From NCBI GenBank assembly GCA_947629325.1, contig CANRDE010000007.1:1-51472 (forward strand): 51,472 nt of DNA, in the 5' to 3' direction. This DNA comes from an uncultured Bacilli bacterium. Its GTDB lineage: Bacteria > Bacillota_I > Bacilli_A > RF39 > UBA660. This document shows positions 1-51,472 of this stretch, piece after piece (position 1 is the first letter of the stretch; each line of letters begins with the position of its first letter). The notes beneath the pieces are model-generated. The model ran no database searches and was not told the DNA's origin. It was given only the letters and a program-made list of their open reading frames with translations. The position numbers and the translations under genes are program-made.

Positions 1-76
1 AAAGGATTGTCACCCGTTCAATTTAGGTTACAATCCTTGAATAATTAAACTGTCCAACTTTTGGGGTTCAGTTCAT
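1..76. mobile_element. Terminal end of an IS3-family (IS150-group) element
   Basis: Read on the minus strand from position 76, the sequence begins TGAACTGAACCCCAAAAG and continues GTTGGACAG. This is the usual form of an IS150-group terminal inverted repeat. The element body runs off the left edge, so the transposase, the other end and any target duplication cannot be seen. A hairpin (2-10 with 30-38) lies just inside the end. The outer tip is only about 14 bases beyond the aspS stop codon. Family assignment rests on recall of the terminal-repeat consensus. Confidence 0.65.
2..38 (-). terminator. Hairpin inside the IS end; likely insulator and aspS terminator
   Basis: Nine-base arms AAGGATTGT (2-10) and ACAATCCTT (30-38) form a hairpin. 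On the minus strand it is followed by Ts at the window edge. It would stop aspS read-through and shield the element's transposase from outside transcription, as inside-end hairpins do in many IS elements. Confidence 0.5.
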
Positions 77-90
77 TTGTTCTCTTAATT

Positions 91-1404
91 TTAAGGTTCT
101 ATTCTACTTGGTCCTCTAAATATGAACATTGTTTCTTTTAAAGAACCTGTTTCAAGAAGTAACATTGTTATTCTATCTACTCCTAAAGCAAATCCTCCGT
201 GCGGTGGACATCCATATTTAAAAAATTCAAGATAAAATTTAACATCTTCAGATAAACCTTTTTCCTTTGCTTGTTCACATAATATTTCATATCTATGTTC
301 TCTAAGTGCTAAAGTAGTTGTTTCACAGCCTTTCCAAATAAGGTCTGCTCCTTGTGGTACTCCGTTTTCTCTTTTATGATAAAAAGCTCTTTTTTTAGCA
401 CTAAAATCTGTTATAAATACAAACTCATGACCATACTTTTCTTTAATATATTTTGATGCTAATTTTTCTGATTCTGCATTCATATCTCCAACATCTTCAT
501 AATTCATTTTAAATCCATATTCTTTTTCCAATACATTGTATAATTCTTCTAATTTAATTCTAGGAAATGGCTTTGTTGGTATAATGACATCAACATTAAA
601 CATTTCTTTAATTTTTTCGCCATATTCTTCTTTTACAGCTGTTAAACCCGCAATAAAAAGATTTTCTTCAAAGTCCATTAACTCTTCTAAAGATTCAATA
701 TAACTCATTTCAATATCAAATGATGTAAAATCCGTTGTATGTCTATAAGAATTTGAATTTTCCGCTCTAAATGCAGGAGCAATTTCAAACACTCGATCAA
801 ATCCAGAACAAATTGCCATTTGCTTATAAAATTGTGGACTTTGTGCTAAATATGCCTTTCTATCAAAATATTTTATTTCAAATACATCAGCTCCTGATTC
901 ACTTGCTGCACTAATAATTTTAGGAGTGTGGATTTCAACAAAATTATTATTTACAACAAATTCTCTCATAGCATTAATAAGACATGTCTGTACTTTAAAC
1001 ATAAGAAGATTTTTTTCACTTCTTAGATCTAAAAATCGATAGTTTAATCTAGTATCCAATAGTGCGGACTTGCTATCTTTATAGTTTAAAGGTAATTCCT
1101 CTAAACACTTACTAGTTACAATAATATCACTCGGGATTAACTCCATTTTATTAAGTTTTACCTTTTCGTTTTGTACTAAAGTTCCAACAATTTTTACTGT
1201 GCTCTCACATGTTAAATTTGAGACAATTTCATTTAATTTACAATTATTTTCATTTTTTTCAATCGTTACTTGAACTTTATCAGTAGTATCTCTAACAACC
1301 AAAAATTGAACATATTGTAAATCACGAATACTATCAACAAAACCTTCAATAGTGATTTCTTGTTCAAAGTATTCATTCAAATTTTTAAAATATACTTTTT
1401 TCAC
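91..1404 (-). CDS. aspS: Aspartyl-tRNA synthetase, archaeal-type (probably non-discriminating)
   Basis: Class II synthetase that charges tRNA with aspartate in the cytoplasm. An N-terminal OB-fold anticodon domain (about residues 1-110) precedes the catalytic core, with motif 2 around FRAENSNSYRHTTDF and motif 3 GGFALGVDRITM near the C-terminus. At about 437 residues it has the short archaeal/AspS2 form without the bacterial insertion domain (bacterial AspRS is about 590). In bacteria this form is usually non-discriminating and also makes Asp-tRNA(Asn) for GatCAB; that is inference here. A longer frame opens at a TTG (1422), but that codon lies in the ribosome site. GGAGG directly precedes GTG at 1404, so GTG is chosen. 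It follows a T-box leader and abuts an IS end. Confidence 0.93.
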   Translation of the reverse strand: MKKVYFKNLNEYFEQEITIEGFVDSIRDLQYVQFLVVRDTTDKVQVTIEKNENNCKLNEIVSNLTCESTVKIVGTLVQNEKVKLNKMELIPSDIIVTSKCLEELPLNYKDSKSALLDTRLNYRFLDLRSEKNLLMFKVQTCLINAMREFVVNNNFVEIHTPKIISAASESGADVFEIKYFDRKAYLAQSPQFYKQMAICSGFDRVFEIAPAFRAENSNSYRHTTDFTSFDIEMSYIESLEELMDFEENLFIAGLTAVKEEYGEKIKEMFNVDVIIPTKPFPRIKLEELYNVLEKEYGFKMNYEDVGDMNAESEKLASKYIKEKYGHEFVFITDFSAKKRAFYHKRENGVPQGADLIWKGCETTTLALREHRYEILCEQAKEKGLSEDVKFYLEFFKYGCPPHGGFALGVDRITMLLLETGSLKETMFIFRGPSRIEP

Positions 1405-1431
1405 TTTTCTTCCTCCTATCAAATATATAAT

Positions 1432-1688
1432 AAAAAAACAGTTATATTATCCACAAAGGGACGAATAACTGTTATAATCCGCGGTACCACCCAATTTATT
1501 ACATATAAATAGAATTTAAATATATAATCACTCTAGTAATTAACGGTTTACATCCGACTTATTCTACTATTATTTCAAATAAGTAGCTCATAGGTGTCTT
1601 TCATTCCTAATTTATATTATCTTTCACCAAACGATAACTCTCTACAATAAATTATAAAATTACTCTTCCTAGTCATTGCTGATGAATG
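1432..1688 (-). promoter_or_regulatory. T-box leader controlling aspS, specifier GAC (Asp)
   Basis: On the minus strand the leader shows the hallmarks of a T-box. Stem I motifs are GGAAGAGTAA, AGAGAG and GGTGAAAG. The specifier region GACACCTATGAGCT has GAC at 1598-1596. The T-box sequence GGGTGGTACCGCGG (1492-1479) comes with its antiterminator partner TTCGTCCC. The terminator pairs AACAGTTAT with ATAACTGTT and ends in a T-run at about 1432. Uncharged tRNA-Asp would stabilise the antiterminator and allow aspS transcription. The specifier matching the downstream enzyme supports both calls. Confidence 0.93.
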
Positions 1689-1689
1689 A

Positions 1690-1718
1690 ATCATACCATA
1701 AATTTGCGTTTATTGCAA
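1690..1718 (-). promoter_or_regulatory. SigA-type promoter of the aspS T-box transcript
   Basis: TTGCAA (1718-1713) and TATGAT (1695-1690) are separated by 17 bases on the minus strand. Transcription would start just before Stem I of the T-box. Confidence 0.6.
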
Positions 1719-1820
1719 ATTTCATACGCATATTGCTTTTGACAATATGCAAGTGTGTTTTCTAAATTGATAAAATATATCAATTAAATTCTATAAAAAT
1801 TATAGCATAAATTTAAATAT

Positions 1821-1851
1821 TTTAAAACTCGAACTGTACTAGTCCGAGTTT
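1821..1851 (-). terminator. Rho-independent terminator after tRNA-Leu
   Basis: Eleven-base arms (AAACTCGGACT and AGTTCGAGTTT on the minus strand, one G-U pair) are followed by TTTTAAAAT. The same stem recurs at 44204-44229 and 44988-45024. Confidence 0.85.
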
Positions 1852-1861
1852 CCTATCAATT

Positions 1862-1946
1862 TGGTGCAGGTAAAGGGACTTGAACCCCCACGGATGAATC
1901 CACTAGATCCTAAGTCTAGCGCGTCTGCCAATTTCGCCATACCTGC
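1862..1946 (-). tRNA. tRNA-Leu(UAG)
   Basis: Type II tRNA with acceptor GCAGGTA/TACCTGC, long variable arm, GGTTCAAGTC T-loop region and encoded CCA. The anticodon loop CUUAGGA gives anticodon UAG, reading CUA/CUN. It lies 8 bases after the tRNA-Ile2 gene and shares its promoter and terminator. Confidence 0.95.
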
Positions 1947-1954
1947 AAATAAAA

Positions 1955-2031
1955 TGGTGGACCTCGTAGGACTCGAACCTACGACCGCCCGGTTATGAGC
2001 CGGATGCTCTAACCAACTGAGCTAGAGGTCC
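1955..2031 (-). tRNA. tRNA with CAU anticodon, probably tRNA-Ile2 (lysidine type)
   Basis: Cloverleaf with acceptor GGACCTC/GAGGTCC, D-arm AGCTCAGTTGGTTAGAGC, anticodon stem-loop CCGGCTCATAACCGG, T-loop GGTTCGAGTCC and encoded CCA. The body closely resembles the bacillar Ile2 species, while the CAU tRNA at 51008 has the elongator-Met style GGTTCATACCC. It should therefore need TilS-made lysidine at C34. Met identity cannot be fully excluded from sequence alone. Confidence 0.8.
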
Positions 2032-2043
2032 ACTTGCTTTTTC

Positions 2044-2072
2044 ATTATACTATAATTAATTTTAAGTTTCAA
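2044..2072 (-). promoter_or_regulatory. Promoter of the tRNA-Ile2/tRNA-Leu operon
   Basis: TTGAAA (2072-2067), a 17-base spacer, then perfect TATAAT (2049-2044) on the minus strand, about 13 bases upstream of the first tRNA. Confidence 0.8.
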
Positions 2073-2096
2073 GTATATTTATAAAGTTAATATTAT

Positions 2097-2125
2097 AAAA
2101 AAAGTATTAGCAATAGACTAATACT
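2097..2125 (-). terminator. Terminator after the 141-aa gene
   Basis: AGTATTAG and CTAATACT pair around a seven-base loop and are followed by a T-run on the minus strand, a few bases past the stop at 2132. Confidence 0.8.
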
Positions 2126-2131
2126 CTTTTA

Positions 2132-2557
2132 TTAATGTTTATCATCTTGTAACATATTTAATAAATCAATTTTAAACATATCTTTGGATGCATTTTCTTT
2201 AGAAATCATAATTCCTTTATATGTAGTCAACTCTGACATATGACCTTCTAATAATATTTTAGATGGTGTAATTTCTTCTAATATAACCACTTGTTCATTA
2301 TAATGAACAGTATATATTAATTTCACTTCTCCATGAATTTGAGCAAACATTTTATCACTTGGTAATCTTAACTCATATTTTTCAGTTCCGTTTTTCTTAT
2401 TAGAATCAACTTTTTCCCCTAAAAATTTACCATTTCTTAAAGCTGGATAAAATTCAAAATTCAATTTTTTGAAAGCAAGCATATTATATTTTTTTAATGC
2501 TCTTTCCAATTTTTTGAATTCATTTTCGTTAATGTAATCTAAAACGTATCCTTTCAT
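2132..2557 (-). CDS. Conserved-looking hypothetical cytoplasmic protein, 141 aa
   Basis: I do not recognise this protein. It has no signal peptide, membrane segment or Cys pair. It is rich in Lys/Glu with alternating hydrophobic stretches suggesting a mixed alpha/beta soluble fold. It starts at ATG with GGGGGAA about 8 bases before it. Its own consensus promoter (2587-2615) and terminator (2097-2125) make it a single-gene transcript. Strong expression signals argue for a real gene of unknown role. Confidence 0.75.
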   Translation of the reverse strand: MKGYVLDYINENEFKKLERALKKYNMLAFKKLNFEFYPALRNGKFLGEKVDSNKKNGTEKYELRLPSDKMFAQIHGEVKLIYTVHYNEQVVILEEITPSKILLEGHMSELTTYKGIMISKENASKDMFKIDLLNMLQDDKH

Positions 2558-2586
2558 AATTTGCCATTCCCCCTAATTACGCTATA

Positions 2587-2615
2587 AGTATAGCATAAAA
2601 CTCTAAATATGTCAA
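2587..2615 (-). promoter_or_regulatory. Consensus SigA promoter of the 141-aa gene
   Basis: Perfect TTGACA (2615-2610), 17-base spacer and TATACT (2592-2587), about 30 bases before the start codon. Confidence 0.85.
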
Positions 2616-2683
2616 CTATTTGTATATTTTTGATAATATATTGGCGCTCGAATACATTTTTTGATATAATTAAAAATGCTCAT

Positions 2684-2929
2684 TTACTTTAACTTTACTA
2701 TTGTTTCACCTAAGTTCCAATTATTTAAATAAAATTCCTGAACTACTTTATTATTTTTTAAAACTGAATGAACTTCTTTAGTCAGAATATTAGTACTTTT
2801 ACCATGAATTATTACCAATTCTTTGTTTCCCATTTTATAATTATCTTTAATAAATTCGTTAACTAAAGCATATATAACTGCTACTTCTTCTCCATGCAAA
2901 TCAATTCTAGGCGTTTTGGCGGTTATCAT
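2684..2929 (-). CDS. Smr-domain small protein
   Basis: An 81-residue stand-alone Smr domain, the module found at the C-terminus of MutS2 and in small nucleases or RNA-binding proteins. The two signatures are DLHGEEV near residue 10 and VIIHGKSTNILTKEV around residues 38-52. The invariant second-motif glycine is replaced (GKSTNIL for the usual GKGTGIL), so nuclease activity is uncertain. The ATG is preceded by GGAAGGAAA. The start overlaps the 3' end of the kinase gene upstream by 23 bases, so the two are translated from one message. Confidence 0.8.
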   Translation of the reverse strand: MITAKTPRIDLHGEEVAVIYALVNEFIKDNYKMGNKELVIIHGKSTNILTKEVHSVLKNNKVVQEFYLNNWNLGETIVKLK

Positions 2930-3920
2930 TATTTCCTTCCCCAGTAGTATTCATATTTAAAGCTTCTTTATTTTCTTGACCATTTTGGGTTCCGGCTTGA
3001 TAATTAGGATTATTTTGTGCCCCAAATTTAGAATCATAATAATTAGAAACTTCGGTTAAAGAAGGAATACTTAAACGTGAAGTCAACTTAGTGGTACTTA
3101 ATGAGGCGGCAATTGTCGCATAAGCAATGGCTTTTTCATGGCCAAAGTCTCTTAAGATTCCATAGATGAACGCTCCGGCATAAGAATCTCCTGCTCCATT
3201 AGTATCAATAATATTAGTTTTGACTGTTGGCATTATTTTAACTTGACTATTTATAGAATACATAGAGCCTCTTTCGCTTAAAGTAACTATTATTTCGGCT
3301 TTACTAAACTTTTGTTTTAAAACATTATAAACATTAACTAAAGTACTACTATTATTATAATCAATATTTAATTTAGCAATCTCTTCAGCCATTTTTTTAT
3401 TAAAAATAATATAGTCAGCAAATTTACATATTTCTGCTATTTCTTTATTCATATCATGGACTACCACAAATTTCTTAACCTTAGGATATTTATCAAAAGC
3501 CGCCATTATGGCATTAAAATCATTACCATCAGTGACTATAACATCTGGTTCAATTACAAAGGCATATTTTTTTAAATAAGTATTATTAATCATTTCAAAT
3601 TTGGTATTATTTTTGGTTGTAGTATTTAGAATAACTAAAGATTCTGAAGTTGGTTTATCATAACTAGTTTCTAAATAATCTGTTTTGACGCCGATCATTT
3701 CAAATTCTTTTTTTATTTTATTAGCAGCATCATCAGAGCCAAGCATACTGGCTATGTAAGTTTCTATTCCCCATTTGCCTAATAAATAAGCAATATTACC
3801 AGCGTGACCACCACCACATTCAGTTTTTTCTTCTAACTTGAAAATTGAATCTTCTTGGATCCTTTCATTTAATGGGCAGGTTTTCTCTATTAAGGAATTT
3901 CCTATACATAATATTTTCAT
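2907..3920 (-). CDS. PfkB/ribokinase-family sugar or nucleoside kinase
   Basis: Cytoplasmic ATP-dependent kinase of the ribokinase fold. The first PfkB signature is GGGHAGNIAYLLGKWG (about residues 36-51). The second is DTNGAGDSYAGAF (about 240-252), whose Asp is the catalytic base. The substrate cannot be read from sequence. A low-complexity Asn/Gln/Gly tail of about 35 residues follows the kinase fold and overlaps the smr start. The open frame extends to a TTG six bases upstream, but ATG at 3920 sits correctly behind AAAGGG. No recognisable pathway neighbours help name it. Confidence 0.85.
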   Translation of the reverse strand: MKILCIGNSLIEKTCPLNERIQEDSIFKLEEKTECGGGHAGNIAYLLGKWGIETYIASMLGSDDAANKIKKEFEMIGVKTDYLETSYDKPTSESLVILNTTTKNNTKFEMINNTYLKKYAFVIEPDVIVTDGNDFNAIMAAFDKYPKVKKFVVVHDMNKEIAEICKFADYIIFNKKMAEEIAKLNIDYNNSSTLVNVYNVLKQKFSKAEIIVTLSERGSMYSINSQVKIMPTVKTNIIDTNGAGDSYAGAFIYGILRDFGHEKAIAYATIAASLSTTKLTSRLSIPSLTEVSNYYDSKFGAQNNPNYQAGTQNGQENKEALNMNTTGEGNNDNRQNA

Positions 3921-3968
3921 TATCAACCCTTTACTTTCTTCTCTAATTATACAACATATATTCTACTT

Positions 3969-4295
3969 TTAAAAGAGCGACTTAATAATATTTGCTACAT
4001 ATTTCATACCATCAGAGACAAATGTTTCAATTCCATTTGTTAAACTATCCCCTAAATGAGATACTCCATTACTATAATCTACTCTTTCATTATGCAAAAA
4101 TGAAGAAATATCTATTTCTTCTCCCTTTTTGACTTTTTCTTCAAACTCTTTAATTCCTTCTTCTGTAACCATCATATTATCTCTTATCTTACTTTCATAA
4201 TAACCACTTGCATTGGCAATAAACAAGGCAAGGAATATTACAAATAAAACGGCTAATATTTTTAAAATGGGATTTATTGATTTTTTTTTATTCAT
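3969..4295 (-). CDS. YqxA-like (DUF3679-type) membrane protein
   Basis: A 108-residue protein with one N-terminal membrane segment (about residues 9-27) and an outward amphipathic domain rich in Glu/Lys, ending in a hydrophobic helix. It overlaps the spoIIP 3' end by 8 bases. In Bacillus the gene after spoIIP is yqxA, a small single-pass protein of about the same length and layout. The call therefore rests on position, topology and general similarity. No biochemical function is established for the family. A sporulation role is inferred from the operon. Confidence 0.6.
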   Translation of the reverse strand: MNKKKSINPILKILAVLFVIFLALFIANASGYYESKIRDNMMVTEEGIKEFEEKVKKGEEIDISSFLHNERVDYSNGVSHLGDSLTNGIETFVSDGMKYVANIIKSLF

Positions 4296-5244
4296 TAATA
4301 TCTTCCTTTATAAACTCCGCCAAAATATTGGCCAAAACCCGGAGAGAATTATTTACTTCTTCTATATTATTATATTGACCTCCTACTTCGATTAGAATAG
4401 CTCTATTACTAAAGTCCTGGTTGTATATGCCGTTGACACCAGAACCACTTTTCTTCATAATTCCTCTAAATAACTTAGGATTAAATGCTTCAATTTTAGC
4501 TTTTAGATTTTCCGCATAAGCTAAATTTTCTTTATAATTAGGATTTTCTAACCCTATAACAAACAACAAACGAGCATAGCTTATTCCTTCAATTTGAATG
4601 GTCGTATTTTCATAAGAACTAGCATCCCTATGTAAATCAATAAAATATTTAAGACTAGGATTTTCTTTTTGGGCCTCTTCCATTAACATCCGCGACACTT
4701 TATAACTACTTCCATATTTCAAATTAAGACTATGAAGTAAAGTTGTAACGCTTTGCTCTTCCACAATAACCTCAATTTTTAAATCCGCTAAATACTCTTT
4801 TAATATTTTACTAGCTATTAAAACAGTAGTGGGAATATTGTAAGCTTCGAGACTCCCACTTTTAAATTGCTCTTCTTGATGAGTATTATATAGATATACA
4901 ATGGGTTCTTTTTTCTCTTCATTAATACTACTATCATCATCTTTATTATTTGGTATTTGCAGTTCCTCTTTATTTTCTGGTGATTCTAAAACAGGATTAT
5001 CTTTCTCAACTTTATCATTATTTTTTAATTCTGTATTAAAAGCATATTTAAATAAAAAATCTACATCATTAATGTTATTTTTAAAAGTTCCTAAAGTATC
5101 ATTAATTAATATATCCACAATTGTATTATTATTAATTAAATTCTCTTGATAAAGATATTTTATAGTAAAAGCAATGCTTAATAAGAATAATCCAATATAG
5201 ATAACTAAATGATTGCCCTTTTTCTTAGCTTTAAATTTACCCAT
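4288..5244 (-). CDS. spoIIP: Stage II sporulation protein P, peptidoglycan amidase/endopeptidase
   Basis: SpoIIP works with SpoIID and SpoIIM to degrade septal peptidoglycan and drive engulfment of the forespore. The protein has a basic N-terminus, one membrane segment (about residues 12-31), an Asp/Asn/Lys-rich linker to about 110, then the amidase domain. Visible metal or catalytic motifs are YLYNTHQEEQF (His about 122), DLHRDA (His about 205) and AILIEVGG (Glu about 286). At 318 residues it is shorter than Bacillus SpoIIP (about 400). ATG at 5244 sits behind GGTGA, and the TTG four codons earlier is unlikely. It is divergent from rpsT; in Bacillus rpsT, gpr and spoIIP are neighbours, so gpr appears lost from this site. 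Confidence 0.9.
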   Translation of the reverse strand: MGKFKAKKKGNHLVIYIGLFLLSIAFTIKYLYQENLINNNTIVDILINDTLGTFKNNINDVDFLFKYAFNTELKNNDKVEKDNPVLESPENKEELQIPNNKDDDSSINEEKKEPIVYLYNTHQEEQFKSGSLEAYNIPTTVLIASKILKEYLADLKIEVIVEEQSVTTLLHSLNLKYGSSYKVSRMLMEEAQKENPSLKYFIDLHRDASSYENTTIQIEGISYARLLFVIGLENPNYKENLAYAENLKAKIEAFNPKLFRGIMKKSGSGVNGIYNQDFSNRAILIEVGGQYNNIEEVNNSLRVLANILAEFIKEDINE

Positions 5245-5336
5245 TTTTTTCACCAATTACATTATAAAAAATTATTAATAATTATTATGTCTAATTATGA
5301 CTTATTATTAACAAATAGACTTTAAAATATATTTAC

Positions 5337-5365
5337 TTGCACATTAGAATAATTTTTGATAAAAT
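5337..5365 (+). promoter_or_regulatory. Promoter of rpsT
   Basis: TTGCAC (5337-5342), 17-base spacer, TAAAAT (5360-5365), 27 bases before the start codon. No convincing SigE promoter could be fixed for spoIIP in the same divergent gap. Confidence 0.7.
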
Positions 5366-5392
5366 TAATATGAATTTTTAAGGAGGGATTTT

Positions 5393-5656
5393 ATGCCAAA
5401 TATCAAAAGTTCTAAAAAAGCTGTTAAAGTAATTGCTAAAAAAACAGATGAAAATCATGAACTATTACAAAGAGTTAAGAACTTGATGAAATCTTGTGAA
5501 AAAGAAATTGCGGCAGGCAATACTGAGGAAGCCAATAAAATATTTAAAGATTTACAAAAAAATATTGATAAAGCTTTACAAAAGGGATTAATTAAAGAAA
5601 ATAAAGTTAATCGTGAAAAACAAAGATTAAATGCTAAAATTAAAAATATGAAGTAG
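5393..5656 (+). CDS. rpsT: 30S ribosomal protein S20
   Basis: An 87-residue, Lys-rich all-helical primary 16S rRNA binding protein. It has the expected opening MPNIKSSKKAVK and the helical pattern KNLMKSCEKEI...FKDLQKNIDKALQKGLI seen in S20. A strong AAGGAGGGA lies 8 bases before the ATG. It is transcribed alone from its own promoter and ends in a terminator whose 5' arm contains its stop codon. Confidence 0.95.
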   Translation: MPNIKSSKKAVKVIAKKTDENHELLQRVKNLMKSCEKEIAAGNTEEANKIFKDLQKNIDKALQKGLIKENKVNREKQRLNAKIKNMK

Positions 5657-5678
5657 TTTACTACTTTATTTTTTTTTG
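5651..5678 (+). terminator. rpsT terminator
   Basis: AAGTAG (the last codon plus stop) pairs with CTACTT (5661-5666), followed by TTA and nine Ts. Confidence 0.75.
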
Positions 5679-5701
5679 ATAAAATGAAAAAGAGTGATAA
5701 T

Positions 5702-6658
5702 ATGAAAAAATTTTTTATCCCCACAATTTGTTACCTAGCTATTTTATTGGTATTATTAAATTTAAAAGATATAACAAATATATTAGCTAAAACATTGGCT
5801 AACAATCAAATGTTAACAATAGAAAAAAGTAATAGTTATACCAAAGATTATGATTTTAAATTTGTCAAAAATAGCAAAGATTACATTCCTTATTCTACTC
5901 AAGATTTATTAGATATTATTTATAGTGTTATAAACCAAGGTTGGGATGAATTTACTTTTTATTGCCCTACTGAATACACTGAGTGTATCAATGATATTAC
6001 TAATTTAACTAATGACAAATTAACCCTTACCCATATTAATAATTTTGTTCATCCTTATAATAGTTTTAGTTCTTTAAAAACATCTATTACTGAATCGGGA
6101 GAAATTACAATAAATGTTAAATATTTGTATACTGCTAAAGAAATAGAAGTTATTAATGATTATGTTGATAAGTTAATTGCTGATATATATCAAAAAGATA
6201 ATAATGATTATGAAAATTTAAAACTTATTCACGATTATATAATTAATAATACTAAATATGATGTAGAAAGAAACGATACTGGGAAAAGCGACTATATTTC
6301 TTACAATGCTTATGGACCTGTAGTTAGTGGCATGGCTACCTGTAATGGTTATGCTGATTTAATGGCTATTATTCTTTCTAAATTAAATTTTGAAAATTAT
6401 AAAATTGCTACAACCAAAGAAGAAATAAGTTATGAGTCTAATGGTCATGTATGGAATGCTTTAAAAATTGATAATAAATGGGTTCATCTTGATCTTACTT
6501 GGGATGATCCTGTTAGTGCCGATGGAAAGGATTATTTACATCATAAATATTTTTTAGTAACTACAGAAGAACTAGAAAAAGCCGATGCTGGAAATGTTAA
6601 AGTAGAAGAACATAATTTTAGTAAAGCAATTTATCAAGAATTTAAAGAAATTAGCTAA
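5702..6658 (+). CDS. Exported transglutaminase-like (papain-fold) protein
   Basis: A signal-anchor (about residues 4-20) is followed by an extracellular region ending in a transglutaminase-like domain. The Cys-His-Asp triad is visible: Cys in MATCNGYAD (about 214), His in GHVWNALKI (about 249) and Asp in HLDLTWDDP (about 264). Bacterial members act as proteases or wall-associated cross-linkers, so the actual substrate is unknown. An in-frame ATG 18 bases upstream lacks a ribosome site, while ATG 5702 follows AGAGTGAT. The gene lies between the rpsT terminator and a convergent terminator. Confidence 0.85.
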   Translation: MKKFFIPTICYLAILLVLLNLKDITNILAKTLANNQMLTIEKSNSYTKDYDFKFVKNSKDYIPYSTQDLLDIIYSVINQGWDEFTFYCPTEYTECINDITNLTNDKLTLTHINNFVHPYNSFSSLKTSITESGEITINVKYLYTAKEIEVINDYVDKLIADIYQKDNNDYENLKLIHDYIINNTKYDVERNDTGKSDYISYNAYGPVVSGMATCNGYADLMAIILSKLNFENYKIATTKEEISYESNGHVWNALKIDNKWVHLDLTWDDPVSADGKDYLHHKYFLVTTEELEKADAGNVKVEEHNFSKAIYQEFKEIS

Positions 6659-6667
6659 TGCACTTAA

Positions 6668-6693
6668 AAAGCTTCCAATTTGGAAGCTTTTTT
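6668..6693. terminator. Bidirectional terminator between convergent genes
   Basis: AAAGCTTCCA and TGGAAGCTTT (ten-base arms, 3-base loop) with Ts on the plus strand and As before the stem, serving the + gene at 5702 and the - gene at 6692. Confidence 0.85.
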
Positions 6694-7843
6694 ATTGAAT
6701 AACATAAGGATTATCTTTTGTACCTATGCCTTTAAAAGTAATCGTATCTTTTAAAAAGCCAACTGGTCGATACTCAAAATAAGCACTATTTACATACTCG
6801 GGCCCTTTAGAAGCAGTTCCATCACTATAAATTATAATAACTGGATCTGGAGTTAATGTACCATAAGGGATACTATTCCATGCCGTATATTCTGCTAAAG
6901 TTTCAGTATTACTATCACCATTATTACTTAAATGAAGCCAGCTTTCTTTACACGCCGCCCCATTTAAATGGCAATTTGTTTCATTATTTAAAGATAAATA
7001 GTAATCCGATACATTCATAAGGCCAAAAGAATTAAAAAAGCCTGCACCATTTGGTTCTTTTTTTTGTACTTCTATACCATTTTTACTTTGCCAAACGCTT
7101 TCTTCAATAGTACCTCCCCAAAAGGCAGGCTGAAAATATTCTTCTAATTCAGTATATTTTTGTAGTTCATTTATCATCATATCAGCATTTGATAATTCGC
7201 TCCATACTTGGGATCCCATATATCCAGTATTTTCTTGTTCCCAAGTAGTAGAACCTGCACTTGTATTTTTAATTACTTTCATTTGGTTACCTGAAATACC
7301 AATAATCCTATACATATCGTCTGATAAATAATCACATGTTTCATTACTCAAACAAATATAATTATTGGTCACTTGCTCAGCAGTACCTTGAAATCTATAC
7401 ATACCAGCAACTGAAGTAGTACTCAAATTATCAACTTTTTTTGTAACAAGAGATGAAGGAGTTAATGTATCATTTTTGTTAAAATACAAATAACAATAAG
7501 CCGTATTACTTGTATCTACCGTAGCTATTTTAGTGGCATTGTCATAAGACAAACCCCCTTCAAGTTTATTACCTTCATTATCTACACAACCAGATTTGGC
7601 AGAATTATAAAAATAATCACTAGGCCAAGTATTGGTTTTTGAAGCGGTATAACTACCATCGCTTTGTTCCAACATTATAGCAAATAAATCATCATTACCC
7701 TCTTCTGATAAATTTACTTCTGATAATTTAGCCATTTTATTATTACTACTTTTATACATTAAAAACAATGTACAAATTTCCACTATTACGAGTATACTTA
7801 CTAAAAAAACTACCATTTTTCTAGGTAAAACCTTTTTATTCAT
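6692..7843 (-). CDS. Large exported surface protein of unknown function, 383 aa
   Basis: Not assignable to a named family. A basic N-terminus and a single membrane segment (about residues 10-28) anchor a long extracellular region rich in Asn, Thr, Ser, Tyr and Trp, with Cys residues in pairs (for example CLSNETC and CHLNGAAC) that suggest disulfides. The C-terminus ends in a GIGTKDNPYVI motif, a short sorting-like tail of a kind often seen at the end of such proteins (recall, unverified). The frame opens at a GTG nine bases upstream, but ATG 7843 follows AGAAAGAG. Single gene between a bidirectional terminator and miaA. Confidence 0.75.
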   Translation of the reverse strand: MNKKVLPRKMVVFLVSILVIVEICTLFLMYKSSNNKMAKLSEVNLSEEGNDDLFAIMLEQSDGSYTASKTNTWPSDYFYNSAKSGCVDNEGNKLEGGLSYDNATKIATVDTSNTAYCYLYFNKNDTLTPSSLVTKKVDNLSTTSVAGMYRFQGTAEQVTNNYICLSNETCDYLSDDMYRIIGISGNQMKVIKNTSAGSTTWEQENTGYMGSQVWSELSNADMMINELQKYTELEEYFQPAFWGGTIEESVWQSKNGIEVQKKEPNGAGFFNSFGLMNVSDYYLSLNNETNCHLNGAACKESWLHLSNNGDSNTETLAEYTAWNSIPYGTLTPDPVIIIYSDGTASKGPEYVNSAYFEYRPVGFLKDTITFKGIGTKDNPYVIQ

Positions 7844-7939
7844 TTTACACACTCTTTCTAGTGATAAAGAACTATTTTATTCTTTTACCATTAATTAAAT
7901 TTTAAGTTATTTTCAAAAATTAGTCAATACGAATATAAA

Positions 7940-8794
7940 TTAGATTGACACATCATTTAAATATTCTAATACTTCATTAAAAGTATTAGTAAAATTATTG
8001 TAATCAGTTTTAAACCATTTGACTTCCATTTGATTATTAAACCAAGTATATTGTCTTTTAGCATAATGGCGAGAATTTTTCTTGATTAACTGAACAGCTT
8101 CCTCTTTGCTAATTTCTCCCTCAATATATTGAATAATTTCTTTATAACCAATCGCACTATTTAAAATTCTCGTTTTACCATATTTTTTATATAAAGTCTC
8201 AACTTCTGCAAACAAGCCATCTTTTACCATTTTGTCTACCCTATTATCTATTTTAGCGTATAAATTATCTCTTTCTGTCGTAAGACCAATAAATTTAACT
8301 TTATATAATAAGTCAGGTTTAACTAAGGTAAAATCATCTCTATTTAAAAAATTTTCTAATCTTCGCCGATTATTTATATCAATTTGACTATTAGGATTGA
8401 TTTTTTTAACCATTTTTAACAATTCTTCATTAGAATATTGAGAATAATCATTATTTTTTAAGGACTGAAATTGATAGTTATAAAGTCCCGCTTTTACATA
8501 AAGGCCAGTTCCCCCAACAATAATAATATTTCTGTCGTTATATTTTTTTAATAGCTCTCTTAAATCACGTTGATAGTCAGCTACACTATAACTTTCTTTA
8601 GGGTTTTTAATATCAAAAAGGAAATGCTCTATCCCCTCTTTTTCTTCCTCGGTAATTTTAGCGGTTCCAATATTTAATTCCTTATATATTTGACAAGCAT
8701 CTGCATTAATAATTATACCATTATACTTTTTCGCTAGCATAATACTTAATTTAGTTTTGCCTACTCCCGTTGGACCTACAACACATATAATCAT
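7940..8794 (-). CDS. miaA: tRNA dimethylallyltransferase
   Basis: Adds a dimethylallyl group to A37 of tRNAs reading UNN codons, the first step to i6A/ms2i6A. The P-loop GPTGVGKT (about residues 6-13), the DACQIYKELNIGTAKI substrate motif and GGTGLYVKAGLY are all present. At 284 residues it is near the lower end of the family (about 300-315). Several in-frame starts exist. The ATG at 8794 is best, because GGTGAT lies six bases before it while the earlier GTG/ATG overlap that site. It is divergent from tmcAL, another tRNA-modification gene. Confidence 0.93.
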   Translation of the reverse strand: MIICVVGPTGVGKTKLSIMLAKKYNGIIINADACQIYKELNIGTAKITEEEKEGIEHFLFDIKNPKESYSVADYQRDLRELLKKYNDRNIIIVGGTGLYVKAGLYNYQFQSLKNNDYSQYSNEELLKMVKKINPNSQIDINNRRRLENFLNRDDFTLVKPDLLYKVKFIGLTTERDNLYAKIDNRVDKMVKDGLFAEVETLYKKYGKTRILNSAIGYKEIIQYIEGEISKEEAVQLIKKNSRHYAKRQYTWFNNQMEVKWFKTDYNNFTNTFNEVLEYLNDVSI

Positions 8795-8854
8795 TCTCAT
8801 CACCAATTTTTATTATATTGAAAAAAAGCTGTAGACACAAGCCCCACAAATAAA

Positions 8855-8883
8855 TTGACAATAAAATTAAATGTTGTTATATT
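8855..8883 (+). promoter_or_regulatory. Promoter of tmcAL
   Basis: Perfect TTGACA (8855-8860), 17-base spacer, TATATT (8878-8883). The predicted start site is only about 10 bases before the ATG, so the message has a very short leader with just a weak GTGAT ribosome site. Confidence 0.8.
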
Positions 8884-8899
8884 AATTTTGTGATTTTTT

Positions 8900-10018
8900 A
8901 TGAAAATAATTGGAATTATTTGTGAATACAATCCTTTTCATAATGGCCATTTATATCATTTACAAAAGATTAAAGAACTTTTCCCCGATTCTTTAATTGT
9001 ATTAGTTTTAAATGGCTATTTTCTTCAAAGAGGGGAACTATCTATCATTTCCAAAGAAAATAAAACCAAGCTAGCTTTAGAATATGGAGTTGATATTGTA
9101 ATTGAACTCCCTTTTGTTTTTGGCACTCAAAGCGCGGATATATTTGCTAGTGCTAGTATTAAAATATTAGAAGAACTAAAATGCGACTATCTAGTATTTG
9201 GAAGTGAATCTAATAATTTAGAATCTTTACAAGAAATGGTTAATTATACTCTTAGTAATTCTGAAAACTATAATGATGAAGTCAAAGAATATTTAAAAAA
9301 AGGATTTAATTACCCTACTGCGTTAACTAAAGCTATGAAGACAGCAACTAAATTTAAATCTAATGATTTATTAGGTATTTCTTATATAAAAAGTATTACA
9401 ATAAATCATTATAATATTAAACCTTTGACTATAAAAAGAACCAATGATTATTTAGATATAACTTCTAATGATAATATAATAAGTGCTACTAACGTTAGAA
9501 ACAAATATCAAAATGATGAGAGGATTTCTTCCTATGTTCCTTCTTCCACCCTAAAATATATTCAAAAAATTTCCTTAGATAATTATTTTTCCCTTTTAAA
9601 ATATAAAATTATAACCGATCATGATTTAAGTATTTATTTAGATGTTGATGAAGGCATTGAAAATAGATTAAAAAAAGCTATAAATAAAGCTTCTTCCCTA
9701 CCTGAATTCATCGATTTAATAAAATCGAAAAGGTATACCTATAATAAAATAAGAAGAATGTTAATTCATATTTTAATTGGTTACACTAAAGAAGATAACA
9801 AAAATTTGCATTTAGAATACATCAAAATTTTGGGATTTAATTCAAAGGGGAAAAGATATTTAAATCAAATTAAAAATAAGCTCAATTTACCTCTTACAAT
9901 AAATAAAAAATCTATTATATATCAATACGAAATCAAAGCGGCTTTTATGTATCAACTATTGAGCCAAGAAAAAACATTAGATTATGAATTAACTAATAAA
10001 CCTCAAAAAAAGGCCTAA
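8900..10018 (+). CDS. tmcAL: tRNA(Met) cytidine acetate ligase
   Basis: TmcAL (formerly YlbM) activates acetate with ATP and makes ac4C34 in elongator tRNA-Met. The N-terminal nucleotidyltransferase HxGH motif is seen in EYNPFHNGHLYHL, followed by LNGYFLQRGE, IELPFVFGTQSA and DYLVFGSES, all typical of the family. Length 372 is normal (about 390-415). Its substrate, elongator tRNA-Met, is encoded at 51008 in this window. It starts almost at the predicted 5' end of its message. There is no T-rich terminator after it, only a small CCTAA/TTAGG hairpin. Confidence 0.92.
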   Translation: MKIIGIICEYNPFHNGHLYHLQKIKELFPDSLIVLVLNGYFLQRGELSIISKENKTKLALEYGVDIVIELPFVFGTQSADIFASASIKILEELKCDYLVFGSESNNLESLQEMVNYTLSNSENYNDEVKEYLKKGFNYPTALTKAMKTATKFKSNDLLGISYIKSITINHYNIKPLTIKRTNDYLDITSNDNIISATNVRNKYQNDERISSYVPSSTLKYIQKISLDNYFSLLKYKIITDHDLSIYLDVDEGIENRLKKAINKASSLPEFIDLIKSKRYTYNKIRRMLIHILIGYTKEDNKNLHLEYIKILGFNSKGKRYLNQIKNKLNLPLTINKKSIIYQYEIKAAFMYQLLSQEKTLDYELTNKPQKKA

Positions 10019-10029
10019 TTTGTTAGGTA

Positions 10030-10058
10030 TTGACAAAATTCCCTTTTAGTGATAGGAT
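10030..10058 (+). promoter_or_regulatory. Consensus promoter of the 10091-14575 surface operon
   Basis: Perfect TTGACA (10030-10035), 17-base spacer, TAGGAT (10053-10058). A strong AAAGGGGGA ribosome site follows at 10074-10082, indicating high expression. Confidence 0.8.
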
Positions 10059-10090
10059 AGACGGCATATTCACAAAGGGGGATTTTTATT

Positions 10091-12112
10091 ATGGATAGTG
10101 AATTAGAGAAAAAAATTAGTGCAATTGTAGGTGAAGATAAGCAAGATTTAGTAGATTTTTATACATATTTAAAAAATAAAGCTGCTGAATTAGATGAAAG
10201 AATTGCCGAAATTGACGAACAATATAATAATGGAGAAATTCTTACTGAAAAGAAACAAAAAGAAAAAAGAAGATTAGTTGCGGAAGCGAAGTCTGTTCAA
10301 GAAGACATCGATAAATTTCAAAAATTAGTTGATTTTCACGAAGATTTTTTAGCCCAAAAAGCGGAACTACAAGAAAATTTACAATTATTACAAAAATCAA
10401 GTACACCAACTGATTTAAAAAAAGAAATAAAAGCGAAAATTCTTAAAATATTTACTAGTTGTAATGAAGTTATAATTAAAGATTGGAAAGCTCTGTATAA
10501 TTATACAGATGAAGAAATTGCAGAATTAGAAGAAAAATATCCGGATTTAAAACTTCAAAAAGAAGAATTACAAAAAGAACTTGAAATGGCTAAGAAAAGA
10601 GATTATGATACTAAGCCAATTGAAGAAGAAATTGCGGAAATTGAGCCTGAAATAGAAGCAATTGAAGATTATCATAAAAGAATAATTGATATTTCTCAAA
10701 TTGAACAATCTTTAAATCTTATTGCAGGCAAGAAAATTAAAGTCGCTGAAAAAAATGAAATTAGTCAAAAATTATTGGAAACATTTGAACAATTTGGGGA
10801 GGCTGAATTAGCTGTCCAATTAGATGAATTAAATACTATTATGATTTTATGTACCGACTTTGAATTAACTCATGAAAATCCAGAAAATTTAGAACCAGAG
10901 CCAGAAGATCCAGAAAATGAAAATAAGAAAAAGAAGAAATCAAAGAAAAGTAAAAAAGCAAAAGAAGCTAGCGAAGGTAAATTAGCTAAAGCTAGTGCTT
11001 GGTTTAAAAAGCATCTACCAACATGTGCGAAGATTGGTGCTGGTGTTCTTGCCGTTGGGATGTTGGTTGGAACTATCGTTGGCCTTGCACAATGCAATGC
11101 TAAGAATAAAAAAACAAATAAAGGATCAAATGATGATTATTCTATAGATTCTAATATTCAAGATGATCCATCAAATAATTTAACAAACAATAATAGTGAT
11201 AAAAATAGTGAAGAAAATAAAACAAGTGATGTAGATAGTCTATATACTTTAAATGTTTCTAAATTAATTGCTAAAGGATATTCAGAATACGCCGCAACAT
11301 TAATGGATGAAAATTTCTCTCAAGAACTTATTGATGCTATTTTAAAGGGTGCATTTAATCAAGCTATTGAAAATTATGCAGGAGTTAAAGATTTTAAATT
11401 AGAGTATTTAGCAGATTATGAAAATGCTCGAACTATATATAATATTACTGCTGCTGATGCAGTAGATTATGTTAATAGAGCTTATAAAATTCAAGAAAAC
11501 AATTTTTATCCTGAAGCATCTATAAATGATGTTGTAGAAGTATTAATGGCAATTAATAACAAAGAATTAATGACTCAAAATAATGCTAATTTAGCTCAAT
11601 CATTTAATACAGCATTTAATGTCGTTACAAATAATTGTTTATTCAAGATACCTACAGACCAAGATCATAAAACTGTTAATTCATTACAATATTTTGCTAA
11701 AGAAGGTACCGACTTAGATAATTTTTTGACAGGCTTAGGAGAAATTATAGATGGAATATTAAATAATCCAAACGATTTCAATGCCAAAGATGAATTTTAT
11801 AATTATGCTCTTGCTTTTGGCTCATCCTTAAATGGTTTTAGTAATGATCTAAAAGCATTAACAGAAAATCGTGAGTTCAATAATAATGCTATCTTAAAAG
11901 ATTATAATGATATTTATACAGCTTATGAATACTTTTTAAAACCTTTTTATCCACTTGGAACTCCAGAAATCAATGAAAAAATTGTAGGTACGCCAAATCA
12001 AAATGTATATATTGATAGAATAGAAAAATTACGCGATTTGCAAATATTATTAAATACCGCTGAAGAAGGCGTTGCTAAGACTGTTTGTGGACAAGCTAAA
12101 ACTTTAGAATAG
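10091..12112 (+). CDS. Membrane protein with cytoplasmic coiled coil and large external domain, 673 aa
   Basis: Unrecognised. Residues 1-255 are highly charged and predicted coiled coil (runs of Glu/Lys/Gln with heptad-spaced Leu/Ile). An acidic stretch (about 262-278, EPEPEDPENE) is followed by a strongly basic Lys-rich stretch (279-300) and one membrane segment at about 313-333 (IGAGVLAVGMLVGTIVGLA). Positive-inside rules place the coiled coil in the cytoplasm and residues 340-673 outside. The external part is Asn/Asp-rich, then helical, with no recognised enzyme motif. It is 21 bases upstream of the Cys-repeat gene and shares its promoter. A trans-envelope scaffold for that protein is a guess. 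Confidence 0.8.
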   Translation: MDSELEKKISAIVGEDKQDLVDFYTYLKNKAAELDERIAEIDEQYNNGEILTEKKQKEKRRLVAEAKSVQEDIDKFQKLVDFHEDFLAQKAELQENLQLLQKSSTPTDLKKEIKAKILKIFTSCNEVIIKDWKALYNYTDEEIAELEEKYPDLKLQKEELQKELEMAKKRDYDTKPIEEEIAEIEPEIEAIEDYHKRIIDISQIEQSLNLIAGKKIKVAEKNEISQKLLETFEQFGEAELAVQLDELNTIMILCTDFELTHENPENLEPEPEDPENENKKKKKSKKSKKAKEASEGKLAKASAWFKKHLPTCAKIGAGVLAVGMLVGTIVGLAQCNAKNKKTNKGSNDDYSIDSNIQDDPSNNLTNNNSDKNSEENKTSDVDSLYTLNVSKLIAKGYSEYAATLMDENFSQELIDAILKGAFNQAIENYAGVKDFKLEYLADYENARTIYNITAADAVDYVNRAYKIQENNFYPEASINDVVEVLMAINNKELMTQNNANLAQSFNTAFNVVTNNCLFKIPTDQDHKTVNSLQYFAKEGTDLDNFLTGLGEIIDGILNNPNDFNAKDEFYNYALAFGSSLNGFSNDLKALTENREFNNNAILKDYNDIYTAYEYFLKPFYPLGTPEINEKIVGTPNQNVYIDRIEKLRDLQILLNTAEEGVAKTVCGQAKTLE

Positions 12113-12133
12113 TAAGAATAGGAGGTAATTTAT

Positions 12134-14575
12134 ATGTATACAGAAGAACCTAAAAGAACAATTGATTGGGGAAATGTTATTAAAAAGGGGATTATTATTC
12201 TTTTAATAGCAGCAGTTATATTTATTATAATATGGTTATTTACAAGAAATAATGCTAACTCAATTGATGTTAATTATAATGATGGTAATTCTAACATAAA
12301 TGAAACAATTAAGAATCCAGAAGCATATTCTGAATCATTCATAAATAATTATCAATATCTTCATGATACAGCTAAAGAATATTTCTTAATAAGTGAATTA
12401 CCAAGCAATGGTCAAACAATAAAATATACTTTACAAGAATTAATTGATAAAGGTTTAATGTTACCATTTGGTTATGGTGAAAATGGCGTTTGTGATGCAG
12501 AAGCCAGTTATGTTACTGTAGCCAATAATAATGGTAAATATACTTATACTGTCACTCTTGTTTGTGGAAGAGAGGCAGCTAAAACTACTGAAGAATTAGG
12601 ATGCAATCAATTATGTAATAATGGATCTTGTACAACTACACCTACAACTCCAAGTAATCCTTCTACTCCATCCAATCCTTCAACACCTTCTGAACAATTA
12701 TTAACAGAATATAGATTTAAACAATCATATACAACAACAGAAACTACTTATAGTTGTCCTAGTGGTTATACTAAGTCTGGTAGTGGTGATAATACTATTT
12801 GTGTTAAAGCAAATGGTGAATCTAAAAAAGCCACTAAAAATATAACTTATAGTTGTCCAGAGGGATGGACTAAAACTGGTAGTGGTTCTAGTACTAAATG
12901 TAGCAAAGCAGAAGGTAAAAGTGTAGAACCAAGTGTAGAAACAGTTTACAGCTGTCCAGAGGGATGGACTAAAACTGGTAGCGGTTCTAGTACTAAATGT
13001 AGCAAAACAGAAAATAAAAATGTAGAACCAAATGTAGAAACAGTATATAGTTGTCCTAGTGGTTATACTAAGTCTGGTAGTGGTTCTAGTACTAGATGTT
13101 ATAAAAAGACTGAACAATCTGTAGATGCTTCTTATAATTATAAATATAGTTGTCCTGTTGGTTATACTCAATCTGGTAGTGGTTCTAATACTACTTGTAC
13201 TAAAAAGACAAATGTAACTACTAATGCTAATAAAGTAACTAATTATAGTTGTCCTAGTGGCTATACTAAATCTGGTAGTGGTTCTAGTACTACTTGTACT
13301 AAAACAACTAATGTCTCAACTCAACCTTCATCTACTACTACTTATAGTTGTCCTAGCGGTTATACTAAATCTGGTAGCGGTTCTAGTACTACTTGTACTA
13401 AAACAGTAAATCAAGTTGTGGCTAATGCTAACACAGTTACTGAATATAAATGTTCTGAAGGTACTTTAAGTGGTAGTCAATGTGTTATCACTAAAAATGC
13501 TTCATCATCAACTTCTTATAGTTGTTCAGGAATCGGTACTGATTTAGGTAATGGTAAATGTCGAGTTTATAGTTCTAAAACAACTTATAAACATTATGAT
13601 TTATATTATGGTAAAAGTTATAACGGCTGTACTTATAGCGGAAGTCATACAGAAGCATGTACAACCGGAAGTAATTGTACTAGAACAGTTTATGATTATT
13701 ACTGTCCAACATCATCATATACTGATGTAAACGCTAAGTCTACAACTACTTATAGTTGTCCTAGTGGTTATACTAAAAGTGGTTCTAAATGTACTTTAAC
13801 TAAGGCTGCTAGTAAAAATGTTTATTATACTTGTTCTAAAGGAACTTTAAGTGGTACTCAATGTTATGCACCAACAACTACATCTACTAAAGCAACTGCT
13901 ACAACTACTTATAGTTGTCCTAGTGGTTATACTAAATCTGGTAGCGGTTCAAGTACTACTTGTAAAAAAGTAGTAACTTCTAGTACTACCCCAATCGTAT
14001 CTACTTCTTATACTTGTTCCGAAGGAACTTTAAATGGTAGTCAATGTACAACAACTAAAACGACATCAACAAGTGTTATTAAAACAAAAGATTACTATTG
14101 TAGTGCTGGTTATACATTAAGTGGTACTAAATGTTATAAATCATCAAGTAATTACATAGAACCAACTAAGACTACTACTTATAGTTGTCCTAGTGGCTAT
14201 ACTAAATCTGGTAGTGGTTCTAATACTAAATGTATTTCTACCGGTAAAGAAACTCAAAATACAACTAAGACTACTACTTATAGTTGTCCTAGTGGTTATA
14301 CTAAATCTGGTAGTGGTTCTAATACTAAATGTACTTCTACCGGTAAAGAAACTAAAAAAGCCACTAAAAATATAACTTATAGTTGTCCTAGTGGTTGGAC
14401 AAAAATAGGATCTGGATCAGCAACTAAATGTACAACAGGTTCTACAACAACTACTACTCCTAATATATCAACTCAAAATGTTACTAAATATAGATATAAA
14501 TGGAGTACAGAAACGTCTTTAGACGGCTGGGAAAGAACCGGAGAAACAAGACAAGTTGAGACTAGTTCAAAATAG
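12134..14575 (+). CDS. Membrane-anchored surface protein with 17 Cys-pair repeats, 813 aa
   Basis: A single N-terminal membrane segment (about residues 15-36), with a basic cytoplasmic tip, anchors an external protein. Residues 55-150 form a Cys-containing domain (TIKYTLQELIDKGLM, then CDAEASYV and TLVCGRE). A Pro/Thr/Ser linker (about 165-190) leads to roughly 17 tandem units (about 206-765). Long units are 33 residues, of the form YSCPSGYTKSGSGSSTTC plus a variable tail. Short units are of the form YTCSEGTLSGSQC. Near the middle lies an insert with four extra Cys. I count about 43 Cys in total. A Trp-containing cap (KYRYKWSTE) ends the protein. GGAGG precedes the ATG. Function unknown; a disulfide-rich stalk or adhesin is inferred. 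Confidence 0.85.
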   Translation: MYTEEPKRTIDWGNVIKKGIIILLIAAVIFIIIWLFTRNNANSIDVNYNDGNSNINETIKNPEAYSESFINNYQYLHDTAKEYFLISELPSNGQTIKYTLQELIDKGLMLPFGYGENGVCDAEASYVTVANNNGKYTYTVTLVCGREAAKTTEELGCNQLCNNGSCTTTPTTPSNPSTPSNPSTPSEQLLTEYRFKQSYTTTETTYSCPSGYTKSGSGDNTICVKANGESKKATKNITYSCPEGWTKTGSGSSTKCSKAEGKSVEPSVETVYSCPEGWTKTGSGSSTKCSKTENKNVEPNVETVYSCPSGYTKSGSGSSTRCYKKTEQSVDASYNYKYSCPVGYTQSGSGSNTTCTKKTNVTTNANKVTNYSCPSGYTKSGSGSSTTCTKTTNVSTQPSSTTTYSCPSGYTKSGSGSSTTCTKTVNQVVANANTVTEYKCSEGTLSGSQCVITKNASSSTSYSCSGIGTDLGNGKCRVYSSKTTYKHYDLYYGKSYNGCTYSGSHTEACTTGSNCTRTVYDYYCPTSSYTDVNAKSTTTYSCPSGYTKSGSKCTLTKAASKNVYYTCSKGTLSGTQCYAPTTTSTKATATTTYSCPSGYTKSGSGSSTTCKKVVTSSTTPIVSTSYTCSEGTLNGSQCTTTKTTSTSVIKTKDYYCSAGYTLSGTKCYKSSSNYIEPTKTTTYSCPSGYTKSGSGSNTKCISTGKETQNTTKTTTYSCPSGYTKSGSGSNTKCTSTGKETKKATKNITYSCPSGWTKIGSGSATKCTTGSTTTTTPNISTQNVTKYRYKWSTETSLDGWERTGETRQVETSSK
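12749..14432 (+). repeat. Tandem 99-bp (33-codon) Cys-repeat array
   Basis: DNA-level tandem repeats inside the 813-aa gene. Copies beginning near 14177 and 14276 are almost identical over about 85 bp, marking a recent duplication, as are the GWTKTGSGSSTKCSK copies near 12848 and 12947. One tail (KKATKNITYSC) recurs at 12825 and 14355, about 1.5 kb apart, which suggests repeat shuffling or gene conversion. Confidence 0.9.
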
Positions 14576-14590
14576 AACTAGTCTTTTTTT
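14560..14590 (+). terminator. Terminator overlapping the stop of the Cys-repeat gene
   Basis: GACTAGTTC (14560-14568) pairs with GAACTAGTC (14575-14583), followed by seven Ts. The 5' arm encodes the last residues and the loop holds the TAG stop. Confidence 0.9.
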
Positions 14591-14613
14591 AGGCTTTGTT
14601 AATATAATTTAAT

Positions 14614-15621
14614 ATGAAAAATAATCTATTATTTATATTAATAATTGGAGTAATATTAGTTTTAGTTTTAAATAGTACTCCGAAAAAAAATAAAAATGAT
14701 TCTAAAGTATTAGAAGAAGTTAAAAAAAGTAATAAATATAATGCCAAATATTTAGATGAATATAAAGTAATAGAATATCAAGAGGAAGCAAATTTTATTA
14801 ATAATATTAATACTTTTTTAAATAAAGGCTATAAAGGTGAGGAAATAAACAATATTTTTAAATTAAGCACCAAAAATCAGACTAAAATGTTAAGTTTAGA
14901 TAAACAGTATGGCTTTGTAAAATTTATTGGTATTAAAAATTTTGATATTAATAAATTAGATAGATATAAGAAATATCTTACTACTCATAATAGTACTCTA
15001 GCTAATGCCGTAACGTATGTCAATATTGACTTAGATAAAAATTTTTATACTGATAGTATTTTAATTAGCCCTCAAAATGAATTAACGACTATTGTCAATA
15101 AGTATTATCGCCTCGATGCTAATTACGTTCCCGAAAATTTAGTAGTATTATTTGATAGTAAAAATGGGGCTAAAATGGTTAAAGAAGCCGCGAATGCTTT
15201 TAAAATATTAATTGAAGCAGCTTTAAAAGACGGAATTACATTAGAAAGTACTACTGCTTATAGATCATATTCATTTCAAAGCACCTTATATAACAACTAT
15301 GTTAAAAAAGAAGGAGTTGAATTGGCCGATACTTATTCAGCACGGCCAGGATTTTCTGAACATCAATTAGGATTAGCCGTGGACTTAAATGATCCTAATT
15401 ATAAACCCGCTCGGCTTAATGACAAAGATTATGATTGGTTAAAAAATAATGCCTATAAATATGGCTTTATTTTAAGATATACTAAAGAAGGGGAAGCCAT
15501 AACTGGATATAAAGAGGAAAATTGGCATCTTAGATATTTGGGTGTTGAACTTGCCACTAAGGTCACGGAATCAAATTTAACATATGAAGAATATTATGAT
15601 TTAAATATTAGGGAATATTAA
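14614..15621 (+). CDS. VanY-type D-alanyl-D-alanine carboxypeptidase (M15B)
   Basis: Zn-dependent peptidase that trims the terminal D-Ala from peptidoglycan stems outside the cell. A signal-anchor (about residues 3-20) is followed by a linker and the M15 domain. Zinc and catalytic motifs are SEHQLGLAVDLND (His and Asp) and EENWHLRYLG (Glu and His). The AYRSYSFQ and SARPGFSEHQ stretches are typical of the family. No clear ribosome site precedes the ATG. It follows the terminator of the surface operon, so its own promoter must lie in the A+T-rich 30-base gap or it depends on read-through. Ordinary cell-wall turnover is more likely than vancomycin resistance, as no vanHAX genes are visible. Confidence 0.88.
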   Translation: MKNNLLFILIIGVILVLVLNSTPKKNKNDSKVLEEVKKSNKYNAKYLDEYKVIEYQEEANFINNINTFLNKGYKGEEINNIFKLSTKNQTKMLSLDKQYGFVKFIGIKNFDINKLDRYKKYLTTHNSTLANAVTYVNIDLDKNFYTDSILISPQNELTTIVNKYYRLDANYVPENLVVLFDSKNGAKMVKEAANAFKILIEAALKDGITLESTTAYRSYSFQSTLYNNYVKKEGVELADTYSARPGFSEHQLGLAVDLNDPNYKPARLNDKDYDWLKNNAYKYGFILRYTKEGEAITGYKEENWHLRYLGVELATKVTESNLTYEEYYDLNIREY

Positions 15622-15646
15622 AAGATATACAATTAATGTATATCTT
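15621..15646. terminator. Bidirectional terminator between vanY-like and rluA-like genes
   Basis: AAAGATATACA and TGTATATCTTT pair around a short loop. The convergent gene stops lie at its edges. Confidence 0.75.
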
Positions 15647-16310
15647 TGTCATAAGTTATCAATTTATTAAATTCAAGGGGATAAGTAAGCGATAGACTTA
15701 TCTTTTTTTCTGTCAAAGGATGCAAGAACTCTAGAACCGTAGCTTGCAAATATAAGCGTTTTATATTTTTAGACACATCTTTAGCATATTTTTTATCTCC
15801 TACTATAGGATAACCAATATCATTTAAATGAACTCTAATTTGATTTTTTCGGCCGGTTTTAATATTAATTTTTAATAAAGTATATTTATCATTTGAACAT
15901 AATTTCTCGTATTCAGTGATAGCCAACAAGCCCTGAGTTTTATCATTAGTGGAATAAACTAAATGGGTTTTAGTTTCTTTTAAATAAGATTTAATAATAT
16001 CTTTATTCTTATTTAGCACTCCATTTACGATAGCAATATATTCTCTTTTAACTTCCGGCCATCTTTCTTGCATTAAATATTTTACTTTTTGATTTTTAGC
16101 AAATAAAACTAACCCAGATGTATCCTTATCAAGACGATGAACCACAAAAACTTTATTATTTTTATTTTGCTTTTTTAAATATTCTGAAACTTGATGATAT
16201 AAAGTTTTTTCTTTTTCTTTATCAGTTCCTATTGTCAATAAGCCCGCTTTTTTATTTACTACAATTAATTCTTTATCTTCATAAACAATATTTAATTTTT
16301 CTTTTTTCAT
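15633..16310 (-). CDS. RluA-family pseudouridine synthase
   Basis: Isomerises uridine to pseudouridine in rRNA or tRNA; the exact site is not predictable. The catalytic motif HRLDKDTSGLVLFAK (Asp about residue 62) is intact. Downstream REYIAIVNG, the Lys/Arg motif GRKNQIRVHL and GYPIVGDKKY are family hallmarks. At 225 residues it lacks an N-terminal S4 domain, like the short RluA-type enzymes. The ATG has little ribosome-site signal, so a short-leader message is possible. Confidence 0.88.
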   Translation of the reverse strand: MKKEKLNIVYEDKELIVVNKKAGLLTIGTDKEKEKTLYHQVSEYLKKQNKNNKVFVVHRLDKDTSGLVLFAKNQKVKYLMQERWPEVKREYIAIVNGVLNKNKDIIKSYLKETKTHLVYSTNDKTQGLLAITEYEKLCSNDKYTLLKINIKTGRKNQIRVHLNDIGYPIVGDKKYAKDVSKNIKRLYLQATVLEFLHPLTEKKISLSLTYPLEFNKLITYDKDIH

Positions 16311-16340
16311 ATTTTATATTTTAACAGATAAAAGAGATAA

Positions 16341-16361
16341 AAAAAAGACAAATAATTTGTC
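16341..16361 (-). terminator. Terminator after the slipin gene
   Basis: On the minus strand GACAAAT pairs with ATTTGTC, followed by eight Ts. It begins at the slipin stop codon and closes the rpsO-pnp-slipin unit. Confidence 0.8.
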
Positions 16362-17107
16362 TATTTTTTATCTTTACTTTTTAAGGCCTCCAAAATTTCA
16401 ATAGGTAAACAAAAGACCACAGTGTTAGATTTATCAGAAGAAATATCTGATAAAGTTGATAAAGTTCTTAAATGAAGAGCTCCGGGCGTTTTAGCCATAA
16501 CTTCAGCGGCTTTAGCTAAATTATTAGAAGCTTCCACTTCTCCTTTAGCTTTAGTAACAACTGCTAATTTTTCTCGTTCTGCTTCGGCCGCGATGGCAAG
16601 AACACGTTTCATATCTTCTGGCAAAGATACATCTTTAAGTTCAACATTTTCAACTTTTATACCCCAAGGATCTGTCGCTTCATCTATAATTTTACAAATT
16701 TCAGTACTTATTTTATCTCTTTCGGCTAAAAGTTCATCTAAAGATACAGATCCTACGACATTACGCATTGTTGTTTGAGCAAGTTGACCAACAGCATAAT
16801 AAAAATTTTCTACTGCTAAAATGGCTTTAGAGGCATCAAATAATTTATAATAGATAACGGCGTTTATTTGAACCGAAACATTATCTTTAGTAATGGCTTC
16901 TTGGGCAGGGACATCAACCGCTTTTGTTCTTATATCCACTTTGCGGTAAGATTCAATAATCGGAAATACTATATTCCATCCTGGTTCCATTATTTTAGAA
17001 AATTTTCCGAATCTAAATTTAACACCTCTTTCATATTCATTAATTTGTTTAATACTTAATAAAGCAATGATTATTGCTACAATTACAATAAAACTTAAAA
17101 ATTCCAT
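16361..17107 (-). CDS. Slipin/stomatin-type SPFH membrane protein
   Basis: An N-terminal hydrophobic hairpin segment (about residues 3-19) is followed by an SPFH domain (NEYERGVKFRFGKF, EPGWNIVFPIIESYRKVDIR, VDVPAQEAITKDNVSVQI) and a helical C-terminus with the EAEREKLA stretch. Slipins assemble as oligomers on lipid microdomains and scaffold or protect membrane protein complexes. No NfeD partner gene is adjacent. The gene starts 27 bases after pnp behind GAAGGAG, so it is probably co-transcribed with pnp. Confidence 0.9.
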   Translation of the reverse strand: MEFLSFIVIVAIIIALLSIKQINEYERGVKFRFGKFSKIMEPGWNIVFPIIESYRKVDIRTKAVDVPAQEAITKDNVSVQINAVIYYKLFDASKAILAVENFYYAVGQLAQTTMRNVVGSVSLDELLAERDKISTEICKIIDEATDPWGIKVENVELKDVSLPEDMKRVLAIAAEAEREKLAVVTKAKGEVEASNNLAKAAEVMAKTPGALHLRTLSTLSDISSDKSNTVVFCLPIEILEALKSKDKK

Positions 17108-17134
17108 ATTTACTACTCCTTCAATTTAAATATA

Positions 17135-19312
17135 TTATTTTTCCTCTTTTTTAGTATCTTTTTCTTCTTTTTTTACATTTTTAGGTAAAGCTTCTTTTCT
17201 TGATAAATTTAATCTACCTCGATTATCATACCCCATAGATTTAACTATTATTTCATCGCCAACTTTTACAATATCGCTTGGTTTATTTACTCGCTTTTCA
17301 TCTAATTGCGAAACATGAACCATTCCTTCACATCCAGGCCATAATTCTACAAAGCAGCCAAAATCTTCTACTTTTATAACTTTACCCGTATATATTTTAC
17401 CAGTCTCAACTTCTCTAATTACTGATTCAATCATTTCTCTCGTCTTCTTAATAATTTGTTGATCACTATGATATATTATAACTCGGCCATCATCTTCTAA
17501 ATCGACTTTCACAGCATTTTTATCATTTACTGATTTGACATTACTAGCTTCCAAAATAATCTTAGTAATCATTTCGCCACCACGACCAATAACATCTTTA
17601 ATTTTTTCGGGATCAATATTAAAGGTTTCGATTTTAGGAGCATATTTACTTAATTCTTTTCGAGGGGCTGGAATAACTGTCTCAAACAAATCTAAAATTT
17701 GCATTCTAGCTTTTTTAGCTTGATCTAGAGCCTCTTGCAATATGTTTTTATTGACGCCATCAATTTTAATATCCATTTGCAAGGCACAAATTCCTTCTCG
17801 AGTACCTGCTACTTTAAAATCCATGTCTCCTAAATGATCTTCCATTCCTTGAATATCAGTTAGAATGGTATATTTATCATTATTTGTTATTAGCCCCATA
17901 GCAATACCCGCAACCGGCGCTTTTATAGGAACTCCAGCGGCCATCAAACTTAAACAACCAGCACAGATACTAGCTTGGCTAGAAGATCCATTACTCTCTA
18001 ATATTTCAGATACTACTCTAATAGTATAAGGAAATTCTTCTTCTGAAGGTATAACTTGAAGTAAAGCTCTCTCGCCTAAAGCCCCATGACCAATTTCTCT
18101 TCGACCAGGACTTCCATACCTACCTGTCTCGCCTACGCTAAATTGAGGGAAATTATAATGCAACATAAATCTTTTTTCTTCTTCAATCGATAAACCATCT
18201 AACATTTGACTTTCGCCTAAAGCTCCCAAAGTAGTTATGGATAAACTTTGAGTCTCTCCTCTTGTAAATAAAGCAGAACCATGAGTTCTAGGTAAAAGAT
18301 CAATCGCTGCACTAATTGGTCTTATTTCATCCATCTTTCGGCCATCAATTCTTATATGTTCATCAACAACTATTTTTCTAAAAACGTTGTATTGTACATT
18401 TTCAAATATTAAAGTGATTTTTGTCAGTAATTCTGTTAATTCTTCTGGTTTTAAGTTGGCCTCATTTTCTAACTTATATTTTTCTAAAACTTCATTTTTC
18501 AAATTTTCAATTGCTTCATACATTGAGGCTTTTTCTTTTATTCTTAAAGCTTCATCTAATCTTTTTTCTACTAAGTTCTTAACTTCATCTTTTAAGTCAT
18601 CACTAATTTCCAATTTTGGATAATCCATTTTTTCTTCGCCAATTTCAGCAATAATGTCAAGTTCAAATTGAACTAGTTTTTTGACTGCTTCATGGCCGAA
18701 TAATAAAGCTTCAAGCATATCTTGTTCAGAAACCTCTTTTGCTCCCGCTTCCACCATGTTTATAGCATCCATTGTTCCCGCTACAGTTAAATCAATATCT
18801 GATTGTTCTAACTCTTCCACAGAAGGATCAATAATAAATTCGCCATTGATTCTGCCAACTTTAACCGCTGCAACAGGCCCATTAAAAGGAATTTTACTTA
18901 TACAAGTTGCTAAACTAGAACCAAATAAAGCAGTTAACTCCGGAGAATTATCTTGATCCACACTTAATACTGTATTAACAATTTGCACTTCATTACGAAA
19001 ATCTTCTGGAAATAAAGGTCGCATTGGGCGGTCAATCATTCTGGCCGCTAAAGTGGCATTATCAGTAGGGCGCCCTTCTCTTTTAATAAAACCACCCGGG
19101 ATTTTTCCAACTGAATACAATTTCTCATTGTATAAAACCATTAATGGAAAAAAATCAGATAATATATTAGCGTTTTTAGAAACTACAGCGGTACTTAATA
19201 TAACGGTATCATTAAATCTAACTAAAACACTACCATGAGCTTGCTTAGCTAGTTCTCCATGTTCAACTACTAATTTTCTTCCATAGAAATCTAATTCAAA
19301 TACTTTTTTCAT
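17135..19312 (-). CDS. pnp: Polynucleotide phosphorylase
   Basis: Phosphorolytic 3'-5' exoribonuclease of the degradosome. Two RNase PH domains (about residues 10-145 and 320-460) flank an all-helical linker and are followed by KH ([22 protein letters not shown], about 555-610) and S1 domains ([29 protein letters not shown], about 630-695). Catalytic-core motifs [14 protein letters not shown] and the [14 protein letters not shown] loop are intact. It ends in a Lys/Glu tail. Length 725 is typical. It lies downstream of rpsO with an intervening hairpin, the classical arrangement. Confidence 0.97.
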
Positions 19313-19331
19313 TTCTACCTCTTTCTAAATA

Positions 19332-19359
19332 AAAAGGCACTAAAAATCTCAGTGCCTTT
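19332..19359 (-). terminator. rpsO-pnp intergenic hairpin
   Basis: On the minus strand AAAGGCACT pairs with AGTGCCTTT and runs into TTATTTAG. The stop codon of rpsO lies in the 5' arm. It may act as a partial terminator or RNase III site between rpsO and pnp. Confidence 0.75.
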
Positions 19360-19627
19360 ATTTTCTTAAATTTAATTTCTTGATTAATTCACGATAACTA
19401 ACTACATCATTATTTTTTAAATAATTAAGTAATTTTTTTCTTCTCCCAACTTTAATTAATAAACCTCTCTTAGAATGATAATCATGTTTGTGTTCTTGCA
19501 TATGAGCAGTTAAATCATTTATTTCTTTTGTCAAAATTGCTACTTGCACTTCTGCAGAACCACAATCTTTTTCATTCTTAGCAAAGTTTTTAATAATTTG
19601 AGCTTTTTCTTCTTTCTTTAAAGCCAT
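19358..19627 (-). CDS. rpsO: 30S ribosomal protein S15
   Basis: An 89-residue primary 16S rRNA binding protein with the standard helical core: NDLTAHMQEHKHDYHSKRGL followed by VGRRKKLLNYLKNNDVVSY. The length is exactly that of the family. ATG follows GAAAGGAAA. It has its own promoter about 100 bases upstream. The leader (19628-19708) may carry an S15 autoregulatory fold, but I could not demonstrate one. Confidence 0.97.
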   Translation of the reverse strand: MALKKEEKAQIIKNFAKNEKDCGSAEVQVAILTKEINDLTAHMQEHKHDYHSKRGLLIKVGRRKKLLNYLKNNDVVSYRELIKKLNLRK

Positions 19628-19708
19628 ACTTTTTTCCTTTCTATCTAATTGGTTTAAACTGAGACTAAAATCGGAAATCTTTTTAATCTAAGTAAAAACT
19701 TCTATTTA

Positions 19709-19737
19709 ATTATATTATAAAACTTAGAAAATGTAAA
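19709..19737 (-). promoter_or_regulatory. Promoter of rpsO-pnp
   Basis: TTTACA (19737-19732), 17-base spacer, TATAAT (19714-19709). A second overlapping TATAAT lies five bases upstream. Confidence 0.75.
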
Positions 19738-19762
19738 TAAAAAATCAGTTTTTTATTATGTT

Positions 19763-20599
19763 TTAAAATAAAATTTTTAAGTGGCCAATACCTTCTTCAA
19801 AATAATATAATGCTATTTCGGTGGCATTGTCTTTAAATAAAACAAAGCCTTCTGCCTCTAAAGTAATTACATTGCCATTAATAACTTTTTTCCTTAAATC
19901 ATCAGAAATATTTAATATTGTTAAATCTAATAAATCATCTATTTTTAAAACTTTATAATTGTTGTTTTCAATTTCGGCTAAAGTACTAGCATTCTCAATT
20001 GTAAATTTTCCCTGCCTGGTTCTTACTAAACTAGCCATACATCCCTTAACCTCTAATTTAGCACAAATATCTTTAACTAAGCTTCTAATATAAGTGCCTT
20101 TACTGACTACTGCTCTAAAGCTTATTTGATTTTCTTGATAACTTAAGAACTCAATTTCTTTAATTTTTACCCAATTTTGTGGTAAAGCAACGGGCTCATT
20201 ATTCCGAGCATATTCATACAATCTTTTACCACCAATATGTTTAGCGGAAAATAAAGGAATTGTTTGAAGATAATCGCCCTTAAAATTGGCTAATGTTTCC
20301 ATTATTTCACTAACTTCTAAAAGACGTGGGTTTTCTTCTTCAATAATCTTACCAGTAATATCAAGAGTATCAGTTTCGATACCTAATTTAATATTAGCAA
20401 TATATTCTTTATCTTCAGTCGTAATTAAACTAGCTAATTTAGTATATTTTCCAACTAAACATATAAGTACTCCTTCAGCCATTGGATCAAGAGTTCCGGT
20501 ATGGCCAATCTTTTTAGTTTTTAAAATTTTTCCTAGTTTATTGACAACATCACGACTTGTATAATTCTTTTCTTTTTTAACAATTATTCCTAAATTCAT
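19763..20599 (-). CDS. truB: tRNA pseudouridine(55) synthase
   Basis: Makes pseudouridine-55 in the T-loop of all elongator tRNAs. Motif KKIGHTGTLDPMAEGVLICLVG (split: KKIGHTGTLDPMAE and following) contains the catalytic Asp. Further family motifs are YIANIKLGIETDTLDITG and VVSKGTYIRSLVKDI. The last about 50 residues form a PUA-like C-terminus. Length 278 is slightly short. It is the last gene of the rimP-nusA-infB-rbfA operon, one base after the preceding ORF. Confidence 0.95.
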   Translation of the reverse strand: MNLGIIVKKEKNYTSRDVVNKLGKILKTKKIGHTGTLDPMAEGVLICLVGKYTKLASLITTEDKEYIANIKLGIETDTLDITGKIIEEENPRLLEVSEIMETLANFKGDYLQTIPLFSAKHIGGKRLYEYARNNEPVALPQNWVKIKEIEFLSYQENQISFRAVVSKGTYIRSLVKDICAKLEVKGCMASLVRTRQGKFTIENASTLAEIENNNYKVLKIDDLLDLTILNISDDLRKKVINGNVITLEAEGFVLFKDNATEIALYYFEEGIGHLKILF

Positions 20600-20600
20600 A

Positions 20601-21155
20601 TTATTTTAAATATTTACTATAAATATAAAAATCATTATCAGCATCTATAGTAATGTCTTCTTCCTCTTCTCTATAGCCAAGATTTGCTACTATCATTAAT
20701 AATGTTACTTCTTTCAAGGCAATTTCAATATTAATTTTATTAAAATTTTGTTTCCGATAATAGGCCTCTATAAACTCAATAGTAGATGTTCCAATTTTTT
20801 TAAAACTATCTTTATCATTTTCTAAAATACTAATAGCTGATACAGAAATCAATTGGGCTTCTTCTTTAATTTTAGCACAACCGCTTAATAACGAATCTTT
20901 ATAAATTAATAATATCTTTTCTTTGGCAGTAAAAGAGTTACACAATAAAACCGCTTTATTATAATTACTGGCATAAGCATCGATAATTTCGTTTTTCTCT
21001 CTGCTTAAAGAATTAAATTTCGTTACTTTGATAAAAGCTTCTTTTAAATCATATCCATTTTTCTTTTGATAGTAAATTTGAAAAGCTTTTATTATAAAAT
21101 CCTTTTCAAATTTACTCACTTTTTTAATACTTTTAATAACAAATTTTACTTCCAT
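20601..21155 (-). CDS. Hypothetical protein between rbfA and truB, 184 aa
   Basis: Unrecognised. It is soluble, largely helical and Lys/Ile-rich, with no Cys cluster, signal peptide or membrane segment. It sits tightly in the translation operon (6 bases after rbfA, one base before truB), so it is co-expressed with ribosome-maturation and tRNA-modification factors. That position is usually occupied directly by truB or by a DHH phosphoesterase (nrnA) in relatives, which this protein does not resemble. The role is unknown; a ribosome- or RNA-related function is inferred only from context. Confidence 0.7.
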   Translation of the reverse strand: MEVKFVIKSIKKVSKFEKDFIIKAFQIYYQKKNGYDLKEAFIKVTKFNSLSREKNEIIDAYASNYNKAVLLCNSFTAKEKILLIYKDSLLSGCAKIKEEAQLISVSAISILENDKDSFKKIGTSTIEFIEAYYRKQNFNKINIEIALKEVTLLMIVANLGYREEEEDITIDADNDFYIYSKYLK

Positions 21156-21161
21156 AACCCT

Positions 21162-21503
21162 CTAATTCTTATGAATATCTGAAATTATTTTTTCAATTTT
21201 AGTAGCATATTCTATAGATTCATCATAAACAAATCTCAATTCTGGAATATTGCGAGCTTCCAATACTTTACCTAAACATCCTCTTAAAAAGGGAGCAGCT
21301 TCTTGCATTTCCTTTTCTATTTCCTTATGAGTTAAATCACTTATACTGGTAAAGAAAATCTTAGCACAACTTAAATCTTTACTTAATTCTATGTCCGTTA
21401 AAGTTACACTCTTTAATAAATTATCATCTGTTTCCGTTAAAATAATATTACTTAAATATTTAATAATATCACTAGCTAAGCGTTCTATTTTATGGCTAGC
21501 CAT
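21162..21503 (-). CDS. rbfA: Ribosome-binding factor A
   Basis: Binds the 30S subunit late in assembly and helps mature the 16S 5' end and helix 1. The KH-like fold is evident from ERLASDIIKYLSNIIL, SKDLSCAKIFF and LRGCLGKVLEARNIPELRFVYDESI. A longer frame reaches 21557, but ATG at 21503 is placed correctly behind GAGGT. The resulting 113 residues match the family and start with MASHKIERL. Its start overlaps the infB stop by 8 bases, implying translational coupling. Confidence 0.95.
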   Translation of the reverse strand: MASHKIERLASDIIKYLSNIILTETDDNLLKSVTLTDIELSKDLSCAKIFFTSISDLTHKEIEKEMQEAAPFLRGCLGKVLEARNIPELRFVYDESIEYATKIEKIISDIHKN

Positions 21504-23604
21504 TCTTAACCTCAACCATTTCGTATGCTTCAATAACGTCATTTTCTTTAATATCATTAAAATTTTCTAAAGTAATACCACATTCAAATCCTTTTTTCAT
21601 TTCTTTAACAGATTCTTTGCCCCTTTGTAAAGATGATATTTTATCTTCGGCTATGACAACCCCGTCGCGAATTAATCTAATATTGGCATTATTTTTTATA
21701 ACACCATCCGTAACATAACAACCAGCAATATTGCCAATTTTAGAAAATTTGAAAATTTTTCTTATTTCTGCAGTTCCCATAATTTTTTCTTCATATTCCG
21801 GATCCAACATACCTTTAATGGCTAATTCCATATCTTCCACTAATTTATAGATAATAGTATATAATCTAATATCAACATTATATTCTTTAGCAATCTCTTT
21901 AGTCGTATTATTAGGAACAACATTAAAGCCAATGATTAAGGCATCCGAAGCATTAGCCAAAACTACATCACTTTCGGTAATTGTACCAATTCCACTCCGA
22001 ATTACTTTAACCACAACATCACCGATATTTATTTTTTCTAATGCATTTTTAACGGCTTCTTCACTACCTCTAACATCGGTTTTTAAAACCACATTAACTT
22101 CTTTTTGACCTGATTCAATTTTCTTAAACAAATCATCTAAAGATACAACATCTTGTTTATATTTAGAAGTATTTAAATTTTTCCGTTTATTAGCTATTTC
22201 TTTGGCTTTAGCTTCTGTTTCAAAAGCCATAAATTTATCACCAGCTTCTGGAGTTTCAGATATTCCGGTTACTTCCACTGGTGTAGATGGACCGGCTTCA
22301 ACTATAGATTCGCCTAAATCATTTTTCATAGTTCTTACCTTGCCAAAATGTTCACCTACAACGATAGGATCACCAATTCTTAAGGTACCATTTTGAATAA
22401 TAAATGAGGCAATACCACCAATATTTTTATCTAATTTTGATTCAATAACAGATCCAGTTGCATATCGGTTAGGATTGGCTTTATAATCATTGACTTCGGC
22501 GATTGTTTCAATAGTTTCTAATAATAAGTCAATTCCCTCTCCTGTATGAGCCGATATTTTAATAAATGGAGTTTCGCCACCCCATTCTTCAGGAGTAATG
22601 CCGTCTTGGGCCATTTCTGTATATATTTTTTCCGGATTAGCTTCAGGCTTATCAATTTTATTAACTGCTACAATAATTGGAACGCCAGCACTTTTAGCGT
22701 GATCAATAGCTTCTTTTGTTTGGGGCATAACACCATCATCAGCCGCTACAATAATAATTACAATATCTGTAACACTAGCTCCCCGAGCCCGCATTTCGGT
22801 AAACGCCGCATGACCTGGGGTATCAATGAATGTTATTTTATTGCCATTATGATCTATTTGATAAGCTCCAATATGTTGGGTAATTCCTCCAAATTCTCCT
22901 TCAACAACATGAGAATGGCGAATATAATCAAGAAGAGTTGTTTTACCATGATCAACATGACCCATAATTGTTACTATTGGAGGCCTTTTAATTAGATCTT
23001 CTTCTTTATCAATTATTTCATATTCCTCAAAATTAGCTAAATCTTGAGTTTCTTCCTTTTTTAAGGTTTTATTATAATCTAAAGTGACTATTTCGGCAGT
23101 TTCGAAATCTATAGAATCATTTAAACTTAGCATTAAACCTAAAGACATTAATTTTTTGATAATATCAGTGCCACTGACATCCAAAGCTTTAGATAATTCC
23201 ATAACACTCATACCTTGTTTATATAAAACAATATTTTCGCTAGTCTCAGAATTACTCATTAACTTTTCTTTATGTTTATACATCTCTTTTTTTAATAATT
23301 TATAATTATCTTTAGACTCCGTATTATTGTCTTTTTTCTTCAACTTTTGCTTTTTAGATGTATTAGACTCTGATATATTTTTACTTTCCATTATATCAAT
23401 AGCAATATTCTCTACCAATTCATCTTCATCATAAGTAATATCATCATCAGTACTAATTAAGTTTAAGGTATTATCTAACATAATTATGTCATCATCCATC
23501 AAGACATCATCACCAGTAGTAGCTTTTATTCCTAACTCACGGCATTTTTTTAAAACTTCTGCTACTGATAAATTGATATCACGAGCGTATTCTTTTACAT
23601 TCAT
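21496..23604 (-). CDS. infB: Translation initiation factor IF-2
   Basis: GTPase that brings initiator tRNA to the 30S subunit and promotes subunit joining. Two N-terminal IF2-N modules (about residues 1-50 and 120-170) flank a charged linker. The G domain begins with [14 protein letters not shown] and carries DTPGHAAF and NKIDK. Domains II-IV follow. At 702 residues the linker is short, as in many A+T-rich Bacillota. GAAAGGAG precedes the ATG. It is in the operon with rnpM upstream and rbfA downstream. Confidence 0.97.
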
Positions 23605-23619
23605 GTTTTTTCTCCTTTC

Positions 23620-23880
23620 TTATTTTAATAATTCATTCAAACTATTAAAAATTTCATCTTCAACTTCTATTTCTAAATTCTTATCTAAAATTTTGCTTTT
23701 TTGCGCTTTAGCAAAAACTTCAGCATCTTTTTTTAAATAAACTCCCCGTCCATTTTTTTTGCCGGTTAAATCTATTTCTACTTTTCCTTCGGGAGTTCTT
23801 ACTATTCTAATTAAATCTTTCTTCTCACATTTTTCGCGGGTTACAACACATGTCCGCATTGGTATTTTTCTCTGTTTCAT
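23620..23880 (-). CDS. rnpM: YlxR-family RNase P modulator / RNA-binding protein
   Basis: An 86-residue DUF448 protein with MRTCVVTREKCEKKDLIRIVR and NGRGVYLKKD. In Bacillus the family member binds RNase P RNA and modulates its activity. It lies between nusA and infB as usual. The L7Ae-like gene (ylxQ) that often follows it is absent: only 15 bases separate it from infB. Confidence 0.9.
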   Translation of the reverse strand: MKQRKIPMRTCVVTREKCEKKDLIRIVRTPEGKVEIDLTGKKNGRGVYLKKDAEVFAKAQKSKILDKNLEIEVEDEIFNSLNELLK

Positions 23881-23891
23881 TTTCCCCTCTT

Positions 23892-25004
23892 TTATTTATT
23901 TCCTTCTTCATTAATTTGAGATAAGGTTTTAATTTCTAATTTGTATTTAGTTAATTTGCTAGCCAATCTAATATTGCTGCCTTTTTTTCCAATAGCTAAA
24001 CTTAAATTATCATCTGTTACAATAGCTAAAGCCTCTTTTTTAATTTCATCAGTTATATTAACTATAACATTTTTAGCTGGAGATAGAGCATTGGCAATAA
24101 AAATTTTAGGATCTTCATCATATAAAATTAAATCTACTCTTTCGCCATTTAACTCTTTAAGAATATTACCAATTCTACTTCCTTTTTCTCCAATACAAGC
24201 GCCAATAGCATCTATTCTTTCATTAGTGGAATAAACAGCTACTTTACTTCTATTACCGGCATCTCTTGCGACGCCATATAAAACAATGGAACCGTCTTGT
24301 AATTCTGGAATCATAGTTTCAAATAATCTCTTAACAAAGCCATAATGTTTTCGGGAAGTCATAATTACGGGACCTTTTGTTCCATTTTCCACTTTAGTTA
24401 TATAAACTCTTATATTAGATCCCATTTTAATAGTTTCACCAGGAATTATTTCAGATTTAGGTAATATTCCTCTTGTTCTTCCTAAATCAATATAATAATT
24501 TTTTTGATCTTCCATGGCTACCATACCTAGCATCATTTCAAATTCTTTATCAGCAAATTCTTCAATAATACTGTTTTTTTCAGCTTCTCTAATTTTTTGT
24601 GTTACTACTTGTTTAGCAGTTCCGGCGGCAACCCGGCCAAAATCTTTAGGAGTTACTTCTTTTTCAATCGTATCGCCAACTTTAGCATCGGCTTTAATTT
24701 TTTTAGCATCTTCTAACAAAATTTGCGCATCAATATTTATTTTAGGCGGAACTTCAATAATATTTCCTTCACTATCTTCTTCTTCCGTACCTTCATCAAT
24801 CTCGTCCACTACTACTAAATAAGAATATACTTTTATTTCACCAGTTTCTCGATTTATATCTACTCTTACATTGGTTTTTGAGTCAAAATTTTTCTTATAA
24901 GCTGTTTGTAATGCTAAAGTCATAGCCTCAAAAACAACATCAGCACTAATATTTTTTTCTTTAACTATATTATCTAATGCTTTAATAAATGCTTTACTAT
25001 CCAT
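23892..25004 (-). CDS. nusA: Transcription termination/antitermination factor NusA
   Basis: RNA polymerase accessory factor for pausing, intrinsic termination and antitermination. The N-terminal RNAP-binding domain (1-125) is followed by S1 (about 135-200, YYIDLGRTRGILPKSEIIPGE) and tandem KH domains (IDAIGACIGEKGSRIGNIL and LSLAIGKKGSNIRLASKLTKY). At 370 residues it lacks the C-terminal acidic repeats of proteobacteria, as normal for Gram-positives. It starts two bases after the rimP stop. Confidence 0.96.
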   Translation of the reverse strand: MDSKAFIKALDNIVKEKNISADVVFEAMTLALQTAYKKNFDSKTNVRVDINRETGEIKVYSYLVVVDEIDEGTEEEDSEGNIIEVPPKINIDAQILLEDAKKIKADAKVGDTIEKEVTPKDFGRVAAGTAKQVVTQKIREAEKNSIIEEFADKEFEMMLGMVAMEDQKNYYIDLGRTRGILPKSEIIPGETIKMGSNIRVYITKVENGTKGPVIMTSRKHYGFVKRLFETMIPELQDGSIVLYGVARDAGNRSKVAVYSTNERIDAIGACIGEKGSRIGNILKELNGERVDLILYDEDPKIFIANALSPAKNVIVNITDEIKKEALAIVTDDNLSLAIGKKGSNIRLASKLTKYKLEIKTLSQINEEGNK

Positions 25005-25006
25005 TT

Positions 25007-25261
25007 TTAATTATTACCTCTTTCCTTACTTATAACATCTAAAATATATTCACTATCACATACATCATATTCATCAATGATTGGATTAATTATATTAGTG
25101 GCTTCCACAATACTATCCAAATCTATTCCCCCTATTTTATCTAAAACTACTGTGAGAAAAGTATATTTTCCTCTTTTTTCTAAATAAACTTCATCAACGA
25201 TTATTTCTTTAGGAAGTAAAACTTTCTCTAATTCTTCTTTTAACTTATTTATTTTTTCCAT
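25007..25261 (-). CDS. rimP: Short RimP (ribosome maturation factor, N-terminal domain only)
   Basis: The gene is in the standard RimP place before nusA. The N-terminal alpha/beta domain is recognisable: LTVVLDKIGGIDLDSIVEATNIINPIIDEYD. The protein ends after about 84 residues, at DVISKERGNN, where the family normally continues for about 70 more residues with an SH3-like domain (usual length about 150). The nusA start follows within two bases, so no remnant of the missing domain exists downstream. ATG at 25261 lies behind AGAGGTGAG, and the GTG two codons earlier overlaps that site. Confidence 0.8.
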   Translation of the reverse strand: MEKINKLKEELEKVLLPKEIIVDEVYLEKRGKYTFLTVVLDKIGGIDLDSIVEATNIINPIIDEYDVCDSEYILDVISKERGNN

Positions 25262-25280
25262 ACTCACCTCTAACTAATAA

Positions 25281-25305
25281 TAAAAGTGGGAATTTCTGCC
25301 CACTT
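25281..25305 (-). terminator. Terminator-like hairpin in the leader of the rimP-nusA operon
   Basis: AAGTGGG and CCCACTT pair around an eight-base loop and run into TTTATTATT on the minus strand. It lies about 10 bases after the predicted start of the rimP-nusA message and also just downstream of the UPF0316 gene, so it can end that transcript and attenuate the next. Confidence 0.8.
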
Positions 25306-25319
25306 AAATCTGTACAAGT

Positions 25320-25348
25320 ATTATATCAAAATTATAAATAATATACAA
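25320..25348 (-). promoter_or_regulatory. Promoter of the rimP-nusA-infB-truB operon
   Basis: TTGTAT (25348-25343), 17-base spacer, perfect TATAAT (25325-25320), starting directly after the UPF0316 stop codon. Confidence 0.8.
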
Positions 25349-25858
25349 CTATTTTATTAGTCCATTTTGAACAATTTTCGTATCACTAACTACAATAAAA
25401 GCATTTTTGTCAAATCTTTTGACTATATTTATTAATTCTTTTAACTTACTATTATTAACTTGAATATATAACATATCTTTATTATTGCCTTCATAATCAT
25501 TTTTTAATTCTAAAACAGATAAGGCATATCCTTTTTGACGCAAATTATTTGTTAACTTTTCTGAATTTTTTTTCACCACAATTTGTACGCTTACAATACC
25601 TTTAATAAATTTTTTAGATAATAAAGATCCAATAAAAGTTCCAGTTGCATACCCGCCAGCATATGAAATAGCTATTAAAAAAGCATTGCCATTCGTATTA
25701 AGGGTTTCTCTTGCTACCGCATACCATACCAATACTTCAAAAAAAGCAATAATAAATGGTTGAATGGTTTTGCCCCGGACAAAAAATACTGTTCTAATAG
25801 TTCCTAAAGTTACATCAACAATTCGAGCGGCAAAAATCTCTAAACAAGTTAATAACAT
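25349..25858 (-). CDS. UPF0316 (YebE-like, DUF2179) membrane protein
   Basis: A 169-residue protein with three N-terminal membrane segments (about residues 2-90: LEIFAARIVDVTLGTIRTVF, IIAFFEVLVWYAVA, ISYAGGYATGTFIGSLL) and a C-terminal cytoplasmic DUF2179 domain (about 95-165). The family is conserved in Bacilli without a firm function. ATG follows AAAGGAGG. It is 12 bases after the small membrane-protein gene upstream and shares its promoter. Confidence 0.88.
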   Translation of the reverse strand: MLLTCLEIFAARIVDVTLGTIRTVFFVRGKTIQPFIIAFFEVLVWYAVARETLNTNGNAFLIAISYAGGYATGTFIGSLLSKKFIKGIVSVQIVVKKNSEKLTNNLRQKGYALSVLELKNDYEGNNKDMLYIQVNNSKLKELINIVKRFDKNAFIVVSDTKIVQNGLIK

Positions 25859-25870
25859 AATCCTCCTTTA

Positions 25871-26077
25871 CTAATTTGTAAAGATGATTATCATTATTAA
25901 TAAAAGAAAAAATAATATAAAGCCGATTACAAATCCCCACATTACAGCGTGATTTTCTTCGTCTCTTCTCACAATATTTTCATTATCATGATTATACATT
26001 TCACTTTTTAATTTAACTTCTGGTTTATCTTGATTTAATTCATCTTTTTCAAATTCGTATTCTTTTTCTTCTTCCAT
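25871..26077 (-). CDS. Small acidic single-pass membrane protein, 68 aa
   Basis: The first 43 residues are highly charged (Glu/Asp/Lys) and presumably cytoplasmic. A C-terminal membrane segment follows (about 46-66, WGFVIGFILFFLLLIMIIIF), giving a tail-anchored topology. No family is recognised. It is co-transcribed with the UPF0316 gene and preceded by an extended -10 promoter at 26104-26112. Confidence 0.65.
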   Translation of the reverse strand: MEEEKEYEFEKDELNQDKPEVKLKSEMYNHDNENIVRRDEENHAVMWGFVIGFILFFLLLIMIIIFTN

Positions 26078-26103
26078 TATTTATTTTCCTACTTTCTATA
26101 AAA

Positions 26104-26112
26104 ATTATACCA
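26104..26112 (-). promoter_or_regulatory. Extended -10 promoter for the 68-aa/UPF0316 pair
   Basis: TGGTATAAT on the minus strand (TGn before a perfect -10). No good -35 is needed or seen. Confidence 0.55.
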
Positions 26113-26141
26113 AATTTTCACAAAAAAGAAATAGCTAATTT

Positions 26142-26162
26142 AAAAAAGCTCTATTGAGCTTT
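26142..26162 (-). terminator. Terminator of the cotJ operon
   Basis: AAAGCTC pairs with GAGCTTT around a four-base loop and is followed by TTTT on the minus strand, just past the cotJC stop. Confidence 0.85.
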
Positions 26163-26166
26163 CTTT

Positions 26167-26724
26167 TTAATATCCTTTGCTTTTATAATATTCATATAAT
26201 TCTTTAAAACGATTAAAATGAACCACTTCTCTTTGTCTTAAAAACAAAAGAGGGGCAAGAACATTTTCATCAGTAGTCAAATCAATTAAATTTTCATATA
26301 CTGCTCTTGCTTTTTGCTCGGCAGCCATATCTTCCATTAAATCAGCAATCGGATCAGCGGTAACAGCAAAATAGGTAGCTGTAAATGGTACTCCGGATGC
26401 ATCAACAGGATAAATCCCCTTGTTATGATCAGCATAATATGATGCTAAGCCGGCTTCTTCTAGTTCTTTAACGGTTGCATTTTTGGTAAGTTGCGATACC
26501 ATCGTACAAATCATTTCACAATGTCCTAATTCTTCTGTACTAATATCATTTAATAAAGCTTTTCCTTTATCATCCGGCATTGTAAATTTTTGGCTGAAAT
26601 AACGCATTGCAGCGGCCAATTCGCCATTAGCACCACCAAACTGAGTTAATAAGTATTTAGCCATTCTTAAGTCTTTCTTAGTAATATTAATTGGATAATT
26701 GGTGTGTTTAACATATTTAAACAT
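26167..26724 (-). CDS. cotJC: Spore coat protein CotJC, manganese-catalase family
   Basis: A 185-residue ferritin-like four-helix protein of the Mn-catalase family, found in the spore coat. Metal-ligand-bearing helices are visible: GANGELAAAMRYFSQ, ISTEELGHCEMI, DMAAEQKARAVYENLI and LRQREVVHFNRF. Length is normal. Its start overlaps the upstream cotJA-cotJB gene by 8 bases, so they are coupled. In Bacillus the cotJ operon is switched on in the mother cell, which matches the promoter seen upstream. Confidence 0.95.
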   Translation of the reverse strand: MFKYVKHTNYPINITKKDLRMAKYLLTQFGGANGELAAAMRYFSQKFTMPDDKGKALLNDISTEELGHCEMICTMVSQLTKNATVKELEEAGLASYYADHNKGIYPVDASGVPFTATYFAVTADPIADLMEDMAAEQKARAVYENLIDLTTDENVLAPLLFLRQREVVHFNRFKELYEYYKSKGY

Positions 26725-27178
26725 ACATATTACCTCCTAAATTTTCCCAAGACCATGGACTATCTATCCATTCAAATTTATCACCTTTGGTTTCATTTAC
26801 TGTTAAAGGTCCATACTTTCTAATATATTCTTCTTTAGCCTCTTTTTCTTCTTTTATAAATTCTTCTAAAAGACGTAGGGCCTGTTTATCTTCAGGATGT
26901 AAATCCAAATATAAATTCATATCATTAATGGCAAAAGAATATTCCATTACTGTATATAATTTGGCCTCTCTATCATTATTAGGGCGAATATTTATATAAG
27001 TTAAATTTTTATATGGTTTATATTCGTCTTTAAACATATTTCCCTTTAAAAAGCCTTCTTTAGCGTTTAAAAACTTAGGACTAGTAGCAAATGATTGACT
27101 AGAGTTAACAGATGTGGGAACACCAGCCAAGTTTAATAAGGAAAAATCTAAATCAATATTGTTATTATCAAATAACAT
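26717..27178 (-). CDS. CotJA-CotJB fusion spore coat protein
   Basis: Two normally separate proteins appear in one 153-residue frame. Residues about 30-52 carry the CotJA signature (a KEGFLKGNMFKDEYKPY pattern matching the ALxxGTxFPxLYxPY motif). Residues about 70-150 are CotJB (YSFAINDMNLYLDLHPEDKQAL, KYGPLT, SPWSWENLGG). The first 27 residues are Asn-rich and unique. Usual sizes are about 70-80 plus about 85-90 residues, so the sum fits a compact fusion. TAGGAGGT precedes the ATG. Confidence 0.85.
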   Translation of the reverse strand: MLFDNNNIDLDFSLLNLAGVPTSVNSSQSFATSPKFLNAKEGFLKGNMFKDEYKPYKNLTYINIRPNNDREAKLYTVMEYSFAINDMNLYLDLHPEDKQALRLLEEFIKEEKEAKEEYIRKYGPLTVNETKGDKFEWIDSPWSWENLGGNMYV

Positions 27179-27198
27179 AAAAAAATTACCTCCTACAT

Positions 27199-27229
27199 TA
27201 ATGTATGAGATAATTAAAATGTCTTATAT
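27199..27229 (-). promoter_or_regulatory. Mother-cell sigma (SigE/SigK-like) promoter of the cotJ operon
   Basis: On the minus strand ATATAAG (27229-27223), a 15-base spacer and CATACATTA (27207-27199). The -10 fits both SigE (CATACANT) and SigK (CATANNNTA), and the -35 fits SigE (ATA core). The ribosome site follows about 10 bases later. Bacillus cotJ is known to be SigE-dependent. Confidence 0.75.
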
Positions 27230-27238
27230 GTTTTTTGC

Positions 27239-27820
27239 CTATTTTACTGTGTCAAAATCATATACATCTAATAATTTTTCTAAATCGTCTATTTTGATTA
27301 ATTCTTCATTTTGACCATCTAAAATATTATTGTCTAAAACATCACCCTCGTAAACATAAATTATAGCTGGAACTTTTTCTAATTTTTTAATATTTAAGCT
27401 TTTTGCAATTTCTTCTAAATAATTTTCATTTTCTGCTTTTAAATTAGTAATATCAATATAATAGAAAATATCATTTAATTTATATTTATCAATTACTCTT
27501 TTTATTTCTTTTTCAAAATTATAAATTTCTTCATCACCAGTATAACTTAAATAAATAAAATATGATGAAGGGGCTTCCGTTCTAATTTGACTTAGAGAAT
27601 TTAAGTCGCTAATCTTATTAACTATTGTATTAGAAGTAATTAAATAACTATTCATCAATTTTTCTTCTTGTTTCACCTCATGCCAAGAGTAAAAATATAA
27701 AGCTAAAACTATACCACCTACTAATATTAAACAAGCATAAAGATAATTTTTATAGTTATTTTTTTTAAGGCTTTTATCGTTACTTTTACTTTTGGTTGCA
27801 ACACCTTTTTTTTGACTCAT
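27239..27820 (-). CDS. Membrane-anchored thioredoxin-fold protein lacking CxxC
   Basis: A Lys/Ser-rich cytoplasmic N-terminus, one membrane segment (about residues 27-45), then an external thioredoxin-like domain (about 88-185): SSYFIYLSYTGDEE takes the place of the active-site loop, and KVPAIIYVYEGD gives the cis-Pro strand and turn. Both active-site Cys are missing (YTGD), so disulfide chemistry is not expected. A binding or chaperone role is possible. It has its own vegetative promoter and lies directly upstream of the cotJ promoter. Confidence 0.7.
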   Translation of the reverse strand: MSQKKGVATKSKSNDKSLKKNNYKNYLYACLILVGGIVLALYFYSWHEVKQEEKLMNSYLITSNTIVNKISDLNSLSQIRTEAPSSYFIYLSYTGDEEIYNFEKEIKRVIDKYKLNDIFYYIDITNLKAENENYLEEIAKSLNIKKLEKVPAIIYVYEGDVLDNNILDGQNEELIKIDDLEKLLDVYDFDTVK

Positions 27821-27844
27821 AAAATCATTTATCCTTTCATACTA

Positions 27845-27873
27845 ATTTTACCAATTGTTCCCATTTTTGTAAA
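27845..27873 (-). promoter_or_regulatory. Promoter of the thioredoxin-fold gene
   Basis: TTTACA (27873-27868), 17-base spacer, TAAAAT (27850-27845). Confidence 0.65.
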
Positions 27874-27910
27874 CCAATTTTTAATAAAAATAATTATATT
27901 TTTATCTATG

Positions 27911-27937
27911 AAAAAAGAAGAACAATTATTCTTCTTT
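27911..27937 (-). terminator. Terminator overlapping the end of ftsK/spoIIIE
   Basis: On the minus strand AAAGAAGAA pairs with TTCTTCTTT, followed by Ts. The stem includes the last codons and stop. Confidence 0.75.
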
Positions 27938-30154
27938 ATCTTCTAATTTAACTAAAACTTCTCGCGGTTTGGAACCATTTTGTGGTCCAACAATACCTCT
28001 TGCTTCCAATAAATCAATCATTCGAGCAGCTCGATTAAAGCCAAATCTAAATTTTCTTTGAATTAAAGAAGCGCTAATTTTACCTGTTTGGGCAGCAAAT
28101 TCAACAATTTCATTATACATTGGATCGTCATAATTATCTTCGCCATTACCGCTTCCTGAAGAAGAAGCAGAAGTTGCATTAGAAATAGTCATATCTTCTC
28201 CATATTTAACGGTCATTTGTTTACTACAATAATTAATTAAACGATTAATCTCTTCATCTGAGATAAAACAACCTTGAATACGTTCCGGAGTATTTTCTCC
28301 CATCGGTAAATATAACATATCACCTTTACCAAGGAGTTTTTCTGCTCCAGCCATATCTAAAGCAGTTCTTGAATCAATTTGACTAGCTACGGCAAAACAT
28401 ATACGTGATGGTATGTTCGCTTTAACAACTCCGGTGATAACATCAGTAGAAGGTCTTTGAGTGGCCACGATTAAATGAATACCTGCTGCCCGAGCCATTT
28501 GAGTAATTCGCATAATTGAATCCTCTACTTCTTTACTTGCTACGAGCATTAAATCCGCTAATTCATCAATAATAACAACCCAATAAGGCATCTTATTTAA
28601 AGGGGATTCCGGATGTTTCTTATTTTCTTTTTCAATATACGCATTATATTCGCTTATTTTCTTAACTCCTGTCTCGGCAAAAGTATCGTATCTTTTTTCC
28701 ATTTCCCTTACAACGTTTTGAAGCATAATGGAAGCTTTTTTCGGATCATTTACAACAGGACAATATAAATGTGGCGTACCATTATAATTAGTAAGCTCTA
28801 CTTTTTTAGGGTCAACCATAATCAATTTAACATCGTTAGGATTATAGCTCATTAATATAGAACAAATAATAGAATTAATGCAGACTGATTTACCTGATCC
28901 AGTCGATCCTGCTACTAAAAGGTGGGGCATTTTCGCCATATCAGCAACAATTGGTTTTCCCATTAAATTTTTACCTAAAGTAATCATTATTTCATATTTG
29001 TTTTTTACATTTTGATTAGCTTCCAAAATTTCTCTAAATGATACAGCACTAATACTCTCATTAGGAATTTCTATTCCGATTGTACTTTTACCGGGAATTG
29101 GTGCTTCAATTCGCACATCTTTAGCCGCCAAAGCTAAAGCTATTTCTTTATTGATCGATAATATCCGACTAACTTTAGTACCATTAGGAACAACAACTTC
29201 ATATTGAGTAACTGCTGGCCCTATATGAATATCCACTACTTTACCAATAATTTGAAAATCTTTTAAAACTCTCTCCAAAGTATCTTTATTATTTAAAATA
29301 TATGTATCATTTACATTTTTCTTAGAATTTTTAATTTCATTTAAAAGACTAATAGGGGGCAACTTATAATTACCAGAATTTATAGTTTCTTCAATCACTA
29401 CCGGATTAATATCAATTATTTCTTCTTTTGCTTCTAAAGGCTTATTTTTTATTTCTTCTAAACTAGAAATTACTACTCGGTTGTCTGGCTCTTTTTCTTC
29501 TTTTATTTCTTCACTTATTTGGGATAAGGAAGGCAATTCCTCTTGTTCTTCAACATTATCGTCTTTATTTCTCCTAACAAAAGATTTTACTTTATCTATG
29601 ACATCCGTTAAAGTAATATCAAATAACATTATTAAACCAAAGATACCCATAACCACTAATACTACTATCGTTCCTGTTTTAGCAAACAAAAAGTAAAGAC
29701 CACTAATGAATAAAGCACCAATTAAGCCCCCACCAATAGTTATAGAAGTGTTTCCAGTATTTAAAATTGAATTAGACACATCAATGCTGCCCATTCGATC
29801 CATAAATTGATCAAAGGTAGTTTTTAAAATTTCAGAAGGACTACCCGTTTTATCTAAAAAAGTAAAATGACTAGCTACTAATATAACAATCATGACTAAA
29901 TAAAAACCTATTAAACGAGAAGAAAAAAACTTAGGCATTTTTCTTTTAAATAACATAAACAAACCAATTAATAGAATATAAATGACAAAAACAATCCACC
30001 AAGAACCAAGTAAAAACATTGCAAATTCTTTAATTAAAGTACCAATGTAACCAAATCCAAAGCCAATAATGCCAATTAAAACTAAAATTAAGCCGGTTAA
30101 TTCTACACTCATTTTAGGCGTACTTGTTTCTTTAGATTTTTTTCTTTTTGCCAT
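27926..30154 (-). CDS. ftsK: FtsK/SpoIIIE DNA translocase
   Basis: Hexameric ATP-driven pump that moves chromosome ends through the division or sporulation septum. Four N-terminal membrane segments (about residues 20-180), a charged linker (about 190-270), then the motor domain with Walker A LVAGSTGSGKSVCIN, Walker B VVIIDELADLM and the arginine-bearing TQRPSTDVITG stretch. A C-terminal winged-helix gamma domain (SASLIQRKFRFGFNRAARMIDLLEARGIVG, in two parts) reads KOPS/SRS sites. ATG at 30154 follows GGTGAT, and the frame's six extra codons overlap that site. With spoIIP and cotJ nearby, a SpoIIIE-like role is likely. Confidence 0.95.
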   Translation of the reverse strand: MAKRKKSKETSTPKMSVELTGLILVLIGIIGFGFGYIGTLIKEFAMFLLGSWWIVFVIYILLIGLFMLFKRKMPKFFSSRLIGFYLVMIVILVASHFTFLDKTGSPSEILKTTFDQFMDRMGSIDVSNSILNTGNTSITIGGGLIGALFISGLYFLFAKTGTIVVLVVMGIFGLIMLFDITLTDVIDKVKSFVRRNKDDNVEEQEELPSLSQISEEIKEEKEPDNRVVISSLEEIKNKPLEAKEEIIDINPVVIEETINSGNYKLPPISLLNEIKNSKKNVNDTYILNNKDTLERVLKDFQIIGKVVDIHIGPAVTQYEVVVPNGTKVSRILSINKEIALALAAKDVRIEAPIPGKSTIGIEIPNESISAVSFREILEANQNVKNKYEIMITLGKNLMGKPIVADMAKMPHLLVAGSTGSGKSVCINSIICSILMSYNPNDVKLIMVDPKKVELTNYNGTPHLYCPVVNDPKKASIMLQNVVREMEKRYDTFAETGVKKISEYNAYIEKENKKHPESPLNKMPYWVVIIDELADLMLVASKEVEDSIMRITQMARAAGIHLIVATQRPSTDVITGVVKANIPSRICFAVASQIDSRTALDMAGAEKLLGKGDMLYLPMGENTPERIQGCFISDEEINRLINYCSKQMTVKYGEDMTISNATSASSSGSGNGEDNYDDPMYNEIVEFAAQTGKISASLIQRKFRFGFNRAARMIDLLEARGIVGPQNGSKPREVLVKLEDKEE

Positions 30155-30192
30155 TATTATCACCATTATCATTATAAACTAATTATGAATTT

Positions 30193-30221
30193 TTGACAAT
30201 TAAATCTATATTTTATATAAT
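30193..30221 (+). promoter_or_regulatory. Consensus promoter of trmL
   Basis: Perfect TTGACA (30193-30198), 17-base spacer, perfect TATAAT (30216-30221). The ribosome site AGAGGTGA follows. Confidence 0.9.
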
Positions 30222-30244
30222 ATTTTTGCTTAAGAGGTGATAAC

Positions 30245-30754
30245 ATGCTTAATGTTGTTTTATTTGAACCAGAAATACCCACAAATACGGGAAATATTAT
30301 GCGAACCTGTATTGCCACTAATACTCATTTACATCTAATTAAACCTTTAGGATTTAGTCTAGAAGATAAATACGTACGAAGAAGTGGCGTTAATTACATA
30401 GATAAATGTCAATACACTATTTATGAAAACTTAGAAGAATTTTTTCAAAAAAATAAAGGAGAATTTTATTTTTTGACCCGTTATGGCCATAAACCTCATA
30501 CTAGCTTTGATTATAGTGATAAATCTAAAAACATTTATTTTTTCTTTGGTAAGGAATCAACAGGCATTCCTCCTCACATATTAAAACCTTATATAAATCG
30601 TTGCTTAAGAATACCTATGACTAGCGATGTCCGGGCTTTAAATCTTTCTAATACTGTTGCGATTGTTATTTATGAAGCTTTAAGACAACAAAATTATCCT
30701 AATTTATTATTTGATGAACCTCATAAATCTAAAAATTTTATCGAAGAAAGCTAA
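30245..30754 (+). CDS. trmL: tRNA (cytidine/uridine(34)-2'-O)-methyltransferase
   Basis: SPOUT-class methyltransferase that 2'-O-methylates the wobble base of tRNA-Leu species. The family opening LFEPEIPTNTGNIMRTC, then FFFGKESTGIP and the knot motif RIPMTSDVRALNLSNTVAIVIYEALR (in two parts) are all intact. Length 169 is normal. Its known substrates are the Leu CAA and UAA isoacceptors, and a tRNA-Leu(CAA) is encoded at 45035 in this window. Confidence 0.94.
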   Translation: MLNVVLFEPEIPTNTGNIMRTCIATNTHLHLIKPLGFSLEDKYVRRSGVNYIDKCQYTIYENLEEFFQKNKGEFYFLTRYGHKPHTSFDYSDKSKNIYFFFGKESTGIPPHILKPYINRCLRIPMTSDVRALNLSNTVAIVIYEALRQQNYPNLLFDEPHKSKNFIEES

Positions 30755-30780
30755 AAAATTACCCAATGTTGGGTAATTTT
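30755..30780. terminator. Terminator between trmL and the convergent gene
   Basis: AAAATTACCCA and TGGGTAATTTT pair around a short loop, with Ts on the plus strand. Confidence 0.85.
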
Positions 30781-30792
30781 TTATTTTAACCT

Positions 30793-31293
30793 TTATTTAA
30801 CATCAATCGATACATCTATTTCTGTATCAACTACTTCTTTACTACCTGTTTCTTCATTATAGTAAGCAATTCTAAAAATACCATTATATCCGCCTTTATT
30901 TAATATTATGCCATCTTTTAAATCTAAGTGATATAATGCATAACCAACGGGAATTAAGCCGGATTCTGCTATGGCTTGTTCTAATCCATCTTTTTTTATG
31001 ATAATATATAAAAGTATATTTTTTTGAGATTTACTAGCGTTTTTAAAATATAAATCTATTTTTTTGGTATCACTATTAACCGATACTATATTAGAATATG
31101 ATAAACTTGCTATATTATTATGAGATGACACTGTGTTTCCCTTTTCATCTTCTTTAATAGCATTTTTATCTATTGTCACAGGAGCAAATTCTGGAATAAA
31201 CACATGTTGTTTCCATAAAACATATAACGCCGTACAGCCCATTAATAAAAACAAAATAACAATTAAAATTAGATTTACTACACTTTTTTTCAT
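30793..31293 (-). CDS. Membrane-anchored surface protein, 166 aa
   Basis: One N-terminal membrane segment (about residues 5-27; LLMGC inside it could be a lipobox, but hydrophobic residues continue past the Cys). The external domain has beta-strand character and the stretch AIAESGLIPVGYALYHLDL, then YNGIFRIAYYNEETGSKEVVDTEIDV. I recall similar small domains beside surface-fibre-like proteins in gut Firmicutes, but this is unverified. It lies 36 bases after the secreted-protein gene, in one transcription unit. A partner or pilus-like function is a guess. Confidence 0.65.
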   Translation of the reverse strand: MKKSVVNLILIVILFLLMGCTALYVLWKQHVFIPEFAPVTIDKNAIKEDEKGNTVSSHNNIASLSYSNIVSVNSDTKKIDLYFKNASKSQKNILLYIIIKKDGLEQAIAESGLIPVGYALYHLDLKDGIILNKGGYNGIFRIAYYNEETGSKEVVDTEIDVSIDVK

Positions 31294-31329
31294 TCTGAAC
31301 ACTTCTTTAATTAAAAAGGCTTTTTATTT

Positions 31330-32211
31330 CTAATTATCCTTAGCCGAAATTGATACTGTAATTGTACCTATTTTTTCTTCTGAGACCGGTTTAAGATTTA
31401 AATCTGAATCATTTTCTACATTAAATAGCAAATCATATGTGTAGCCATAAGATTCAAGCATTGCTCGAGCTTCATCAGGTAAAGAACTACCAGCCAAATC
31501 TTTGTAAGTTAAATCGTTCGTATAGTATTTATTTGCTTCAAATTGAGTACTGTCTTTGTCAACTTTTTCACTACACTCTGAATCAGAATAAATAGTTGGG
31601 ATTGCATATTTATTATTCCATTCGTCTTCTGTAACATATCTACAAATGGGTGCCAAATATTTAAATTTCCCATTTATCTTACTGTATTTAGCTTCTGGTT
31701 TAAAAGTAACAGAAGGGGCAATAGCTCCACCAACAGATTTATCAACTATAGATATGCCATTTCTTTTCGGATAAATTGCGTAATAAATTTTACCTGGCTC
31801 ATAATTGCCTCCCCCACCTAAAGCTCTTTCTGTACAACTATCATTAGTATATAAATAAAAACTGTTTCCATATTCATCTTTTGAATCATCAAAAACCATT
31901 TGACCATATTTTTCTTGATCAACGGAATATTGTTGACAAGTTTTCTCAGGTACAAATAAATATCTGTTTTCTATATAATCGTAAATATAGTCAAATTTTA
32001 AATCATCCCATTCAATATCTACTGAATATATTGGAGTAGCAACATCTCCAACGATAACATTAATATCAGTGCTATTACTTCCAGCTTCAACGGATTCAAC
32101 TTCTACACATTCATAATTCATATCAATTTTTTTGCACTCGGCTTTAGTAATATTCATAACTCCAAAAAATGCTCCAAAACTAGCTAACCCTAACAAAATT
32201 TTTTTATTCAT
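31330..32211 (-). CDS. Secreted surface protein, 293 aa
   Basis: A clear signal peptide (MNKKILLGLASFGAFFGV..., cleavage after TKA at about residue 24) leads a mature protein starting with Cys-containing ECKKIDMNYEC. A beta-rich segment, IYSVDIEWDDLKFDYIYDY, resembles the TasA-like W-D-M-x-F-x-Y strand motif seen in gut Firmicutes surface proteins (recall, not verified). Seven Cys, many Tyr/Asp/Asn, no membrane anchor and no sorting motif. AAAAGGAGAAG precedes the ATG. It is probably secreted or held by the co-transcribed membrane protein downstream. Confidence 0.7.
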   Translation of the reverse strand: MNKKILLGLASFGAFFGVMNITKAECKKIDMNYECVEVESVEAGSNSTDINVIVGDVATPIYSVDIEWDDLKFDYIYDYIENRYLFVPEKTCQQYSVDQEKYGQMVFDDSKDEYGNSFYLYTNDSCTERALGGGGNYEPGKIYYAIYPKRNGISIVDKSVGGAIAPSVTFKPEAKYSKINGKFKYLAPICRYVTEDEWNNKYAIPTIYSDSECSEKVDKDSTQFEANKYYTNDLTYKDLAGSSLPDEARAMLESYGYTYDLLFNVENDSDLNLKPVSEEKIGTITVSISAKDN

Positions 32212-32239
32212 TATGCTTCTCCTTTTACTTTACATTTTC

Positions 32240-32269
32240 ATTATAAATTATCACGTCTTTGATTTTCAA
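32240..32269 (-). promoter_or_regulatory. Promoter of the secreted-protein/membrane-protein pair
   Basis: TTGAAA (32269-32264), 18-base spacer, TATAAT (32245-32240) on the minus strand. Confidence 0.65.
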
Positions 32270-32284
32270 TATGGTTTCACTTGC

Positions 32285-32311
32285 TTTACATTTTTGAATG
32301 TAAACTTTACA
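32285..32311. promoter_or_regulatory. Perfect inverted repeat, candidate operator
   Basis: TTTACATT (32285-32292) and AATGTAAA (32297-32304) are perfect eight-base arms around TTTG, immediately followed by a further TTTACA (32306-32311). Another TTTACATTTT half lies at 32229-32238, downstream of the -10. The arrangement between divergent promoters suggests a repressor or activator site. The regulator is unknown. Confidence 0.45.
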
Positions 32312-32372
32312 AGTTTGCTTGAAAGTATAAATATACATTAACAAATTTTAATTATTTGTTACCTTTTTTGAT

Positions 32373-32401
32373 TTGACATAAATTATATGTTCTTAAATAT
32401 A
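32373..32401 (+). promoter_or_regulatory. Promoter of the Ca2+ ATPase gene
   Basis: Perfect TTGACA (32373-32378) followed after 17 bases by AATATA; the overlapping TATATA at 19 bases is an alternative -10. Confidence 0.6.
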
Positions 32402-32432
32402 TATTAAATCCATATATTTAATTGGGTGAACT

Positions 32433-34994
32433 ATGATAAATTATAATGGTCTTAGTGATGAAGAAGTGATTAATAGTCGTAAACAATATGGCACCAACGA
32501 ACTTACTAAAGTAAAACAAAAAACATTTTTTAAAATATTATTAGAGTCTTTAGGAGATCCCATAATAAAAATATTACTTATTGCTTTAGGAATTAAATTA
32601 TTATTTATCTTTTCCAAATATGATTGGTATGAAACAATAGGAATAGCTATTGCCGTAATGATTGCCTCTTTTATATCAACTATTTCCGAATATGGGAGCG
32701 AAGAAGCTTTTAAAAGATTGCAGGAAAATGTTAGTAAAATTAAAGTTAAGGTTTATAGAAATAACCTTTTAACAGAAATTATGATTAATGAAGTTGTGGT
32801 AGGAGACGTTTTAAATCTTACAACTGGAGATTCGGTACCAGCAGATGGTATTTTAATAAGCGGCTTGTTAACTTGTAATGAGGCATCTCTAACTGGAGAA
32901 TCTAAGGATGTTAAAAAAAATATAAATGCCAATAAGTTATATCGCGGTTCCGTTGTTACTGGAGGAAATGCTAAAATGTTAGTTAAAGCAGTTGGTAACA
33001 ATACCCAATATGGAAAAATATCTTTAGAAATTCAAAGTAAAGATCCTACTTCTCCATTAAAAAAAAGATTATATGGACTTGCTAAAATTATAAGTAAAAT
33101 TGGTTATATAGGGGCTTTTGTTGTGACACTCTCTTATCTTTTTAATAAAATTGTTATTGAAAATAATTTTAATTGGGAATTAATTATAACGACTCTTACT
33201 ACTCCTAAAATAATTTTAAATTATTTAATTTATGCCCTTACCTTGGCAGTTACCATTATAATTGTCGCAGTTCCTGAGGGTTTACCCATGATGATAACCT
33301 TAGTATTATCGTCAAATATGAAAAGAATGCTTAAAGACAACGTATTAGTTCGAAAGCCAACAGGAATTGAAACTAGTGGCAATTTAAATTATTTGTTAAC
33401 TGATAAGACAGGAACTTTAACAAAAGGCGAATTAGAAGTAACAGCTTTTATTGCTGGCGATTTAAAAACATTTAAAGATGAAAAAAGTTTGAAAAATACT
33501 AAAATTATAGATAAAGTTTATAACTCATTAATCTTAAATAACGAAAGTACTATTAGTAAAGATAATATTATTGGGGGTAATTCTACCGATAAAGCTTTAA
33601 TTAAATTCTTAAAAATTAAAAAAGAAAAGACACCAATAACTAAAAGAATACCATTTGATAGTAAAAATAAATATAGTGCTATTTATCTAAATGAGGAAAT
33701 TTATATAAAAGGAGCTAGCGAAATAATATTACCTAAATGTACTAAATACTTGACTAGCTTTGGCGAAGAAAAAATTATCATTAATGAAAAAATAATAACC
33801 AGAGAAATTGAAAAATATACTAAAAAGGGATTTAGAGTTATTGTTTTAGCAGTAGGAAAAAAAGAAAATGATTTAACATTTCTAGGCTTTGTAACTTTAA
33901 AAGATGAATTAAGAAAAGAAGCCAAAGAAGGAATTAGTTTAATACATAATGCTGGAATAAATGTTATTATGATAACCGGAGATGCTAAAGATACCGCTAA
34001 AAATATTGCTATGGATTCGGGTATAATTACTAGTCATACTGATGTGATATTATCCAGTGAAGAATTTAATAATCTTGATAATGAAGAAATAAAAAAAATA
34101 ATTCATAAATTAAAAGTGGTAGCCAGAGCTCTTCCGCAGGATAAAAGTAGATTGGTAACTATTTTAGAAGAAATGAATTATGTTGTGGGAATGACTGGAG
34201 ATGGAGTTAATGACGCCCCAGCTTTAAAAAAAGCTAATGTTGGTTTTGCTATGGGTAGTGGAACAGAAGTTGCTAAAGAAGCTAGTGATATCGTTATTTT
34301 GGATAATAATATTATTTCAATCAGTAAAGCTATTCTTTATGGTCGTACTATTTTTAAAAGTATTAGAAGATTTGTCGTTTATCAATTAACTGTTAATTTT
34401 ACTGCTTTATTTTTATCAATTATAGGATCGTATATTGGCATTAGTACTCCTATAACTATTATTCAAATGTTATGGTTAAATATGATTATGGATACTTTTG
34501 CTGGCTTAGCTTTTTCCTATGAAGCTCCTTTAAAATATTATATGGAGCAAAAACCCAAAAGTGCTGATGAACCCTTTATCAATAAATATATGTATTCAGA
34601 AATCATTTTTACCGCCATCTACTCTGCACTTATTTGTATTTTGTTCTTAAAATTACCAATAATTAAAACCATTATTAGAAGTGATGAAAAGCATTTTATG
34701 ACCTCTTATTTTGCCCTATTCATTTTTATTGGTATTTTCAACGCTTTTAATTCACGAACCGAAAGACTAAATATTTTATCTAATATTACTAAAAATAAAG
34801 TTTTTATAAGTATATTCATGTTTATTATCATTGTTCAAATATTCTTAATTTACAATGGCCATGAACTATTTAGAACCTATGGAATGACAATTTTAGAATT
34901 AATTTTTGTTGTGGCTTTGGCATTTACTGTTGTACCGATGGAATTTTTAAGAAAAATAATTTTAAAGAAAAAAGGCCTTAAAATAGAAATATAA
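32433..34994 (+). CDS. Calcium-translocating P-type ATPase (type II, PMCA-like)
   Basis: ATP-driven cation exporter in the membrane. An N-terminal cation-ATPase domain (DEEVINSRKQYGTNEL) is followed by the actuator motif LTGESK (TGES), the M4 ion site VAVPEGLPM, the phosphorylation site DKTGTLTKG, and the hinge TGDGVNDAPALKKA. M6 carries NMIMDTFAGLAF. The PEGLP motif and overall 853-residue length fit Ca2+ pumps rather than heavy-metal or K+ pumps. No metal-binding N-terminal repeat is present. Start ATG follows TTGGGTGA. The gene is monocistronic. Confidence 0.92.
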   Translation: MINYNGLSDEEVINSRKQYGTNELTKVKQKTFFKILLESLGDPIIKILLIALGIKLLFIFSKYDWYETIGIAIAVMIASFISTISEYGSEEAFKRLQENVSKIKVKVYRNNLLTEIMINEVVVGDVLNLTTGDSVPADGILISGLLTCNEASLTGESKDVKKNINANKLYRGSVVTGGNAKMLVKAVGNNTQYGKISLEIQSKDPTSPLKKRLYGLAKIISKIGYIGAFVVTLSYLFNKIVIENNFNWELIITTLTTPKIILNYLIYALTLAVTIIIVAVPEGLPMMITLVLSSNMKRMLKDNVLVRKPTGIETSGNLNYLLTDKTGTLTKGELEVTAFIAGDLKTFKDEKSLKNTKIIDKVYNSLILNNESTISKDNIIGGNSTDKALIKFLKIKKEKTPITKRIPFDSKNKYSAIYLNEEIYIKGASEIILPKCTKYLTSFGEEKIIINEKIITREIEKYTKKGFRVIVLAVGKKENDLTFLGFVTLKDELRKEAKEGISLIHNAGINVIMITGDAKDTAKNIAMDSGIITSHTDVILSSEEFNNLDNEEIKKIIHKLKVVARALPQDKSRLVTILEEMNYVVGMTGDGVNDAPALKKANVGFAMGSGTEVAKEASDIVILDNNIISISKAILYGRTIFKSIRRFVVYQLTVNFTALFLSIIGSYIGISTPITIIQMLWLNMIMDTFAGLAFSYEAPLKYYMEQKPKSADEPFINKYMYSEIIFTAIYSALICILFLKLPIIKTIIRSDEKHFMTSYFALFIFIGIFNAFNSRTERLNILSNITKNKVFISIFMFIIIVQIFLIYNGHELFRTYGMTILELIFVVALAFTVVPMEFLRKIILKKKGLKIEI

Positions 34995-35009
34995 TTATCT
35001 ATTTTGGCA

Positions 35010-35038
35010 TTGTATAAATTTAAAATTTAGGATATACT
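35010..35038 (+). promoter_or_regulatory. Promoter of a small antisense RNA
   Basis: TTGTAT (35010-35015), exactly 17 bases, TATACT (35033-35038). No protein-coding gene lies downstream on this strand, so it should drive the short RNA at 35045-35119. Confidence 0.75.
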
Positions 35039-35044
35039 ATTAGT

Positions 35045-35119
35045 AGGAAGCGTGAATTCACGCCGCCTATTTGTTAGACAACGCTAATGTACTACAAGTA
35101 CAAAGGCGTCTTTTATTTT
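35045..35119 (+). ncRNA. Candidate antitoxin/antisense small RNA
   Basis: A transcript of about 75 bases is predicted from the promoter at 35010-35038 to the terminator at 35076-35119. Its 5' part contains the perfect palindrome GCGTGAATTCACGC (35050-35063). It is fully antisense to the last 11 codons, stop and 3' region of the 35-aa ORF on the opposite strand. This convergent, overlapping layout matches known type I antitoxin RNAs such as RatA and RNAII. Not matched to a named RNA family. Confidence 0.55.
35076..35119 (+). terminator. Terminator of the small RNA
   Basis: AGAC...GTCT and GC...GC outer pairs enclose a TGTAC/GTACA inner stem, followed by TTTATTTT. Confidence 0.65.
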
Positions 35120-35191
35120 GTCTACTAGTATTACTAATATCAATAATAAAATAATTAATACCAAAAACTTATTTAATGTTTTGGCTTTCAT
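35084..35191 (-). CDS. Hydrophobic 35-aa peptide, candidate type I toxin
   Basis: This ORF begins with ATG at 35191 behind a near-perfect GGAGGTGG. The peptide has a basic start (MKAKTLNK), one uninterrupted membrane helix (about residues 9-23, all Leu/Ile/Val/Phe) and a charged turn DKIKDAF before a hydrophobic end. Size, topology and the overlapping antisense RNA fit Fst/TxpA-style membrane toxins, though no specific family motif is recognised. The leader upstream (about 35192-35255) is long and G+C-rich for this genome. A small membrane peptide of other function is the alternative. Confidence 0.55.
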   Translation of the reverse strand: MKAKTLNKFLVLIILLLILVILVDKIKDAFVLVVH

Positions 35192-35349
35192 CTTACCACC
35201 TCCATTCCTCAAGGTTACCCCCTGAAAACTAGAGATTTGGCGGCGCCACTTCACACTTCAATTTGTTATTTAACTATAAATTTTACCTTTTGTAAACTTT
35301 TTTCGTCCTACAATTTTTGACAAAAAAATAATATTGATTTTACTCAATA

Positions 35350-37464
35350 TTAATTTCTAATTAAATTATTATTTTTAATTAATTTATTTATATTTTTATA
35401 ATTATACTTTTCATATTCACTATTTTTAATAATAGAATCAATATTTCTAACGTTTTTTAACTTTAAATACTCTTTTAATTTTGTTAAAGTTAAGTTTTCA
35501 AATTTAAGAGAAAGATCGACTAAATCATCTAAATCATTATCTTCGGCAAAATTAGTTAAGTTATTAAAACCAACTTTTCTATTATTAACAACATCATTAG
35601 TTATAAAAATAAAAGTATTATTAAAATAAATTTTATCTCCTTTATTATCAGTTATATAGCCTTCTTTTAAAATTGCTTTTATTAAATCTTTAACAGTAGA
35701 ATGAGCAATATCATAATTATCAAATAAAATAATACTAAAATTATTATTTTTAAGTTTACTAAAAAGGTGTTCGTCGTTATAGCCAACGTATCCTTGAGTA
35801 GTTCCTACTAATTTATGAAGATCAACACTTGATCTATATTCTTTTAAATCAATTCTAATAAATTCGGCATTTTTAAAACAATTAGCAACTTTTTTAACAA
35901 TTGTACTCTTTCCTAAAAAAGGGCCACCTTCTAATAGAATTTTTAAAAATCCCTCTTTATTTAATAATTTATTTTTTATTTCATTTACAATTTTGTTAAC
36001 ATAATCATTAACTCCAAATAACTCTTGCGATATTTCCTTAGAAAGATTATCAATATCCTTTAATTTTTCTTTTGTAAAAATCATATTAGTTTTATTTTCA
36101 AGAACATCTATAATATCCTTTTCCTTTATTACCTCTCTAAAATTTTTATTAATTTGAGTTATTTCTTTATTTATTTCTAATTCTTCACTATATATTTTTA
36201 GTGCTTTATCATAATCACCAATTTTAATAGCAGATTCTTTATCATCCTTTAATTTTTCCAACCTTTGATATAATAACTTCTTTTCTAAATTACCATTATT
36301 TGCTTTAACTTTAGAACAGACTGAATCGAGAAAATCAATGGCCTTATCTGGGTTTTTCTTATTAAGAATAAATTTATCGGTATAATAAATTATTTTATCA
36401 ATAATCTCATTAGTGATTTTGACATGATGATGATTTTCATATTCTTTCTTAACTTTAAGTAATATATTTTTGGTTTCTTCTTTATTTGGTTCCAAAACAT
36501 TAATAACTTCAAATCTTCGCATTAAGGCTTTATCTCCTGAAAAGAATTTTTGATATTCCTGTGTTGTTGTTGCCCCAATACATTTTATTTTTCCTCTTGC
36601 CAAAGCCGGTTTAAATATATCGCCTGCTGTAATTGCTCCTTCAGCTCCGCCCGCGCTAACCATCGAGTGAATCTCATCAATAAACAAAATAATATTTTCT
36701 TCATTTTCTAATTCTTTGATTATTTTAGTTAACTTTTCTTCAAATTCCCCTCTATACTTAGTTCCTGAAACTAAAGCCCCCATTTCTAAAGAAACTATTT
36801 TGGCATTATACAAACTATCAGGCACTTCTTTATGTTCAATGCGTCTTACCAACTCTTCCACAATAGCGGTTTTTCCAACTCCAGCATCCCCAATTAAAAT
36901 GGGATTATTTTTCTTTTTACGCAAAAGAGTCTCAATTATCAAATTAATTTCCTTATCACGCCCTACTACACACTCATCAAAAGATATAATATTATTTAAA
37001 ATATTGCCAATTTCATAAATTTCTAATTTTTTATTTATTAACTTATTATTCTTATTTAAACTTTCATATATTTCATCAATATCAATGCCCATTCCCACTA
37101 GTAATCTAATAGCTATTCCTTCTCCCTCTTCTAAAATAGATAATAATAAATGTTTAGATGTAACTAAGCCCTTATTATTTTCTTTAGCATTTTCTAAAGC
37201 ATTATTAATTACTTTTTTTAAAAGTGGAGTATATAATGTAATATCATTACTTTTAGTAGCATTTCCGACCACAATATTTAATTCTTTTTTAAAATTTTCA
37301 TAAGTTAAATTGTATTCTTTTAAAAAAGCACTAATTTCTTTATCAAGTTCTAAAATTGCCAACAATAAGTGTTCAGTGCCAACATAAGGATGTCTTAATT
37401 CTTTTCTTTCTAATTCTGCTCTTTTAAAGATATTAGATACTTGTACGCCAAAATTATTAAACAT
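35350..37464 (-). CDS. Divergent ClpC-type AAA+ unfoldase with degenerate second ATPase domain
   Basis: Hsp100 unfoldase, 704 residues against about 810-820 for ClpC. A double Clp-N domain (1-145) and an intact first AAA+ domain (Walker A GDAGVGKT at 192-199, Walker B LFIDE at 260-264) precede a short middle region with a coiled coil (about 395-450). The second AAA+ domain keeps Walker A (GGPFLGKS, 513-520) but has FDNYD at 581-585, where Walker B should read DE. The usual NRID arginine-finger stretch is replaced by DLVDLS. VGF at 631-633 may retain the ClpP-docking loop. No ctsR, mcsA or mcsB is adjacent. It probably acts as an altered or regulatory Clp ATPase. Confidence 0.85.
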   Translation of the reverse strand: MFNNFGVQVSNIFKRAELERKELRHPYVGTEHLLLAILELDKEISAFLKEYNLTYENFKKELNIVVGNATKSNDITLYTPLLKKVINNALENAKENNKGLVTSKHLLLSILEEGEGIAIRLLVGMGIDIDEIYESLNKNNKLINKKLEIYEIGNILNNIISFDECVVGRDKEINLIIETLLRKKKNNPILIGDAGVGKTAIVEELVRRIEHKEVPDSLYNAKIVSLEMGALVSGTKYRGEFEEKLTKIIKELENEENIILFIDEIHSMVSAGGAEGAITAGDIFKPALARGKIKCIGATTTQEYQKFFSGDKALMRRFEVINVLEPNKEETKNILLKVKKEYENHHHVKITNEIIDKIIYYTDKFILNKKNPDKAIDFLDSVCSKVKANNGNLEKKLLYQRLEKLKDDKESAIKIGDYDKALKIYSEELEINKEITQINKNFREVIKEKDIIDVLENKTNMIFTKEKLKDIDNLSKEISQELFGVNDYVNKIVNEIKNKLLNKEGFLKILLEGGPFLGKSTIVKKVANCFKNAEFIRIDLKEYRSSVDLHKLVGTTQGYVGYNDEHLFSKLKNNNFSIILFDNYDIAHSTVKDLIKAILKEGYITDNKGDKIYFNNTFIFITNDVVNNRKVGFNNLTNFAEDNDLDDLVDLSLKFENLTLTKLKEYLKLKNVRNIDSIIKNSEYEKYNYKNINKLIKNNNLIRN

Positions 37465-37544
37465 AAAATTCTCCCTTACAATTCTATGTCTATAATGAAA
37501 CTATTATTATTTTTTTATTCAAAAAAGATTCAAATTTGAATCTT

Positions 37545-37778
37545 TTAATATGGTCTATATACTGGATAATAATAACTATAACTATAATTACCATAAGGCA
37601 TAGAAGGGTTATAATAACCTTGATTAGGAGCTACGTTATAAATTGGTCTTGGTCTTGTTAAACCTACTGCGGCTCCTCCTATTAATGCTCCACCTAAAAA
37701 TGGTAATAAAAAATATCTATCATTATTTAGATTTGTTACTGGATATTTAGATGGATAGTTATTTGGGTAATACTTCAT
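37545..37778 (-). CDS. Small Tyr/Pro/Asn-rich coat-like protein, 77 aa
   Basis: Residues 1-20 (MKYYPNNYPSKYPVTNLN) and the C-terminal third are dominated by Tyr, Pro, Asn and Gly with repeated YP/YY pairs, surrounding a Gly/Ala hydrophobic segment (about 24-40, FLLPFLGGALIGGAAVGL). Such composition is typical of spore coat or inner-coat proteins in Bacilli. A longer frame exists, but ATG 37778 follows AAAGGATGG. The CATACATTA box upstream is the same as in the cotJ promoter, supporting mother-cell expression. No family name can be given. Confidence 0.65.
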   Translation of the reverse strand: MKYYPNNYPSKYPVTNLNNDRYFLLPFLGGALIGGAAVGLTRPRPIYNVAPNQGYYNPSMPYGNYSYSYYYPVYRPY

Positions 37779-37797
37779 AATACCATCCTTTCGTTTA

Positions 37798-37806
37798 TAA
37801 TGTATG
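37798..37806 (-). promoter_or_regulatory. SigE/SigK-like -10 box before the coat-like gene
   Basis: CATACATTA on the minus strand, identical to the cotJ -10 box and 19 bases before the start codon. The -35 region (ATTTGAG at 15-base spacing) is poor, so SigK or an activator-dependent promoter is possible. Confidence 0.5.
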
Positions 37807-37837
37807 AGAAGATAATCTTCACTCAAATTATAAACAC

Positions 37838-38362
37838 CTATTTACAATTTAAAAATTTTCCTGAATAGATTTCTTTTTTATTACTAATTAATTCAAAATC
37901 TTTTGGTTCAATAAAAATAGTTTTCTTTTTAAAGCGACATACTCCCGCTTCTTCTAATAAATTGGCCACAAAGTAACTACAAACATATTTGTTTTTAAAA
38001 AATATGGGCAATTTAAAATATCTTAAAAATATTCCAAAATAATCATATCTAAAAATATGAGCATTATTCTTCATATATAAAATTCTTTTTTTAATTTTTT
38101 TAAATTGCTTTTTACTCACTTGTAATTCGTAAATGCGGCATTCGGTATCTTTAAATTTCTTAAAAAATTTACCATTTTTATGTTCAATTACAAATCCGGC
38201 ATTAATTATAGAATTATATTTTTTACGACCAAAACTATACATGATTCGACATGATTTTTTAAAAGAAAGAGCAATATGGCTATAATTATAATTAGTAATA
38301 AATTTAATTAACCGAGCTGGAATAGTTTTAGTATGCATTTGAATAATATATAGCTTCTTCAT
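37838..38362 (-). CDS. Permuted NlpC/P60-like (YiiX/YycO-type) hydrolase
   Basis: A 174-residue, very basic protein without signal peptide. The permuted papain-like arrangement is visible: His 29 in NYNYSHIALSF comes first, and Cys 128 in KYVCSYFVANLLEEAG second. Members of this superfamily cleave amide bonds in peptidoglycan or lipids, or act as acyltransferases. The substrate is unknown. AAGAGGTTAAG precedes the ATG. It is divergent from a holin-like gene, so phage origin is possible. Confidence 0.75.
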   Translation of the reverse strand: MKKLYIIQMHTKTIPARLIKFITNYNYSHIALSFKKSCRIMYSFGRKKYNSIINAGFVIEHKNGKFFKKFKDTECRIYELQVSKKQFKKIKKRILYMKNNAHIFRYDYFGIFLRYFKLPIFFKNKYVCSYFVANLLEEAGVCRFKKKTIFIEPKDFELISNKKEIYSGKFLNCK

Positions 38363-38486
38363 CTTAACCTCTTTTATATTTTAATAATAATTTATTTATT
38401 TGTCCATTATTAATTAATTTGTTCTACAAAAATATAATATATTTAACATAAAATATTAATGAATTTAAAAACAAAGGGATGATTTT

Positions 38487-38843
38487 ATGGAAAATATTAC
38501 CATAGGCCAAATTGCGGCGTTAATTGCCTTTCTAAGTGCATTTATTGGTGGATTAACTGGTCTTATTACTTTTTCTAAATCTTTTATTAAAAAAATATTA
38601 AAACCTATTAATCAAAAAATAGATGTTTTGCAAGAAACATCTACTAATAGTCGTAATAACATAGAATTAGAATTAATTAAAATGTCATTAGTTAATTTTA
38701 TAAATGATGTGGAACAAGGTAATAATAAATCTCAAATTCAAAAACAAAATGCCTATGAATTATATGATCGTTATAAAGCCTTAGGAGGAAATTCTTATGT
38801 TCATGATAGTTGGCAAAAATTAATTAAGGAAGGGAAAATATAA
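38487..38843 (+). CDS. Holin/phage-type small membrane protein, 118 aa
   Basis: One membrane segment (about residues 8-29, IAALIAFLSAFIGGLTGLITF), then a helical basic/acidic domain with ELIKMSLVNFINDVEQG and ending NAYELYDRYKALGGNSYVHDSWQKLI. The tail (Y-x-x-Y plus GGNSYVH) resembles proteins encoded beside holins in Firmicutes phages (recall). AAAGGGATG precedes the ATG. No other phage genes are in the window except the neighbouring NlpC/P60-like gene, so this may be a domesticated lysis-type relic. Its last codons fall inside a 60-bp direct repeat. Confidence 0.6.
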   Translation: MENITIGQIAALIAFLSAFIGGLTGLITFSKSFIKKILKPINQKIDVLQETSTNSRNNIELELIKMSLVNFINDVEQGNNKSQIQKQNAYELYDRYKALGGNSYVHDSWQKLIKEGKI

Positions 38844-38893
38844 TAATTTTACAACTTAAAATATTTAATAATAAATTTAGTCCCTAATTTGTT
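38834..38893. repeat. 60-bp direct repeat, left copy
   Basis: This stretch spans the end of the 118-aa gene and the last about 15 codons of the histidine kinase. It is repeated at 44252-44310 with a single one-base indel. The two copies bracket the two-component/ABC module. Confidence 0.9.
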
Positions 38894-40063
38894 AGATTCG
38901 ACATTTATAAGACCCTTATCATTTTCTATAATTACTTTAGACAACGCTAAACCTATGCCAATACTATCGGAGGAGGAGTTTCGCCCTTTATAAAATCTTT
39001 CAAATATATGGGAAATGTCATTTTTATCTATTCCCTCTCCATAATCTTTAATAGTAATTAAGGAATAAATATTATTTTGTTCATAAAAAATATCAATTTG
39101 GCTATTTAAAGGAGAATGTTCTACACAGTTTTTAATAATATTAGTAATTGCTTCTACTTGCCACATAAAATCACATTTTATTTTAGCTTTATTATCACCT
39201 TTAATATTTAATTTAATATTTTTTAAATCACATAAAACAGAAACATTTTGACTAGCTTTATCAATAATGTTTTTGATTAAATTTTCAGTAGGATTAAAAT
39301 TAATCGTATTAGCATCAAATTTAGATAACTTTAAAATAGAATGAACCAAAAAATTAATGTTTATTACATTTCTTTTAATATCCTTAATAAAATCTTCTTT
39401 TGTTTCTTTATCCATATTAGGATTATCAATTAAACTGTCTAGCATTACCAAAATACTAGTTAAAGGCGTTTTTAATTGATGCGAAATATCTTCTAAAGAT
39501 GTTTTTAAAGCCAACTTATCTTTTTGGGAATTAGCGGCAGTTTCTTTTAACATAACGGTCGTTTTATATATTTCATTTTTTAAGATTGATAGTTCATCTT
39601 CAGAACTAGAATCTATTTTTAAGCTATAATTTTTTTTATTTAATTCTTCAATATATTTTGTAATATCATTTATATTTTTATCTCTTTGATTCAGATATTT
39701 TAGAAATTGAATAATTATAAATAAAAATCCCAATGTTAATATAAAAATATCAAGTCCTAAAAATTCATAATATTTTTTCTCATTTTCTTGGATTATAGAT
39801 TCATTTTCTAAACTAATACCATATTTTTTTAAAACAGATGATTCATTATTTACAGAGCTATTTAAAATAGTAATAATTTCTTGTTCCGTTAATTCAGGAT
39901 ATTTCTTTTGTAAACTATCTACTATACTGGTAATTTTATTATTAAAGTTCTTGGTATACGTTTGATATTCATAAATATTTAGTATTAGGAATAAGAATAA
40001 ACAACCTAAAGAACAAATTAGAACTTTATATAAATACTTTTTTAATTCAACTTTATTCTTCAT
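38849..40063 (-). CDS. Sensor histidine kinase
   Basis: Two membrane segments (about residues 11-30 and 103-122) enclose an external sensor of about 70 residues. A HAMP-like region follows (about 125-180), then HisKA with phospho-acceptor DISHQLKTPLTSIL and an HATPase with N-box NIIKNCVEHS and G-boxes DYGEGID and GIGLAL. The extended loop distinguishes it from the tiny intramembrane BceS sensors. The start overlaps the regulator's 3' end by 11 bases. The 3' end is duplicated at 44252-44310. Confidence 0.93.
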   Translation of the reverse strand: MKNKVELKKYLYKVLICSLGCLFLFLILNIYEYQTYTKNFNNKITSIVDSLQKKYPELTEQEIITILNSSVNNESSVLKKYGISLENESIIQENEKKYYEFLGLDIFILTLGFLFIIIQFLKYLNQRDKNINDITKYIEELNKKNYSLKIDSSSEDELSILKNEIYKTTVMLKETAANSQKDKLALKTSLEDISHQLKTPLTSILVMLDSLIDNPNMDKETKEDFIKDIKRNVININFLVHSILKLSKFDANTINFNPTENLIKNIIDKASQNVSVLCDLKNIKLNIKGDNKAKIKCDFMWQVEAITNIIKNCVEHSPLNSQIDIFYEQNNIYSLITIKDYGEGIDKNDISHIFERFYKGRNSSSDSIGIGLALSKVIIENDKGLINVESNKLGTKFIIKYFKL

Positions 40064-40709
40064 CTATTCTATAACCCATGCCCTTAATAGTGTGAATAAT
40101 ATTAGTTTCAATCTTCTCTCTTATTCTCTTAAAATATACCGTAATTGTATGATCGTCTACATAATTGCCGGTCCATTCCCATATCTTATCAAGTATAACC
40201 TCTCTACTAACAACTTTTCCATAATTATTAAAAAGTAAATTTACTAATTTTAATTCAAGCGCTGTTAATTCAATTTTTTCCTCATTTTTGTATATTTCTA
40301 ATTTGTCTAAATTATAGGTTATGTCTTTAACTTTTATTACGCTCTTTTTTTCTTTCCGGAGCAATACTTTATTTACTCTAGCCAATAATTCTTTCGTGCT
40401 AAATGGTTTGGTTATATAATCTTCGGCTCCTATTTCTAGCCCTTTAACAATATTATCTTCTTCATCTTTAGCTGTTAAAAATATAGTAGGTATATTTATA
40501 TTTTTAATAACATCTTCATATAAGTGAAATCCATTACCATCTGGCAAAGTTATATCAAGAATTATTAAATCGATATCTTTATTAGTTACTATATACTCTT
40601 TAGCTTCTTTAATATTTATTTTAGATATTAAATGCAGATTATTTTGCGCAAAAGAATAGATCAATCCTTTAATAATTGATACATTATCTTCTATTAATAA
40701 AATATTCAT
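40053..40709 (-). CDS. OmpR/PhoB-family response regulator
   Basis: Receiver domain with acidic pocket (LIEDN), phospho-acceptor Asp in LIILDITLPDGNG (about residue 51), Thr in FLTAKDEED and Lys in DYITKPFS. A winged-helix DNA-binding domain follows (about 125-218; LTALELKLVNLL, NYVDDHTITVYFKRIREKI). Its partner kinase is downstream, overlapping by 11 bases. Likely targets are the ABC exporter promoter (direct repeat at 44109-44125) and perhaps its own promoter. Confidence 0.95.
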   Translation of the reverse strand: MNILLIEDNVSIIKGLIYSFAQNNLHLISKINIKEAKEYIVTNKDIDLIILDITLPDGNGFHLYEDVIKNINIPTIFLTAKDEEDNIVKGLEIGAEDYITKPFSTKELLARVNKVLLRKEKKSVIKVKDITYNLDKLEIYKNEEKIELTALELKLVNLLFNNYGKVVSREVILDKIWEWTGNYVDDHTITVYFKRIREKIETNIIHTIKGMGYRIDEE

Positions 40710-40732
40710 CTCATTTTATCTCCCTTACCTTT

Positions 40733-40741
40733 ATTATACCA
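40733..40741 (-). promoter_or_regulatory. Extended -10 promoter of the two-component pair
   Basis: TGGTATAAT on the minus strand, about 24 bases before the regulator start. It lies immediately after the exporter terminator, so the pair can be expressed separately from the exporter. Confidence 0.6.
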
Positions 40742-40746
40742 TATCA

Positions 40747-40768
40747 AAAAGGGGCTTAATGCCTCTTT
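40747..40768 (-). terminator. Terminator of the ABC exporter operon
   Basis: AAAGAGGC pairs with GCCCCTTT (one mismatch) and runs into TTTT on the minus strand directly after the permease stop. Confidence 0.65.
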
Positions 40769-40770
40769 GA

Positions 40771-43395
40771 TTAAATATTTTCATTCCTAATAGTTTCAAT
40801 AGTATTTTGTTTATTTATTTTCTTTATAGAATATTTCATTATTAAAGATATCAAGATGAAAACTGCTAATATTGAAATAATAATGGCTAAAATAGGTATT
40901 TGATATTGCCTACCTGAATCTCCGGCTAAGAAATGATAAATTAAGTAAGATAAAAATATACCTATTGGAATTCCCCAAAGCAAAGACTTCATACCCATAA
41001 AAAACGTTTCTAATCGTATCATTTTATTAAATTCTTTGGATGTCATTCCTACCGATTTGAGCATAGCAAATTCTGGCCGTCTTAATTCCATATTAGTCGT
41101 TATGGTATTAAAAATATTGGTAATTCCTATTAAAGAAATAACTATTATAAAACCATATAGAAATATTCCTATTAAAGTAAATAAATTATTCATCATGTTT
41201 ACATTTTCTTCTATATTATTTAAATAATAATTTTCTCCCTTTAATATTTCATCAATATCATCCTGCAATTTATTAGCATTATTAGATTTATAATATATAT
41301 CTATGGTTTTATTACTTTCGTCTGGAACAATATTATTATATAAATAATCGCTGACTATTAAAAAGCGAGAAGGCGAATTTTTTAAACCAAATGGTTTTTT
41401 ATCGGTAATATATCCAATTGTAATTTGAAAATCGTTGTGATTCTCTAGAGTTCCAGATAATATATCTCCTACTTTATAATCAGTAAAGCGCAAGGTTTTA
41501 TATTTCATTTTAGATTCATTAGCGTTTTGATGGCCAACTGTTAAATAATCCATCAAAATTCCTTGATCTTTTATTTCATCATAATTTAAACCTAATTCTT
41601 TTATATATTTTTTATATTGTTCTTCCCCAATAGAATAAATATCAATAAACACGCTATTATCTTTTTCTTTTTTATCACAATCTAAATTTAAAAAATTATT
41701 ATATTCCGGATTAATTCTATTTCCTTCATATTCAAAGCCTTCCTGTCTTAATATTGAAAAATCTTCAATATTACTTAATTTAGTAGTATCTAGATATTTA
41801 TCATAAATTTCTTGATTATTAACGTTGGAAAATGATAAAGAAATATTATAGTCAGAAACTTTTAATTCGTTTTCTACGGAATCAAAAGCCATATTCATAA
41901 AACTATATAACGCTATAAAAACAAACACAGATACTATAATAGAGATAACAGTAGTTCGATATTTTTTCTTATTTCTTTTTAAATTTTTGTAAGATATAAC
42001 TCCGCCCATTCCAAATAATTTTTGAATAAACTTAGGAGATTTAATTTTTTTAGAGTTTATTTTTATGTTCGCACTATTTCTAATTGAATCTATTGGTGAT
42101 ATTTTGGCTGCTCTTTTAGCACTTCTAAATGCTGATAAATAAATAGTTAGTATGCCAAGAATAATTGCGATAATAATTGCAAGGAAAGAAATAGAAAATT
42201 TTAAATTTAAACCAGTGGCTAAACTATTACTTAAATAATAATTACTTATAATTATTAATATATACGCTGCTATTAAGCCAGACAATATTCCTAAGGGGAT
42301 GCCAATAATCCCTAAAATTGTAGCTTCATAAAATACATTTCTTTTGATTTGTTTTCTTGTAGCTCCAACACTTCTTAACATTCCATATTGTTTTATTTTT
42401 TCGGTAATTGAAATATCAAAACTATTTTTTATACAAAAAACAGAAGTGAAAATAATAATTCCTATAACAATAGCAGCAACAATGGCTAATTGGCCTGTAC
42501 TACTTATACCTAAAGGATCTGTTTCTAAATCAATTAAATAAGAATTGATATCAATCTTATATTTCTCTTTTGGTAGTTCCCTATGAATATATTTTTCCAT
42601 TTCCTCATTTGAGGCTGTGCCATTATAGTATTTTGCAAATAAATTTTCATCTACGCCTAAAATATTAGCAGTTAATTTATAAACATTTTTTAAACCGTCT
42701 GAATTGTAATTGGCATAAACATCGACCTTTTCGGTCAAATTTTTGTTATTTATTAAGGTTATAAAAGTATATCCCGGTGCTGAATAGCTTTCAATATTGG
42801 TCGCAGGGCGTTCAATTATACCTACTATTTTATAAGTTTTAGTAGTGGTATCTATTATATCTTCATTTCCTTGAAAAGGATTATTTTGATATAAAATAAC
42901 ATTATCATCTAAATTGATTCGATTTCCTATATCTAAAGTAATTTCACTACCAACTTTAAGTTCTAATCTCCCATTTGTTTTTAAATGAGTGGGAATAACT
43001 ATTTCATTATCATTTTTTGGCAATCGGCCCTCTACTAATCTTACGGATAGATTGTCTAGTGCATTTTGCGTAAATTCTTTAACAAAGGCATAAGGCTTAG
43101 AATCATTTTTAGAATTGATTTTAGCATAACCAAGATTTTTAGTTACATTTATATTTTGAATTGCTCGATTATTATTAAAAATATCTAAATCATTTATTGG
43201 AACATCATAATAAGCTATGTGAAAATTACCTTTTTCATAAATTTCAAAATTAATTAAAGATTTTAGCCCACTAGTATAAATGGATGCCACCGCAGTTATT
43301 AAAGCAACCGATAAGATTATCCCTATTATTGTGACAATTGTTCTTTTTTTATTCAATTGTAAATTTTTCAGAGTTAGTTTATTAAGTAAGTTCAC
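40771..43395 (-). CDS. FtsX/MacB-type ABC transporter permease
   Basis: An 874-residue permease with two FtsX-like halves. Membrane segments lie at about residues 17-38, 300-325, 350-382, 395-422, 478-500, 735-762, 790-815 and 825-850. Two large external domains lie between segment 1 and 2 and between segment 5 and 6. Conserved cytoplasmic motifs YGMLRSVGATRKQI and FAMLKSVGMTSKEF mark the coupling regions. Such permeases work mechanically with their ATPase to export or sense peptides or lipids. The start is GTG, overlapping the ATPase stop by 4 bases. Resistance to an antimicrobial peptide is inferred from the regulator neighbours. Confidence 0.9.
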   Translation of the reverse strand: MNLLNKLTLKNLQLNKKRTIVTIIGIILSVALITAVASIYTSGLKSLINFEIYEKGNFHIAYYDVPINDLDIFNNNRAIQNINVTKNLGYAKINSKNDSKPYAFVKEFTQNALDNLSVRLVEGRLPKNDNEIVIPTHLKTNGRLELKVGSEITLDIGNRINLDDNVILYQNNPFQGNEDIIDTTTKTYKIVGIIERPATNIESYSAPGYTFITLINNKNLTEKVDVYANYNSDGLKNVYKLTANILGVDENLFAKYYNGTASNEEMEKYIHRELPKEKYKIDINSYLIDLETDPLGISSTGQLAIVAAIVIGIIIFTSVFCIKNSFDISITEKIKQYGMLRSVGATRKQIKRNVFYEATILGIIGIPLGILSGLIAAYILIIISNYYLSNSLATGLNLKFSISFLAIIIAIILGILTIYLSAFRSAKRAAKISPIDSIRNSANIKINSKKIKSPKFIQKLFGMGGVISYKNLKRNKKKYRTTVISIIVSVFVFIALYSFMNMAFDSVENELKVSDYNISLSFSNVNNQEIYDKYLDTTKLSNIEDFSILRQEGFEYEGNRINPEYNNFLNLDCDKKEKDNSVFIDIYSIGEEQYKKYIKELGLNYDEIKDQGILMDYLTVGHQNANESKMKYKTLRFTDYKVGDILSGTLENHNDFQITIGYITDKKPFGLKNSPSRFLIVSDYLYNNIVPDESNKTIDIYYKSNNANKLQDDIDEILKGENYYLNNIEENVNMMNNLFTLIGIFLYGFIIVISLIGITNIFNTITTNMELRRPEFAMLKSVGMTSKEFNKMIRLETFFMGMKSLLWGIPIGIFLSYLIYHFLAGDSGRQYQIPILAIIISILAVFILISLIMKYSIKKINKQNTIETIRNENI

Positions 43396-44069
43396 GAATT
43401 GACCTCCTCAATAATTCTTCCGTCCTCAATTTTAATTATCCTATCAGCAAATTTAGCTATTTCCATATTATGCGTAATCATTATAATCGTTTGATTTAAT
43501 TCTTTATTTGATTTTTTAAGTAATGCCACTATTTCATCACTGGATTTAGAATCCAAATTACCTGTAGGTTCATCAGCAAGTATTAAAGCGGGATTAGTAA
43601 TTAATGCTCTACCAATACTTGTTCTTTGTTGTTGCCCTCCTGACAATTCATTAGGAAGGTGATTTCTTCGATTTTCTAGGCCCAAAAGTTTTAACATATC
43701 ATTTAATTTTTCTGGATTTATTTCTCGATTATCCAAAGCCAAAGGTAAAGTAATATTTTCTTCAACATTTAAAATAGGAATTAAATTATAAAACTGATAG
43801 ATTAAACCTGTTTGGCGCCGTCTAAAAATTGCCAGTTTATCATCATCAAAATCATAAATATTTTGGCCATCAATAAAAACCGTTCCTGAAGTTGGACGAT
43901 CGACGCCACCGATTAAATGTAAAAGAGTTGATTTACCACTACCACTTGCTCCAACAATAGCAACAAATTCACCTTTCTCCACAGAAAACGTTACATTATC
44001 TAATGCCACTACTTTAGTTGTATCTTTTCCATAAATTTTTGTTAAATTTTTAACTTTTAATATTTCCAT
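43392..44069 (-). CDS. ABC transporter ATP-binding protein (LolD/MacB type)
   Basis: A 225-residue ATPase with Walker A GASGSGKSTLLHLI, Q-loop YQFYNLI, signature LSGGQQQRTSIGRAL, Walker B LILADEPTGNLD and H-loop IMITHNMEIA. The LSGGQQQR and ADEPTGNLD forms are typical of MacB/LolD/BceA-type ATPases that partner FtsX-like permeases. The promoter upstream carries a direct repeat suited to OmpR-family binding. Confidence 0.95.
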   Translation of the reverse strand: MEILKVKNLTKIYGKDTTKVVALDNVTFSVEKGEFVAIVGASGSGKSTLLHLIGGVDRPTSGTVFIDGQNIYDFDDDKLAIFRRRQTGLIYQFYNLIPILNVEENITLPLALDNREINPEKLNDMLKLLGLENRRNHLPNELSGGQQQRTSIGRALITNPALILADEPTGNLDSKSSDEIVALLKKSNKELNQTIIMITHNMEIAKFADRIIKIEDGRIIEEVNS

Positions 44070-44093
44070 ACTAAATTTCCTTTCTTAAAATAC

Positions 44094-44125
44094 ATTATAT
44101 AGTAATAAAGTTACAACCAAGTTAC
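44094..44125 (-). promoter_or_regulatory. ABC exporter promoter with response-regulator-type direct repeat
   Basis: TATAAT (44099-44094) on the minus strand has a poor -35 region. On the plus strand that region instead holds two AGTTAC copies (44109-44114 and 44120-44125), exactly 11 bases apart. An 11-bp-spaced repeat at a weak -35 is the usual design of an OmpR-family-activated promoter. Confidence 0.65.
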
Positions 44126-44203
44126 TAAAATAAAATTTTAAATTTCCAAATCTGTCATAACATATAATTTAAATATTCTGGCGACTTAATCATAAGTATA
44201 TTA

Positions 44204-44244
44204 AAACTCGAACTATGAAGTCCGAGTTTAGAACCATTCGGTTC
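44204..44244. terminator. Two back-to-back hairpins, one a copy of the tRNA-type terminator
   Basis: AAACTCGAACT/AGTCCGAGTTT (44204-44229) has nearly the same stem as the terminators after the tRNA genes at 1862 and 45035. A smaller GAACC/GGTTC hairpin (44231-44244) lies beside it. It terminates the GNAT gene on the minus strand. Confidence 0.75.
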
Positions 44245-44251
44245 CTAAAAA

Positions 44252-44310
44252 GAAAATATAATAATTTACAACTTAAAATATTTAATAATAAATTTAGTCC
44301 CTAATTTGTT
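44252..44310. repeat. 60-bp direct repeat, right copy
   Basis: A displaced copy of the histidine kinase 3' end (38834-38893), one base shorter. It supplies the last residues and stop codon of the GNAT gene in a different reading frame. Confidence 0.9.
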
Positions 44311-44752
44311 GACACTTATATTGCATAAAATATCTATTCTCCGTTGTTTCTTTTATTTTAAATCCTAATTTTTTGTATAAATTTAAAGCAGATGTATTTT
44401 CTTTATAAACCCATAAATAGACTTTAGAATTATTATTTAGTATATTATTTAATATATTTGTTCCTATTCCTTTTCTTCGATAATTTTTATCTAAATATAT
44501 TTCATCTAATAAAACACCGTCTTCATATTTTTCTAATAAGAAACATCCAACTTTTTTGTTGTCGATTATAATAATTTTATAATCAACAATTTGCCGAGGA
44601 ATTTTAGTTTTAACATAATTAGTTATTTTTTCAATTTCTTCTTTAGGTAAGTCATTTGCATATTCTAAAATACTTTCTAATTTATATGATATTAATAATT
44701 CTATATCATCTTTAGTTGCACATTTTAATTTATAATCATATTGATTTTTCAT
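44294..44752 (-). CDS. GNAT-family N-acetyltransferase
   Basis: A 152-residue acetyl-CoA-dependent acetyltransferase. The fold is evident from IIDNKKVGCFLLE (beta strands), the acetyl-CoA motif YRRKGIGTNILNNIL and LWVYKENTSALNLYKKLGFK. The substrate is not predictable. The last five residues (QQIRD) and the stop derive from the 60-bp repeat copied from the kinase gene, so the original C-terminus has probably been replaced. Confidence 0.85.
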   Translation of the reverse strand: MKNQYDYKLKCATKDDIELLISYKLESILEYANDLPKEEIEKITNYVKTKIPRQIVDYKIIIIDNKKVGCFLLEKYEDGVLLDEIYLDKNYRRKGIGTNILNNILNNNSKVYLWVYKENTSALNLYKKLGFKIKETTENRYFMQYKCQQIRD

Positions 44753-44859
44753 AAAAGAAATTCCTCTTTTCTTTATAAAGATACTAAATAATTTTTTATT
44801 ACATTAATCCCTTATACGTTCTACATCAAAAACACAATTCGGTTCATGGGAACAAACAT

Positions 44860-44937
44860 TTACCTAACTTCAAGGCCTAAAATACCTATTTTATTGTTAT
44901 TAACATTTATCTCTGTTTTAATTAACTCTTTTTTCAT
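44860..44937 (-). pseudogene. Short 25-codon ORF with strong ribosome site, possible gene stub
   Basis: ATG at 44937 sits behind GGGGGAAAT, far better than chance. The peptide MKKELIKTEINVNNNKIGI then stops after GLEVR. The opening reminds me of the N-terminus of KilA-N or similar phage-type proteins, but it is too short for proof. It may be the remnant of a gene cut by the rearrangement that placed the nearby repeat, or a short peptide upstream of the GNAT gene. Confidence 0.3.
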
Positions 44938-44983
44938 ATTTCCCCCTTAATCACTAAAATTAGTTTATCATAAATTGAAGTAT

Positions 44984-45024
44984 ATTAAAACTCGAATTCC
45001 TATAAAAATAGAAAGTTCGAGTTT
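44984..45024 (-). terminator. Terminator after tRNA-Leu(CAA)
   Basis: On the minus strand AAACTCGAA and TTCGAGTTT form the stem, continued by a longer imperfect helix, followed by TTTTAATA. It shares its stem sequence with 1825-1851 and 44204-44229. Confidence 0.85.
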
Positions 45025-45034
45025 CCTATCTATC

Positions 45035-45121
45035 TGGTGCCGATGGTGGGACTCGAACCCACACACCCATATGGATAACAGATTTTGAGTCTGTCTCGTC
45101 TACCAATTCCGACACATCGGC
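45035..45121 (-). tRNA. tRNA-Leu(CAA)
   Basis: Type II tRNA with acceptor GCCGATG/CATCGGC, D-arm TCGGAATTGGTAGACGA, long variable arm, GGTTCGAGTCC T-arm and encoded CCA. The anticodon loop CUCAAAA gives CAA, reading UUG. It lies 36 bases after the scpB stop. A TATAAT on the minus strand (45137-45132) may provide its own promoter. Confidence 0.95.
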
Positions 45122-45157
45122 ATGTAAAGGTATTATATCACATATATTTTATTTTTG

Positions 45158-45718
45158 CTATAATACCTCTTCTATTTTTTCTTTTTTTCGAAATAATTCT
45201 TGCTTTTCTTCTTTATTAACTAAATTTAAGTCTGGTAAATCATTTATCGAAGCTAACCCAAAACAATCTAAAAATTCTCTTGTGGTTTTATATAAATTAG
45301 GTCTGCCTGGTAAATCACTTTTTCCCACTACTTTTATTAAATCTTTACTTAATAATTTTTTTATAACATAAGAACTACTAATACCTCGTATTTCGTCAAT
45401 TTCTATTCTAGTAATGGGTTCATTATAAGCAATTATAGCTAAAACTTCTAATTGAGCTTGAGAAAGTGTTTCCTCTCTATTACCAATTAATTTTTGATAA
45501 TATTCTTTATGTTCTTTTTTAGTTGTTAATTTAAAGGCATTCCCTAAAAAACTTATTTTAATTCCTCTTTCGTCTTTTTCATATTCTTTTTTTAATTCTA
45601 TAAGTAATTCCTTAGCTTTAGATTCATCTATATTCAAAGTTTTACAAATATCCTCTAAAGTAACACCTTCATCACCCATAACAAATAATAATCCTTCTAA
45701 CACCCCAAGCAAATTCAT
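45158..45718 (-). CDS. scpB: Segregation and condensation protein B
   Basis: Winged-helix kleisin partner in the SMC-ScpAB condensin. Family motifs are LEGLLFVMGDEGVTLEDI, REETLSQAQLEVLAIIAYNEPITRIEIDEIRGISSSYVI (in parts) and LPGRPNLYKTTREFLDCFGL. Length 186 is normal. Its ATG overlaps the scpA stop by one base, so the two are translationally coupled. Confidence 0.95.
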   Translation of the reverse strand: MNLLGVLEGLLFVMGDEGVTLEDICKTLNIDESKAKELLIELKKEYEKDERGIKISFLGNAFKLTTKKEHKEYYQKLIGNREETLSQAQLEVLAIIAYNEPITRIEIDEIRGISSSYVIKKLLSKDLIKVVGKSDLPGRPNLYKTTREFLDCFGLASINDLPDLNLVNKEEKQELFRKKEKIEEVL

Positions 45719-46443
45719 TATTTCCCAACTCTTTCTATAATTATTGTACTAAATATTTTATCTTGTTTTAAAATAATTTCTGAATTTTTACTCATATCCA
45801 AAATAGATAAAAAAGTAACAACTACATTTTCTTTGGTAAAAATATCAAACAATTCAGAAAATTCCACTGTCTTCTTTTTTTGCAATATATTTCTAATCTC
45901 ACTAATTTTCTCTTTAACACTATACTCTTTACGAGTAATTTTTGTTGTTAAAGGCTTTTGAAAATTAATTCTTTTTTGCATTCCTATAAAAGCTTCTAAT
46001 AAATCATTTAAGGATACATCACTATTTATTATTTTTTCTTCGTCTACATATTCTTTTAGATTTTCAGGCATTTTAGTATAGTAATCTGCCCGATTTTCTT
46101 CTAATGTGCGAAAAACTTCTGTCATATTTTTGTATTTTTCATATTCTATTAATTTTTCTCTCAAATCTTCTTCACTTTTAATAGAAAATTCATCTTCTGT
46201 ATTCTCTTCTTCTTCCTCATTTTTATTAATTAACATTTTACTTTTTAAATGAATCAGCTCTGATGATACAACCAAATATTCACTACTTTTATCAATGTCA
46301 TTTTTATCAATTGAATTTATAAAGTCAATGTATTGGTTAATAATTTCGCTGATATTAATTGTATAAATATCCATTTTCGATATTCTAACTAAATGTAATA
46401 ATAAATCAAAAGGCCCTTCAAAATCTTGTAATTGTAAATTCAT
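45718..46443 (-). CDS. scpA: Segregation and condensation protein A (kleisin)
   Basis: Bridges the SMC heads in bacterial condensin. N-terminal signature FEGPFDLLLHLVRISKMDIY, a charged linker, and a C-terminal winged helix (VVTFLSILDMSKNSEIILKQ). The open frame continues nine codons upstream, but AAGGAG precedes ATG 46443, giving a 241-residue protein beginning MNLQLQDF as in relatives. It is part of an operon with two upstream membrane proteins. Confidence 0.95.
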   Translation of the reverse strand: MNLQLQDFEGPFDLLLHLVRISKMDIYTINISEIINQYIDFINSIDKNDIDKSSEYLVVSSELIHLKSKMLINKNEEEEENTEDEFSIKSEEDLREKLIEYEKYKNMTEVFRTLEENRADYYTKMPENLKEYVDEEKIINSDVSLNDLLEAFIGMQKRINFQKPLTTKITRKEYSVKEKISEIRNILQKKKTVEFSELFDIFTKENVVVTFLSILDMSKNSEIILKQDKIFSTIIIERVGK

Positions 46444-46460
46444 CTGAATCTCCTTATTAG

Positions 46461-47399
46461 TTATTGACAATTAAAACCATATGTTTCCATTTCAAAATTA
46501 ACTACTCTTGCCTCTTCCCCTAAAGCATAGTAATATTTTTCAGTAATATTTGTTAAATTAGCTTTATGTAGATCAATATTTATAATTGCAGAATAACCAT
46601 TTAAAGTACCATTAAAGGAAGCACTTATTCCTTCTATACTATTATAACTGCTTATCTTGTTTTGCCATAAAGTATAATCAATATAATAGTTAGGATCGCT
46701 AACATTATTATTAGTGATAGTATGTTTAATTGTAATTAATTTATCATTTTCAAATGAATAAACTATATTATCAATGCCATTGTCACAAGTGATTGTTCCG
46801 TAACCAGAACTATCCTTCTCTAAATTTAAAGCAGGATAATCGTTAATAGTTTTTTCGGTTAACACTATATAATAGAAATTGTTTTTAATATTTAAAGTAT
46901 AATTAACTTTAGCATTAGAATTAATAGTATTAATGTCTAATTTTATTCTTTCTACTAAGGTTTTAGAATCGGAATATAATTCAATATAAAATTTTCTCTT
47001 ACTAAAATTTATATCATTGCTAGTTTTATTAGAGACATCAAAAGTTAATATTTGATTATTTAAACTAAAATTATTTAAAGTAAGATTATTTTGGGTAATC
47101 TCTAACTCAGGACTAAAAACATTAAAACTAATTTCACTATTATTAGAATTATTGTCTGAATTATTTTCATTTGGATTATTCTTATTAGCAAGGTTATCAA
47201 TACTTTCAGCTGTTTTTCTTCCTAATAAATTATTAATATAAACACTAATATCATTTATATAATACACCGCTAAAATAAAGACAATAAAAATAAATATAAC
47301 TCTTCCCAAATTGCTTTTTTTCTTATAAGTGTATCCTATAACTTGTGGTTTTAGTTCAGTATCTTCTAATACAACAATATTTTTTTTCTTTTTAGCCAT
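46461..47399 (-). CDS. Membrane-anchored extracytoplasmic protein, 312 aa
   Basis: Unrecognised. A basic cytoplasmic N-terminus (about 32 residues), one membrane segment (33-52), an Asn-rich linker (about 70-88) and a beta-rich external domain. It ends with a Cys in YGFNCQ, with a second Cys in ITCDNG as a possible disulfide partner. It is encoded 17 bases before scpA and 21 after a thioredoxin-like protein, so it is co-transcribed with both. The order suggests the thiol protein may act on it, but that is inference. Confidence 0.65.
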   Translation of the reverse strand: MAKKKKNIVVLEDTELKPQVIGYTYKKKSNLGRVIFIFIVFILAVYYINDISVYINNLLGRKTAESIDNLANKNNPNENNSDNNSNNSEISFNVFSPELEITQNNLTLNNFSLNNQILTFDVSNKTSNDINFSKRKFYIELYSDSKTLVERIKLDINTINSNAKVNYTLNIKNNFYYIVLTEKTINDYPALNLEKDSSGYGTITCDNGIDNIVYSFENDKLITIKHTITNNNVSDPNYYIDYTLWQNKISSYNSIEGISASFNGTLNGYSAIINIDLHKANLTNITEKYYYALGEEARVVNFEMETYGFNCQ

Positions 47400-47420
47400 T
47401 TGTATTCACCCTTATTATCT

Positions 47421-48110
47421 TTAATTATTATTTTTACTTGCAATTAATTTTTCAAAAATTTGTTTCAATTCATTAATTTGTTCTTCATTAAGTTTATCAT
47501 AACCAGATTTTTGTGATTCTACTGTGCCAACATGAAAATAAGTTATTTCTCCTTTAGATAAGGCAATAACAGTTGGAGCATATATCCTTTTTTCACCCGT
47601 ATCATAAATATTGCCAGCCTCATCTTTTAAAGTAAAATTATCTAATTTTTTATCTAATATTTTTAATATTTCATAATACTGTTTTGTGCCATCTTTAATT
47701 TTCTTTAAAGAGCCATTTTCCAAAGCATAAGTACTTCTAATATCTAAAATATCAAGATAATTTATCGTTTCATTCTTCTCTTCCGCAACTTCAGTTAAAA
47801 CTGGAATTAAACTGCGGCACCAAGGACAAGTTGCAAATCCCAAATATAATATTCCGGTACCATTTTTTAAAAACTTGACTGCTTCATTTTGACTTAAATA
47901 ATTTATCGTATTTTTGTCACTAATTGTAACATTAGGATAATTTTCACCATTTTCATTAATTTTATCATTTAATTCCATATATTCGTTGCGAAATCTAGAT
48001 GCATCACTCTCTTCTAATTTATCATTGACGACAAAATAAACACACAATCCTACTACTAAAATACAAAGGAAAGTAATGATTACAACTATTATGCCATTTC
48101 TTTTTTCCAT
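47421..48110 (-). CDS. Membrane-anchored thioredoxin-like protein (CPWC)
   Basis: A signal-anchor (about residues 7-27) exposes a thioredoxin-fold domain outside the cell. The active site is CPWC at 95-98 (GFATCPWCRSLIPVL), with cis-Pro in RIYAPTVIAL and helical insertion between. It is a paralogue of the lipoprotein at 48662, sharing the order of motifs (DASRF, CPWCRS, LDIRST, GEKRIYAP). It resembles PedC/BrcD-type disulfide proteins in general layout. Its substrates are probably Cys-containing surface proteins. It heads an operon with the 312-aa protein and scpAB. Confidence 0.82.
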   Translation of the reverse strand: MEKRNGIIVVIITFLCILVVGLCVYFVVNDKLEESDASRFRNEYMELNDKINENGENYPNVTISDKNTINYLSQNEAVKFLKNGTGILYLGFATCPWCRSLIPVLTEVAEEKNETINYLDILDIRSTYALENGSLKKIKDGTKQYYEILKILDKKLDNFTLKDEAGNIYDTGEKRIYAPTVIALSKGEITYFHVGTVESQKSGYDKLNEEQINELKQIFEKLIASKNNN

Positions 48111-48141
48111 TTTATTTTACCACCTAGTAAAATTTTACTAT

Positions 48142-48158
48142 AAAAGCAATAGTATTGC
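48142..48158 (-). terminator. Terminator after the 140-aa gene
   Basis: GCAAT and ATTGC pair around a three-base loop and are followed by TTTTATAG on the minus strand. Short stem, so moderate confidence. Confidence 0.5.
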
Positions 48159-48165
48159 AAATAAA

Positions 48166-48588
48166 TTATTGTTTTTCTGTATCAAATATTTTTTTAATAT
48201 TATCATATGTTTCTTGCTTAATTTGATATATGCCATTATATGGTTGTTCTAAATAATATTTACCATCTTCATTATATAAATAAATTGTAGCAGCTACCAT
48301 ATTTTCAAAATTAAAATCAATTCTAATATTATTAGAAATATTAGGAACTTCATTATCACTTTTTTTAGTTGTCTCTAATTTATTACTTTTTATTTCTTTA
48401 AAAATATCTTTTATAATTGTTTCATCACTAATTATAACATTTCTTATTTGTTCTTTTAATGTAATACTAACTACATCTTCATAAACGGGAATATTTATAT
48501 AGTAAATTTTACGATTATTAAAGTAAAAAACTATTCCGGCTATTATTATAAAAAGTCCTAACAATAAAACTGATATTTTATTTTTCAT
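48166..48588 (-). CDS. Membrane-anchored hypothetical protein, 140 aa
   Basis: Unrecognised. One N-terminal membrane segment (about residues 5-23) and an external domain with alternating strands and charged turns, ending YDNIKKIFDTEKQ. It contains no Cys. It has its own promoter (48611-48638) between two thiol-redox genes. It may be a lineage-specific envelope protein. Confidence 0.65.
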   Translation of the reverse strand: MKNKISVLLLGLFIIIAGIVFYFNNRKIYYINIPVYEDVVSITLKEQIRNVIISDETIIKDIFKEIKSNKLETTKKSDNEVPNISNNIRIDFNFENMVAATIYLYNEDGKYYLEQPYNGIYQIKQETYDNIKKIFDTEKQ

Positions 48589-48610
48589 AAATAATCACCA
48601 AACAAAAAGT

Positions 48611-48638
48611 ATTATATCACAAATTCTTAAATTTTCAA
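48611..48638 (-). promoter_or_regulatory. Promoter of the 140-aa gene
   Basis: TTGAAA (48638-48633), 16-base spacer, TATAAT (48616-48611) on the minus strand. Confidence 0.6.
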
Positions 48639-48662
48639 AAAAAGTAAATCAATTGATTTACT
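48637..48662 (-). terminator. Terminator after the CPWC lipoprotein
   Basis: AGTAAATC and GATTTACT pair around AATT and run into seven Ts on the minus strand, directly at the stop codon. Confidence 0.85.
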
Positions 48663-49363
48663 TAACAGCCTACACTACACGCTTCTATTTTAACATCTTC
48701 TAATATTTTTTCAAACTTACTATAGGTTTCATTAACCATTTCTTTAGTTAAATCTTGATAGGCATCGGTTTGCTTTTCACTAATTCCGGATTCTAAAGAT
48801 TTGGCTTCGCCTTTTACTATTGTAACTACATTCGGAGCATATATTCTTTTTTCCCCGGTCTTAACAGTTTTATTAGATTTATTTGTTAAAGTATAATCGT
48901 TCAACACATTATCTAATTTTTCCAACAATTGGTAATAACCATCTGTTCCTTTTTTGCTAGTTACAACTTCACCTTTATCATTTATTTCTAATGTATCTCT
49001 TATATCTATTACATCAACATAATATATTTTATTAACTGCATTATCTTTAGCTACTTCAATAAGAGTAGATATAATGCTTCGACACCATGGGCAAGATTTA
49101 AAGCCAAAATAAACGGCAAAAGTTTCTTGATTATCAATCTTTTCGACTATTTCTTCAGCACTAGCATAAACAAATGGATTTGAATCAGATATTTCCACAG
49201 AACGATATTCTTTACCATTTGTATTGCTTTGCCCATTTAATCCTTCATATTCTTCTTTAAATCTATCAGCATCAGTTAACTCAGTTTGTTTCTTATTTGA
49301 ACATCCAGTAAATATTAAAAGCATAATTACTAATAAAATTATAGCAAAACACTTTTTATTCAT
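48662..49363 (-). CDS. Thioredoxin-like lipoprotein (CPWC) with extra C-terminal Cys pair
   Basis: The lipobox IFTGC (Cys 21) tethers it to the outer face of the membrane. The thioredoxin-fold active site is CPWC at 91-94 (GFKSCPWCRSIISTL), with cis-Pro in RIYAPNVVTI. The protein ends in ACSVGC, giving a second Cys pair (229 and 233) absent from its paralogue at 47421. This could be an internal electron relay or resolving site. It overlaps the 241-aa CGYC gene upstream by 8 bases and is co-transcribed with it. Confidence 0.85.
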   Translation of the reverse strand: MNKKCFAIILLVIMLLIFTGCSNKKQTELTDADRFKEEYEGLNGQSNTNGKEYRSVEISDSNPFVYASAEEIVEKIDNQETFAVYFGFKSCPWCRSIISTLIEVAKDNAVNKIYYVDVIDIRDTLEINDKGEVVTSKKGTDGYYQLLEKLDNVLNDYTLTNKSNKTVKTGEKRIYAPNVVTIVKGEAKSLESGISEKQTDAYQDLTKEMVNETYSKFEKILEDVKIEACSVGC

Positions 49364-50081
49364 TGCTAACTTTTCCTTTATTTTTACCTTTTAATGATTG
49401 TTCAACATCATCTAATTTAGCTAATACTTTGTTATTTTTAACTATTATAACAATTATAGTAATAGTTGTACTAATAATTGCAAATACTAAACTCCAAATT
49501 ATAGTTGCTACATTTGTTGTTTTTTCTTCTTCGGGAATAACAATAGTACCATCATCATTAAATACATAACCGTCTTCCCGCATGGCATCAAAAACATCAT
49601 AACGATTATCAGAAGCATATAAAGAATCTATTGCTTTGGTAATGTTTTCATTCCAATCAGCTATATATCCTGGAAATACTTGATCACCAATAATGATATA
49701 TGGAACGCCTTCCCAAGGTTGACCTAAATAATTAGATACTGCATCAATTAATTCCGTATTTTCTGGATGCATATCACCATGAAAATTAATAGCATATGTT
49801 CTAATTTTAAATTTATCACCATAATCTTTAGTTATACTATTTAGATAAGTTAAAAACGCTCTACAATAACCGCATCCTTTACCTCTAAACATATAAATAG
49901 TAATTTGATCATCTTTTTCAGTATAATCGGGAAACTCTTCTTCAATATTTTCTTCTTTTAAAGTTGATTTCAAATTTAATGAAACAAATCCTTTTCCAGC
50001 CCCTTCCCCTTCTTTAGCAAATACACTAATTGGTATAATTAATAAAACTATAGCAATTATTATCCATAAATTTTTCTTCAT
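49356..50081 (-). CDS. Exported thioredoxin/glutaredoxin-like membrane protein (CGYC)
   Basis: A signal peptide (about residues 1-22) is followed by a thioredoxin-fold domain with active site CGYC at 70-73 (IYMFRGKGCGYCRAFLTYL), cis-Pro in GVPYIIIGDQVFPGY, and a C-terminal membrane segment (about 190-215) with a short Lys-rich cytoplasmic tail. The FRGKGCGYC start is glutaredoxin-like. It leads the thiol-redox pair with the CPWC lipoprotein. It could relay electrons to or from that protein at the membrane (inference). Confidence 0.82.
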   Translation of the reverse strand: MKKNLWIIIAIVLLIIPISVFAKEGEGAGKGFVSLNLKSTLKEENIEEEFPDYTEKDDQITIYMFRGKGCGYCRAFLTYLNSITKDYGDKFKIRTYAINFHGDMHPENTELIDAVSNYLGQPWEGVPYIIIGDQVFPGYIADWNENITKAIDSLYASDNRYDVFDAMREDGYVFNDDGTIVIPEEEKTTNVATIIWSLVFAIISTTITIIVIIVKNNKVLAKLDDVEQSLKGKNKGKVSNE

Positions 50082-50174
50082 TTTATCTTACTCCTTCTCT
50101 ATACAGCTATAATATAACAAAAATCATAAAAATTCTAGAATAAATAACTAAATTATAAGTTGAATTTTTTAAAT

Positions 50175-50873
50175 TCATACACAATCTTTTAAACTTAAAG
50201 GTATTTTATATATATTTTCATGATTATTTATATCTTTTGCCACTATTTCTAAATACAAAGCATCCTTATAATACATTTTGCAAGAATTAGAATAATGATT
50301 AATATTAAAATTAACTTTTTTCAAAAAATCATTTAATAAAATTGTAGTATCTTTATAATCGTAAGTACTGATACTTTTTTTATTGTTTCTATCTTTTTCG
50401 TATAAAGTACATCTAATTTCTTTATAAACATTTTGATCATTACTGCCTTCATAAGTAATATTCGAAATATAAATAGAAGTTTTATTATCACTATAAGCAA
50501 TTGTACCATACAAACTAAAATTATCAGCGCTGGAAGCTAAAGTTTTAAATTCAAAATCATCTTGAGGTAAAAGATAAAATAAGGTTATGCCAATAATTAT
50601 AATTGTTATACATAATAGAGCGCTAATCGCTAACCAGATTTTTTTATTAAATTTAGCTTTTTTGGTATAATTTCCTTCGAGCAAATCATTAATATCAAGT
50701 TTATATTCATTACATATTTTTTTTAATATGCTAATATCAGGGATATTTTGCCCATTTTCCCATTTGCTAACAGCTTGAAAAGTAACACCAAATTTATTTG
50801 CAAATTTTTCTTGGGTTAAATGATTTTGCTTTCTAATAGTCTTTATAATTGTGCCAATTTTCTCTTGATTCAT
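50175..50873 (-). CDS. Membrane-anchored XRE-family regulator
   Basis: An N-terminal HTH_3 domain (about residues 6-65, LTQEKFANKFGVTFQAVSKW) is joined to one membrane segment (about 75-97) and a C-terminal external domain of about 130 residues. This places DNA binding in the cytoplasm and a possible sensor outside. The external part contains three Cys. It is transcribed alone from an extended -10 promoter and ends in a TGA stop. Targets are unknown; the neighbouring thiol-redox genes are candidates only by proximity. Confidence 0.85.
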   Translation of the reverse strand: MNQEKIGTIIKTIRKQNHLTQEKFANKFGVTFQAVSKWENGQNIPDISILKKICNEYKLDINDLLEGNYTKKAKFNKKIWLAISALLCITIIIIGITLFYLLPQDDFEFKTLASSADNFSLYGTIAYSDNKTSIYISNITYEGSNDQNVYKEIRCTLYEKDRNNKKSISTYDYKDTTILLNDFLKKVNFNINHYSNSCKMYYKDALYLEIVAKDINNHENIYKIPLSLKDCV

Positions 50874-50899
50874 ATAATTACTCCAAACTACTTAAATAT

Positions 50900-50908
50900 A
50901 TTATACCA
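50900..50908 (-). promoter_or_regulatory. Extended -10 promoter of the XRE gene
   Basis: TGGTATAAT on the minus strand, 26 bases before the start codon. Confidence 0.6.
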
Positions 50909-50964
50909 TAAAATTATTATAAAGAGATTTTTTCCTAATTAGAAAATATAAATACAAAAAAATG

Positions 50965-50993
50965 TTGTCAAAAAACAGTAATTATGATAATAT
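50965..50993 (+). promoter_or_regulatory. Promoter of tRNA-Met
   Basis: TTGTCA (50965-50970), 17-base spacer, TAATAT (50988-50993), about 14 bases before the tRNA. Confidence 0.7.
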
Positions 50994-51007
50994 ATTGTTG
51001 TTCTTAT

Positions 51008-51084
51008 GGCGAGATAGCTCAGCTGGCTAGAGCAATCGGTTCATACCCGATCGGTCGAGGGTTCGAATCCCCCTCTCGCTACCA
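51008..51084 (+). tRNA. Elongator tRNA-Met(CAU)
   Basis: Acceptor GGCGAGA/TCTCGCT (one G-U pair at the end), D-arm AGCTCAGCTGGCTAGAGC, anticodon stem-loop ATCGGTTCATACCCGAT, T-arm GGGTTCGAATCCC and encoded CCA. It closely resembles bacillar elongator tRNA-Met. It should be the substrate of the TmcAL enzyme encoded at 8900. Confidence 0.93.
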
Positions 51085-51096
51085 ATAATGATTATT

Positions 51097-51121
51097 ACTA
51101 GATTGTATATCTAGTTTTTTT
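51097..51121 (+). terminator. tRNA-Met terminator
   Basis: ACTAGAT and ATCTAGT pair around a five-base loop, followed by seven Ts. Confidence 0.85.
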
Positions 51122-51182
51122 ATTAGATAAAAAGTACTATAATATTAGTGAAACAAATGTAATTTGTAAAAATGGAGGAATT

Positions 51183-51472
51183 ATGAAAAAAAGTTTAAAA
51201 ATTACTATAATTGTTCTAGGTGTTTTGGTAGGAATTGTTGCACTTGATACTTTACAGGCTAAATTATTTAATAATAGTCCACTATTGAAGATAAGAGATA
51301 ATTTTGATGGTGGAACTCTCGATTATATTGATAAAGGAATATTGGTTAATCATTATCATTGTAATAATAATGAAGATGTTACTACTTGGAAAGTAACAAA
51401 ATTTGCTTGTTCTGTTAAAGAAAGTAATACAGAAGAATTTGATTTTTATTTAACTAAACCAGAAATTCATAA
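51183..51472 (+). CDS. Exported protein, 5' part only (continues past the window)
   Basis: ATG at 51183 follows ATGGAGGAATT. The visible 96 residues open with a signal peptide or signal-anchor (MKKSLKITIIVLGVLVGIVA) and continue with LLKIRDNFDGGTLDYIDKG, then NHYHCNNNEDVTTWKVTKFAC, giving a pair of Cys about 20 apart. The frame is still open at the right edge. I do not recognise the family. It follows the tRNA-Met terminator, so it has its own promoter in 51122-51170. Confidence 0.65.
   Translation, partial: MKKSLKITIIVLGVLVGIVALDTLQAKLFNNSPLLKIRDNFDGGTLDYIDKGILVNHYHCNNNEDVTTWKVTKFACSVKESNTEEFDFYLTKPEIH

Follow-up and report, generated by a model that had tools for sequence, protein, structure and literature searches.

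The open reading frame that we call cotJAB, from the draft genome of an uncultured gut Bacilli bacterium, encodes a single protein of 153 aa in which a segment derived from CotJA precedes an entire CotJB domain; it stands at the head of cotJC. A reading of the DNA made earlier from its letters (hereafter the sequence-only reading) had proposed this arrangement, and it is borne out by the analysis described here. The fusion is a new architecture of the known cotJ operon and a conserved variant of it. It is not peculiar to the genome studied: all 64 distinct frames from the same family group (f1) are fused, as are most of those in several other groups. We consider it very probable that the fusion is real and that its product is a coat protein. 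No report of a CotJA-CotJB fusion was found in the literature searched, which covers few subscription journals. For specialists, the result is a tidy and useful one, if not very surprising.

The cotJAB gene and its locus

The window, by which we mean the whole stretch of 51,472 nucleotides that was analysed, comes from a draft genome of 883,844 bases in 34 contigs that is 82% complete. Within it, cotJAB occupies positions 26717-27178 of the minus strand, a strand that the sequence-only reading had not given, and opens with an ATG. Residues 1-37 (27068-27178) form an Asn-rich, low-complexity N-terminus, residues 38-58 (27005-27067) the second half of the CotJA domain, residues 59-73 (26960-27004) a linker of nearly fixed length, and residues 74-145 (26744-26959) the CotJB domain. 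The last of these scores 82.8 bits against PF12652 (cut-off 29) and covers positions 4-76 of that 76-position profile. AlphaFold was given the window protein along with 33 relatives. Its model has modest confidence (pLDDT 65.9, pTM 0.55; pLDDT below 50 for residues 1-31) and predicts helices at residues 69-93 and 98-122, which would make the CotJB domain a helical hairpin, together with a short helix at residues 39-45 within the CotJA segment. Foldseek found no match to the model in the PDB at E<=0.001, and a profile search of PDB sequences returned a single match, which at E 0.78 we took as chance. In the alignment of fused proteins (A1), methionine is the residue seen most often at the position of Met78 (33 of 59 rows), so an internal restart could yield free CotJB.

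Directly downstream lies cotJC (26167-26724, minus strand), encoding a manganese-catalase-like coat protein of 185 aa that scores 174.3 bits against PF05067 (Mn_catalase). The coordinates of the two ORFs bear out the 8-base overlap previously described (26717-26724), and the same -8 offset recurs in 55 of the 94 distinct frames drawn from f1 genomes (64) and public contigs (30). The window departs from the usual layout of three separate cotJ genes, the CotJA segment and cotJB being one frame. cotJC is placed next in 164 of the 167 distinct CotJB frames that we collected; one of the remaining three, from family group f13, has a cotJC match with no nearby start codon, and in the other two (L083 and L182) no cotJC was seen. 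A GGAGG at 26733-26737 of the minus strand, read from the sequence as the cotJC ribosome-binding site, falls within the end of cotJAB, so that the stretch coding for the tail GGNMYV doubles as the start region of cotJC. cotJAB is probably translationally coupled to cotJC.

Upstream of cotJAB, again on the minus strand, an AGGAGG at 27189-27194 serves as the putative ribosome-binding site and is preceded by CATACATTA (27199-27207), a -10-like element of mother-cell sigma type, and by CATATAAG (27223-27230), a possible -35-like element. We take the former to resemble the -10 of the mother-cell sigma factors E and K. Among 93 fused loci of f1 genomes and public contigs, 82 have the core CATANNNT upstream, where 11.9 would be expected from single-base shuffles, and the two-part pattern ATA-N14..20-CATANNNT is present in 39 of the 93 (2.6 expected) and was not seen in the other 54. 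Elsewhere the core occurs in 11 of 12 loci in f5, 5 of 6 in f13, 5 of 9 in f16, 4 of 9 in f21, 3 of 5 in f18 and 1 of 2 in f3, the whole count covering 138 of 140 fused frames. In the window, CATANNNTA was found within 90 bases upstream of 3 of the 45 ORFs tested, cotJAB included (of 49 ORFs, the four overlapping others on the opposite strand were omitted). The upstream regions of spoIVA in members of the same genus contain CATANNNTA in 0 of 19 cases, so that any assignment of cotJAB to a particular sigma factor is tentative. In all 19, CATAGCATTA follows a GNATA element; a twentieth region was dropped when no start was found. Across these spoIVA loci (L230-L249 without L232) the conserved GNATA is followed after some 16-18 bases by CATAGCATTA, ahead of the ribosome-binding site, and this block is a likely mother-cell promoter.

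Identity of the CotJA segment

The Pfam model for CotJA (PF11007) gave no match to the window protein. Across the window's genome it found nothing at E<=0.001 and one stray match, on contig C9, at E<=10, and even at the latter threshold it reaches just 16 of the 59 members of A1. With Pfam models, then, CotJB is the only domain detectable in the window protein, an outcome that the sequence-only reading had named as refuting a fusion, but the relatives, an independent CotJA profile, profile-profile alignment and a reverse search together overturn it. Two relatives each possess one frame that passes both Pfam cut-offs, G049 with 34.8 bits for CotJA and 80 for CotJB, and G074 (family group f3) with 26.3 and 93 bits, the CotJA cut-off being 25 bits. 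The search with both models that had been suggested as a check therefore succeeds in these genomes, although PF11007 misses the window protein itself. In G074 the PF11007 match spans positions 2-35 of 35, from which we conclude that this protein retains the whole CotJA domain.

A profile (A3) built on six CotJA proteins that are encoded separately in families f8 and f11 returned one match in the window's genome at E<=0.1, namely residues 38-58 of cotJAB (E 0.0094). In the genus it matches inside cotJAB in 17 of 37 genomes, the window's included, and gives no match there in the other 20; five stray matches fall outside cotJAB, at E 0.015-0.092. When a 25-column block of the fused proteins was aligned to A3 with hhalign, a probability of 96.7 and a score of 42.3 were obtained, compared with scores of 14.2 or below for 30 column shuffles of the same block; hhalign of A2 against A3 gave 85.5%. 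In the reverse direction, a profile of the fused block was run against 762 ORFs of 26 split loci, and the CotJA motif is present in each of the best 24 ORFs, of which 12 have E<=0.003 and the 24th has E 0.35, the 25th being a chance match.

The homologous segment is short, at about 21-25 residues. Alignment shows the second half of CotJA to be recognisable in the window protein; the first half (AYVPxQ), present in separate CotJA proteins, is replaced by the Asn-rich stretch, which is modelled with low confidence. As judged from this alignment, CotJA is retained in the window protein as its second half only, and the "CotJA signature" of the sequence-only reading accordingly stands as true homology to CotJA, but to half of that domain. 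The fusion marks the part of CotJA that has been kept, a GxxFxxxYxPY segment. There is also a practical consequence for gene surveys: PF11007, applied at its cut-off, will score cotJA as absent here and in the majority of fused relatives that were tested. A hidden separate cotJA elsewhere in the genome was also considered, and none was found by Pfam and A3 profile searches of the 82% that the assembly represents.

Distribution and origin of the fusion

The survey of relatives that had been proposed was carried out on 167 distinct CotJB frames, counting once those that are alike over their last 90 residues. These comprise 140 fused frames in nine family groups, 23 split frames in four groups and 4 frames without CotJA by the test used. 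The fused frames come from f1 genomes (64), public contigs without a family code (30), f5 (12), f16 (10), f21 (9), f13 (6), f18 (5), f3 (2), f7 (1) and f30 (1), and the split frames from f8 (8), f11 (7), f19 (6) and f13 (2), f13 being a mixed group that also includes one frame without CotJA by this test. "f1" is the default label on 94 rows, which combine the 64 from f1 genomes with the 30 from public contigs (L031-L063). Omitted from the count were L101-L115, L146, L207-L221 and L223-L226, some of which are repeats and others f1 genomes otherwise uncovered. The fused alignment A1 matches 118 of 395 genomes in a sample of the class and 67 of 392 in a sample of the phylum, every one of the latter in the window's class. 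All 33 public contigs found have both motifs in one frame; the public records encoding close relatives are titled uncultured Bacilli, Tenericutes, Mycoplasma sp., Erysipelotrichaceae and others, with one titled Clostridia.

A1 is also the source of the CotJA block profile, which makes 58 of the 140 fused rows fused by construction; the other 82 are absent from A1, 43 of them lie outside f1, and their CotJA scores run from 4.9 to 41.1 bits, the two lowest-scoring (L153 and L154) being weak. The split calls in f13 are based on 4.5-5.3 bits, with no E-value floor applied. Of the four frames without CotJA by the count test (L094, L165, L194 and L197), the first is from a genome (G083) that has CotJA by Pfam at 44.1 bits, L194 and L197 have weak matches to the fused-block profile, and L165 has none. 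The CotJA block and the CotJB model are offset by 34 in 119 of the 140 fused proteins, by 33 in 10, 30 in 6, 29 in 3, and 32 and 35 in one each. This near-constancy fits a structured rather than a floppy join; in split loci, the corresponding offset ranges from 24 to 44 codons of DNA.

Several unusual loci were noted along the way. In L194 and L197 (genomes G343 and G431, f19), CotJB ends frames of 259-286 aa that start with a Cys/Asp-rich repetitive stretch, and a CotJA-like ORF lies upstream. In four f11 loci (L002, L004, L008 and L164) the CotJA motif stands at the end of open frames of some 280-370 aa, and CotJA there may be just the C-terminal end of a larger protein. The G011 bin contains two rather different cotJAB copies (L072 on G011:C2 and L069 on G011:C7), reflecting either a second copy or contamination. 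Fused-model matches at G355:C8:7455-7922 and G439:C2:41561-41926 each hold one TAA, and may be broken copies or upstream extensions of the match.

To consider the direction of change we used a CotJB tree of 92 rows and 86 columns, comprising 19 of the 94 f1-labelled rows and all 73 others, with no root inferred and with the four frames without CotJA handled as split. The split rows fall into two starred groups, for which two changes are needed. Constraining them to one clade was not rejected (AU p 0.503), which fits a single event in either direction. In two split f8 loci (L077 and L162), cotJA and cotJB share a frame that is broken by just one TAG; were that codon lost, the two genes would be joined.

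We weighed three other accounts of the fused frame against a joining of cotJA and cotJB. That an assembly or sequencing error merged two genes could be suspected in an incomplete draft of 34 contigs, but the chance of this is negligible and we rule it out given that the frame recurs in 140 distinct proteins and in each of the 33 public contigs. The N-terminal segment might instead be an unrelated short motif gained by CotJB in this lineage; the silence of PF11007 on the window protein, the shortness of the CotJA match and the similar E-values of the strays in the genus would agree with this. However, the sole match of an independent CotJA profile in the window's own genome sits in cotJAB, directly before CotJB, the hhalign score is far above those of the shuffles, and G049 and G074 clear both Pfam cut-offs in one frame, all of which makes such a gain very improbable. 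A greater, though still low, likelihood attaches to reversed polarity, with the fused form ancestral in these Bacilli and the separate genes produced by fission. The two changes on the unrooted tree and the presence of both forms in f13 are compatible with fission, but B. subtilis has three genes, according to the portion of PMC8745062 dealing with the operon, two f8 loci have a lone in-frame stop codon separating cotJA from cotJB, and a single split clade, which would fit one event either way, is not rejected.

Sporulation context, function and known systems

The window's genome encodes SpoIVA (355.9 bits), Spo0A (216.5 bits) and SpoIIGA (141.9 bits), each over its cut-off, with SpoIIGA directly before a SigE-like gene whose 302.3 bits are below the NCBIfam cut-off of 348.6; the same model matches in 10 of 14 control genomes. 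Presence of CotJB agrees with that of over-cut-off SpoIVA in all 23 non-f1 genomes (8 with both and 15 with neither, the latter including G073, which has a SpoIVA match below cut-off). Among the 37 draft genomes of the genus the two disagree in 6, CotJB being missing in G014, G017 and G031, and SpoIVA in G005, G016 and G028. One of these drafts, G014 (94% complete), has spoIVA divided between two contigs, an internal stop lying in one of the pieces, in addition to lacking a detectable CotJB, and may have lost sporulation.

The window's organism is probably a member of RF39, RFN20 or ML615J-28, all of them orders without cultured members. PMC10868615 predicts spore formation from gene content in RF39 and in parts of the other two, and describes loss of sporulation for related orders. 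Together with the small size of the window's genome (0.88 Mb, 82% complete), such loss would allow the operon to be a relic in a reduced genome that no longer sporulates, or to have been re-used, for example in peroxide defence with CotJC. We regard this as improbable, as the frame is retained in every distinct f1 frame, Spo0A, SpoIIGA and SpoIVA are still present, and CotJB and SpoIVA agree throughout the non-f1 genomes. Taking cotJAB to be a functional sporulation gene, we infer from the promoter-like element and the protein family that it is expressed in the mother cell, and its product is probably a coat protein of the mother cell that works with CotJC.

In B. subtilis, CotJA and CotJC each require the other for assembly. 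For CotJAB we propose that the protein, in which a linker of near-fixed length connects the conserved second half of CotJA to a complete CotJB, is produced by the mother cell during sporulation, probably with its translation coupled to that of cotJC, and enters the spore coat as the partner of CotJC. The CotJB helical hairpin would be the structural part, and the CotJA segment (GNMFxxEYxPYKN) may fold against this hairpin or dock CotJC, the fusion removing the need to deliver a separate CotJA. It may be that CotJAB represents a minimal CotJ unit, half a CotJA and a CotJB at fixed spacing forming one module that docks CotJC into the coat; this is a tentative proposal, to which we would give somewhat less than an even chance. 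If it is true, CotJB would have the role of CotJA's partner, and the fusion would reveal which portion of CotJA can be done without in these possible spore-formers, whose genomes are close to 1 Mb. More broadly, that a whole lineage shares this natural fusion suggests that CotJA and CotJB work together. The sequence-only reading had gone further, arguing that the fusion enforces 1:1 stoichiometry and is direct evidence of joint action; the stoichiometry holds for the parts that are fused, but the evidence for joint action is circumstantial, of the Rosetta-stone kind.

Compared with the Pfam families, the window protein matches the full-length CotJB domain (PF12652) but adds an N-terminal CotJA-derived segment, and it shares the second half of CotJA (PF11007), recognisable through relatives and our own profile, with the first half missing. 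In Clostridioides difficile, the operons CD2399-cotJB2-cotD and CD0596-cotF-cotCB are down-regulated in a sigK mutant, according to part of PMC3789822. Similar to the locus described here, they end in a manganese catalase, and one has cotJB2; they are three-gene operons whose genes are separate as annotated, a distinction from the window fusion drawn by description rather than by sequence. The closest comparison is with the cotJ operon of B. subtilis, given as tricistronic (cotJA-cotJB-cotJC) in the relevant part of PMC8745062, and of which cotJB and cotJC appear in the sigma-E regulon in the part of PMC3416734 that lists it. In the window, too, a CotJB-family domain comes ahead of a CotJC-family gene, and a CotJA motif directly precedes CotJB. 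Unlike in B. subtilis, however, cotJA and cotJB are one gene in which half of CotJA is left, and the start of cotJC overlaps that gene by 8 bases.
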